DNA of 46,934 bases from an uncultured bacterium (GTDB lineage Bacteria > Patescibacteriota > Gracilibacteria > Absconditabacterales > Absconditicoccaceae), in NCBI GenBank assembly GCA_903904875.1, contig CAIVEC010000006.1:1-46934 (forward strand). Reading direction: 5' to 3'. Positions 1-46,934 of the stretch are shown in pieces. How positions within the stretch are numbered: the first letter of the stretch is position 1; the number at the start of each line of letters is the position of its first letter. The position numbers and the translations under genes are program-made. Below the pieces are notes generated by a model that saw only the letters and a program-made list of their open reading frames with translations, was not told the DNA's origin and made no database searches.

Positions 1-50
1 GTAAGAGTTAAGCCCCCTAAAAATGGAAACGCACATCAATAAATAATACC

Positions 51-398
51 ATGGCACAAAGACAACGAGCCTATTTCTTCGATTCACCCTTCACATCGGC
101 AGGGGTAAAATTCAATCCTAATAACATACCTACCAAGGCTACGTTCTACGACTTGTTAGATAGCATCGCTTTCAAGACTGAAACAGGTGACTATGCCGGT
201 GAAACGACACAGGGATTGGTGAAACTTGCTACTACTGCTATCAGTAAGGCACGTTCTGGTGTTGGCGTGGTGTTGTTGGTCATTTCGTCAAATACATTGG
301 TTTCAGAAGGAGTTGAAACTGGTTCTTTAGGAGTGGTTACCGTTGTATCTGGATTAGGCGTTTGTCCTACGAGCACTTTCAATGCTGTGATGTACTGA
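51..398 (+). CDS. Phage-tail-fibre-like fragment, 3' part lost at a junction
   Basis: About the first 68 residues read as a genuine protein. The stretch GETTQGLVKLATTA resembles the short repeat of phage tail-fibre and collar proteins (ETxxGIVxLAT). After roughly base 255 the reading turns into an antisense shadow of the opposite-strand gene (191-1669), and the listed stop at 396-398 is TGA, which is not a stop in this genome. I therefore see a 5' piece of a tail-like gene joined to unrelated sequence. It could be an assembly chimera at a contig end or a real recombination scar. The piece contains no in-frame TGA, so its genetic code cannot be judged. The phage assignment is a motif-level inference. 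Confidence 0.4.
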   Translation: MAQRQRAYFFDSPFTSAGVKFNPNNIPTKATFYDLLDSIAFKTETGDYAGETTQGLVKLATTAISKARSGVGVVLLVISSNTLVSEGVETGSLGVVTVVSGLGVCPTSTFNAVMY

Positions 399-1669
399 TC
401 GAATTGTGCAAAGTATCCACTGAGATTATTTATTTGTTCTCCGTTTGCAATCTTTTCAAGAAATGAAGTAGCTTTTTTGGAAATATAGAGTCCGTATTTG
501 ATGACCGTATTATTATTCATCGTTTTCCCTTGTGTGAGGAAATCGTTTCCTTGAGTAACATAATCAGTGAGTCTGCTGAGATCTGTTTGTTCTGGTACTG
601 TTGTCGTAGTTGTTAAATCATTCAATTCTCAGAATCCATTATCGACGGTTGTTCCTGTATCTGTTGTACCAGTTAATTCTGTACCGGTGAGTTCTGTACC
701 AGTCAATTCTGTACCGGTGAGTTCTGTTCCTGTTACTGCTTCGCTTGCATGCATCTGGGTTTGTCCTCCACCGAAAATATTTCCGAATTCTATGGGATAC
801 ATTGTCTTGAGGATAAAAAAGGTCGTAAATCCTAACGCTACAAAAAGCACAACAAACATCAATGCTTTGACTGATGTATTTTTTTTCTGCGGAATAGTTA
901 TTTGAGAAACTGCTTGTACTGGGACTTGCCCCTCATTTTTCGGGATAAATGCTGTTATCGTAGGTATGGTAAATACTGGTGGAACTGATGTATCCGTAAC
1001 TTTTTGCATAGGCGTTGGCATTTCAATGGTTGCTTGTGGTGCTGACTGTGCAGTTTCTATCACTGGAGCACCGCTTTGCGGCATTCACATTATTGGTCCT
1101 CCGAGCATTGCATCCAGATCAAATGTCTTTGATGCTTCAACAGGTGCTGGCTGTGGAGCTACGATAGCTTCTGGAGCTAAACCGCCTGCGCTTTTATTTC
1201 ATTCCAATTCTGAAATTATCTTCATATCTTCTTTGAGTTCAGCTGGCGCTGTAGCTGGAATCGGTTCATCTTCAACAACTTTTGATGGTTCAGTTTTTTC
1301 TTCAACTACTTCTTCTACTTTTGCTTCAGGTTGTTTTACTTCAGTTACTAATTCTGGAATCGGTTCCATGATAGGAACTGGTATCTCCCCTTGCGGGACT
1401 ATAGCTTCTGCTTTAACTTCCGGTATCGGTTGTAAAACTTCTTCTTGTTTTACTTCAGCTACTGGTTCAGCGTTTTTCTGATCTTCGGTTTTGAGTCGGT
1501 CGTCGTTTTTTGGTGCTTCAGGTAAATTAAGATCCAAATCAAGATCTAATTCAGATGTATTTGTTTCAGGTTGCAGGTTTCAAGTTGTAGGTTCGGTTTT
1601 AGGAGCCTCATCAAGATTGATTTGCAAATCTTGGGCTGGGGGAGTTGTTGGAGTTGTAGTGTCTGCCAT
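191..1669 (-). CDS. Pro/Glu/Thr-rich single-pass membrane protein
   Basis: The 492-aa reading joins three ORF-track pieces across TGA codons at 1199, 1085 and 629. Order: Thr/Pro start (MADTTTPTTPP), a repeat built on DLDLDLNLPEAPK, a long Pro/Glu/Val-rich disordered stretch, one hydrophobic helix (ALMFVVLFVALGFTTFFI), a perfect GTELT repeat (four units), then a helical C-terminal domain. The last ~20 residues (below base ~255) look like antisense shadow of the 51-398 fragment, so the true 3' end is probably missing. It has no clear family. The layout suggests an inner-membrane protein with a flexible cytoplasmic N-terminus and an external C-terminal domain. A consensus promoter lies at 1766-1794. 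Confidence 0.7.
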
Positions 1670-1765
1670 ATTTCATAACTAAAAGGCTAAAGCGCTCAAA
1701 CGATGAAACGCTGAAACGATTTATTTTTGGTCGTTTAGTCGTTTTATCGTTTAGTCGTTATTTCA

Positions 1766-1794
1766 ATTATAATCCAAATCGTGGATTTTGTCAA
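1766..1794 (-). promoter_or_regulatory. Perfect sigma70-type promoter for the 191-1669 gene
   Basis: On the minus strand TTGACA (1789-1794) and TATAAT (1766-1771) are separated by exactly 17 bases. Both hexamers match the consensus fully. The ~95-nt leader before the ATG at 1669 carries repeated CGTTTAGTCGTT-type words. Confidence 0.8.
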
Positions 1795-1841
1795 AAAAAG
1801 CGCTGCTCAGCAGCTCATTGACTTGACTTTTTACTTAAAAA

Positions 1842-2534
1842 CTAACCAACATGTCTTCACAAAACCGCTCCTCGGACTTTTATCTTCGGATAATGATATT
1901 TAATCAACTTCGCTAATTCATTGATTGTCGATCCTGTGGTGGTGATATCGTCGATGATAAGTAAAGTTTCGTTTCATTGCAATCTTAGATTCTTGGTCAG
2001 TGAAAAGGCGTTTTTGAGATTATGTAATCTGCCGTTCCTATCCAGGCTTGCCTGCGTCTTCGTGCGTTTCTTCTTTTCCGCTACGGCGACCATGGGGACC
2101 TGTAATCTTTCGCTTATTTTTTCAGCCAATAATTCCGACTGGTTATATCACTTCACAAAATAATGCCTGTACCGATGACTGGGTATAAACGTAATGATTA
2201 CATTATTCTGTGGAAACGATTGATTTGCTTGAAAAGCTATTACCAGCCTTTCGACCAGGAAATCTCCTATGTCTTTCTTGTGAAAATATTTGAGTCTGAT
2301 GATGAGTGTTTTGAGAAGGTCGGTATAAGCGAACGGAATGATAATCCCTTCCAGATAGTTCTTTTTATTGCATCTGCATTCTATGCATGTTCTGTAATCT
2401 TTCGAGGTTCTATGGCAATACGGACAGATTTCTGGATGAGGTTCCAATTTCTTTTTACAGCTTTTACATAAATATGCTCCTGTTGCTGAGCAGTTGATGC
2501 ATTGTCTGGGAAAGAGATAGTCTATAAAGCCCAT
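1842..2534 (-). CDS. comF: ComF family phosphoribosyltransferase-like competence protein
   Basis: The 230-aa reading crosses TGA at 2148. It begins with a zinc-ribbon-like cluster (CINC, CKSC, CPYC, CIEC, residues ~12-55) and ends with a type I PRTase domain whose PRPP loop is LIIDDITTTGST. The preceding stretch GYNQSELLAEKI is also typical of ComF (YNQAxxLA). Length agrees with the family. ComF acts in the cytoplasm in uptake of transforming DNA, probably with the ComFA helicase and PriA; its substrate is unsettled. The gene appears monocistronic, with divergent or unrelated neighbours. The stop is TAG; a TGA four codons before it is read as Gly. Confidence 0.88.
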
Positions 2535-2622
2535 AAGGTCAGTAAAGTCTAAAGTCGTTCGCGAGTATATATTAGTATTTTAAGAATAAAACTGACAAAG
2601 TTAGGACAAAAATTACTCCTAT

Positions 2623-2645
2623 AAAAAAAAGGAGCTCACAGCTCC
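2623..2645 (-). terminator. Rho-independent terminator of the 2675-3385 gene
   Basis: On the minus strand GGAGCT-gtg-AGCTCC is followed by eight T residues, about 30 nt after the stop codon at 2675. Confidence 0.7.
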
Positions 2646-2674
2646 CCATTTTGGTATGTCTAGTCTATAAACAC

Positions 2675-3385
2675 CTATTTTTTAATAATGGCTTCTATAG
2701 CAGCGAAACTCATCTCTTCCTTGTCGTTGATCAAGATGTATAATTCATCTCATGATTTTCCTTTGAAGAAGGTTACGGCAGCCTGATTGAGGAAGTAATT
2801 TTTTCCGTCATCAGTGATCGCTATGAATTTGTTGTCATCAGTCTTGGAAAGAACCGCTCTTAGGTGTTTTCTTTCTACGGGTTGGATCAGCTTGTAGATC
2901 ATCTTTCCATCTTCCAATATTTTGAGCTTGAGGAAATCTCAAGGCACTAATTTAGTCTTACTTGAATAGTTCAATGGTACCGGATATTTCTTTTGATCAT
3001 TTCCGACCATAAAGTATCCGTCGAATTTTCCTTCTACCACTTCTGCGTTCTCTTCTGAATAGCTCTTGAGCTCTTGATTGCCCATTGACTGTTCAGCGTC
3101 TTTGTGTTCTACGCTTTCAGGATTTTCAGGATCGAACTTCGCTAATTGATTTAATGTAAGTCTGATTCTTTTCATGTCGTTTTCCATGCTTCCCAAAAGA
3201 TTTTGTACGAACTGTACCATTTGTTGATGCTTTTGCATCATTTCATCTTTGTTCACCTTTTTTGGTGCTGCAGCCTTCGCTGGAGCAACCGGCTTAGCTG
3301 GAGTAGCTGGTTTAGCTGGAGTAGTTTTTGCTACCGTTTTAGCTGCCTTTGGCTCTGCTTTCCCAGCTGTTTTTGTTTCTGCCAT
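2675..3385 (-). CDS. Protein with Ala/Pro/Lys-rich tail and unknown globular domain
   Basis: This 236-aa reading continues through TGA at 2939 and a second TGA near residue 216 to TAG. Residues ~1-45 are an Ala/Pro/Lys repeat (TPAKPATPAKPVAPAK) resembling histone-H1-like or other disordered nucleic-acid-binding tails. Residues ~46-80 form a probable helix (MQKHQQMVQFVQNLLGSMEN). The remainder looks like mixed alpha/beta (KFDGYFMVGNDQKKYPVPL, AITDDGKNYFLNQAAVTFF). I do not recognise the globular family. No signal peptide or membrane segment is visible, so it is probably cytoplasmic. A terminator follows directly, so it is probably a single-gene transcript. Confidence 0.75.
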
Positions 3386-3559
3386 TTTTGTTTTTGTGTA
3401 ATAAAGGTAAAAGTTTTTTGTTTCGTATAAAGTAAGTATACTGGTTTTTAAAAATTATGCAAATATTTCTACTGGTAGAAATTTCTTTGAAATATTTATG
3501 AAACAAATTTTTTTTAGTGGTGTAGTAATTTTAAAAAAATCATTTTATTATTTTTTTTC

Positions 3560-3705
3560 TATCGCCTCGCCGGCTGGGCGTTTCTTTTTGGCTACCAGGT
3601 CCAAAAAGAAACCAAAAAACCCCTCGTCGATTGTGATCTTCATATTTATTTGGGATTGATATTCCTTGATTTAGCTGCTTATTAAGCGATCTTACAATCG
3701 ACTTT
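3560..3705. other. Structured intergenic segment with two inverted repeats
   Basis: This lies in the ~435-base gene-free interval 3386-3822. TTTCTTTTTGG (3581-3591) pairs perfectly with CCAAAAAGAAA (3601-3611) across a 9-nt loop. Just downstream GTCGATTGT (3626-3634) pairs with ACAATCGAC (3694-3702), extended by GATC/GATC. The local GC-rich patch (cgcctcgccggctgggcg) stands out from the AT-rich surroundings. It may be a small RNA or a decayed mobile repeat. No ORF reads through it with code 25. Confidence 0.4.
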
Positions 3706-3769
3706 AATTAATTATATATTATGGAAATAAAAAATAATCTGCAATTTCTGAGTAGCTTTTTCCTACTAT

Positions 3770-3798
3770 AAAAAAACTCTTCCTGAATCCAGGAAGAG
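3770..3798 (-). terminator. Rho-independent terminator of the 3823-4140 gene
   Basis: On the minus strand CTCTTCCTG-gatt-CAGGAAGAG is followed by a run of seven T, about 25 nt past the stop at 3823. Confidence 0.75.
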
Positions 3799-3822
3799 AT
3801 AAATTTATTTGCTTAACGTTTT

Positions 3823-4140
3823 TTATTCGAGATTTTCAATCTCTCTAATTTCGGTCCCTTTTGTTCTGACTTCAAACTGAATTTTGACCTTGTGTACTCC
3901 AAATTCATTGTTTGTGGGTAGTTTTATTTCGTCTTCTGCTAGTGCTCTTTTTGCCAGAAGGAGATATTTGTAATCTACTACTGCCCTTACAATATTTATT
4001 ATACCTATATACAGGCATATTACATATACTATTATTGCAAGTTCATGTAAATTTTTTATCCACAAAAGTAATAAGCTAACTGTGGCAATGATTATAAAAA
4101 CTATGCCTAACGTTCGATTCTTGTTGATTTTTGTTTTCAT
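3823..4140 (-). CDS. Small two-helix membrane protein
   Basis: I start this 105-aa protein at MKTKINK rather than at the upstream MVFWYKK of the track, because the extra 14 residues are Lys-rich and not separately supported; this is uncertain. Two hydrophobic stretches follow each other (GIVFIIIATVSLLLLW and AIIVYVICLYIGIINIV), then a charged cytoplasmic-looking tail ending in TAA. No in-frame TGA. Family not recognised. Confidence 0.6.
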   Translation of the reverse strand: MKTKINKNRTLGIVFIIIATVSLLLLWIKNLHELAIIVYVICLYIGIINIVRAVVDYKYLLLAKRALAEDEIKLPTNNEFGVHKVKIQFEVRTKGTEIREIENLE

Positions 4141-4318
4141 ATATTCTTTTTTATGTTTATATTTTTTATACCAAAATACCAATAAAAGTCAAGTCATTTG
4201 CTTTTGTATTCACTGAATGTGCCTTTGATTTCCTTATTTTTTTTTGTTTTTGCACAGGAAATCCCCATACATACCGTGTGATTCAATTTTGAATTTTAAA
4301 TTTTAAATTTAAAAACTA

Positions 4319-5245
4319 ATGAAAAAAGTATTGATTATAGTGACTTCTGTATTACTTTTGTTTGGTATAACAACCGCTGCTACAGGGGATTTACGGGATT
4401 GGATGGATAATCTCAATAGTGAAATTCCGTTCGGATATGCCGTCAGCCAAAAAATCTCTGTCGATCAGATTGCCGTCGATAAGATTATCATCAAGTCACC
4501 GGTCATCCAAGACGAACTCGGTAATAAGATCAAAAAATATACGGTGATGTTCTCTCAATATCCATTATCCCAGATCTTAGAAAATACTGCTTTGCTCGAT
4601 CAATCCAAAGAAAAAACATTTGAATTCACTACGGTGGATACTAATGTGACTATGGAACTAGATTCGCTTGCAGATGGCATCAATCCGAGTGTGGTCTATT
4701 ATGTTTCCGTTATTCCAAAAGACCAGAATGGAATCCTCGGAGAAATATCCAATGAACTTCGATTTAAGCTTGCTACGCAATCATATGGCGAAGGGAATAC
4801 TACGGGTAGCGTACCACCTGCTCATACTGCTGCTGGTGCTGATATGAGTCTGGCTAATATAACCCATACTATCACCGCCAATAGAGCGACATTGAGATGG
4901 ACTGCGGTAGATGGTTCAGATAAAGTTGATATATTTCTCCGGAATCCAACCAGTCAAATGTTTGAAAGGCTTGATACGGTAAATATGTCTGCTGAAAGTT
5001 ATGCGTTTACCCTTACGAGAAACGGTGAATATATCGTCAATTTCATGCCAAACAATGGAGGAACAGAATATCGTTATACCTTTGTTGCTAATTGAATAAC
5101 TGCTGTTGGTAGCACTACTACCAGCAATCCTGCTATCGGAAAAATTCCTGCTACCGGACCAAAAGAAAATATATTAGTCGCTTTAGCGATTGCGTTTGTT
5201 CTCTATCTTGTCTATAGAAAAATGAAAGCTAAAGCTAAACACTAA
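4319..5245 (+). CDS. Secreted FN3-like surface protein with TGP-ENIL C-terminal anchor
   Basis: 308 aa, reading through one TGA at 5093. Residues 1-20 are a signal peptide (MKKVLIIVTSVLLLFGITTA). The body contains two Ig/FN3-like beta-sandwich segments (YTVMFSQYPLSQI with VVYYVSVIPKDQNGI; ANRATLRWTAVDGSDKVDI). The C-terminus is a sorting-signal-like triplet: IPATGPKENIL, a hydrophobic helix (VALAIAFVLYLVY) and a basic tail (RKMKAKAKH). This resembles LPxTG logic without being canonical, and the same TGPxENIL motif recurs in the protein at 29795-31441. Likely an exported, envelope-anchored adhesin or structural protein; the substrate is unknown. Confidence 0.75.
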
Positions 5246-5288
5246 AATTAATTCAGAATGCAGAATTCATAATTCAGAAAATAAAAAA

Positions 5289-5315
5289 GCAAGTCCGCGG
5301 ATGCGGGCTTTTTTT
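5289..5315 (+). terminator. Rho-independent terminator of the 4319-5245 gene
   Basis: AAGTCCGC-ggat-GCGGGCTT followed by a T run. One G-T wobble in the stem. Confidence 0.8.
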
Positions 5316-5372
5316 ATAAAGTTTGACTCTAGTCTGAAGTTTAAGACAGAGTCTGTTAGAGAAAGTTTATTA

Positions 5373-5678
5373 TTACCTAACTTGGTCAAATGGTATTACT
5401 GTTCCTGAAACGATTTTTACTTCTTCGTCAGAATATACCTTCAGGATTTTATAGATGCCTTTTGTTTCATTATGACCTACAGTGATTTCAGTGATTATGA
5501 TACGAGCAATAACCTGCCAATCAGGTGTCATTAACTCTATTGGCGTATCAATCATAAATAATCTGTGACCATCTTTTTTGAAGGGATATTCTTTTCCTTC
5601 CACTAAATGAACACGTTCAATAAGTCATTGTTCTTTACTGATTCTTAAACAACCTTGTTGTGACCGAGTAGCTCCCAT
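5373..5678 (-). CDS. Small unknown protein, gene following the attC site
   Basis: The ORF track starts at 5603, but the reading extends upstream through a TGA to ATG at 5676-5678, giving 101 aa (MGATRSQQGCLRISKEQ-G-LIERVH). The sequence is mixed with many Ile/Val strands (QVIARIIITEITVGHNETKGIY), suggesting a small beta-rich fold. No signal or membrane segment. It begins ~28 nt after the GTTAGGC core of the putative attC (in minus orientation), the position expected for the next gene in a cassette array, though no second attC is visible beyond its stop. Function unknown. Confidence 0.65.
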
Positions 5679-5705
5679 AAGTATATGTTATGTGTTAAAA
5701 TTTTC

Positions 5706-5794
5706 GCCTAACGTTTGCTTCTGTAACGACGCAGACGCCGTTCCTTAAAATTTGATATGGCAGGCGGCGTGTTGTACAGAAGCTGTTATATGGC
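5706..5794 (-). repeat. Putative integron attC recombination site
   Basis: In minus orientation the 89-nt element starts GCCATATAAC and ends GTTAGGC, which matches the GTTRRRY crossover core. Between them GCTTCTGTA and TACAGAAGC form the L-box-like arms, continued by imperfect CACGCCGCC/GGCGTCTGCG pairing with unpaired bases. It lies directly after the stop of the 5831-6217 gene and before the next start, the standard cassette position. GCCATATAA is exactly complementary to TTATATGGC at the upstream cassette edge (6251-6260), as expected for a cassette that integrated from a circle. Confidence 0.65.
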
Positions 5795-5830
5795 CGAGCT
5801 TTTGCGAGGTTTACGTACATTTTTTATTTC

Positions 5831-6217
5831 TTAATTATTTTCATTGAGTATTGTTATAATACTCTTGGTGGTGGCCACACCATTTCTATCAAGATTATCT
5901 ATTAGCTCAGAATATGGAAACTTTTTTGCCCATTTCATTAAATCAGATTTGTTTTTGTCATCTCCATATGCAAATCAAATGTATTTATGTGGTATTTTAT
6001 CATCTAAATTTGAACTTATTTTCGCCATAAATGGGCAATTATTTAGTAATGTAGGATCATCAAATCCAAATCTTGCCTTAACATTTATGTTACTGTCAGT
6101 AAATATATTAAATTCTTGATTGAAATACCATGGATTATGACGGATTTGAAAATCTTTATGTAGTTTTCAAAATTCTGATTCAGGGCCTTTTGGAAATAAT
6201 TTGTTTAAAAGTTTCAT
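5831..6217 (-). CDS. Unknown protein encoded by putative integron cassette
   Basis: 128 aa, absent from the ORF track because two TGA codons interrupt it (after SEF and after HKYI). It begins MKLLNKLFPKGPESEF and contains a compact hydrophilic domain with the signature PWYFNQEFNIF, then IGFAYGDDKNKSDLMKWAKK and a helical tail ending TAA. No signal peptide or membrane helix; probably cytoplasmic. It is flanked by a GTTATATGGC core upstream (6251-6260) and the attC downstream, so the pair looks like one mobile gene cassette. Its in-frame UGA codons mean it is adapted to the host code. Family not recognised. Confidence 0.75.
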
Positions 6218-6250
6218 ATTCTTGAATTGGTAATAGAAATAAAAATGTAT

Positions 6251-6260
6251 GCCATATAAC
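6251..6260 (-). other. Upstream core site of the putative cassette (G/TTATATGGC)
   Basis: Minus-strand GTTATATGGC lies between the stop of 6282-6794 and the start of 5831-6217. Its TTATATGGC is the exact complement of GCCATATAA at the start of the attC, so in a free circle the two would sit next to each other and complete a perfect R'/R'' pair. Confidence 0.55.
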
Positions 6261-6281
6261 TATTTTCTGTGTGACATGATT

Positions 6282-6794
6282 CTATCAGAATAACTTGTAG
6301 ATACCTACGGTGAGGAGCGTGGTAAGCCGGCCTATGATTTCCATGAATGCTTTCGCTGTGCTCTTTTTCTTGGTCTGTTTATTAATCATATTCCGCTGAT
6401 CTGCTGAGACTATCTGCTGTCCGAGGCTCTGTTCGATGGAAAGTATTTCTTGCTTGATCGCTTTCGCGTTCGCTAAATAATTCTCGTGTTCGCTTTCCAT
6501 GACCACTTTGATTCCCTTGATTTCTTGGCTAGCAGGATTTCCGTATTGAGCCTTGGCTATTTGATATCGTAACATATCATACAACAATACCAGGTTTTCA
6601 TGGATCCTTTTATGTCTTCTGAGTAATTTACGATGGATGAACATCAATAAGAGTATGAGGACGATGTATCACAAAATCACCAACAGCAATATTTCTGCTT
6701 TAGGTTCTGTCCGTCCGCTGACATTCGCCATGATGTGCACGATTTTTCATCGGAAGATATCGAGCTGCGCGACTATAGTATTCCGTGTTTGCAT
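6282..6794 (-). CDS. Single-pass membrane protein with helical cytoplasmic domain
   Basis: 170 aa reading through three TGA codons (6285 and two in the N-terminal third). After ~34 polar residues comes one strong membrane helix (AEILLLVILGYIVLILLLMF), a basic stop-transfer (RKLLRRHKR) and a long helical region (HENLVLLYDMLRYQIAKAQ to AIKQEILSIEQSLGQQI). I considered LemA, which has a similar one-helix plus coiled layout, but the conserved LemA motifs are not there. Function unknown. It ends 22 nt before the cassette core site. Confidence 0.7.
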
Positions 6795-6853
6795 TTGAAT
6801 ATAACTAATAACTAAAAGTGAAAAACTAAAAACGAAAGAACTGTTTGTTTATT

Positions 6854-6877
6854 AACTATCGTAACATTACAATAGTT
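6854..6877. repeat. Palindromic repeat AACTATCGTAAC/ATTACAATAGTT, copy 1
   Basis: A near-perfect 24-bp palindrome followed by TATAATAA. Related copies lie at 22340-22362 and 29720-29745. This copy is in the 312-base gene-free stretch 6795-7106 upstream of the 6282-6794 gene. Confidence 0.6.
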
Positions 6878-6959
6878 TATAATAAGATACATCATACATT
6901 TTTCACTCTTCACTATTCACTTTTCATTAAATATTTTATTATCTGATTTTTCTTATTTT

Positions 6960-7090
6960 GTCTCCCTTTGTAAAGGGACATGGTCCAGCTCAGCTGGGGA
7001 AGCCGAAGGAAGAGGGATTTATGGACTATTGTACATTTCTCCATAAATCCTCCGGTGCTTCCGCACCACCCCTCCTTTAAAAAGGAGAAC
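6960..7090. mobile_element. MITE-like terminal-inverted-repeat element, copy 1
   Basis: Starts TCTCCCTTTGTAAAGGGA, contains GAGGGATTTATGGACTA...AAATCCTCCGGTGCTTC, and ends CCTCCTTTAAAAAGGAG. The two ends are imperfect inverted repeats. A second copy is at 38118-38230. It encodes nothing and abuts the 3' end of tilS, filling most of the gap between tilS and the 6282-6794 gene. Confidence 0.7.
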
Positions 7091-7106
7091 AAATATGGAT
7101 TTTTTT

Positions 7107-8360
7107 CTAAGATCTGAATATTTTCATTATCTGATTTCTCTTCACGACGATAGGGATGAAATTTCTCCGGAAAATCGGAATCTTCTGATTGATGCACCAT
7201 TCATTCCGTGTCTTCCCTTTGTATCTATCCCCTTTGCGAGGGAATCTTTTCACTGTCGTTGTATCTATTTTTTTCTGGCTATCAACCGTTTTTTCCCGGA
7301 ACGCTTTGGGTGCTGAGATGATATAGATGTTTCCGTGCGATTTGAAGAGATAGGTCTTGTTGAAATATTTATATCCGCTTTCGCTGTTCGTCAGGAATTT
7401 CGTCAATTCGTTCAAGAGAGGAGTCGTGACGTTATTCGAGATATGCAATTTTTTCATCACTTGCATCATGCATTCGCTGGTCACGTCGTTGGGATCTATC
7501 ATCCGTTGATAGGCAAATGCGGCTTTTCGATGCGGTGATTTGTCGATAGGTTTCAGATTGATATCTTTTCATTTCGGTTGCTCCAATTGTTTGTAAATGT
7601 TTTTCATACTTTCAATGAATGAATTCGTTGTAGTTGTCTGCTTATTCGCAAGTTTATATAACTCAGGTAATACCTTGCTTCTGAGCTTATTTCTGAGGCT
7701 TGTGGTTGTATCCTTGTTTGTCGGATCAGTGACGAATTGAATTTTATTTTGTTTGCAGATATTCGTAATTTCATCTTTGGTAAGTTCAAGCAATGGCCTC
7801 AAAACATTAATTCCCGCCTCGGCGGACAAGCCTGGCAACAAATGATGTTGTTCCTGGACTTGCATGGCAATGAATCCGTTGAGGTTCGCTCCACGAAGAA
7901 GATTCAGAAACGTGCTTTCAATGCGGTCAGTCAGGTTGTGTCCGAAAATAAATTGGTCGATCTGATGTTTTTTCGCTTGCGTTTTAAATTCTCCGTATCT
8001 CCGATTTCTCAATTCAGCCTCCGTGTTTTTTTTATTGCTTATTCTTTTGACTACGATAAGCTGCGTTCCTTCAAAAAATTTACGAATGAATTGCTCGTCA
8101 GTAGTATTACCTGCCCTGGTTTGGTGATTACAATGTATAAAAAACAGATTTTGTAAACTGTATTTATTCTTTAAAAAGAAATTGTACATCAGACATGCGG
8201 TCAATATGCTGTCCGCACCACCGCTTACCGCTACCATGACCTTTTGACCAGGTGATACCTTGCTTTTGAGTACTTCAAAACATTCCTGCTGCTGTGCAAA
8301 ATTCAAAGGGATATTTTTGATTCACCTTATAGTACCTGGTTTTTTTCACGATTTCTTCAT
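7107..8360 (-). CDS. tilS: tRNA(Ile)-lysidine synthase
   Basis: 417 aa, fused from two ORF-track pieces across TGA at 7569, with two more TGA codons between the true ATG (8358-8360) and the track start. The N-terminal domain has the PP-loop SGGADS (residues ~41-46) typical of N-type ATP pyrophosphatases; FIHCNHQTRAG and FGHNLTDRIESTFLNLLRG are TilS family motifs. The enzyme converts C34 of tRNA-Ile(CAU) to lysidine with ATP and lysine, so that AUA is read as Ile. The C-terminal part matches the expected length of a bacterial TilS with its tRNA-binding domain. Divergently transcribed from the YceD-like gene. High confidence. Confidence 0.9.
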
Positions 8361-8434
8361 CAAGGCCGGATTTGAAAAATTTCAGTAAAACTTTATACTT
8401 ATGAGTACTATATATTTATGTTTTTTACAATCAA

Positions 8435-8992
8435 ATGAAAGATTCATCCGCGAAGGCGGGCAAGACAATCAAAGGTAAAACTGTTGTTAAGGATAAAATT
8501 TTCAAGATCAAGATCGCTGATTTATTGAACGAAACATGAAGACAAGATGAAGTTGTGTTTGAACACAAATTTTCCGATCAATTGCCGAATCTGGATGATG
8601 AAGGTATCGCATGAACATTCACTATCCAATCATTGGATAACACTTCTTTGCTTGGAACGCTCACCGGTGTGACTGCTCGTTTTCATGAAACGTGTGAGAG
8701 TTGCGGAGCATCATTCCTCAGATCAGTAGATATTCCTTCGTATACTGCGAGATTTGTTTTTGAAGATGAAGTTGCCAAGAAAAAAGAACCAGCGGAATCC
8801 GAAGAAGTACTCTTATATATCGATCCAAAAGCTGAAACCATCAATATCGAAGATATGGTCGTCCAAGCTATTTTACTCAACGACCCATTCGTCAAGCGTT
8901 GTGATGCTTGCACCAAGCGTTTAGCAAGTACAGATGATGATGAAGATGATTTAGGCGAATTCGAGTCCAAGTGAAATATAAATTTTTCTTAA
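8435..8992 (+). CDS. YceD/DUF177-like protein
   Basis: 185 aa with three internal TGA codons; the track shows only the 3' two thirds. Residues ~75-100 hold HETCESCGASFLRSVDIP and ~155-170 hold FVKRCDACTKRLA. This paired-cysteine arrangement plus an acidic tail (DDDEDDLGEFESK) resembles DUF177/YceD, linked to 23S rRNA accumulation and often encoded before rpmF. No rpmF is seen here, so the context does not confirm it. Cytoplasmic. Starts 74 nt from divergent tilS. Confidence 0.6.
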
Positions 8993-8998
8993 AACCTT

Positions 8999-9080
8999 GT
9001 TACAGATAGACTCAGATTGTCGCAGATAGCTCCAGGTTGCTGTAATTTTACTACAATCTGAAACAATCTGTATCTATATG
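8999..9080. repeat. Intergenic repeat with CTGAAACAATCTG units, copy A
   Basis: Contains GGTTGCTGTAATTTTACTACAATCTGAAACAATCTG, which aligns closely with 23606-23642. AGATTGT and ACAATCT words are arranged as inverted repeats. The gene-free interval 8993-9196 holds nothing else I can support. Confidence 0.45.
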
Positions 9081-9196
9081 TGGCAATATGCGACGAACTA
9101 AGCTTCTAATAGACTAAGCTTCTAAAAGTCTTCTAGTTTGCAATTCAGGGATGTTTTTTTATATTTAAACAACCAATTTATTCCTTTATCTTATGT

Positions 9197-10003
9197 ATGC
9201 GTTCGGTCCGTCTTGTACTTGTATGTATCGTTTGTTGCTTGTTCCTATGAACCACATGGGCTCTGTTTTCCGCAGATACATTTATCGCTCAATTTCAAGC
9301 CAAACAAGCAACGCTTTCTCTTTCCGAGAAAAAAACATATTACCTGCAAGTATATAATAATCTGTCATTGCTCGCCATCAGAAACCGTAATGATGCCGAC
9401 CAATTTGCATTATACACTTCACTGAAAGACTATGTACATACCCAAATCACTAATCTCTGATCAATTACTTCTTCTATAGTTTCTACGACTTCTTCTGGAA
9501 TGACGATTCCAAAAGTTGATCTTGCCAGAGTCAGGACTACGTGGTTAGCGTTGCATAACGCTGAAAGAACAACTAAATCACTGACTTCTTTCACGTACAG
9601 TTCTGCGCTTGAATGAACCGCTACTACATGGGCGAAACATCTTGCTGATATCGGCAAGGCCAGTCATCAAAGAAATAGCACGGATGGGTATTATTCGTAT
9701 GACAGCATCAAGCAACGATTCACTGATCAATGAATCGTCTTCGCCACCAAAGAGAAAAACGGTCAGCCACTCTTCACCGAAAATCTCTGACGAGGATATT
9801 ATACCTGCAAAAAAACCGATTGCACTGATGACTTCATCAAAGCCATCAAAACCACCCGAACCTTCTTTATGAGCGAAAAAGGCAAAACGTCTAAACCGCA
9901 TTACAATGCTATTGTAGGTAACTTTTCCACTATCGGCTTAGGAGTGGCATTGATAGGCAATAAATACTATTTAGTCACCCATTATACACAGGTCTTGAAA
10001 TAA
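9197..10003 (+). CDS. Secreted CAP/SCP-domain protein
   Basis: 268 aa, invisible in the track because of five in-frame TGA codons. Signal peptide MRSVRLVLVCIVCCLFLGTTWA; a helical spacer and Ser/Thr linker; then a CAP (SCP/PR-1-like) domain from ~residue 105: LHNAERTT, SSALEGTATTWAKHLAD, FTENLGRGYYTC, KPHYNAIVGNF, GLGVALIGNKYYLVTHY. These match CAP motifs (HN.R, L.W...L...A, EN, H...M/I, G.G.A). The first His of the cavity is less clear, but GKASHQR supplies one. Exported; CAP proteins act in cell-surface or extracellular roles with variable activity. The ORF at 9138 in the track is a frame shadow. Confidence 0.75.
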
Positions 10004-10065
10004 AAATCTATTTTCTTATATTCATTACTTGTTATTAGTCATTTTTACTTTTTATGATTTAATTC

Positions 10066-10509
10066 ATGAGAAAATTCTTTGCTGCGCTTCCTATGATCGG
10101 ATTGATTCTTGGTGCTGTAGCTATCGCTACGGAAATAAAAACTACTAATCCAGTTCCTAATGGACAACAACTTTCCGGTGCTGTCGTCACTTGTATAAAA
10201 ACCGCTTTGGAAAAAAGGGAGAATGCTGTTGTTTCTGCTGTGACTACCTTTCAAAATAGCAGCTTAGCTGCATTGAATACAAGAAAGACTTCACTTCTCG
10301 CTGCGTGGGACAAGACCACGAAAACAGATGTAAAGGCCGCCATAACTGTTGCACGGAAAGCATACAAGACATCTATGACTGATCTCAAAACCACACAATC
10401 TACCGCTAGAAAATGAGCGTGGGATATCTATAAGACTGACGTAAAGGCATGCAAGTGAATCCAGCTTGTCCAAGCCGTGGATACTAGTTCTCCAAACAGC
10501 GAACAATAA
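10066..10509 (+). CDS. Secreted helical protein of unknown function
   Basis: 147 aa; two TGA codons extend the track ORF to TAA at 10507. Signal peptide MRKFFAALPMIGLILGAVAIA, then Thr/Pro spacer and an Ala/Lys/Thr-rich region predicted as amphipathic helices with repeated AWDKTTKTDVKAA / AWDIYKTDVKAC units, an internal duplication. Two cysteines (CIKTALEK and KACKGIQL) could bond. It follows the CAP gene by 62 nt on the same strand and is closed by a terminator, so the two may share a transcript. Confidence 0.72.
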
Positions 10510-10538
10510 TACTTTCATATATATTTCTTTACTAAAAA

Positions 10539-10567
10539 AAAACCGTTCACCTAGGCGGACGGTTTTT
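10539..10567 (+). terminator. Rho-independent terminator after 10066-10509
   Basis: AAACCGT...ACGGTTT hairpin followed by TTTTTT, ~30 nt past the stop. Confidence 0.75.
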
Positions 10568-10596
10568 TTGTATATTAATTGCTTAATTATTTCATA

Positions 10597-10679
10597 GCGT
10601 CTCAACTATATCGACTGGTGTCGATATAGTTTCGACCTCATAAAAACACTCAATGCTTCATGTTTTTATTGGGTCTCAA
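10597..10679. repeat. Double-hairpin intergenic repeat (GTCTCAA/TTTCGAC family), copy A
   Basis: ACTATATCGAC-tggt-GTCGATATAGT is a perfect 11-bp stem. It is followed by TTTCGACCTCAT, a second stem ATAAAAAC/GTTTTTAT, and ATTGGGTCTCAA. A relative at 42094-42160 keeps the flanks but has a different stem. It abuts the stop codon of 10680-11003 and may also serve as its terminator. Confidence 0.5.
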
Positions 10680-11003
10680 CTATCTTCTTCTCTTTTTTGC
10701 TACTGGTTTTTTTGCAGCCACAATAATTTTCACTTTGCTTTGTTTCATAAACTTATTCCATAAACATCCGAAGATCATTCCTACAAGGTATCCTACAGCA
10801 AAGGTGAAGACTACAAGAATAATTCCTTTTGTTCGAGTCGCTGTCGTTAGGGTATACACCGGTTGGATTAAATGAAGTCCGAAAATCCGGTTAAGGTAAC
10901 TTTGCATGAAGGCAGGGAAGATAGCTATCAGTAATGTTCGAATGAGATGCATCAATCAAACAAAGCTACCAATCACTAGCCCAAGTTTGTACTTATTGAC
11001 CAT
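10680..11003 (-). CDS. Small membrane protein with basic C-terminus
   Basis: 107 aa; the track start at 10955 is internal, and reading through TGA at 10956 reaches ATG at 11003 (MVNKYKLGLVIGSFVGLMHL). Two or three hydrophobic segments (LGLVIGSFVGLMHLIRTLLIAIF; GIILVVFTFAVGYLVGMIFG) and a strongly basic tail (AAKKPVAKKRRR). The tail should lie in the cytoplasm and could bind nucleic acid or phospholipid. Family not recognised. Encoded 30 nt after the small gene 11034-11213. Confidence 0.7.
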
Positions 11004-11033
11004 GAGAGATATAATAAAGAAATAAAGAGAACT

Positions 11034-11213
11034 TTATTTTTTTATGAATGTGAATATTGCGAATACCACCATACCTGCTCACAATCCTATGAACATTCCT
11101 GCTACCAAATTATTAAACAAAAATCAACATCCCATTCCTAGGAGTACTCCTGCAGGAATAAATAATGCTGATTTGTTTTCTTGTGGTTTTTTTTCTGTTT
11201 CATGATGTGTCAT
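11034..11213 (-). CDS. 59-aa two-helix membrane protein
   Basis: Missing from the ORF track. MTHHETEKKPQENKS is followed by a helical hairpin (LFIPAGVLLGMGCGFLFNNLVAG and GLGAGMVVFAIFTFI) ending KK-TAA. Two TGA codons fill Gly positions in this Gly-rich hairpin. It probably shares a transcript with 10680-11003. The shape recalls AtpZ/AtpI-type small proteins, but no ATP synthase gene is nearby, so I give no function. Confidence 0.65.
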
Positions 11214-11290
11214 GTGAAAAATAACATGATAAAATATCATTGCATATTTTAACGATTTACTTGAGTCTTGCAATGGTTTTTATTGTAAGC

Positions 11291-11312
11291 CTACCTACCG
11301 GCAGGCAGGCAT
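11291..11312. repeat. GC-rich imperfect palindrome
   Basis: GCCTACCTACCGGCAGGCAGGC folds on itself with two A-C mismatches and is followed on the plus strand by a T-rich run. No plus-strand gene ends here, so it is unlikely to be a working terminator. It is probably one of the small dispersed palindromes also seen at 21651-21680. Confidence 0.4.
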
Positions 11313-11314
11313 TT

Positions 11315-12304
11315 TTATTTTTTTCTTGATAAAATTTTTTGAAAATCTGCAGGTATGGGTGCTTCAAATGTTATTTTTTTGTTTTTAAATGGGTCTTGAA
11401 AACTGTATTTTCGGCAATGGAGCAATTGCCTGTTGATGCCTAATGATTTGTAGAGAATCCTATTCGCCGCCGGATTACCGTAGATGATATCACCGAGCAC
11501 GGGATATCCTTCATTACTGACATGTACTCTGATCTGATGCATCCTTCCTGTATGGATTTTCACTTTCAATAATGAGATCGGTCCGAGCAGCGGATGCTGA
11601 ATGAATTTTTCCAATCGACATTCTGTCCTGGCTTCCAATCCTTCGCGATAATCTATTTTGACTTGAGATCTATCAGAAATTTTATTGTAGGATTTAGTTA
11701 TGGGTTTATCGATGAGAACGTGACTGGGAAATTTACCGACGACAATGGTCAGATATTGTTTATCGATATTTCTTTCCCTGATGATGGTGTTTATATACTG
11801 CAATGCTTCATAGCTTTTGGCAGCAATCAAGACTCCTGACGTATCTCTATCGAGTCTGTACCCGAAAGATGGTTTGAAGGTGTCTGTTTTATATTCTTCA
11901 GCGTATTTATCCAAATAATCATTCATGGAAAGATCGTTCCGATGTTTGTTTCCAGGGTGCATAGGTATGCCAGCGGGTTTATCCAAGACAATCCGATGTT
12001 CATCTTCATAGAGAATCTGCTGTTTGAATTTTTTGATGTCTACTTTTTCCAGTTTGCGGTCTTTTTGGCTGACTAATACTGATAAATCTTCAGTTCCCAT
12101 CTGTACTTTATCGTTTATTTGGACAATATCGTCCTCCTGAAGCCTGTATTGTTCTTTTACTCTTTTACCATTGACTTTTATCAATCCTTTCCTGATCGTA
12201 CTGTAAATGTCCGCCAAGCGAACTTGCGGATATTTTTTGAACCGTTTCCTCAAAAACCTATCAAATCTCTGATCAGAAGCTGTTTTATCGATTTTTATCT
12301 CCAT
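11315..12304 (-). CDS. RluA/RluD-type 23S rRNA pseudouridine synthase
   Basis: 329 aa from ATG at 12302-12304 (MEIKIDK); the track's upstream MAVNTFL start adds seven unlikely residues. N-terminal S4 RNA-binding domain (residues ~10-65: LADIYSTIRKGLIKVNGKRV), then the RluA catalytic domain with FGYRLDRDTSGVLIAAKS. The Asp in RLDRDTSG is the catalytic residue; the usual His before RLD is Tyr. HTGRMHQIRVH and GDIIYG are further family motifs. It isomerises uridines in 23S rRNA. RluD and RluC cannot be separated by eye. No in-frame TGA at all, unlike most neighbours. Confidence 0.9.
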   Translation of the reverse strand: MEIKIDKTASDQRFDRFLRKRFKKYPQVRLADIYSTIRKGLIKVNGKRVKEQYRLQEDDIVQINDKVQMGTEDLSVLVSQKDRKLEKVDIKKFKQQILYEDEHRIVLDKPAGIPMHPGNKHRNDLSMNDYLDKYAEEYKTDTFKPSFGYRLDRDTSGVLIAAKSYEALQYINTIIRERNIDKQYLTIVVGKFPSHVLIDKPITKSYNKISDRSQVKIDYREGLEARTECRLEKFIQHPLLGPISLLKVKIHTGRMHQIRVHVSNEGYPVLGDIIYGNPAANRILYKSLGINRQLLHCRKYSFQDPFKNKKITFEAPIPADFQKILSRKK

Positions 12305-12528
12305 TAGGAAAGTATTCACAGCCAAAAAGTAAAAAAATCTCCATTGTTCTATCTATCGTCTGTCTATTTGCAAGAAGAGGTGAATTCCAAAGCCAAGCTA
12401 TAGATGACTATCTATATCTCTATCGTTGAAATTCTTCTTAAGAAGCCAGATTTAAAACATTACGCTTACGAAGACCACGATTATACATATTTTAGGGAAA
12501 ATGATGAATTCATATCCTATCATTTTTT

Positions 12529-12553
12529 AAAAAAATCGCTGAATGCGATTTTT
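12529..12553 (-). terminator. Rho-independent terminator of tRNA-His
   Basis: Minus strand AAAAATCGC-attca-GCGATTTTTTT, starting three bases after the encoded CCA end. The gene-free interval 12305-12555 otherwise holds only the rejected ORF 12404-12613. Confidence 0.7.
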
Positions 12554-12555
12554 AG

Positions 12556-12633
12556 TGGGGCGGCTGACCGGAATCGAACCGGCGACATTCTGAGTCACAG
12601 TCAGACGCTCTAACCAACTGAGCTACAGCCGCC
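12556..12633 (-). tRNA. tRNA-His(GTG)
   Basis: Cloverleaf on the minus strand: acceptor GCGGCTG/CAGCCGC with an extra G-1 pairing C73, the identity element of tRNA-His. D-arm GCTCAGTTGGTTAGAGC; anticodon loop CTGTGAC with GTG between TCTGA/TCAGA stems; T-loop TTCGATT. The 3' CCA is encoded. Confidence 0.95.
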
Positions 12634-12807
12634 ATAAAAAAATATGTGTTTTCCACGTGATTATGTGTACTTTTTTCCTCAGTAAATGCAAGATTTTTTG
12701 ATATAATATCAGTGATAATCGTTGAATACCGTTTTTGTAAAATAATTTGATTTTCTTACTGAAAAGAATAAAGTTCCGTCACTATTTTACTTATTATTCT
12801 TATTATT

Positions 12808-13122
12808 ATGAAAAAGATTTTTTGGACTACTGTTTTTTGGCTTGTTGTATTTTTTGGATTCGCTTTCTATGCAAAAATGTTTGATGCAAACATGGCAGCA
12901 GGTATAAGTACTTGGCTTGGTACAACAACTATCACAACTAGTTGAGAAGTCATCCCTACTACTGGTGCTGAAAATGATGTTATGAGCGGAATCAATGCCA
13001 TCCAAACAACGCTTACTGATATGCAAACAACGCTTAATGCGCTTGCAGGTTGAACAACAACCACAACAGTTACTCCAACTCCTGTAGTCGAAACACAAAC
13101 TACGTGAGCAACAGCTAACTAA
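12808..13122 (+). CDS. Short N-anchored Thr-rich membrane protein
   Basis: 104 aa with three TGA codons; absent from the track. N-terminal anchor MKKIFWTTVFWLVVFFGFAFYA, then LGTTTITTSGEVIP, a short heptad-like segment (NAIQTTLTDMQTTLNAL) and a Thr/Pro tail (TTTTTVTPTPVVETQT). The N-terminus is closely similar to the next gene's (MKKIFRTTVFWFLVIFLF), so the two are paralogous in their anchors. The helix plus T-rich tail also matches the proteins at 25020-25415 and 25438-25758. Likely faces the periplasm or exterior. Function unknown. Confidence 0.72.
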
Positions 13123-13170
13123 TATTCTAGGGTAAAGATTTTACCATATAAGAATTGAAATTCCTATAGA

Positions 13171-13220
13171 TAAAAACGACGTTACCCCGTAGTACTACGG
13201 GGTCGGTGTCTTATTTTATC
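13171..13220 (+). promoter_or_regulatory. Structured intergenic element, copy 1 (TAAAAACGACGTTA...TCGGYGTCTTATTTTAT)
   Basis: Conserved flanks GACG/TGTC enclose a perfect hairpin CCCCGTAGT/ACTACGGGG, followed by TTATTTTAT. The same flanks with an unrelated hairpin occur at 25779-25828. Both copies sit between a short T-rich anchored protein and a paralogous domain-carrying protein. It could be a leaky terminator/attenuator for the downstream gene. Confidence 0.55.
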
Positions 13221-13235
13221 CTTAACTTTCCATGC

Positions 13236-13901
13236 ATGAAAAAAATCTTCCGGACTACCGTATTTTGGTTTCTCGTCATTTTCCTGTTCCGATCATATAT
13301 GAGAGTATTCGATCATCCGCTCGGTAGGGAAGTAGGTTCCCGATTCGGTAAATGTCAGCAGGTCTGTCTGACAGGCGGTATAGCTACCGGTCTTACTGAA
13401 CAACTTACTAGCATCCAAACTCAACTTGATTTACTCAATCAGAAACTTCAATCTGAATCTCAACAGCCACCACAAATTTCCTTATTCCAGACGACCGCTC
13501 CGACCAAGGTCGCCTTATATTATTTCAATCAGACAGAAGATCAAAAGCTAGCTCCGGAACAACAGGTAAACTTATCTTCCATTCTTCCTGTGTATCGTAT
13601 ATTCCCTGCAAGCAAAAATCTTCTCGTAGATACCATCAATGAATTGATAAAATGAAATCTGACTGCTAATGAAAAACAGCAATGATTTATGACAGAATTT
13701 CCTAATATAAAATTCAAATTACTCTCTACTGATTTAGCTCCTGATGGTACTTTGACTTTGGAGTTTACTGATGTCCCGGGATTCACTGACGGCTGATCTG
13801 CTCGTATGCTGATCCTTTCAAACGTCATTGAAAAGACTGCACTCCAGTTCCCTGGCGTAAAGAAAGTCGTATTTGTTCCAGAAACCTTGTTCCAACCATA
13901 A
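13236..13901 (+). CDS. Membrane-anchored GerMN-domain protein
   Basis: 221 aa from ATG at 13236 (MKKIFRTTVFWFLV), reading through three TGA codons to TAA. N-terminal signal anchor; a Gln-rich helix (EQLTSIQTQLDLLNQKL); then a GerMN-like domain from ~residue 85: VALYYFNQTEDQKL, LLVDTINELIKGNLT, DGTLTLEFTDVPG, SARMLILSNVIEKTALQFPGVKKVVF. GerMN domains occur in envelope and sporulation proteins (GerM, LpqB), usually extracytoplasmic, with unknown ligands. It is transcribed behind the short paralog at 12808. Confidence 0.75.
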
Positions 13902-13935
13902 ATAGACTTTAGTTATTAGTCTTTAGACCTTAGCT

Positions 13936-13970
13936 AAGAACACTGACGAAAATTTAGTGTTCTTTTGCTT
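13936..13970 (+). terminator. Rho-independent terminator after 13236-13901
   Basis: AAGAACACT...AGTGTTCTT stem followed by a T-rich run. Confidence 0.7.
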
Positions 13971-14025
13971 TTTTCAAGGAAATCATTATACTTAATACTG
14001 TTTATTTAGTGATCTTTTTGTGTAT

Positions 14026-17000
14026 ATGGCAAAAAATAAAAAAGGGAAGAATTCAAAACACATCGATCATGATGAGAAAAAAACTTCTGAAAAAACCGGT
14101 TCCAAAAAAACCAATATTTCAGATGCTTTTTTAGATGAACTCAAATGAGCTTTTGATAAATTTGAAGAAATCCCTGATTCCAAAAAAATAGAACTTTATG
14201 GTAATAATGAATACTTAGCGCAATTTTTGATCTATTTCGAAAAAGAGTATCCTGATCTGTTTAATAAGATAGATAAAAAAGATTTGCCAATCTATATGAA
14301 AGCATTGGAAGATAAAAAACGATTTTCATTTACTAATATAATAAAAAAATCTGAAACGATTCACAAAGAATTCTGACCTGAAGATACAGAACAGCATGTG
14401 ATGCAAAACAGCTTAGACAAATTACATACATTTTGTGATGACAACAAGAATAACATCCCTGCTGATGCTTTCAGTAAATTTGCCAGTGCAGCAGGTTTCC
14501 ATCCTACAACTCATGTCATCAATTTTGATGGCAAACTCAAAACCATCGATGATCTCTATCCGTTGTGGAATAAATTTCTGGAAAAAGAAGATATATCCCT
14601 TACCGATGCTGTCGCTGAAAAAGCTACGAAGATTTTAATCCCTGAATATAATCCTACAGAGAGGATCATAGTGGAGGTCGCTTTGAAAAAAATAAGGAAA
14701 GAACTTACCTGAAAACTCAAGACTGATTTTGATGAAAGATTCCCTTTACCTATCGATATTTTCAGTTCTTATCAGGATATCATCAGCTTCAAAAATGAAT
14801 GGATATCGTTCCTTGACGAACATCAGGCTGAGATCGATGGCAAACTCGCAAAAAAATTGGATGCTATCATTGTCACCAATGGTGATATTAAAAAAGTACT
14901 CTTGGAATCAGGAAGAAAATTCGATGATACGAAATGATTCTCAGAATGGGAACAATATTTCAGACGTATCTTCAATAAGCTTGCCACTCGCCAGCTGTTT
15001 GAAGAAGTCCAAAAGACACAGGAAACCATCGATCATTATCTTGATGCGATGGCCAATACATTCAAGGAATTCCCTCCGTACGTCAATGAGATTCTGCGCA
15101 TCTATCCCTTCAATGATAAAAATATTGTCGCTATCGATCCTTCATTCCATACTGATCTCGAACATATCGATATGCAGATTTCCGATCTTCAGCTTAACTA
15201 TTCTTCTGCTCCTGAAGATCAAAGAGCAGAATTAAGAAAACAAATTCATGCGCTCAAACAGGAAAGAGAATACCGCAGACGGCAAGCATATATCGCGTTT
15301 CTTAAAACCAAGGATGCTGCTCTTGCTGATATATTCACTCAATTGGTTTGAAGTAAATTTGATTTTTCCGTATTATCTCCGGATCAGCAGCAATTGCTTG
15401 TTAATACCCTCGTAAAACACAAACTCGAAGATACGATCAAAAATAAAGTCCCTGAATTGCTTTCGGTGACTGAAGAAGAGCTTACCCAATTTATGAATGA
15501 TCTTTTTGATCTCAAGAAGATGGATATCACTATTCCAACTAGAACTGGTCCTATTCCTTTGTCGTTCGTCAAAAAAGAATTTTTATCCAGTGTCCGTAAA
15601 GACCTTCTTGGAATCGATGATCTGGAAAATATCCAGAATCTTCCGCTCAATTTCGTCACGCAACTTACCGACAGCAATGCCGCGTTTTTTGAGGATAGTG
15701 CATCGATATTCGATTCGATATATACTGATTTCGTTGCAAGAAACTGAACAAGACATCGTATCAATGATGCGTATAAAGTCAGGATAAAAAAAGACGGAAA
15801 AATAGTCGAATGATATCTTTCTTCTTATTGTCCGATTGATGAGAAATATAATGATGAAAATTATGATGGAAAAGAATTGTTCCTGTATTCTGAACCAATC
15901 ACAGCGCCGAATAAAGAAAGGAAATTGGTCACCCGGGAAGGAATCGACGATGGAACTCCTGTTATCATCAAACATGATGAACAATGACAATGTGATATAG
16001 AGATTCTGGACAGAAAAATCAATCTCAATGGTGAAGCATTGTGAGCTTTGCTTTTCGGCTATGTACTCGGTCAACAGAGCAGGGAGATTTCCATGTCACC
16101 AGAAAAAGAGAAAGAATTGGCAGAAAAATTTAAGCAGCTCGGTAAACTTGATGTGTACAAAGAAAAAGAGGAATGAGAGGAAGAGGAACCAGAACCTGTG
16201 ACAGAAAAAGATGAATCCAAAGTCGAAAAATCAGAATATCAAAAATTTTTGGATGATCGAAAATTACTCAAATGATATACTTTCCCGGAAGAGAAATATA
16301 ATATTAAAGGTAAAGAAAATTTCGGTTTTGTAGAATGAACGAGATTGTTTGTCCCTTTTGCTGATAGCGAACTCTATCCTAAGAACGAATGAAAAGCATG
16401 GATACAGCTTGAGATCATAGAAATCAATGAACTAAAATGAACATTCAAGGTAAAAGTTCATGGTGGAGAATTAAAATTATGAGGCTCTGAATGAAAAACC
16501 AAGGAACTGGCTATGAATGCTTCATCATTTGAAGATATCAGGAAAAATTTCGGCGATATCTATAAGCTTCCTAACACCAAATGATTGACCATGGACGATG
16601 AGATACGTATGGTGGATTCATGATGATTGGCCAAAGATCTTCAAAAGAAACATTTGGGAAGCGTCCAACGAGATGGAAAATGATTTACGTTCGTTAACGG
16701 TGATTATGCCAATGATCCTGTTACTCACTTCGGTTTCTATGAGGCTGGAATCTGAGAATCCCATGATAAAGAAACCAGAGCAAATTATAGCTTATACACG
16801 ATCAAATATAATCCAAATGCCACCGTTTCTCTCTCAGGAGAATTTAAGGATGGTAATGTCATCAAGAAATATTTCCGTGATATGGATTATCCTACGTTTT
16901 TGATTTTTATCAAAGAAAAATGACTCCAACCAAAAAGCAAGGAACAGGCTGAGGATATGAAAAACAAACAGAAAATCGAGAATCAGGAAACGCCTACTAC

Positions 17001-19242
17001 GGTCCGCGGGTTCAGTATCAATAATATCATCGGTTTTTTCAAGAATTGATTTACCAAAATCAATGATGCTATCAAAAAATATGATGAAGAAAGAACGGAG
17101 GATTTGACTGATGCCCTTACTAGACAAGGTCAATTGTACGGAGATATAGGGAAACTCTTCGGTCCTTTTTCTAGGATTTCTTCCTCATTTGAGACTATGG
17201 GTGCAGAATATTACCTTGAGAGAGATAGTAGGATCTGGAAGAAGGTGGAAAAGCGAAAAAAATTCTATGAAGACGCTGATTTCTCATTGATCTATGAAAC
17301 TATCCTGAAACCTATGCTCCAATGACAGGTTACCATCAAACCTCATTACAAAGCCGCTGCGATATTGCTTGCTATGATTTCCAAAGGAAAATGACCATAT
17401 AGCAAAAATCCTGAATTCGCTGCAAAAGGTATGCGGGTCAATATCCTCATGTGACCTGCACATCAGCAAAGATATCTAGATATGCGTGAAAAACTCACCA
17501 GGGAACTTGAACAAGGTTCGGCTATGTATGGAGCCTTATGGACTGATAATAAGAAAAATGAAATCCTGGAACTTGAGATGAAATATATCGTCCATGTCAT
17601 GGATGGAAGACAGCTTGGAATACAGGATCAGGATAAAACAAAATATTATTTTTATGGAAAATATTCCAAAACATTCATCGATGAACTGGAAAAATGATAT
17701 ACTTCATTCTTTAGCCAATCAACGGTTGAAGACTGATTCGGAAAAGCGAAAGGCGCAAGCTTTGAATTTGCCAGAGGTGAATTTTTCAGATTTTTGCCTG
17801 ATAGGCCACAACAAGCGATACCATATCTCAGGGTGATGGCTACCAAGGCTATGAACGACAGTCAAAAAAAAGCGTTTGAAGTAGCTGTGATGGCAGGAAT
17901 GCTTTCCGGTATCTTTCTTACCATGACCGATTCTGAAACCCAATGATTTGTCCAAAAAATCTCTAGGACCATGTGATTTGTTCCTGGTATCCGGGTCAAA
18001 GATATCAATCAACAGACCAAATTACAGAGAATGCTTGATATCTTCAGCAACAGAAATTTCAGTACCTCTACAAAATATACCCCAGAAAAATTTTCCTTTA
18101 GGGATATGTCTGGAGGGACTAAAAATTTTGTAAAACGAGATGATCCTACCAAACCTTGAAAATTCGAACCATGAACTTTCCAAACATGGATATCCAAAGA
18201 TGATACTCTCACTAAATTGAGCAAATTCTTCAAAATCACCGGTGGAAATTTCGATAACAAAACATTGCTTGATATCTACGTAGATCCTAAGACTTCTCCA
18301 TCAGACAAAGCATTGATCGAAGAATTCCTCAAAAACACCAATGAAAAAAATGAAGCTCTAGATTCGGAGGTCCAAAAAAATCCTTCTGCACATACAGGAT
18401 CCATCTTGACGAGAAGCCAGAGTGCTGTCCAACAATTGATGAAATGCAAAAATGGATTTTTCGACGGTGCAAATACGGACGAAAATCAAACTATGCAGTA
18501 TTTTCGAAATAATGTCGCCAATGAGTTCCCTGCAAAAGAATGCAGTAAGGAAAGCGTGGATTTTTATCTCAAAAAATTCTTGAATCGGTTTGAAGAGAGA
18601 TGATTTACGTGAAGCGGCAGAACGATTTTTGTCAAAAGATTACAAACTGTCAAAAAATTGATGGCTGCTGGACGTCAAAGTGAAGCCCAGGATATCTTAC
18701 GATATAGTATCGTAGGAACAATCGTCAGAACTTTAAATGGAGCTGCTCCTCAAGAACTTCAAAAGTGATTGGAAGTGTTTATGAACTTTTTCAAAAGTAA
18801 TCTTAACCAGATTCTAGATTCTACCATGGTCAAGGATGTCTTTGGTCCCCAATTCGTTAAAGATAGTCAGGAACCGTATGAGTGCGGAGATTGGTATGAA
18901 TATATCGATAATTTACCGCAAAATGCGAATCTGGCTTTTGGCGCTGAAGGCAAGATAAGAGGCGCTATCAAGAAAAAATATGCTAATCCTAACTATATTA
19001 ATAGGGATATCTATAAATTGGCTGAGGATCTCTTCAGAAGTGCTGCCATACAAAATCGTTTCAATAATTATTATGTTTCTGAAAAAAAATCTGACATTGC
19101 CAAAAAATCTTCTTCTAAGGCTACCTGAGCTAAGATACAAAATCCTGAGGTAGTGGAAAAAGTAAGGCAAATTCTGGAAGGTAAACAGCCTTGAGAGATA
19201 TCTTTCCCGATAGAAAGTGAAGACATGTATGAAAATTACTAA
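14026..19242 (+). CDS. Giant 1738-aa protein of unknown function
   Basis: One continuous code-25 frame from ATG (14026) to TAA (19240). By my count about 38 in-frame TGA codons break it into many track ORFs, all in the same frame. Residues 1-40 are Lys/Ser-rich. A helical part follows, with a coiled-coil-like segment near residues 385-430 (AELRKQIHALKQEREYRRRQ). A beta-rich part around 580-700 is followed by an acidic linker near 715-735 (EEEEPEPVTEKDES). The C-terminal half is mostly helical. No signal peptide or clear membrane helix, so it is probably cytoplasmic. I recognise no catalytic motif. It stands alone between two terminators, 5.2 kb in a reduced genome, which suggests an important lineage-specific role. 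Upstream TTGCTT-16-TATACT could be its promoter. Confidence 0.85.
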
Positions 19243-19266
19243 TTATTATATTCATAATATTTTTCT

Positions 19267-19288
19267 GACCTCCTTGCGAGGTCTTTTT
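19267..19288 (+). terminator. Rho-independent terminator of the giant gene
   Basis: GACCTC-cttgc-GAGGTC followed by five T, 25 nt after the stop codon. Confidence 0.8.
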
Positions 19289-19408
19289 CCTGTCTGCGGT
19301 AAGATTTTCATTTTCTCTCGATTTTCTTTCCTTGACTTCCTCTTTTTTTTTGCTACTACCTGAACATAAAAAACAGAAATAAAATATTTACCTTAAAATA
19401 AAAATCTT

Positions 19409-19999
19409 ATGAAAAAAGGGAAATTCATCGTTCTTTATGGCACTAATAACTTGGGAAAGACTACTCAAGCTAAATTGGTTATTGAAAAACTTCAGCAACA
19501 AGGCATTAAAGCGGAATTTACAAAATATGCACATTATGACCTTGAACCTACGGGTAAGTTGATAAATGACTATCTCAGGGAAGGTAATCCTAATAAGTTT
19601 TCGCCGAGAGAATTCCAGCTTCTTCATTTTGCTGAAAGGCTCCAATATGAGCCAATTCTTAAAGAAAAACTTGATCAAGGCATTAATGTTATTGCCGAAG
19701 ATTATTTTCCGACAGCGATTGCATGGGGGACGGGGGCAGGAGTAGACCAAGATTTTTTGGAATACCTCTACAAGTTTATCCGTCATGAAGATCTTGGATT
19801 CCTTTTTGATGGAACAAGATTTACCCAATCTATCGAATCTGGTCATAAGCATGAAACTGATGATGTATTGACACAAAAAGTCCGTGAAGTGCATCAGGAT
19901 CTAGGGAAAAAATATGGCTGGCTGCTTATCAACGCCAACGATACTATCGAAAACATTCATGCAAAAATCTGGGAAGCTATTTCAAACATCCTCGAATAA
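19409..19999 (+). CDS. tmk: Thymidylate kinase-like P-loop kinase
   Basis: 196 aa. P-loop GTNNLGKTTQAKLV (residues ~11-24), EFTKYAHYDLEPTGKLINDYL (dNMP-binding region; the usual REPGGT/DR signatures are altered), VIAEDYFPTAIAWGTGAG (equivalent of the DRY/YQG region) and a C-terminal helix pair. It would phosphorylate dTMP to dTDP with ATP in the cytoplasm. The P-loop has GTNNLGKTT instead of the usual GxDGxGKST, so a deoxynucleoside kinase-like relative is possible. No in-frame TGA; all glycines use GGN. Monocistronic with a terminator after it. Confidence 0.75.
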   Translation: MKKGKFIVLYGTNNLGKTTQAKLVIEKLQQQGIKAEFTKYAHYDLEPTGKLINDYLREGNPNKFSPREFQLLHFAERLQYEPILKEKLDQGINVIAEDYFPTAIAWGTGAGVDQDFLEYLYKFIRHEDLGFLFDGTRFTQSIESGHKHETDDVLTQKVREVHQDLGKKYGWLLINANDTIENIHAKIWEAISNILE

Positions 20000-20019
20000 G
20001 TGCATATATGCAACGTATG

Positions 20020-20048
20020 CTCCTGGGTATTCTCGGGAGATTTTTTTG
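20020..20048 (+). terminator. Rho-independent terminator after tmk
   Basis: CTCCTGGG-tatt-CTCGGGAG stem with G-T pairs followed by a T run. Confidence 0.75.
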
Positions 20049-20122
20049 TTAGCTAAATAAATTTGAAAAACAGAACTGATTGTATATACATTGATTGCTT
20101 GTTTTTATTGTTAAAGAAATCA

Positions 20123-20917
20123 ATGATAGGATCGCGTACCAGGATAGTGCTTTTGACATCATTTTTCACCTTTACATTTACTCTACTGCTCTTGGCATTG
20201 GTACAAAACTATGCGCATGCCGGGACCACTACATTACCTCCTGTTCGTATCGTTGCTGTGGTAGATACTGCTGATATCCAGCCTGCTATAGAGCATGAGA
20301 TAGTGCCTACTTTTGGAGTCGAACATAACGCTCCGTGATTTGATTTTGCTAGCGATGATTCTTATCAGAGATATTTGAGTTCAGATAATCCATTCCAGAA
20401 TCTGAATTATATACCGACAGACTTGGTTGTGATTGACTCCGATTTTACGGCGAACAATTCAAGAGCGTTTCAGCTGAGACAGGAAGCCGCTACGCAATTC
20501 GCTGATATGGCGCGGCATTTCCGACATGCATTCAGCGGCGACAGACTCTATATATCAAGCGCATACAGAAGCAAATCATTTCAGGATTATCTCATCAAGC
20601 AATGATGCGCGTCCACCAAATGCGCACAAGTCGGTACGAGCGAACATCAAGCATGATTAGCCTTAGACCTCAAAGTGATTACGAAATGAGGCAAATGATA
20701 TTCACTTGATCTCAACGGCAAACCGAATAAATATTATGATCGATTGAAAACCAATGCTGCGAACTTCGGATTCCATAACACCTACCAGAAAGGCGTGGAT
20801 GTGGACGGTAAAATTGCTGAATGACGGCATCGAAGATATCTCTGAACTGAATTAGCTACAATTCTATCTGTGAACAATCAGACTTTTGCAGAATACTACA
20901 ATACAATGAAAAATTAA
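20123..20917 (+). CDS. VanY-type D-alanyl-D-alanine carboxypeptidase (M15B)
   Basis: 264 aa from ATG at 20123; seven TGA codons hide two thirds of it in the track. Signal anchor (TSFFTFTFTLLLLALVQ); M15 peptidase domain: ISSAYRSKSFQDYLI, the zinc motif GTSEHQAGLALDL (SxHxxGxAxD, with TGA coding the Gly) and the last motif EGRHRRYLG. Family members read ExWHxRY there; E and H remain but the usual Trp is Arg. It would trim D-Ala from peptidoglycan stem peptides outside the membrane. A TTG start at 20063 would add 20 residues and is less likely. Confidence 0.85.
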
Positions 20918-20925
20918 TAATTAAT

Positions 20926-20975
20926 AATGAAAAATGTAGGAATCATATTTATTAATAAAAAAAATACCAACATTA
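20926..20975. repeat. Small dispersed repeat (AATGTAGGAAT...AATACCAACATT), short copy
   Basis: Same ends, in inverse orientation, as 29699-29775, but lacking the central palindrome. AT-rich TTAATAAT words flank it. Lies in the vanY-grpE gap. Confidence 0.5.
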
Positions 20976-21030
20976 TTCATTTTTCACTTTTCATTATTCA
21001 TTCACTTTAGTTGCTTAATTACTTCATTAC

Positions 21031-21600
21031 ATGAAAACCATAAAGAAGGACGAACTTCAGGAGAAGCTTGAAGAAGCGCAGAAACATCAAGACGACAAGA
21101 AATATCAGGAACTGGAAAATAAAATCGTCCAATTGGAAAAAGCGAATAAGGAACTTGAAGAGATAGCAAAAAGATCACAATACGACTACATCAATCTCAA
21201 AATGGATTTTGATAGATATCAGAAACAGATACAGGAATCCAGCCATACGATGGAGTTGAATTCACTCTTATCAGTCGTCAAAAAGTTTTTGCCGTTTATC
21301 GAAGATCTCAGAAAATCATTGGAAAACATCACGGACGAGCACAAGGAAGATCCGCTGACGAAATGAGTTCAGATGATTTATGATAAATTTCTCAAGACGC
21401 TTGAACATTTGCATATCAAACCTATTGCATCGGTAGGATTAGTCCCTGATTCCTTTTTGCATGAACCGGTGAGTGTAGAGCCTGTGGAAGATGAAAAACT
21501 GAAAGGAAAAATCATCAAGGAATTTGAAAGAGGATTTGTGTATGACAAGGATTGAGATAAAAAAGTTGTCAGAGCTTCTAAGGTAATCGTGGGACAATAA
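21031..21600 (+). CDS. grpE: Nucleotide exchange factor GrpE
   Basis: 189 aa reading through TGA at 21364 and 21553. Long N-terminal coiled coil (residues 1-65; LEEAQKHQDDKKYQELENKI), then the four-helix region with SLLSVVKKFLPFIEDLRKSL and GVQMIYDKFLKTLEHLHIKPI, and the C-terminal beta-wing DSFLHEPVSVEP and FVYDKDGDKKVVRASKVIVGQ. Both TGA codons fall on family-conserved glycines. GrpE releases ADP from DnaK. No dnaK or dnaJ nearby. Confidence 0.93.
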
Positions 21601-21650
21601 TCTTGATTCTAGGCCAAGAATTACTACTCTTGGTCCGGCCATGCACGCCA

Positions 21651-21680
21651 GAGGCGTGTAAATCCGCCAGAGGCGGATAA
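21651..21680. repeat. Two tandem CGCCAGAGGCG hairpins
   Basis: ACGCCAGAGGCGT and ATCCGCCAGAGGCGGAT are adjacent perfect small hairpins between grpE and tRNA-Leu. They could end the grpE transcript or be a REP-like repeat. Confidence 0.45.
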
Positions 21681-21692
21681 AATGGAATTGGA

Positions 21693-21698
21693 TATAAT
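21693..21698 (+). promoter_or_regulatory. -10 element of tRNA-Leu
   Basis: TATAAT placed 7 bases before the first base of the tRNA, so transcription would start at the mature 5' end. No clear -35 hexamer. Confidence 0.5.
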
Positions 21699-21705
21699 TA
21701 GTTAT

Positions 21706-21787
21706 GCTCAGGTGATGGAACTGGTATACATGTACGATTGAGGTTCGTATGCCGTAAGGCTTGAGGGTTCGAGTCCCTTCCTGAGCA
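21706..21787 (+). tRNA. tRNA-Leu(GAG)
   Basis: Class II cloverleaf: acceptor GCTCAGG/CCTGAGC, anticodon loop TTGAGGT with GAG between TACGA/TCGTA, long variable arm GCC-gtaa-GGC, T-arm GAGGG-TTCGAGT-CCCTT. Discriminator A73 fits leucine. CCA is not encoded, unlike the tRNA-His here. Confidence 0.93.
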
Positions 21788-21814
21788 AATTATATTTACA
21801 ACTTAATCTAAAAT

Positions 21815-22261
21815 ATGACCCTATTGGAACGTTTGACGCATGATTACAAAGAAGCGATGAAAGCCAAGGATGAAACAAAAAAAACTGTTTTGAACCTTGT
21901 TTTGGCTAAGATCAAAAATAAGAAAATAGAGCTTCAGAAAGACCTTGAAGATATCGATATCATCGGTATTCTCAAAAAAGAAGTCAAAGAAATTCTTGAA
22001 ACTATCGGATTCTTGGAAAAGGCTAATAAACCTGAAGAAATAGAGATAGAAAAACAGAAAAAAATTCTCCTCGAATTCTATCTTCCTGCTACGATGACCA
22101 AAGAACAGACCACTGAACTCATCAAAAAACTCATTTCTGACCACAATATCACTGACCTCAAAACCCAGAGATGACTACTGATGAAAGAATTGATGGCCAA
22201 CTACAAATGACAAGTGGACGGTCAGCTCGTCAACGAGATTATCAACGAAATGATTCAATAA
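21815..22261 (+). CDS. yqeY: YqeY/GatB-like domain protein
   Basis: 148 aa; TGA at 22172 and 22208 are Gly. Begins MTLLERLTHDYKEAMKAKD and has LNLVLAKIKNKKIELQ, EKQKKILLEFYLPATMT and the C-terminal GLLMKELMANYKGQVDGQLVNEII, which is the helical tail shared by YqeY and the GatB tRNA-binding domain. Length fits YqeY. Role probably related to tRNA-dependent amidotransfer or tRNA binding, but not established. Starts 27 nt after tRNA-Leu. Confidence 0.88.
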
Positions 22262-22339
22262 TACCTTATTAGTGTTGAGTTTCCCTCCTTCGAGGACAAG
22301 TAAGTTCTAAGTTCTAAGTGAAAGACTTATTTTTGTATG

Positions 22340-22362
22340 GACTATCGTATATTACAATAGTC
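22340..22362. repeat. Palindromic repeat GACTATCGTATATTACAATAGTC, copy 2
   Basis: Near-perfect 23-bp palindrome directly followed by TATAAT, ~80 nt upstream of the pilin-like gene. Could be an operator over a promoter or a dispersed repeat. See also 6854 and 29720. Confidence 0.55.
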
Positions 22363-22444
22363 TATAATAATACAAAATCCTATACTTAACATTTAACACT
22401 TAGCACTTAACATAAGTTTGTTTTTTAGTCATTTAGTCGTTTCC

Positions 22445-23134
22445 ATGAAAAAATATCTCTTCCTTATCTCTTTATTAACCGTTGTATTTTTGTGATTAGG
22501 AAATTATTCGTTTGGACAATGAGAAACATGTACATGTACTACAGATTGAAGTTGAAATGTACAAAGCATAAATTGTCCTTCATGACGACAACAATCATGA
22601 AATTGATGTAATTGTAGACCCGAAGGTTGAAGTGAAATATTACAATGTACTAATACAAATAATTCTACTCCAGCTGGTTGAATCGGTTGAGCAGGTGGTG
22701 GGGCATGATGAGCTACTACAGTTACTTGTTCAAGTATAAAGACATGAAGTGATTGTAAATATGATAACTGATGTAAATGGCAAGATAATATGTGTAAATC
22801 TTGTAAAGCTCCTGGAGTCTGCTGTGGGATATCACTCAATACCTCTGTGCCATTTATCGGTAATTGCATAGAAAATTCGACGGGTAATGTCGGTGCAGGT
22901 GAGACTGATGTTACCTGAGATACTGCATTCCCTGTCTTGATGTGAAGTCTGACTAAGATACTCGTGACTATTATCTTGATTGTCTCATTCGTCTTGATCA
23001 TCATCTGAGGTATCATGATTGCTACGGGCAATCCTGGAGGAAAGAAAATGATCATCAGGGTAGTCGTCGGTATCGCTCTTCTCGGTGCTTCAGGCGTCAT
23101 CTTACGTTTGATCAATCCAAACTTCTTCGGATAA
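22445..23134 (+). CDS. Gly/Cys-rich secreted protein with VirB2/TrbC-like two-helix C-terminus
   Basis: 229 aa, completely hidden by a high density of TGA-glycines; the 247-aa minus ORF in the track is its antisense shadow. Signal peptide (MKKYLFLISLLTVVFLGLG), a Cys-rich exported domain (TCTCTTDGSG, CNCRPEGGSG, CKSCKAPGVCCG) broken by a Gly-rich linker (GGIGGAGGGAGGA), then two helices: LTKILVTIILIVSFVLIIIGG-IMIATG and IIRVVVGIALLGASGVILRLI. That pair with a small loop (GNPGGKK) is typical of VirB2/TrbC-type pilins. The Cys-rich ectodomain before it is unusual. Presumed membrane-inserted, possibly a surface appendage subunit. No other T4SS gene in the window. Confidence 0.75.
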
Positions 23135-23161
23135 AATTCTTTATTATGTAATATAGATACA

Positions 23162-23554
23162 ATGGTAAACGTTAAATTCAAAAATGGCTTTTTAATAGAG
23201 CATAAACTGCTTTTCGGTTTTGAAAAACCTGATCCTAAATATATCAACTTGGCGTTGGAGCCTGGCAGTGATATGCGTTACGAAAAATTGGATTATACAC
23301 TTGTGGACTATCCCGGCGAATATGACATCCAGGATGTCAGCATCGAATGTTTTCTCGGCGCCAACAATAAGCTTAACTATATCCTCACTATCAACGGCAA
23401 AAAAATCGGCATCATCCAATCGCCTGATGTATTGGAGATGGATGAAGTGGGAGAAGTGAATTTCCGACTCTATCAAGACGATAAAATAGCAAAAAAAATA
23501 GATCAGCTTGAGCTTGAATGAGAAAAACAAAAACTAGAAATGACGACTGAATAA
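23162..23554 (+). CDS. Reduced MBL-fold (UlaG-like) protein without metal motif
   Basis: 130 aa reading through TGA at 23519. The core LVDYPGEYDIQDVSIECFLG followed by LNYILTINGKKIGIIQSPD corresponds to the strand pattern (xGPGEYEIxGVxIxG...YxIxxxGxxIxHxGD) of the Lactamase_B_3/UlaG-like family. The zinc-binding HxHxDH motif and the terminal GD are absent, and the protein is about half the family's length. Probably a non-catalytic derivative. 27 nt after the pilin-like gene, so likely cotranscribed. Tentative. Confidence 0.6.
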
Positions 23555-23605
23555 ACTTAGATACAGATTGTTACAAGCTCATTACATTCGCGTCACATAT
23601 CGCTA

Positions 23606-23670
23606 CATGTTGTTGTAAAATAGCTACAACCTGAAACGATCTGAGACGATCTGGAACAATCTGAGACGAA
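23606..23670. repeat. Intergenic repeat with four CTGRRACRAW decamers, copy B
   Basis: CTGAAACGAT, CTGAGACGAT, CTGGAACAAT, CTGAGACGAA stand in tandem at 23631-23670. The preceding TGTTGTAAAATAGCTACAAC aligns with copy A at 8999-9080. It immediately precedes rarA. Confidence 0.55.
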
Positions 23671-23693
23671 AATTAATTTATTAATTAGTTTTC

Positions 23694-24890
23694 ATGACAT
23701 TTGAACCGCTTTCATCGTATGTGAGACCGCAAAGCTTAGATGATTTTGTCTGACAATCCCACTTAGTGGGACCAGGGAAACCGCTGAGCATTTTTTTGCA
23801 ATCCGACAAAGTGCCGTCCATGATTTTCCGAGGACCCCCAGGATGCGGCAAGACGACGATAGCACATATCATCTCGCAGACATTGCAAGCGGATTTTTTC
23901 CGTCTTTCGTGAGTCACGAGCAAAAAAGAGGATCTGCTCAAATTGGTCGATCAAGCGAAAATAAATTTCCAATACGGGAAATCTACTATCATATTCCTTG
24001 ACGAAATTCACCGCTGGAATAAAGCGCAGCAAGATACCTTATTACCGTATGTAGAAAAAGGCACGGTTATCCTTATCTGAGCGACGACGGAGAATCCGAG
24101 CTTCACCGTGAATAACGCGCTGCTCAGCAGATGCAGGGTATTCGTCTTCGAAAAGTTGTCAGATGAAGAAATATTTGATTTCATCAAAAAACAATTTCCT
24201 CTGATCCTCAAAATACATCCGAAAATCTCCTTGACCGACGAACATATCCTTCTCATCAGCAAACTCGGCAACTGAGATCTCCGCAATTCCTTGAATATCC
24301 TGGAATCGGCGATCTTTCTCGCCAAGGATTGAATCATCACCGACCAGATAATTTTACAAGCAGGACAGAAGACCGTGTATTACGATAGGGACGGTGAAGA
24401 GCATTACAATATCATTTCCGCTATCCATAAATCGCTCCGTGATTCCGATGCTGACGCTGCGTGCTATCGGGTCCAGAGGATGCTCATGGGAGGCGAGGAT
24501 CCATTGTATTTAGCGAGAAGACTTTTGCGTTTTGCATCTGAAGATATCTGACCGGCTGACAATAACGCATTACTTTTAGCTAACCAGGTATATGATGCTG
24601 TCGCCAAGATCTGAATGCCGGAGTGCGATGTTTTTCTTTTCCAATTAGCCATCTATTTAGCGAAGGCAAAGAAAAATAATGTAGCGTATCGTACCGCTAT
24701 CGCTACGAGGGAGGATGTAGAAAAATACGGCAATTTGCCTGTTCCGCTTCACTTACGTAACGCGCCTACCAAACTCATGAAAGATTTGAAGTATGGAAAA
24801 TGATATAAATACGCTCATGATTATCCTGATACAAAAGTCGACCAAGAGCATTTTCCTTCTGAACTCAAAGGACGCACCTATCTTAAATAG
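23694..24890 (+). CDS. rarA: Replication-associated recombination protein A (AAA+ ATPase)
   Basis: 398 aa, broken in the track by many TGA codons. Walker [14 protein letters not shown] (residues ~45-58), Walker [17 protein letters not shown], sensor 1 GATTENPSF, arginine finger [11 protein letters not shown], then the RarA lid and tetramerisation regions [37 protein letters not shown] and [32 protein letters not shown] encodes the invariant Gly of GATTENP, GDLR and EDIG. RarA/MgsA acts at stalled forks with SSB. Length slightly short of the E. coli protein (447). Very secure. Confidence 0.95.
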
Positions 24891-24984
24891 TTTTCTAATT
24901 TCTTATTATTTTGAATTTTTGTCAATTCAAATTGTTTTTTTTGTCGTGTAAAAACTTGTTTTATTCCCTCAAATGCTTATGTTA

Positions 24985-25013
24985 TTGCAAGTTTTTTTAA
25001 ATTTTTATATAAT
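24985..25013 (+). promoter_or_regulatory. Promoter giving a probably leaderless mRNA
   Basis: TTGCAA and TATAAT separated by 17 bases; only six bases (TCAAAA) lie between TATAAT and the ATG at 25020, so transcription should start at or next to the start codon. Confidence 0.65.
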
Positions 25014-25019
25014 TCAAAA

Positions 25020-25415
25020 ATGGTATTTACAAAAAAAATCGCTAAAGCACCTGCAGTCATGGTAGAGACAAAAAAACTATCAGGAAAAGATACTTGTTGT
25101 GGTGGTGCTTCATGTTTTCGAAAAGTAAAACATTGTTTGGTGTTTCTTCTCGTTATCTTAAACACTATTTTACTTATCTGGGTATTGTGCAATCAAACCA
25201 AAATCGAAGCTGATAAAGTATGAGGAAGAGCTAATTACAACATGGTTGAACAAATCTACAAATCAGCAACATTCAAGGCTCAACAGAAACAACAGATCGA
25301 ACAAGCTTTACAAATGTATCAAGGATGAGGAACTCAACAAGCTGCACAACCTACAACTACAACAACTGCACAACCTACAACTACGACAACTGCTACTCCT
25401 ACCGTAACTCAATAG
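25020..25415 (+). CDS. N-anchored protein with Gln/Thr-rich tail (paralog 1)
   Basis: 131 aa with three in-frame TGA codons. Cytoplasmic segment with CC-GGASC, membrane helix CLVFLLVILNTILLIWVLC, then a helical stalk (MVEQIYKSATFKAQQKQQIEQAL) and a tail of AQPTTTTT repeats. The stalk matches, in order and composition, the next two proteins (LY.S..Y..QQKSTL.QIL). No catalytic domain. It is the first gene of a three-gene paralogous array that ends with a DsbA-domain protein, so a scaffold or partner role in the same envelope complex is likely. Confidence 0.72.
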
Positions 25416-25437
25416 TTTTATTTGATAATTATCTCTT

Positions 25438-25758
25438 ATGACTACAGAAAAAAAATATGAAAACATGAAAATGTTTGTCATAGCACTTTTGATACTTAAC
25501 GTATTGCTTGGCATCTATATCGCATTCATCAAACATGATGCGCTTCGATTGGAAACTTTGAAGGCTGGATGAACTGCAAATATGAATATGGCAAGACAAC
25601 TCTATGAATCACCTGTGTATATCCAACAGCAAAAATCAACATTGGATCAGATTCTGGGTAGTATGAATCAGGCTGCACAACCTACAACTACGACAACTCA
25701 ACCAACGGTTACTGCACAACCAGATACAACTACAACTACTCCTACCGTAGCACAGTAA
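25438..25758 (+). CDS. N-anchored protein with Thr-rich tail (paralog 2)
   Basis: 106 aa, one TGA. MTTEKKYENMKMFVIALLILNVLLGIYIAF is nearly identical in pattern to the N-terminus of the next gene; the stalk QQQKSTLDQILGSMNQ is shared too. It then ends in QPTTTTT/PTVTAQ repeats without any folded domain. In effect this is the anchor-plus-linker of the DsbA-like protein without its enzyme domain. Starts 22 nt after paralog 1. Confidence 0.72.
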
Positions 25759-25778
25759 TTTTATCCAGCTTAGCTGTA

Positions 25779-25828
25779 TAAAAACGACGTTAAACTTTCT
25801 TTCAGAAAATTTCGGCGTCTTATTTTAT
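25779..25828 (+). promoter_or_regulatory. Structured intergenic element, copy 2
   Basis: TAAAAACGACGTTA and TCGGCGTCTTATTTTAT flank the stem AACTTTCT/AGAAAATT. The flanks match 13171-13220 almost exactly while the hairpin sequence is unrelated, so structure rather than sequence is kept. Lies between paralog 2 and the DsbA-domain gene. Confidence 0.55.
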
Positions 25829-25844
25829 TTTGTAAATATTTATT

Positions 25845-26705
25845 ATGACCATAGAAAAAAAGTATGGAAACATGAAAATGCTTTTTATAGCACTTGTGAT
25901 ACTCAATGTATTGCTTGGTATCTATATCGCATTTTTCAAAAGAGACGCATATCGATTGGAAACATTGAAAGTCGGTGGAACTGAAAATATGAACATGGCA
26001 ACCCAATTGTATAAGTCAGATACATACAAACAGCAACAGAAATCCACGCTTGAACAGATTCTTGGTTCTATGAACCAAACTGGTACAACAGCTCAAGCTA
26101 ATACTACTGCACAAGCAGATACCACTACAACTACTGCTACTCAGTGAGATGCATCAAAATTTGCTGCTATCGAAAAAGACGGTTACATCAAAGGAAATAA
26201 GAATGCAAGAATCACTATCATAGAATATTCTGATCTGATTTGTCCTTTCTGCAAGAGACATTACAGTGCTCAGACTCTCGAAAATCTTGTAGCAAAATAT
26301 CCTAATGATGTAAATATGGAATTTAGGAATATGCCATTAGCACAACTTCATCCTACTGCTCCTATCTGAGCTCAAGGTGCTATCTGTGCTGGTAAACTTG
26401 GAGGAGGTGATAAATACTATGCATATATCGCTGAGGCGTTTAAAGCATCAGAATTCACTGAAGATAGTACAATTGCTATCGGTGTAAGTCTTGGTCTCAA
26501 TAAAGCTAAATTTACTACTTGTCTTACTAGTCCAGAAACTATAGCAACTGTAAACGCTCAAATACAAGAAGGTCAAGCGTTCGGTATCAATGGTACTCCA
26601 GGTAATCTCGTCGTAGATAACCAAAAAGGCACCTATACATTGATAGCTGGTGCTTATCCTGCTGAAACTTTTGAAGCTGAAATCACTAAAATCCTTGGAA
26701 AATAA
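25845..26705 (+). CDS. Membrane-anchored DsbA-like thiol oxidoreductase (paralog 3)
   Basis: 286 aa; TGA codons after the linker and in PIGAQGA. N-terminal anchor (FIALVILNVLLGIYIAFF), stalk (QQQKSTLEQILGSMNQ), Thr/Ala linker, then a thioredoxin-fold DsbA domain from ~residue 102: GYIKGNKNARITIIEYSDLICPFCKRHY with the CPFC active site, the helical insert, and the cis-Pro loop FGINGTPGNLV. It would form or shuffle disulfides outside the membrane. The Cys-rich pilin-like protein 2.7 kb upstream is a possible client. A terminator follows. Confidence 0.88.
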
Positions 26706-26723
26706 TCCATATATAGTTTTCAA

Positions 26724-26751
26724 AAAAACCCTGCTTAAGCAGGGTTTTTTT
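26724..26751. terminator. Bidirectional terminator between DsbA gene and valS
   Basis: AAAAAAACCCTGC-ttaa-GCAGGGTTTTTTT, with A and T runs on both sides, between two convergent genes. Confidence 0.85.
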
Positions 26752-26766
26752 ATTTGCTGTATATGT

Positions 26767-29637
26767 TTACTTACTGATCTTCTCTTTCTGGAGTTCGTAT
26801 TGGAGTTCTTCTATATCTTTCTTAAGTTTGTTCATCTCTCTTTTTTTCTCCCTGATTATATCGGGGTCTGCACCGCTTGATGAAAGGCTAGGCATCATGG
26901 TCCTGATAGCCTGGAGTTCTTGCTCTTTGGCACGTAAGGCTTCACGGAGATCTTCTTTTTTGTTGGTGACCACCAAAACTTTACGTTGCACTTTGATGCC
27001 TATCGTGATGTTGATGATGCTTTCGGTATGATATTTACCGAGTTCTTTTTCGTTTTCGAGGTATTCGATCGATGATGCGTTGATCAGTTTATATATTATT
27101 TTTTCCTGTTTCCTGAGGTATTGCAAGAAGTCCAATGGTGCGAAAAAACAGATATCCACTTCCTCATGCTTTGCATAGTCGTATTTCTGCTTCATCCCCA
27201 AAAACTTATCTATGATATCCATAAAAAGCTGTGTCTTGTAATTTTTGCTGATGCTGGTAAGGTGCTCTTCTATCTGCTGTACTAAGATAGGTCAGTCAAA
27301 TCCTAATTGTTCTCGTGTCTGTTGCGTTATAAACGGGATGAATGGATGCAAGAGTTTCAATAAGCTTCCTAGGCATCGTAATGTCACTTTACTGCCGTTT
27401 TCCGTATCGTGGTATTTCTGGATTTCCAGATATTTGTCGCAAAAATCCTCTTTGATCATAGTGATCATCTTGTGCTGGATTTCAGGAATCGCGTTTTTTG
27501 CCAGAGCTTCTTCATACTCTTTTTGGAGTTCTATGGTCTTGTAGATGATCCAGAGTTCAAATTCACTTAATGCACTTTTTCTCTTGTCCAAATAGCTTTT
27601 CAACTGCCCAAAATCAGAGATTTTTCTTGTTCATTTCTTATCATACAGATGCTGGCCGACAAATCTGGATGCGTTTCGAAGCTTGCTTATAAAGTGTTCA
27701 TACTCCGTGATATCCTGACTAGGATCTCCTGCATAGAGTCTGGTGCAATCCGTTCCGAAATTTTTGATCAGTTCTTTGAACGGCTCTTTATTTTTTTTAC
27801 TGATTTTCTGTTCTTTCTGGATATAACAGGTGTCGAAAAGTATTTTGTCTTGGATATTATATCCTATGATAATGGTTTTGAGAAATTCAAAAATATTATG
27901 TTCACTGATGCAGAATATCTTTTTCGGCTCTTTCTTGCTTTCACTGAATGCTTCCATCATTTTTATCAGAATCAGCGCATGACCTAGTGTTTCTTCTATT
28001 TTTTCTTTTTGCTGGACGAGTCCTTCGTCATTGCTTACGAGAGTATCTATATCCAGATTATAAAATCATTTTTTCTTGCTCGACATCGCGATGGATTTTT
28101 CCAGGAAATTCGTCAATCCTATAGAAAACTTTTCGAATTGACTCATTCATTTTTTCTTTGACAGGACTGTCGCCTTTGCAGGACCAAGGTCCTTTTCCGT
28201 GTATTCCACTATTTTTTTCAACTCATTCAGCTCCTTGCTGTATCCTCTTGGTAGTGTCTCGCTGAACAGCTCGATATATGCTTCCAGCGTGCTCTGTTCT
28301 CCGGTACGGCTTTTTCCAAGCAAGACATCTATGCATTCCTCAATGCTGAAATACTGTCTGAGGCGTCTATCGACGATAAGATTGAATATGATGAGTGAAA
28401 GTACTGTGAATTTATTCTTCGTCTTTTTGACAGGCAGATTGAGGAGTTCGTTGTCAGAAATGAAATAATTTTTTCCGCTTTCGCTTTTCCAAAGCGGCAA
28501 GGAATATCCCTTGGAATCTTCCTTGGTGACCGGTCGATATTCTATTGTCTGGATCATATTCGCGATATTCTCTTCGTATTTTTCCGGGATGATGGTGAGT
28601 TTTTTTTCTTTGATGGCTGTTTGGATATTGCTCATTTCCTTATCTATCTTGATGAATAACTGGTTGCAGAGGAGCGGTCGCGCTCTTTCGCCTGTTTTCC
28701 TGTGTACAGCGACTTCAGCTTCGGTATATTTTGTACCTTCGAGGTTATGGATATCATCGAGATTCTTTACGATATTCTTTACGAATTCGCTTGCATTCTT
28801 GCCGCAGAAATCACCTGCTGATTTGGTGAAACATCCGCTTTTGTCGATAGCGAATTTATCTATTTGAAGTCCGTGTTTCTGCGCTATCATCAACGATCTC
28901 TTATCATGTGCCGGCGTGATTCTGATAATTCCTGTCCCTTTGGTCGGATCCACGGATTCATCTGCTATGATAGGGATGGTCTTATTTACAATCGGTATGA
29001 TGACTTTATTTTTTACCAATTTTTTGTACCTTTTGTCATCAGGATGCACCGCAAGCGCCACATCGGCGAAAATAGTTTCCGGCCAGAGTGTCGGCACGAT
29101 CAGTGAAATATTTTTGGTGTCTACGAAATATCTGAGATTGTATTGTTTGACCTGCATTTTTTTCCGTTGTAATTCATCAGTACCCAGTGTTTTCTGTTCC
29201 TGTATGCTTCGATAATTGATCGAACAGTCTTCATAAATGCGTCCTTCCTGCACAAGCTCCACAAAAAGATTTCTGACAAAATTCGTATTCCTTTCTGAAT
29301 AGACGACATTATCGGTATCGATACCGAAAAATATTCCTGCTTTGGTCAGGAGATTCTCATAATTCTCGGTTTTGAGATTTTTGTCTTCCGTATCAAAAAT
29401 AGGCAATAATTTCGCCTTGATTCATTTCATCATCAGATAGGTAGCAACCATATCTTCTTTGATGAGTCCGCTGATCGAATCCAATGAGGTATCTTTGGAT
29501 ATGGTGATCGGCAACTGTGTTATGACTGTTTCCCGTTTGGTTGCATCTTTTTTGGTCGTGAAGAGTTTCTGAAAATAATTTTTTTTGAGAAGTTCTGATT
29601 CTATGGAAAAATGATTATATTTTTTTTTGATATCCAT
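26767..29637 (-). CDS. valS: Valyl-tRNA synthetase-like protein with eroded HIGH motif
   Basis: 956 aa, joined from five track ORFs in one frame across TGA codons. The CP1 editing domain is clear (LWPETIFADVALAVHPDDKRYKKL, GTGIIRITPAHD). The KMSKS loop is present as KISKK followed by ELIKNFGTDCTRLYAG. An anticodon-binding helical domain (LLKLLHPFIPFITQQ) and a ValRS-type C-terminal coiled coil (REALRAKEQELQAI...KKDIEELQYELQKEK) follow. At the expected HIGH position I read PITISKDTSLDSISG instead of PPNVTGxLHxGH. It may be a divergent active ValRS or a paralog with a lost or altered adenylation site; a second valS elsewhere would favour the latter. Confidence 0.8.
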
Positions 29638-29698
29638 TTTTTATTTCTAAAAAGACTAAATTTAATGAATAATGAATAGTGAATAATTAATAATTAAT

Positions 29699-29775
29699 AA
29701 TGTTGGTATTTGCTTTATTATCTATTATTGTAAATTACTATAGTTTGTGAGTCTACAATTCCTACATTTTTCATT
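29699..29775. repeat. Small dispersed repeat with central palindrome (copy 3 of the ACTATNGTAA palindrome)
   Basis: Ends AATGTTGGTATT and ATTCCTACATTTTTCATT match 20926-20975 inversely. The centre (29720-29745) is a third, weaker relative of the palindromes at 6854 and 22340. Flanked by TTAATTATTAATT-type runs in the valS upstream gap. Confidence 0.5.
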
Positions 29776-29794
29776 ATTATTTTTTAATTATTAA

Positions 29795-31441
29795 TTAATT
29801 TTTGGAATATCCGTAGAGTTTGTAGATTGTATATGCAAATAAGCTTATCAAGATAATAAGCAGAATGTTTTCTACCGGTCCTGTCTGTATCTTTTTTACG
29901 CTAGATATATTGAGCGTGGTTCCGTCTTTACAGATTCATTGGACGAGATAATATGCATATGCTTCTTTTTTGGAAAGTTTATTGAACGGGTATTCAAACA
30001 TCGTACCTGTTGTTTCTCCTACTTTCTGCATACTACTTATTTCGCTGGTTTGGAAATCCGACCTATAGATGACATATTTTTCTATATTGTTGACTCAGGT
30101 CCGCATAAGGTAATATTTTTCACCGATCTGTCAGGTGGTCACGTTGATGCCAACTACAATACAACTGGCATCTTCTCCTACTTTTGCTTGGGTCACTTCA
30201 GAAGGCGTACCGGTAGGGTTACCTGCACTATCGAGCGGAGTGATCTGGAAATAATAGGTATCTCCTACCGTGAGGTTTTCTATAACGATTTGATTGGTTT
30301 GCACGGTAGTAGTAAGATTGAGATTGTTTTCGCTGGTTCCATAATCGAGTCTGTATTGTGGTATGGTTCCTAGAGCTTCTCGAGTTACATTCAATTTCGT
30401 CTTGTCGATACTATCAGAATATAATCTGATCTTACCGATAGCATTTCCTGTCTCTACAAGGATTGTCGCTACACCGGTATAACTTTTTGTCTGTCCTAGC
30501 ACGATAAGATCCACTCCTACTTGGAGACTTCCTACAGTATCCATTACTATTTCTTTAGTGAAGACTCATGCGCTTTTTTTGTCCATAGGAACTGATTTTC
30601 CATCACTCAACTTTATCTGGGCAGAAGTCACGCTATCACTGCTATTGACCGTAAAGGTCGCTTTTTCTCATTGTTTGAATGTTCCGTTAGGTTCTATCTT
30701 GATGCTATTAAATACTCCGTCTTGGATAGGTTGATAACCGAAGGAAACAATCTCGGATTCACCGATCACTTCGTTGTTGACGTTCAGAATCTTTATCTGG
30801 AGGATATTATCTCACTGAGTTATTCCGCTGACATAGGCGCTGATATCACCGTTTGCATTGGTCACCCCTTGTGAAACGGAATTATTGTTTATATAGATTT
30901 CATATGGCGCGTTAGGCAATGATGGTGCGGTTGCCATGACATTAGCAATCTGATTTTTTTCTATTCAGCCGGGAACTGGAGAAATCAGCGATATCGTTTT
31001 TTCTGCCGTGGTATTTGTTGTGGTACCTACGATCACTGTCTTTTGTCCTATAATCGTATCGTTGATGATATCTGATACTTTGATGGTAAATGTTCAGGAT
31101 TTTTTGATGGTTAGTCCTTTGGAAAATAATTTTACTCCCTGATCTTGTGGAAGGAAGGTATAGAGTCCGTCACTTGGTACGGTATAATCTGCAGTATCCA
31201 CGATACCTACTATTTCGATAAAGACATCGCCTTGGTAGTCTTTGACGATATCACCGTTTGCTGTTACTGCTTTGATGGTGATATCCACTGCTTCGCCGAC
31301 ATCAAATGAACTTGGTACGACTTCAACGATAAACGCGTCCGGGTTAGCAGCATGCACATTATTGTTTGCTACAAATCCAACTCCGAGCATACCGATAGCC
31401 AATATGCTTGCTATAAGTGTTTTGCGTGAAAATTTCATCAT
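29795..31441 (-). CDS. Large secreted FN3/Ig-like surface protein with TGP-ENIL anchor
   Basis: 548 aa through several TGA codons. Signal peptide (KTLIASILAIGMLGVGFVANNNVHA); successive beta-sandwich segments (IVEVVPSSFDVGEAVDITIKA, PYEIYINNNSVSQGVTNANG, SIKIEPNGTFKQGEKATF, a fibronectin III-like unit LTVGDTYYFQITPLDSAGN). The C-terminal sorting-like signal is KIQTGPVENIL, a hydrophobic helix (LIILISLFAYTIY) and a short basic end. The TGPxENIL box is the same as in 4319-5245. Likely an adhesin or stalk protein at the cell surface. Encoded 24 nt after the cohesin-like anchored protein, so cotranscribed. Confidence 0.78.
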
Positions 31442-31465
31442 ACGATAATAGGGATAAATACTATA

Positions 31466-31972
31466 TTACTTAGAGTGTGATGTTATCTCATTGAGTGATC
31501 CGATAGATAAGTTTTTTTGTCCCACAGCTATCGCTTCGCTCAAAAGGATATCTGTCATATCTCCGCTAAACGGCAACAATACTGCACTCTGTGTCTTGTC
31601 GATAGTTCCGTTCGGAGTAAATTGGATGACTATGTTATTTTCATCAGGAGTCTTTGCTATCCGTGTTCCTTGTCCACTGAGATTTGCTGGATCTATCGTA
31701 ACCGTATCTTTATCGAAACTTATCGTAAAATCTATGCTTGCCGGAGTTTCCAATTTTTCTGCCATAAAGATATCTACATATCCGCTATTCGTCTTATACG
31801 CTATGTCTCGTCACTTTTCGGCGATAAATGCTTTTTCCTGGAGAGAAAGCACGCTTGCAGTAAAAAAATCCGGATTCTTGACAATATAGAATAATCCGAA
31901 GGCAACCAACGCCGCTCCTATGATGATACCTATATTCTGTTTCCAGCTTCAGAAGAATTTATTTTTGCTCAT
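31466..31972 (-). CDS. N-anchored protein with cohesin-like beta domain
   Basis: 168 aa, reading upstream of the track start through two TGA codons to ATG at 31970-31972. Membrane helix NIGIIIGAALVAFGLFYIV, then VLSLQEKAFIAEKG, GYVDIFMAEKLETPASIDFTISFD and NIVIQFTPNGTIDKTQSAVLLPFSG. The run AxIDFTIxFDxxxVxI is the pattern of cohesin/CBM-like jelly-roll domains. The domain is outside the membrane. First gene of a two-gene unit with the large surface protein. Family is tentative. Confidence 0.65.
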
Positions 31973-32355
31973 TTTTTTCTCCAAACAGATAAAATTTCCG
32001 CTTTTTTAAGGTATATAAAATAAGTATGTTTTTTGTTGTTAAAATCAACTATAAATTAGCTCAAAGTCAACTTTATTCTTCTAATATTTTTTAAACGCTC
32101 CGCTGGGGTCACTTTTTGGCATTGCCCTTCGTGCCTCAGGATTAAAACCCCAAAAACTGACGAAAAAACTCTAGCCAGATGCAAAACTCAGGACTATTAT
32201 TCCAAATACACATTTTCTACCAACTCGACTCCGTCCCACTTGCGGTGGGTCCCACTTCGTCTCGTTCCATTTTACTTCTTCATCTAAAAATCGCTCACTA
32301 TCTCGTGGTGTGCATCTGTCGGATGTAAAAAAGTGAAAAATAAAATAAATTTGTT
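31973..32355. other. 383-base gene-free interval with GC-rich palindromic segment
   Basis: No code-25 ORF on either strand. 32100-32165 (GGGGTCACTTTTTGGCATTGCC...ACCCCAAAAACTGAC) and CCCAC-ttgcg-GTGGG near 32256 can fold. The first segment resembles 3560-3620 in carrying a CTTTTTGG/CCAAAAA pair beside GGG/CCC runs. Probably a non-coding repeat family; an ncRNA is not excluded. I could not fit it to tmRNA, SRP or RNase P RNA. Confidence 0.35.
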
Positions 32356-33735
32356 TTACAATTCCACTTGGTCTTTTATGCTTGGTATTTCACATGTGAA
32401 GCCGATTTCTTCAAGTCTGGATTTCAGTGCTATTTGTGCGTTCCCTTCTCCATGGATGATGAATGTTTTCTGAGGCGGTTTCGTAAATCCTTTCGCCCAT
32501 CTCAAAAGCTGATCACCATCTGCATGTCCGGAAAATCCGTTTATCTTTTCTATCTCTGCATTCACATCAACTTCCATTCCCATCATCCTCACTTTTTTCT
32601 CTCATTCCAGGATATATCTTCCTAATGTTCCGTCCGCTTGATAGCCTACGAACAATAACGTATTTTTTTTGTCTCGAAGTCCGTGCCTGAGATGATGTGT
32701 AATCCTTCCTGCAGTACACATGCCATTCCCTGCTATGATGATGCAAGGATCATTGTAGGTATTCAATTTCATCGAATCTTCGACGCTTTCCATACATTCC
32801 AATTCCGGAAAATCAAATGGATGAGGATATTTATGTAATGCTTCTTCATCGAAAACTTCCGTATGCTTTTTGAATATTTCTGTCGCTTTGATGGATAACG
32901 GGCTATCCAAGAAAATCTTTTCTGCTGGAAACTTTCCTTCTTTGATGATGATATTGTAGAAATAGAGGAGTTCCTGAGTCCTTTCTACGGAGAATGACGG
33001 AATCAAAAGTTTCCCTCATTTATTGAATGTCTCTGTGGTATATTTCACCAATAATTCTTCCTTGCCTGCTGTGTCCTCATGTTTTTTGTCTCCATAGGTT
33101 GATTCTATCAGCAGATAATCTGCATCTGCGATCAATGTCGGATCCTGTACGATAGGCGTACCTCGTTGTCCTATATCTCATGAAAAAACGATCTTGGTTT
33201 TCTTGCTTCATTCCGTCACGAAAAGTTCAATGTTCGCTGATCAGAGGATATGTCCCGCATCATTGAATCTTGCCTCGATATTTTCATTCAGTGTGAATGT
33301 TTTTGTATATTCAATCGGACTGAAGAACTTCTTGCACGCTTTTGCATCATCAAGCGTATACATAGGCACTCTCGGTTCCTGATGATTTTTTTTTCTTCTC
33401 CTATTTTCGTCTTCGATATTCTTTTCCTGGATCTCCGCACTATCTTCAAATAAGATATTTGAGAGATCTATGGTCGCTGATGTCGCATAAATTTTTCCGT
33501 TGAATCCTTGTTTATATAATTTAGGGATCAATCCGCAGTGGTCGATATGGGCGTGGGTAAGTAATATAAATTCTATCTGCTTGGGATCAAAAAGAAATGG
33601 TTCGTAATTCAACCTTGTCACTTCTTTCGGTCATTGGAACATCCCGCAATCCACGAGAAATTTTGTCGTTCCCGTCTCGATGTAATAACATGATCAGGTG
33701 ACGATTTTGGCTGCTCCGCAAAAAGTAAGCTTCAT
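32356..33735 (-). CDS. MBL-fold/beta-CASP RNA-processing nuclease-like protein
   Basis: 459 aa joined from three track ORFs; seven or more TGA glycines including CGAAKIVTGSCY, GHILGSA and FSGDIGQRG, all family-invariant. Zinc site LTHAHIDHCG (HxHxDH), DAGHILG and FSGD, then the beta-CASP part ESTYGDKKHE, IPSFSVERTQELLY, IIAGNGMCTAGRI and the last motif INGFSGHADGDQLL. This matches the CPSF73/YSH1-like group found in bacteria, presumed endo/exoribonucleases acting in the cytoplasm. Last gene of the 38040-32356 operon. Confidence 0.9.
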
Positions 33736-33764
33736 TTTTTTAAAATTTACGACATAAAAATTTT

Positions 33765-34178
33765 TTAAATTTCGTCTTCTGTAAATACTTTGATATTATT
33801 CTTCTTCAGAAGCTTAGTAAAAACCCCATCTCCATATACCAATTTTCCAGAAAACGTGCCGTCATAGATTTTTCCGCAACCGCAGGATGGCGATTTAGAT
33901 TTCACAATCGCTTCATTGCAATTGATAAGTTTAGCTATTTTCAACGCTTCTTCCGCTCATCTCTCAAATTGCTGGGTGACGTCTTTTCCGTCTTTGGTGA
34001 ACACTCTTCCATTTCTCTGTTCTGCAGGAATCCTTGGAATAGTCAATCCGCCCAAGAGTTCTGGACAGACAGGAACTGCTTCGTTTTGTTCAACTAATTC
34101 AATAACTTTCTGGCAAGGTCTTGCTTCACCATTCCATCTGCATTTAACCCCCGCTAGACAAGCGCTTACGATTTTCAT
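33765..34178 (-). CDS. DUF523 family protein
   Basis: 137 aa from MKIVSACLAG, the usual start of the family, not the track's MHFLSYHYE. Motifs SACLAGVKCRWNGEA, PVCPELLGGLTIPRIPAE and IVKSKSPSCGCGKIYDG with conserved cysteines are diagnostic of DUF523 (YbbK). The function is unsettled; the cysteine pattern suggests metal or Fe-S binding. TGA encodes one Gly after QFER. 29 nt upstream of the MBL gene. Confidence 0.88.
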
Positions 34179-34210
34179 CTCATAATGATAAGATAAAAAA
34201 TGCATATTGC

Positions 34211-34393
34211 TTACATTCCTAAATACCTAAGTAATCCATAAACCAAAAATACCGGCCGAATAAGCGCTTTCATTATACCGAGCAATCATAAGCTGAATGA
34301 TGTCGCTGTTCCGATAAAATAAATCGCTGCACCGACAAGTCCTAGTCCGTACATTGCTAATTTAGGCATGTGCTGACGAATTTTCTTTACCAT
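34211..34393 (-). CDS. 60-aa two-helix membrane protein
   Basis: Not in the track. MVKKIRQHMPKLAMYGLGLVGAAIYFIGTATSFSLG, then LLGIMKALIRPVFLVYGLLRYLGM, ending TAA; one TGA-Gly. Basic N-terminus and two hydrophobic stretches. Sits within the operon with 32-35-nt gaps on both sides. Family unknown. Confidence 0.65.
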
Positions 34394-34428
34394 GATGTAT
34401 ATGAAAAGATAAAATTCTTATGAATAAT

Positions 34429-34806
34429 TTATTTACCGAGTTTATACGAAAAATCGAGCTGTATTCAATCAGCATATACCGGAGTCGTGAACTCTATCCG
34501 GAATCATCAATTCGTTTTGGATCGTTGGATCAGATCCTTATTCAGAAACGGTTCGTCAAGCGCTTCCGGAGGCAGGATGAATTTTGGGTCAAATAATATT
34601 ATCCTAGCTTTATTACCATTTTCTATGAAGATCAATACCTGGCAGTGTATGATTTCCGGCAAGGTGTCTTCTTTGACATATCCGATGAGCTTTTTCTTCT
34701 TGAGCTCCGCGATATCTTCGTGAGTCAATTCCAATCTCTCGCAGGAGAAAATCATCTTTTCTGCTATTTTTGACGATTCGGAATCGTATTGTGCGTTGAT
34801 TTCCAT
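34429..34806 (-). CDS. Small unknown cytoplasmic protein
   Basis: 125 aa; the track ends at 34507, but three TGA codons (34507, 34504 and 34465) are read through to TAA at 34429, adding a C-terminal strand-rich tail. MEINAQYDSESSKIAEKMIFSCERLELTHEDIAELKKKKL is helical and charged; CQVLIFIENGNKARIILFD looks like a beta hairpin. No export signal. Family not recognised. Operon member between the HD-domain gene and a small membrane gene. Confidence 0.65.
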
Positions 34807-34829
34807 TCTGTGATTGATTTTGAGTAAAA

Positions 34830-35471
34830 CTATTTCCCTTCCAGTTCTAATTTAAACTCTTTCAGAAATTTTATCAGAAAGTCTGTTCTTCTTTTTGCGA
34901 TTTTTTTGGCGGTCTTGGTATGCATCCTGTCTGTGACTTTAAGTAATCTTTGGTAAAATAAGTCTAAGCCAAAACGCAAAGGATTAGGAATATGATTTTT
35001 GCAAAAAGGATCTTCGGAGTTGTAGAAAGGGTTTTTCATCTGTCAGGTCGAAGAGTATGTCCTCATGATGGATATTGCACCCGTTGCCTCTAGTCCGTCT
35101 GCGTCTTGTAGAATTTTTCATTCCAATGTTTTCGGAATGATGCCTTTGCTGAATGAACATTCCAGAATACAGGTTTTGATTTTCTCTATCTTTTTCTTGG
35201 GAAATTCATCAAATCAATTCAATATATTCTCTGCCACTATCGCGCTTTCTTCCTGTGATCTGTGTGAATCCGGGTGATTCTTCTGGTAGACTACTACATC
35301 ATGAAATAATGCAGAAGGGATGATGATATCCAGATCTCATTTTTCTGTCTTTGCAATCCTTTCAGCATTCGTCAGTACTCTCAATGCATGTTCAAAATCA
35401 TGAGAAACATCCGTGTTTGGAATTTTCTTTTTAGCGATTTCTATTAATCTGTCTCTTAATTTTCTATTCAT
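34830..35471 (-). CDS. HD-domain phosphohydrolase
   Basis: 213 aa, joining the track ORF 34830-35039 with an upstream part lost to four TGA codons. Start MNRKLRDRLIEIAKKKIP; HD motifs SHDFEHALRVL (H...D..H), PSALFHDVVVY (HD) and a later ILQDADGLEATG (D). This is the order expected for YfbR/YedJ-like HD hydrolases acting on nucleotides or similar phosphoesters. Its ATG lies inside the end of the CYTH gene (16-nt overlap). Cytoplasmic. Confidence 0.85.
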
Positions 35472-35992
35472 GGAATTATTTTTCTTAATAGTAAATCACT
35501 GTAAGAAACCGAAATCAAATCTTCTTGTGGAATCTTAAATAGATCAAGAAAAGATTGACACTGTTCTAGTAGTTTCTCTTTTCCTATGCTACCATCTTTA
35601 TCAATCGCTTCAATTTCAATAAATGTCCCTAGGTCTTCAACTCCATCAATATGGAATTTCACATTATCAATAAAATAAATCTCCCTTTTTTTATCCACGA
35701 CAACCAATATCCCAAGAGCTTTCGTTAAGATCTCTTTTAATGAGGATTTTGGATCTGATTTGAATAAGACAACATCCGATTGCTTCGGTCATTCCTTATC
35801 TTCCCTCTGATAATGGATCAGATGATTCTCTATATTTCCCTCCCTTAATTTCAATCTACCAAAATTCACATTGAAATATGTATCTATCTGATGATCGATG
35901 CCTTTGAAATCTGCATTTTTTGATGTCAATATTTCTCTGATCATAGTCTGATTATCTGACTTTGCTTTGATTTCTATATTTACGTGAGCCAT
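35456..35992 (-). CDS. CYTH-domain protein (class IV adenylyl cyclase-like)
   Basis: 178 aa; TGA at 35789 and at 35468 are Gly, the true stop being TAA at 35456. MAHVNIEIKAKSD starts with the ExExK motif of CYTH domains; HQIDTYFNVNFGRLKLREG (YF...GRLKLRxG), LIHYQREDKEG and GTFIEIEAID are the other tunnel motifs. This combination is typical of the CyaB/AC2 group, which binds triphosphates. Whether it makes cAMP cannot be told. Last codons overlap the start of the HD gene; 10 nt after DUF4037. Confidence 0.85.
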
Positions 35993-36002
35993 AAGATTTT
36001 AT

Positions 36003-37013
36003 TTATTTTATAAATATTTTTCCTAATTTTTTAATTTCAGGGTTTTTTATCTTTTCAATCAATGTTTTAGCAAAATCATGTGCAAAAATCACTAGGTATG
36101 GCCTACCATAATAATCAATTACTTTTGTACGTCATGGTTTTGTTATTTTTAATGCGTTATGTTTTCTTGCTAATAATTCATATGCTTGAGAAAGATATTT
36201 TTCGCGTTCTTTTCGATTTTTTGCTTGAAAAACCTTTTCGAAAATAGGTAGAAATTTCTTTGATAATTTTAATCTGTAAAATGCTGTGCCAAGCCATTTG
36301 CTATATGGTATATATTCTTGTTCTATAAGAAAACAAAGATTCATTATATTTTGGATAATTCTGGATGTAATTATTTTTGATCCTATCTCATCGTCCAAAT
36401 CTCCGCATCTTCCTACAAATGCTTCTTCTGAACTAATTTTTTCCCATTCGCACGCCATGGTATACAACCAGACATCTTTGGGATAATAATGAAATATTTC
36501 TATCGCTTTTTTTATATGTAAATCATCATGAAATATTTTTCAACTTCTTAATACTCTTAATTTTTGTTGTGAAAATGATAATCGATCTTTCGTAGTGATT
36601 TTTTTACGTATATCTATTCCCAAATGTTCTTGAAAAAATGCCTCTACAGTCTGGATTCTAATGAGATGATTTACTTTTCCGCTCTTAGATTTTTGGAGAC
36701 GCTGTATTCCATCACTTACTTTGCCTGAAAAATTTGTTGGATATCCTTTAAATTCATGAGATAAATTTTCTGATAATACTTCACTTATTTTTTTACTATA
36801 TTTTTGATGATTTTCTTTGCTGAGAAAAATAGATAAACGAGGACCTCGTTGGTGATCTCTTGATATCGGTGTATCAAAGCCCATAACATCGGATCAATAA
36901 TCTATAAGTCCTGCCGAATAATTAACTTTTGGAAAAAATTTATGGAGAATTTTTTTTACTATCTGTTCATAATACATTTGGCTTAATTGTAATCCGGGGA
37001 TGAATTTAGTCAT
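36003..37013 (-). CDS. DUF4037 nucleotidyltransferase-like protein
   Basis: 336 aa through several TGA codons. N-terminal MTKFIPGLQLSQMYYEQIVKKIL, then YSAGLIDYGSDVMGFDTPISRDHQRGPRLSIFL, the GS/GFD-xxSRDHxxGPRL signature of DUF4037, whose fold is related to nucleotidyltransferases. The C-terminal half is helical (EWEKISSEEAFVGRCGDLDDEIGS). Soluble, function not established. 13 nt after mltG and 10 nt before the CYTH gene. Confidence 0.82.
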
Positions 37014-37026
37014 ATGTTTTATTATT

Positions 37027-38040
37027 TTATAAATACTTCGCTTTGTTCGCATTGTGTTCTTCTAACGTGCTTCCGTAATGGATATTTCCTTCCATGTCAT
37101 GGAGATAATATAAGTAATCCGAACTCTGCGGATTCATGACGGCATTGATGCTTTCCCGTGTCGGATTGGAAATCGGTGTCGGTGGCAAATCCCTATGCGT
37201 CCTTGTGTTATATATATTGTTCTTGTCTCAAATCTTTTGCGCTATCACGGCTGGCGTACATGTTGTGTAGGATTGTTTTAATCCGTAACAAAGCGTGATA
37301 TCAGCATCTAACGCCATACCTATATTCAATCTTTTCAAAAATATCCCTGCAACGGTTGCTTTGTTCACTATGTTCCTTTCTTCCTTTTCCAAGATACTTG
37401 CGAGGATTATCGTATTATACCGATTTGTTGGCGCACTCACTTTGCTTCGTACTTTCGTGTTGAAATTTTCTAATTGCGTGTAGACCAATTGATCGATGAT
37501 ATTTTTGGTCTTATCTACTTGATAGGTGTCAGGATAGAGAAAACCCTCGAGGGTTTTTAGTGTTAAGTTTTGAGTGTTAAGTGTTAAGTTATTTAAAAAT
37601 GCATATCTGGTCTGATATTTAGCTATGATAGCTGGATCGCTGACGAATGCTATATAATCGCCGCCGGTGATATATCATTTTCTCGCTAATGCTTCATCGA
37701 TATCGTAGATAGATCGTCCTTCCAAAAGCGTCAAACGAAGATAATCCTTTTCTGACCCATTCAATATTTTTTTTACGAATCCTGCTTTGCTATACCTTCA
37801 CGTGAAGGTGTAGCTTCCCGCCTCTAATTTAGAAAAATCTATATCATGCGTTCTGATATATAATTTCACACGAATTTTTTCTATCGGACCGAGCTGATTC
37901 AGAATCTTGGAGACATTCTCTCATTGTTCTATGGTTATCTTGGCGTTGAGGGTGATTCTTTTGGTGAAGAGGTATATCAATAGGATAAGCACGACGAGCA
38001 GTATCCGTCTTCAGAGTCTGATTTTTTTTCCTTTCTTCAT
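37027..38040 (-). CDS. mltG: Endolytic murein transglycosylase MltG
   Basis: 337 aa with five TGA codons; only the C-terminal third is in the track. Membrane helix (RILLVVLILLIYLFTK), LysM-like part (YTFTGRYSKAGFVKKILNG), TLLEGRSIYDIDEAL, then the YceG catalytic domain: LEGFLYPDTYQ, ASILEKEERNIVNKATVAGIFLKRLNIGMALDADITLCY, DLPPTPISNPTRESINAVMNP, YLYYLHDMEGNIHYGSTLEEHNANKAKYL. The Glu in ILEKEE is the catalytic residue. It cleaves nascent glycan strands. An extra Asn/Leu/Thr segment (NNLTLNTQNLTLKT) is encoded by a TTAACACT-type repeat. First gene of the operon. Confidence 0.93.
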
Positions 38041-38117
38041 ATTTTCTATTATAAAATAAACGTCAGAGATGATAACTATATCAGCAATAAATTCAAATAA
38101 TTAAAAGATTCTGTATC

Positions 38118-38230
38118 TGTCTCCCTTTGTAAAGGGAGAAACCGAAGGGAGAGGGATTTATGGACTAGAGTACTTCTGTCCTTAAATCCTCCTGTGCTTC
38201 GCACCACCCCTCCTTTTCAAAAGGAGGACA
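38118..38230. mobile_element. MITE-like terminal-inverted-repeat element, copy 2
   Basis: TCTCCCTTTGTAAAGGGAG...GAGGGATTTATGGACTA...AAATCCTCCTGTGCTTCGCACCACCCCTCCTTTTCAAAAGGAGGAC. Same family as 6960-7090, somewhat shorter. Lies in the divergent mltG-ppdK gap. Confidence 0.7.
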
Positions 38231-38258
38231 AAAAATAGTATTTTCTTTCTTTTTCTTC

Positions 38259-38286
38259 TTGAAAAAAAAATGAAATACTTTATGAT
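38259..38286 (+). promoter_or_regulatory. Candidate promoter of ppdK
   Basis: TTGAAA and TATGAT with 16-base spacing, ~50 nt before the ATG at 38339. Confidence 0.4.
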
Positions 38287-38338
38287 GGTGCCTCACAAAA
38301 AAAATGTGTCTTTTTTATTTTATATAAACTAGAGTATT

Positions 38339-40972
38339 ATGTGATTATTTGGAAGCAACGAGAAGAAGTATGTGTACTTTTTCGGAGAAGCAAAAGACCT
38401 CGGCAAGGATATGCTCGGAGGCAAAGGAAAAAATTTAGCGGAAATGGTATCATTATGATTGCCTATCCCAAGCGGATTTACTATCACCACAGAGACATGT
38501 GATCTCTACTACAAAAGCAACAAGACCTATCCACAGATAGTGTTGGATCAGATTGAAAAAGAACTTCAGAAACTTGAAGATGTCATGGGCAAAAAACTCG
38601 GAGATCCAAAAGATCCGTTGTTAGTCTCTGTAAGATCCGGAGCTGCCGATTCTATGCCTGGAATGATGGATACTATTCTTAACTTAGGACTCAATGATGA
38701 ATCCGTCCAAGGATTGATCGAAAAGACCGGTAATCCAAGATTCGTACGGGATAGTTACAGAAGGTTTTTGCAAATGTTCGGTGATGTAGTATTGGAAGTT
38801 CCTCACCATGATTTCGAAAAATCATTACAATCCGTCAAAGATGCCAAAGGTGTAAAATTAGATACCGAACTCGATGTTACTGATTTACAAAAAGTTGTTA
38901 CTTTATATAAGGAAGCCATCAAAAAAGCTACGGGAAAAGATTTCCCAAGCAATCCAAGACAGCAGTTGCATATGGCTATCGACGCGGTATTCGGTTCTCG
39001 GAACAATGACAGAGCTATCATCTATAGAAAAATAAATGATATCAAATGATTACTTGGTACCGCTGTGAATGTACAAGCGATGGTCTTCGGAAATATGGGA
39101 GATACTTCAGGTACGGGAGTATGCTTCACCAGAAATCCATCAACTGGAGAACATAAATTCTACGGAGAATTCCTCATGAACGCACAAGGCGAAGATGTCG
39201 TTGCCGGTATCAGAACTCCTATGGAGATCCAAGAACTTGATAGGGTTATGCCTGACTGTTACAAAGAACTTGTAGAGATCTATGAGGGATTAGAAAAACA
39301 TTATAGAGATATGCAGGATATGGAATTCACTATCCAAGAAGGAAAATTGTATATCCTTCAAACAAGAAATGGAAAAAGGACCGCAGCTGCAGCCATCAAG
39401 ATGGCAGTGGATATGGTGAAAGAATGACTCATCAACGAAAAGGAAGCAGTATTGAGAGTAAAACCAGAACAGCTTGATAGCTTACTTCACAAACAAATAG
39501 ATCCAGCAGCAAAAAAGACTGCTGAATTGCTTACTAAATGACTTCCTGCTTCACCAGGCGCTGCAGTCGGACAAATTGTCTTTACTGCACAAGCTGCTCA
39601 TGATCGAAACGAAGAAGGTAAGAAAGTCGTTCTCGTAAGGACAGAAACTTCTCCGGAAGATATCATAGGAATGATCGCTGCTCAAGGAATCTTGACTGCT
39701 AGAGGAGGTATGACTTCTCACGCTGCCGTAGTTGCTAGAGGAATGGGAAAAAGCTGTGTAGCTTGAGCTGGAGACATCGTTGTCGATGAACACGCTAAAA
39801 CGCTTATCGTTAAATGAAAAACATACAAAGAATGAGATATTATCACATTAGACTGAGCTACAGGAGAAGTATTTGCTAACGCATTAGCAGTAATGGATCC
39901 AGAACTCAGCGGTGATTTCTGAACGCTTATGACCTGGGCTGATAACTATAGAACATTACTTGTAAGAACAAACGCTGATACTCCGCATGACGCTGAAGTG
40001 GCAAGAAAGTTCGGTGCTCAAGGAATTTGATTGTGTAGAACTGAACATATGTTCTTCGCTGAGGACAGGATCAAGGCAGTGAGAGAAATGATTCTCGCTG
40101 ATGATGTTGACGGAAGAAAGAAAGCGCTTGCAAAAATATTACCATTTCAAAAAGAAGATTTTATCTGAATTCTCAAAGCAATGGCTGGACTACCAGTCAC
40201 GATCAGATTCTTAGATCCTCCTTTGCATGAATTCCTTCCTCAAGAAGAAAAAGATATCGTTGAACTTGCAAGAGATATGGGAGTAGATTTAGACGTGTTG
40301 AAAAAAAGAATAGAATCGCTTCATGAAGTAAATCCGATGCTTGGACATAGATGATGCAGACTCGTCATCACCTATCCTGAAATCGCAGAAATGCAAACGG
40401 AAGCAGTGATTTCTGCAGCATGCGAACTCAAGAAAACAGGTGTGGAAATTAAGCCTGAAATCATGATCCCATTAGTAGGATTCAAAGCTGAATTCGATTT
40501 CAATGCTGATATCGTCAGAAAAGTCGCTAAAGAGACCATGGACAAATATGGTGTTACTGTTGATTACAAACTCGGAACCATGATCGAAGTGCCTAGAGGA
40601 GCTGTAACAGCCGACAAAGTCGCTGAAACAGCAGAATTCTTCTCATTCGGAACCAATGATCTTACTCAGATGACGCTAGGATTCTCAAGAGACGATGCTG
40701 GTAAATTCATCAAAGAATACGTCAATAAAAACATTTTTGAAAAAGATCCGTTCCAGACATTAGATACGGAAGGAGTCGGTCAACTCGTTCAGATGGCTGT
40801 TGATAAATGAAGAAAAACGAGACCTGATATCAAGCTCGGTATCTGTGGAGAACACGGCGGAGATCCAGAATCAATTTATTTCTGTCATAAGGTCGGTTTG
40901 AACTATGTCAGCTGTTCACCGTTCAGAGTTCCTATCGCAAGATTGGCTGCTGCACACGCTGCATTGAAATAA
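38339..40972 (+). CDS. ppdK: Pyruvate, phosphate dikinase
   Basis: 877 aa in one code-25 frame, the expected PPDK length; the second codon is itself TGA. N-terminal ATP-grasp domain ([34 protein letters not shown]), [22 protein letters not shown], central phosphohistidine domain [20 protein letters not shown] (catalytic His), and C-terminal TIM barrel ([65 protein letters not shown]). TGA codes the invariant Gly in GIGLC, GHRGC and DGATGEV. It reversibly converts ATP + Pi + pyruvate to AMP + PPi + PEP in the cytoplasm, replacing or complementing pyruvate kinase. Confidence 0.97.
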
Positions 40973-40991
40973 TCATTACTTTCAAATTATT

Positions 40992-41028
40992 AAAAAAAAT
41001 GCTGGGCAAATGTCCCAGCGTTTTTTTT
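40992..41028. terminator. Terminator between ppdK and the convergent 41045 gene
   Basis: A-run, GCTGGG-caaatgt-CCCAGC, then eight T; works for both directions. Confidence 0.8.
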
Positions 41029-41044
41029 GTTGTGGTAAGATTAA

Positions 41045-41398
41045 TTAAAAATACTCCCTCTCTTTACGGATGAAATAGAACCCATTTTCTTTGGGAAATG
41101 GATTTCCCCATGTTTCAATCAACTTGGTTTTTCGAAACCACTGATCTACTACACAAGCAATTTTTTCGGCGAGGATTTCTCTTACGATAGGAGTGCGTTC
41201 AGTTTTGTCATTGAAGGTGAATAATACATGGATTTCTCCATCATATCCACCAGCTTCTCTGAACGTAAGAACAGAAACTTGGCTTGAATTTAGTTCCATT
41301 TCGGTGATGGCAGCTACCGCCTCCCTCATTGCTGCTTTAAATTTTCTGCGGCGCCATCTGAACATTCGTGGGGCGCCAAATAGTAATATTAGTGGCAT
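41045..41398 (-). CDS. Unknown 117-aa protein with basic N-terminus
   Basis: MPLILLFGAPRMFRWRRRKFKAAMREAVAAI, then alternating strands (GGYDGEIHVLFTFNDKTE) and helix (TPIVREILAEKIACVVDQWFRKTKL). Could be a small alpha/beta RNA- or protein-binding domain; not recognised. No in-frame TGA. Own promoter at 41428-41455, divergent from 41569-41979. Confidence 0.7.
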   Translation of the reverse strand: MPLILLFGAPRMFRWRRRKFKAAMREAVAAITEMELNSSQVSVLTFREAGGYDGEIHVLFTFNDKTERTPIVREILAEKIACVVDQWFRKTKLIETWGNPFPKENGFYFIRKEREYF

Positions 41399-41427
41399 AA
41401 AGTTTTGGTTTTAGTTTATTTTTCTTA

Positions 41428-41455
41428 CTATATATATTTATAAACTAAAGTCAAT
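41428..41455 (-). promoter_or_regulatory. Promoter of the 41045-41398 gene
   Basis: Minus strand TTGACT and TATAGT, 16 bases apart, ~30 nt before the start. On the plus strand TTGACT (41499) - 16 - TAAAAG may be the weaker divergent promoter for 41569. Confidence 0.5.
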
Positions 41456-41568
41456 CTTTTATTTTTTGGCTCTTCTTCGCTTCTTTTTACCACAAGACTT
41501 GACTTTCACTATTTTTTCACTAAAAGCGAAGTCCAAAAACAAAATTAATAACTAAAAATTACTACATT

Positions 41569-41979
41569 ATGACGAAAGAAAAAAGTACTGGAAAACGTAA
41601 ATTTTCCCTGAGAAAAAAGAAAACGAATGTTATTCCTGTGAGTGAAGAAGTACGAGAGGTGGTACAAACAAAAACCTATCTACCTTATCCGAAAGCTTAT
41701 ATTTCTATTCACAACATGAGTATGTCCAGTAGGATTTTGGCCGTAAAAGTTGATCATTATCTGCAACACAAAGAAACTTGTATTCCTGTGGTTGATAAGG
41801 GTCGGGTAACCTGGAATATTCTTGAACAGCACAATAAGCCATTCTCTCGTTTACGAAAGGAGGTTGAAGAAATTCAGAATCATAAATTCAAAGATCAAAC
41901 CTTGGATGTGATTGCTGAACGTGTTATCAAGTTTATCACCAAAGAACATCAGCTTAAATCTGTACCGGAACCAGTTTAA
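41569..41979 (+). CDS. Unknown 136-aa basic protein
   Basis: Lys/Arg-rich N-terminus (STGKRKFSLRKKKTN), then SISSRILAVKVDHYL-like helix region (NMSMSSRILAVKVDHYLQHKE), VVDKGRVTWNILEQHNKPF and a C-terminal helix (LDVIAERVIKFITKEHQ). Soluble, possibly nucleic-acid binding because of the tail; family not recognised. No TGA codon. Closed by a terminator. Confidence 0.7.
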   Translation: MTKEKSTGKRKFSLRKKKTNVIPVSEEVREVVQTKTYLPYPKAYISIHNMSMSSRILAVKVDHYLQHKETCIPVVDKGRVTWNILEQHNKPFSRLRKEVEEIQNHKFKDQTLDVIAERVIKFITKEHQLKSVPEPV

Positions 41980-42003
41980 ATTTATTGTAATGATTATTGT
42001 AAT

Positions 42004-42033
42004 GCCTGGATTTTTTCTCCAGGCGTTTTTTTT
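42004..42033 (+). terminator. Rho-independent terminator after 41569-41979
   Basis: GCCTGG-attttttct-CCAGGC followed by a T run. Confidence 0.8.
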
Positions 42034-42093
42034 ATATCGACTGTTTTTGAAATCATAAATTACTTCGTTATCACTCGTACTTTATGTATCAAA

Positions 42094-42160
42094 AATTGCC
42101 GGTATATAATTTCGACGTCATGCAAACCCTTAAAAATGTCGGGTTTTCATTGCGTCTCAA
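42094..42160. repeat. Hairpin intergenic repeat (GTCTCAA/TTTCGAC family), copy B
   Basis: TTTCGACGTCAT, then stem AAACCC/GGGTTT, then CATTGCGTCTCAA. Flanks match copy A (10597-10679) while the stem sequence differs. Upstream TATATCGACTG recalls the first stem of copy A. Confidence 0.5.
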
Positions 42161-42200
42161 ATAAAATTGCACCTGGGTGTAAAATATATACAGTAGTAGT

Positions 42201-42968
42201 ATGTGAACATATCTCGGACAGAATTTCCTTATAGACGCTAAAGTCAGAAGCTATATCGCTGATAAGATTTTGGCATTGTATCACGAATGCTGATGCAAAA
42301 CTTTAATAGAGATATGACCTGGGAAAGGCTCGATAACTAAACTTATCCATTCTATTTCGCCTAATTTTTTTGTTATAGAAAAAGATCCGACATTCTTCGA
42401 TAACGGACAATTGCAGATAGAAAATTGAGAATTTATTCTTGCTGATATACTTGAGATAGACGTTGAAGAGATGCTGAAAGAAAAGAGATTGAGTCCGAAA
42501 AAAACTTTAGTTGTAGGAAATCTGCCGTACTATATCACTTCACCGATTCTGAGAAAATTCTTTGGAAATGGATCTCAAAAATTCGCTTGATGAATATTCA
42601 TGGTTCAGGATGAAGTTGGACAGAAGATCAAAAGCGACGCGAAGAAAAAATCCTATTTATGGCGATTGCTTAATTATTGATGTGATGTTACCTATCTGAA
42701 ATGAGTTCCGGCCAAGTGTTTCAAACCTGCACCGAAAGTCAAAAGTTGCCTCGTCCAATTGACAATTAAAAATTGAGAATTGAAAATAGATTGGGAAAAA
42801 TTAATCGAGTTCTTGGAATTATTCGCGCCGTTCAGCAGGAAGACGTTGGGAGCGATCCAAAAGATGATCCAGAAAAAATCAGATATAGTTTTTGTCATCC
42901 CTGAATCATTACAAAAGAAAAGATTGGAAGAACTCAACCGGACTCAGATCCAACAAATCCTGAAATAA
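42201..42968 (+). CDS. rsmA: 16S rRNA dimethyladenosine transferase RsmA/KsgA
   Basis: 255 aa; like ppdK its second codon is TGA. YLGQNFLIDAKVRSYIADKIL, motif I EIGPGKGSITKLI (first Gly is TGA), VIEKDPTFFD, ILADILEIDVEEM, motif IV NLPYYITSPILRKFF, then VPAKCFKPAPKVKSCLVQL and a helical C-terminal domain (FLELFAPFSRKTLGAIQKM). It dimethylates two adenosines in 16S helix 45 using SAM. The IKNGELKI stretch is encoded by a repeat-like AATTGACAATTAAAAATTGAGAATTGAAAAT tract. First gene of a three-gene plus-strand unit. Confidence 0.93.
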
Positions 42969-43033
42969 TTTTTTTCCTTGAATATACGGTCAAACCCATT
43001 ACTATATATCCATATTTTACTCGTTTATCATAT

Positions 43034-43492
43034 ATGATGAGCGTTCTCGTCTACAACGGAGAAAAGTTCCAGAGAAGCAAGATATGGTACTTGGTGTTTG
43101 CCGTGATTTTTGCAAGCGTCTTTTTGCTCTCCATCCTCAATGGCAATATCGTCGGGGCAGTATTGATCTTCTTTTTGCTTGGATGATATTTCTATTATTC
43201 CACGATAAACAACCAAGTCATTAAAATGATCATAGAAGAAAAACAGCTTATCATCTGAAATAAAAACTATCCGCGAAATTCGTTCACCTGATATATAGTA
43301 GAAATCTATCCAAAAACCCAGCAAATAAAAAATATCGTTTTTCTTACTCAGAAATGACATATGATTTACTCATTTGACGATTCGCTCGAACATATCAGAC
43401 TCTTCCTTCTTGAACTTGATAAATACTTACCTATGCTTGGCGATTTTCATCAAACAACTCTAGAAAAATTCTCTAGGAAAATGAAACTTTAG
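43034..43492 (+). CDS. Membrane protein with PH-like C-terminal domain
   Basis: 152 aa, six TGA-glycines or so hide it in the track. Two membrane helices (IWYLVFAVIFASVFLLSIL; IVGAVLIFFLLGGYFYY), then a beta-rich part (KMIIEEKQLIIGNKNYP, GYIVEIYPKTQQIKNIVFLTQKG, MIYSFDD) and a final helix (EHIRLFLLELDKYLPML). The layout resembles bacterial PH-domain membrane proteins. 65 nt after rsmA, 18 nt before the flippase. Confidence 0.7.
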
Positions 43493-43510
43493 ACTTGTAT
43501 CATCGTACGT

Positions 43511-45094
43511 ATGAATCCAATATCTTCACATAGATTAGTTATCAAGGATGCAGCATGGCAGTTGATTTCTAGGATCATCAGCGCTGTTTTTGGTTTTGCG
43601 ACGACCAAGATCATGGCTGATTATCTTTGACCGCTGAGATATGGAGATTATAATTCCATCCTCAAATATTTTGCCTTTTGGACCGCATTAGCGGATCTCG
43701 GCCTCTATGTATTAGCCGTCAAAAGACTTGGAGAACTCAAGGAAAAATATAAGGACGATCCCAACAATACCGCCATGAAAGAAGAATACGGAAAATTCGT
43801 AGCAACAAGGATCGTGACTATGGCTGTGGTCTATCTGGTTGCAATCGGTATAGCATATCTCATCCCTAGTTATAGGGCTAATCCATATTACCTCTGGTGA
43901 TTGCCGTTGGGGCTTTTCTTCTCCGCGAGCTTCATGTTCGCTGGAATCCAGCAATTACCATTGCAGATTTTCTGGAAGATGGAAAAGCTGAGCATTGCGC
44001 TTATCACTGCTAGACTAACGCAGTTGGCCATATTGGTGCCTGTGGTATATCTATTCTTTAAACGTATAAACTTCGTCGCCACTCCTACAGGCATATCTGT
44101 GATAGCTTTCTGTTTGGTAATGTTTTCCGTCGTATGAAGCAGTTTAGGGCAGAATGTCGAAATTTCCCTGAGAGCCAGAAGATATCTGCCGCTCAAGGTC
44201 ATCCGGGATCGGAAATTCATACGTGATACCATCAAAAAAAATCGGAATTATGGCGTGTCATATTATTTCAGCAGTTTCCATACGTTGCTGCCATTGCTTT
44301 TCTTGACGTGGTTCTATCCGACAGTTTCAGGAAAAGATTATTCGTGATTGCGATGACTTTCGCTCGGATTGATAGAGATCCTTTTGATTATTCCGTCTGC
44401 GCTTGGAAATAGCCTGTTGCATAAGATACCCGCTTACAAAGACAAACATAAGCTGCAAAGTCTAGGAAGTCTGATGAATCTCATGATCCGAATAGGATGA
44501 GTTTTTGCTATAAATTTTTGGATATTTGCAAGGATGATCATCCTTGTCTGCTCAAACAAAAACTTTTTGTGAAGCTATAGTTCCATATATAGTCGGTGAT
44601 CCGATCAGTTGATGCCGCTTTTGGGAATCGTATTGTTGTTTAGTTTCGTAAAACAAGTATATAACTATATCTTCGTAGCTACCGGCAAACAAAATGTCTT
44701 GCTTGGAGTGAATGGTATAGGTGTCCTGATCTGAATATTTTTGTGATTGTATCTCATACCGAATCGGTCATTCACCCTTGGACGAGGGCTTTTCGGCGCA
44801 ATCATCACCCAATTGATCATGGAATTCATCTTCATGTCCCTGGCGATCCGGGTCGGAATCCGTAAGGCTGTCACACCTGTCTTGTCCAAAAAGGTATTCC
44901 TAAGGGTATGTCTGGTATTGGCTTGTTTCGCTGCGGTCTGATGGACTGTCACCAGTCATGTGCATATGACGTATCTCTCTTTCTTTATCATAGCTGTTAT
45001 ACTCAATTGATCTGTTGCGCTTGTCTCTTTGCCGTTGCTCAAAAAAATGGGTCGTGGTTTGACCGTAGAAACTGATGTATATTCTCCTATATAA
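43511..45094 (+). CDS. Wzx/MurJ-like polysaccharide flippase (MOP superfamily)
   Basis: 527 aa through many TGA codons. Begins ISSHRLVIKDAAWQLISRIISAVFGFATTKIMADYLGPLRYGDYN, the classic first helix and xxLGPxxYG motif of the polysaccharide transporter family, followed by about a dozen hydrophobic segments (for example VVYLVAIGIAYLIP, LLGIVLLFSFVKQVYNYIF, IIAVILNGSVALVSL). It should move lipid-linked sugars across the membrane. MurJ versus Wzx cannot be decided by eye. Downstream of two genes on the same strand. Confidence 0.85.
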
Positions 45095-45111
45095 TGATGA
45101 TGTAGAAAATA

Positions 45112-46884
45112 TTATTCCGTAGCAGGCACGATGGATAATCCTATTTTTAGTTTTCCTTCTTCATCTACTATATTCTCTTTTATCATTACTTTCACTACAT
45201 CTCCGACAGCATATTTTTTTAATTCCTGTTTGTCTTCGACTCTAATCATTCCATTAATTGTCCCTTTTCTATTGAGTGTCACATATGCTATTTTATTCTG
45301 GATATTATTGATCATTCCTGGGTATTTTCCATCTTTTTTAAAATAGTTATGATCTTCTGTGTTTTCCAATTTAAGTAGATTCGCTTTTTTCTCTTTTTCT
45401 GTCTTTTCTATTCTATTTATTATTTCTTTTTCCTTTTCAATCTGAGTTTTTCTATACGCTAAAAAGTTTTCTTTCAATCATTCTTCAGCATGAATTCCAA
45501 ATTCAAACATATCAAGTATTTTTTTTAGATCTTTTAATTCAACTTTTTTGATATTGAGAAAATGATCATTGGTGGCAAATCCGTAAATCTTTTTTGGAAG
45601 AGGTGTCGGACTATACATATAGAGATCTCAGCTTTCAAATATCTTAAAAAGACCATAGTTTTCACCTGCGATTTGTTGTCCGCCGCTAAATTCTTTGCCA
45701 AGCGCAAAAATAAATCTCTGATTATTGAAATTTCCGAATCTGCCTTTTTCGTCCAATTCTTGTTGTTCTGATATTTTTTTTTCATTTTCTTTTTCTTGAT
45801 TTTCGTTTTTTATATTCAATTTTTTTAATTCCTCTTCATTCAATACTTCAAAACCTGTATGCCCAGGTGTTTCAAAATATTCGTAAATATTTTTTATCGG
45901 CACTTTACGATGAAGACCAAATAATGTTTTATGACTGACTTCTTTATCAGCTCCTGCAAACTGATAGTGTTGACTATCTGCTTTATCTACAAAATCTACG
46001 AATCTTTTTATCTGATCCTTGTGTTCTGGATGCAAAACGCCAAGCTCATTGAGGAGATTATAGATAATATGTGTGCTGGATGTCGGTTTGATGATATTTT
46101 TCGCTCAATCAGATTTATCATGTTCATCTACGATTGCTAATGTATTAAATAGTGATTTATATGTCTCTCCTTTGTGTGGTCATTTTTCATGTGCTTTTAT
46201 ATAATTTATGATATCCAATCCGTTTCGTGTTCCTCCTGAATCATATTCAAATCATTTTTTTGCTCTTTCTCCGTGAGATACTGATTTTTTAGTATAATCA
46301 ACCTTTTCACCTTTTGTATTTTCAAAAAATTTTGCTAATTTAAGCAAAAGAAATCATGCTTCTTTGTCAATATCGCTTCACCCATGACTAGTAATCTCCT
46401 TATTGAAAACACGTTTTATCGCTTCATACACTTTTTTCTTAAATTCTTTTTTCATTGCTGTTTCATACACTTTCTTTTTAAATTCTGTTTTTAATACTAT
46501 ATTAGTCGTCGTTTTGATTTCATCTTCATATGATTTCCATTTCGCATATATATCATCATCTTTATGTATTTGTGGGAGTATCTCTGTTTTTGATTGCTTG
46601 CCAAAATATTTCTTCCAGATTTTATGTTCCAATTTCTCTTGTATCCGTGATCTGAAGTTATCCATATATCATATGGCTTTTTTGTTTTTCTGATCAACAA
46701 AATATTGCAGATTATCTGAAATTTCTTTTGCTGTTTCCTGTTTTTTTCTCTCAGTTTCTGAAAGGTCAAACACCCAACCATTCAATTGTTCCATGGTGTC
46801 GAATTTTGGTTTTATTTCTTTTGAACCTCCATTATTATGGATAATATTATCGTTTTTTTTCAACGCAATTATTTTCTTTTCCAT
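45112..46884 (-). CDS. DHH-like/S1-domain protein
   Basis: 590 aa in one frame across TGA codons linking four track ORFs. N-terminal ~190 residues are highly charged, with a near-duplicate EFKKKVYETAMKKEFKKKVYEA. A middle domain (NTLAIVDEHDKSDGAKNIIKPTSSTHIIYNLLNELG, FVDFVDKADS) recalls the DHH phosphoesterase pattern (DHH...TSTxxIxxELL...D), with DEHD in place of DHH. The C-terminal ~75 residues are an S1/OB fold (GMINNIQNKIAYVTLN, GDVVKVMIKEN). A role in RNA or nucleotide turnover is plausible but unproven. Convergent with the flippase gene with only 17 nt between stops. Confidence 0.7.
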
Positions 46885-46934
46885 ATTTTTGCTTTACAAG
46901 GTAAATGATATGACTATATTACATCTCAATTATA

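Follow-up and report, generated by a model that had tools for sequence, protein, structure and literature searches.

Two gene cassettes at an attI-like chromosomal site in a UGA=Gly gracilibacterium point to a Patescibacteria integron system whose recombinase lacks the IntI-specific domain

What is the 128-aa gene that stands, in an uncultured gracilibacterium of the Absconditicoccaceae reading UGA as glycine (genetic code 25), between a G| edge and an attC-like hairpin, and where did it come from? The window, by which we mean the whole stretch of DNA analysed, comprises 46,934 nucleotides (contig CAIVEC010000006.1 of assembly GCA_903904875.1), and a preliminary description of it had proposed a single integron-like cassette, which would be striking in this lineage. 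Integron integrases are recognised by an extra domain, believed to be needed for their work on hairpin sites, and complete-looking integrons without that domain, found lineage-wide, make the origin of the integron testable. Here, we describe the 128-aa gene as the cargo of a real integron gene cassette, and set out the evidence that the window cassettes very probably come from a Patescibacteria integron system and were captured at an attI-like site between a conserved pair of genes.

The features of the locus are collected in Table 1. Read on the minus strand from 5795 to 5703, the attC of cassette 1 runs GCCATATAAC A GCTTCT ... AGAAGC AAAC GTTAGGC, with its R' crossover at G5712|T5711, and the upstream edge of the cassette, G6260|TTATATGGC, is in minus-strand letters the exact complement of the R'' box GCCATATAA. 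The site scores 92.1 bits with our first covariance model, R1, in whose training set it was included, and 75.9 bits with a second, R2, while the folding of its single strand beats that of dinucleotide shuffles (z -2.6). The positions of gene and hairpin, the complementary edge and the use of UGA for Gly in the gene had all been read correctly in the preliminary description, which had also assigned the downstream core TTAGGC to the next gene, as is borne out by a second cassette starting TTAGGCG at the same crossover. Its claim of one cassette thus stands for cassette 1, with refined limits, but the number is two. The 128-aa protein belongs to no Pfam family, has no homologue in 59 relatives, the wider genome contigs or plasmids, and has a sole match in PHROGs, at E 0.096. 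The attC of cassette 2 has a signature like that of cassette 1, AACAGACTCT..AGAGTCAAAC, but with the core G replaced by T, and is weak (22.1 bits, E 0.0036 in a covariance search within the window with filters off); it carries the exact pattern AACA-N6...N6'-AAAC. We are highly confident, as we are of the explanation as a whole, that the 940 nt from 5320 to 6259 are two integron gene cassettes in tandem.

Table 1. Coordinates of the two cassettes, their recombination sites and the bordering genes (positions in the window)
Feature	Positions	Strand	Description
Gene cassette 1	5712..6259	-	548 nt; starts TTATATGGC; edges complementary to R'' of the attC that it carries; missing from the locus in five same-genus genomes
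128-aa cassette gene	5831..6217	-	code 25; two in-frame TGA (UGA-Gly) codons; stop TAA; no assigned function
attC of cassette 1	5703..5795	-	R'' GCCATATAAC, L'' GCTTCT, L' AGAAGC, R' GTTAGGC
Gene cassette 2	5320..5711	-	about 392 nt; starts TTAGGCG; insertion missing in relatives
101-aa cassette gene	5373..5678	-	one UGA-Gly codon; no assigned function
Decayed short attC of cassette 2	5311..5365	-	55 nt; CTCTAACAGACTCT...AGAGTCAAAC, then T (not G) TTATA
attI-like target half-site	6260..6281	-	...ATGTCACACAGAAAATAG|, directly past the 170-aa gene stop; crossover G6260|T6259
Native 170-aa gene bordering the insertion	6282..6794	-	syntenic with tilS and the 308-aa gene in G001, G004, G006, G007 and G008
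Native convergent 308-aa gene, other border	4319..5245	+	71-77% identical and syntenic in G001, G004, G006, G007 and G008

Rfam holds no attC family, a search of it giving a tRNA as the sole match, and a scan with a generic attC regular expression did no better than on shuffles, so the covariance models were built from the sites themselves. A DNA search with the cassette 1 site led to a second place in the genome, C37:10696-10753, on a contig whose minus strand carries five arrayed attC separated by small genes, some using UGA for Gly. R1, which was built from the window site and four sites of this array, found exactly six strong sites over the 965-kb genome, namely the window site and the five on C37, one of which (8378-8471) lay outside the training set and scored 54 bits (E 3.9e-9). 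The covariance search suggested in the preliminary description therefore gave strong matches on both contigs. In the complete C37 cassettes, R'' and the 5' edge of the same cassette agree at five or all of the six positions, and the model-free pattern AACA-N6-gap-complement(N6)-AAAC occurs 10 times in the genome, against 0-3 times in base shuffles; the 10 include four full attC sites as well as the decayed site of cassette 2. C37 belongs to a code-25 host, as it carries long code-25 core genes, for example a relA/spoT-like gene with 11 TGA codons, and its array reaches the contig edge on the side expected for an integrase. Conserved neighbours of the array were sought in relatives and none were found, so it does not sit at one fixed chromosomal place. 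Within the array (L035:9505-11810) are a TPR-repeat gene with six UGA-Gly codons, one cassette that holds two genes, and two small proteins, apparently hydrophobic, whose genes lack UGA.

The surroundings of the window cassettes are, in contrast to the cassettes themselves, kept among relatives. The order tilS, 170-aa gene, 308-aa gene is found in the five same-genus genomes of Table 1 with both cassette genes missing, so that the gene order, proposed earlier as a check, does vary. Just past the stop of the 170-aa gene there is a partial match to cassette-free G006, TAGAATCATRTCA, and the flank beyond the second attC, TTTATAAAAAAAGCCC, matches cassette-free G004. Taking out 5320-6259 leaves an intergenic stretch of about 96 bp, compared with 113-137 bp in G007, G008 and G004; those of G001 and G006 are longer and of other sequence. 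With a position weight matrix (PWM) built from 26 attI sites, the upstream edge of the window insertion scores 14.7 bits, at the low edge of the range of true attI (mostly 14.8-27.4, with one outlier), and ranks third among the 26,464 GTT sites of the genome, while the target half-site is identical to the attI of same-genus G002 at 17 of 20 bases. From this rank we infer that the cassettes probably entered at an attI-like chromosomal site. The top match of the matrix in the genome (L014 16713) was set aside as chance, as it overlaps the start of a coding gene and has no cassette nearby. At the same intergenic site G006 has a different extra stretch (L020; G006:C37 near 4157-4789), in which there is a frame containing UGA and no attC was recognised, and the place between the 170-aa and 308-aa genes may be a general insertion spot.

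Cassettes in the chromosome outside an integron are described, in the part of PMC11023631 that cites Loot et al. 2024 (doi 10.1038/s41564-023-01548-y), as CALIN or as insertions at attG secondary sites. By that account the window is a similar case, its cassettes lying in the chromosome outside an integron and with no integrase nearby; it differs in having two tandem cassettes and a target that resembles the lineage's own attI. The preliminary description had seen no integrase in the window, and the same holds for the whole of the 87%-complete assembly, in which no tyrosine recombinase of any kind was found. A housekeeping Xer lies some 8-10 kb from the homologue of the 170-aa gene in three relatives (G001:C15:78478, G004:C38:21321, G008:C3:18320); with the same spacing the gene would fall just outside the window contig, past its left end, and this may explain the absence of Xer.

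The attC arrays that R1 detected in relatives adjoin a tyrosine recombinase of about 270 aa, and a Xer encoded separately, at another place, is present in most of the genomes examined. GTDB genomes were scanned with 15 such array-linked recombinases (protein set A3), which gave 80 recombinase loci, nearly all from Patescibacteria (CPR), among them Gracili-, Peregrini-, Nomura-, Berkel-, Uhr-, Moran-, Dojka- and Microgenomat- groups and others; the host genomes are mostly MAGs, and a few loci may be misbinned. When R2 was applied to these loci, all 87 attC matches lay upstream of the recombinase gene and on the other strand, and among the 44 loci where 800 nt or more lie upstream of the recombinase, 35 have attC. 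Across 353 genomes of the class, 102 have attC and 108 have the recombinase (both 76, attC only 26, recombinase only 32, neither 219), an odds ratio of 20 with a P of 3e-29 that overstates the case, the genomes being related by descent and not independent. The cassette that had seemed striking is therefore real, but it is no curiosity of one genome, the system being widespread in Patescibacteria. Further attC were likewise to be looked for together with an IntI-type recombinase; they exist on C37 and, beside an integrase-like recombinase, in relatives, but that recombinase is not a canonical IntI. Recombinases of the Patescibacteria type also occur in bins labelled Margulisiibacteriota, Micrarchaeota, Deltaproteobacteria and Actinomycetota (L250, L251, L253, L197), through either transfer or misbinning.

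The weakness of the second attC and the terminator of the convergent gene close to it would sit well with a chance hairpin or terminator beside ordinary lineage-specific genes, a reading that is nonetheless hardly conceivable given the genome-wide scarcity of the pattern, the exact edges, the single orientation of all 87 matches and the empty sites in relatives.

The sites of the lineage follow common rules. In 43 of 71 pairs of neighbouring cassettes the six bases past GTT complement the R'' that follows (a count that includes one locus twice, L146 being L202), as against 3.2% of random pairings. Among 60 distinct attC the L stem varies on both sides at all six pairs and 98% of cells are still paired; over the whole structure 91% are paired, compared with 25-38% when the partner is slid, a covariation that supports folding of the attC. 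A predicted attI insertion point is present in most loci between the recombinase and the first cassette, mainly about 75-190 nt from the recombinase start codon, with the consensus AGTTCGTATAAAAACGAG|TT (26 sites). These stems bear on whether the repeats could instead be dif-like (pdif) modules that the housekeeping XerCD mobilises as double-stranded DNA, as one might suppose from the Xer that these genomes also encode and from the Xer-like size of the array recombinase. A pdif would show 28-bp sites with conserved XerC and XerD arms, whereas the array sites are hairpins of 55-150 nt in which stem sequence varies and pairing is kept; moreover, three genomes with Xer only (G005, G008, G017) have no attC match, and the arrays adjoin a second, distinct recombinase, all of which makes this origin most improbable.

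With the bacterial integron (class 1 or Vibrio chromosomal, with IntI, attI and attC), the system shares a divergent tyrosine recombinase, which lies beside the array in relatives and is missing from the window's own assembly; an attI with a G|TT crossover before the first cassette; tandem one-way cassettes; and imperfect-hairpin attC at the cassette 3' ends, with a RYYYAAC / GTTRRRY core, G|TT boundaries and an R'' complementary to the cassette's own 5' edge. It differs in the spacer between the R and L boxes of attC, of 1 nt and 4 nt (A / AAAC), in an attI that ends TTCGTATAnnaACGAG|TT, and in hosts that are partly UGA=Gly. In the cycle that we propose, the parts would be a divergent recombinase of about 270 aa, an attI ending ACGAG|TT, and cassettes that each close with a hairpin attC. 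The recombinase would excise a cassette as a circle via the folded, single-stranded attC, and the circle would go into attI at G|TT or, occasionally, into an attI-like secondary site such as that of the window; the newest cassette would lie nearest attI, and the window cassettes would now stand away from any integrase in their own assembly.

The recombinase itself is where the system departs furthest from known integrons. Among solved structures, VchIntIA/IntI4 (2A3V) comes closest to it both in sequence and in predicted fold (pLDDT 86), with XerA and XerD behind, and the alignment to 2A3V passes over residues 199-242. In 72 of 73 array recombinases KG..DR and HxLRH are 64 residues apart, as against 106 in IntI1; the IntI-specific additional domain, an insertion of about 42 aa, is absent, and scores with TIGR02249 fall below its 265-bit cut-off. 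This domain is held to be defining for IntI and necessary for integron recombination (Ghaly et al., PMC9668308), and even the archaeal integrons of the same paper, which likewise lie beyond the usual bacterial phyla and have cassettes common to distant lineages, are reported to have an IntI that retains it, unlike the Patescibacteria recombinase. A maximum-likelihood tree, made as a quick search without bootstrap, puts the array recombinases in one clade (SH-aLRT 96), canonical IntI in another (100) and Xer in a third (96), and groups the 11 code-25 recombinases together with support 100; such a topology may fit either a gain of the insertion by IntI or its loss in the array clade.

It follows that the window is very unlikely to hold canonical proteobacteria-type cassettes acquired by a gracilibacterium whose resident system is an ordinary IntI integron: the array recombinases lack the insertion and stand outside IntI in a clade of their own, R2 finds no site in a Vibrio integron region, and the attC of the window genome resemble those of its own family, even though attC, attI and cassette logic equal those of bacterial integrons and one member of the class, G311, has a contig with a bona fide IntI. 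That gene (L107, G311:C21:2373-3356, 460 bits) was set aside as probable contamination or a misbinned contig, of 4.1 kb, with no TGA-Gly genes and no attC of the array type. Since the system is integron-like in every structural test made, yet its integrase lacks the domain that defines IntI, we regard it as a lineage-wide integron variant and not as a plain IntI integron. The array recombinase is missed by a standard IntI search because the insertion is absent, and this would be why integrons of a very large group of bacteria escape searches built on IntI; a search of the open-access literature, apart from preprints and subscription journals, found no description of the system.

Cassettes in such hosts also meet the boundary between genetic codes. 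In a UGA=Gly host a cassette would work only if its gene stops at TAA or TAG; lack of in-frame TGA would let a gene travel between code-25 and standard-code hosts, and a gene that has gained in-frame TGA would be unable to leave. UGA accounts for 28% of Gly codons in the long genes of the genome and for 16% in the seven cassette genes. In one C37 cassette, encoding an M24 peptidase, none of the 17 Gly codons is UGA. Its DNA matches that of one cassette in a Peregrinibacterium (L216) at 78% identity across 776 nt, running from the 5' leader into the attC; TGA is among the stops of that Peregrinibacterium's long frames, in keeping with the standard code. Because this UGA-free cassette is common to both kinds of genome, cassettes have probably moved between code-25 and standard-code Patescibacteria, by what would be a gene route over the code boundary. 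We incline, with some reserve, to the broader reading that Patescibacteria hold an ancient integron class of their own, with an integrase that never had or has lost the IntI domain and would yet recombine folded attC, and with cassettes that would move between standard-code and UGA=Gly hosts. If true, an integron without the IntI domain would be a pre-IntI stage or a second origin of hairpin-cassette capture.

Two further sets of recombinases deserve mention. One member of the Patescibacteria clade (L108; G244:C73:1378-2307) is 348 aa long, scores 231 bits with TIGR02249 and has a long insertion between KG..DR and HxLRH, in a place comparable to that of the IntI insertion; it is a possible intermediate. 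The short Xer/XerA-type recombinases of IS91 and Tn3 plasmids (NF040815, recomb_XerA_Arch) resemble the array recombinases in length, in having no insertion and in a C-terminal SP[LF], but stand outside the Patescibacteria clade, the member shown falling just below the NF040815 cut-off, and in the records examined they neighbour IS91 or Tn3 transposases and not a cassette array. Two of these short IntI-like recombinases without the insertion, L272, with an adjoining IS91 transposase on an Agathobacter plasmid, and L275, with a Tn3 transposase near it on a Flagellimonas plasmid, may serve as outgroups in tracing how integron integrases arose.
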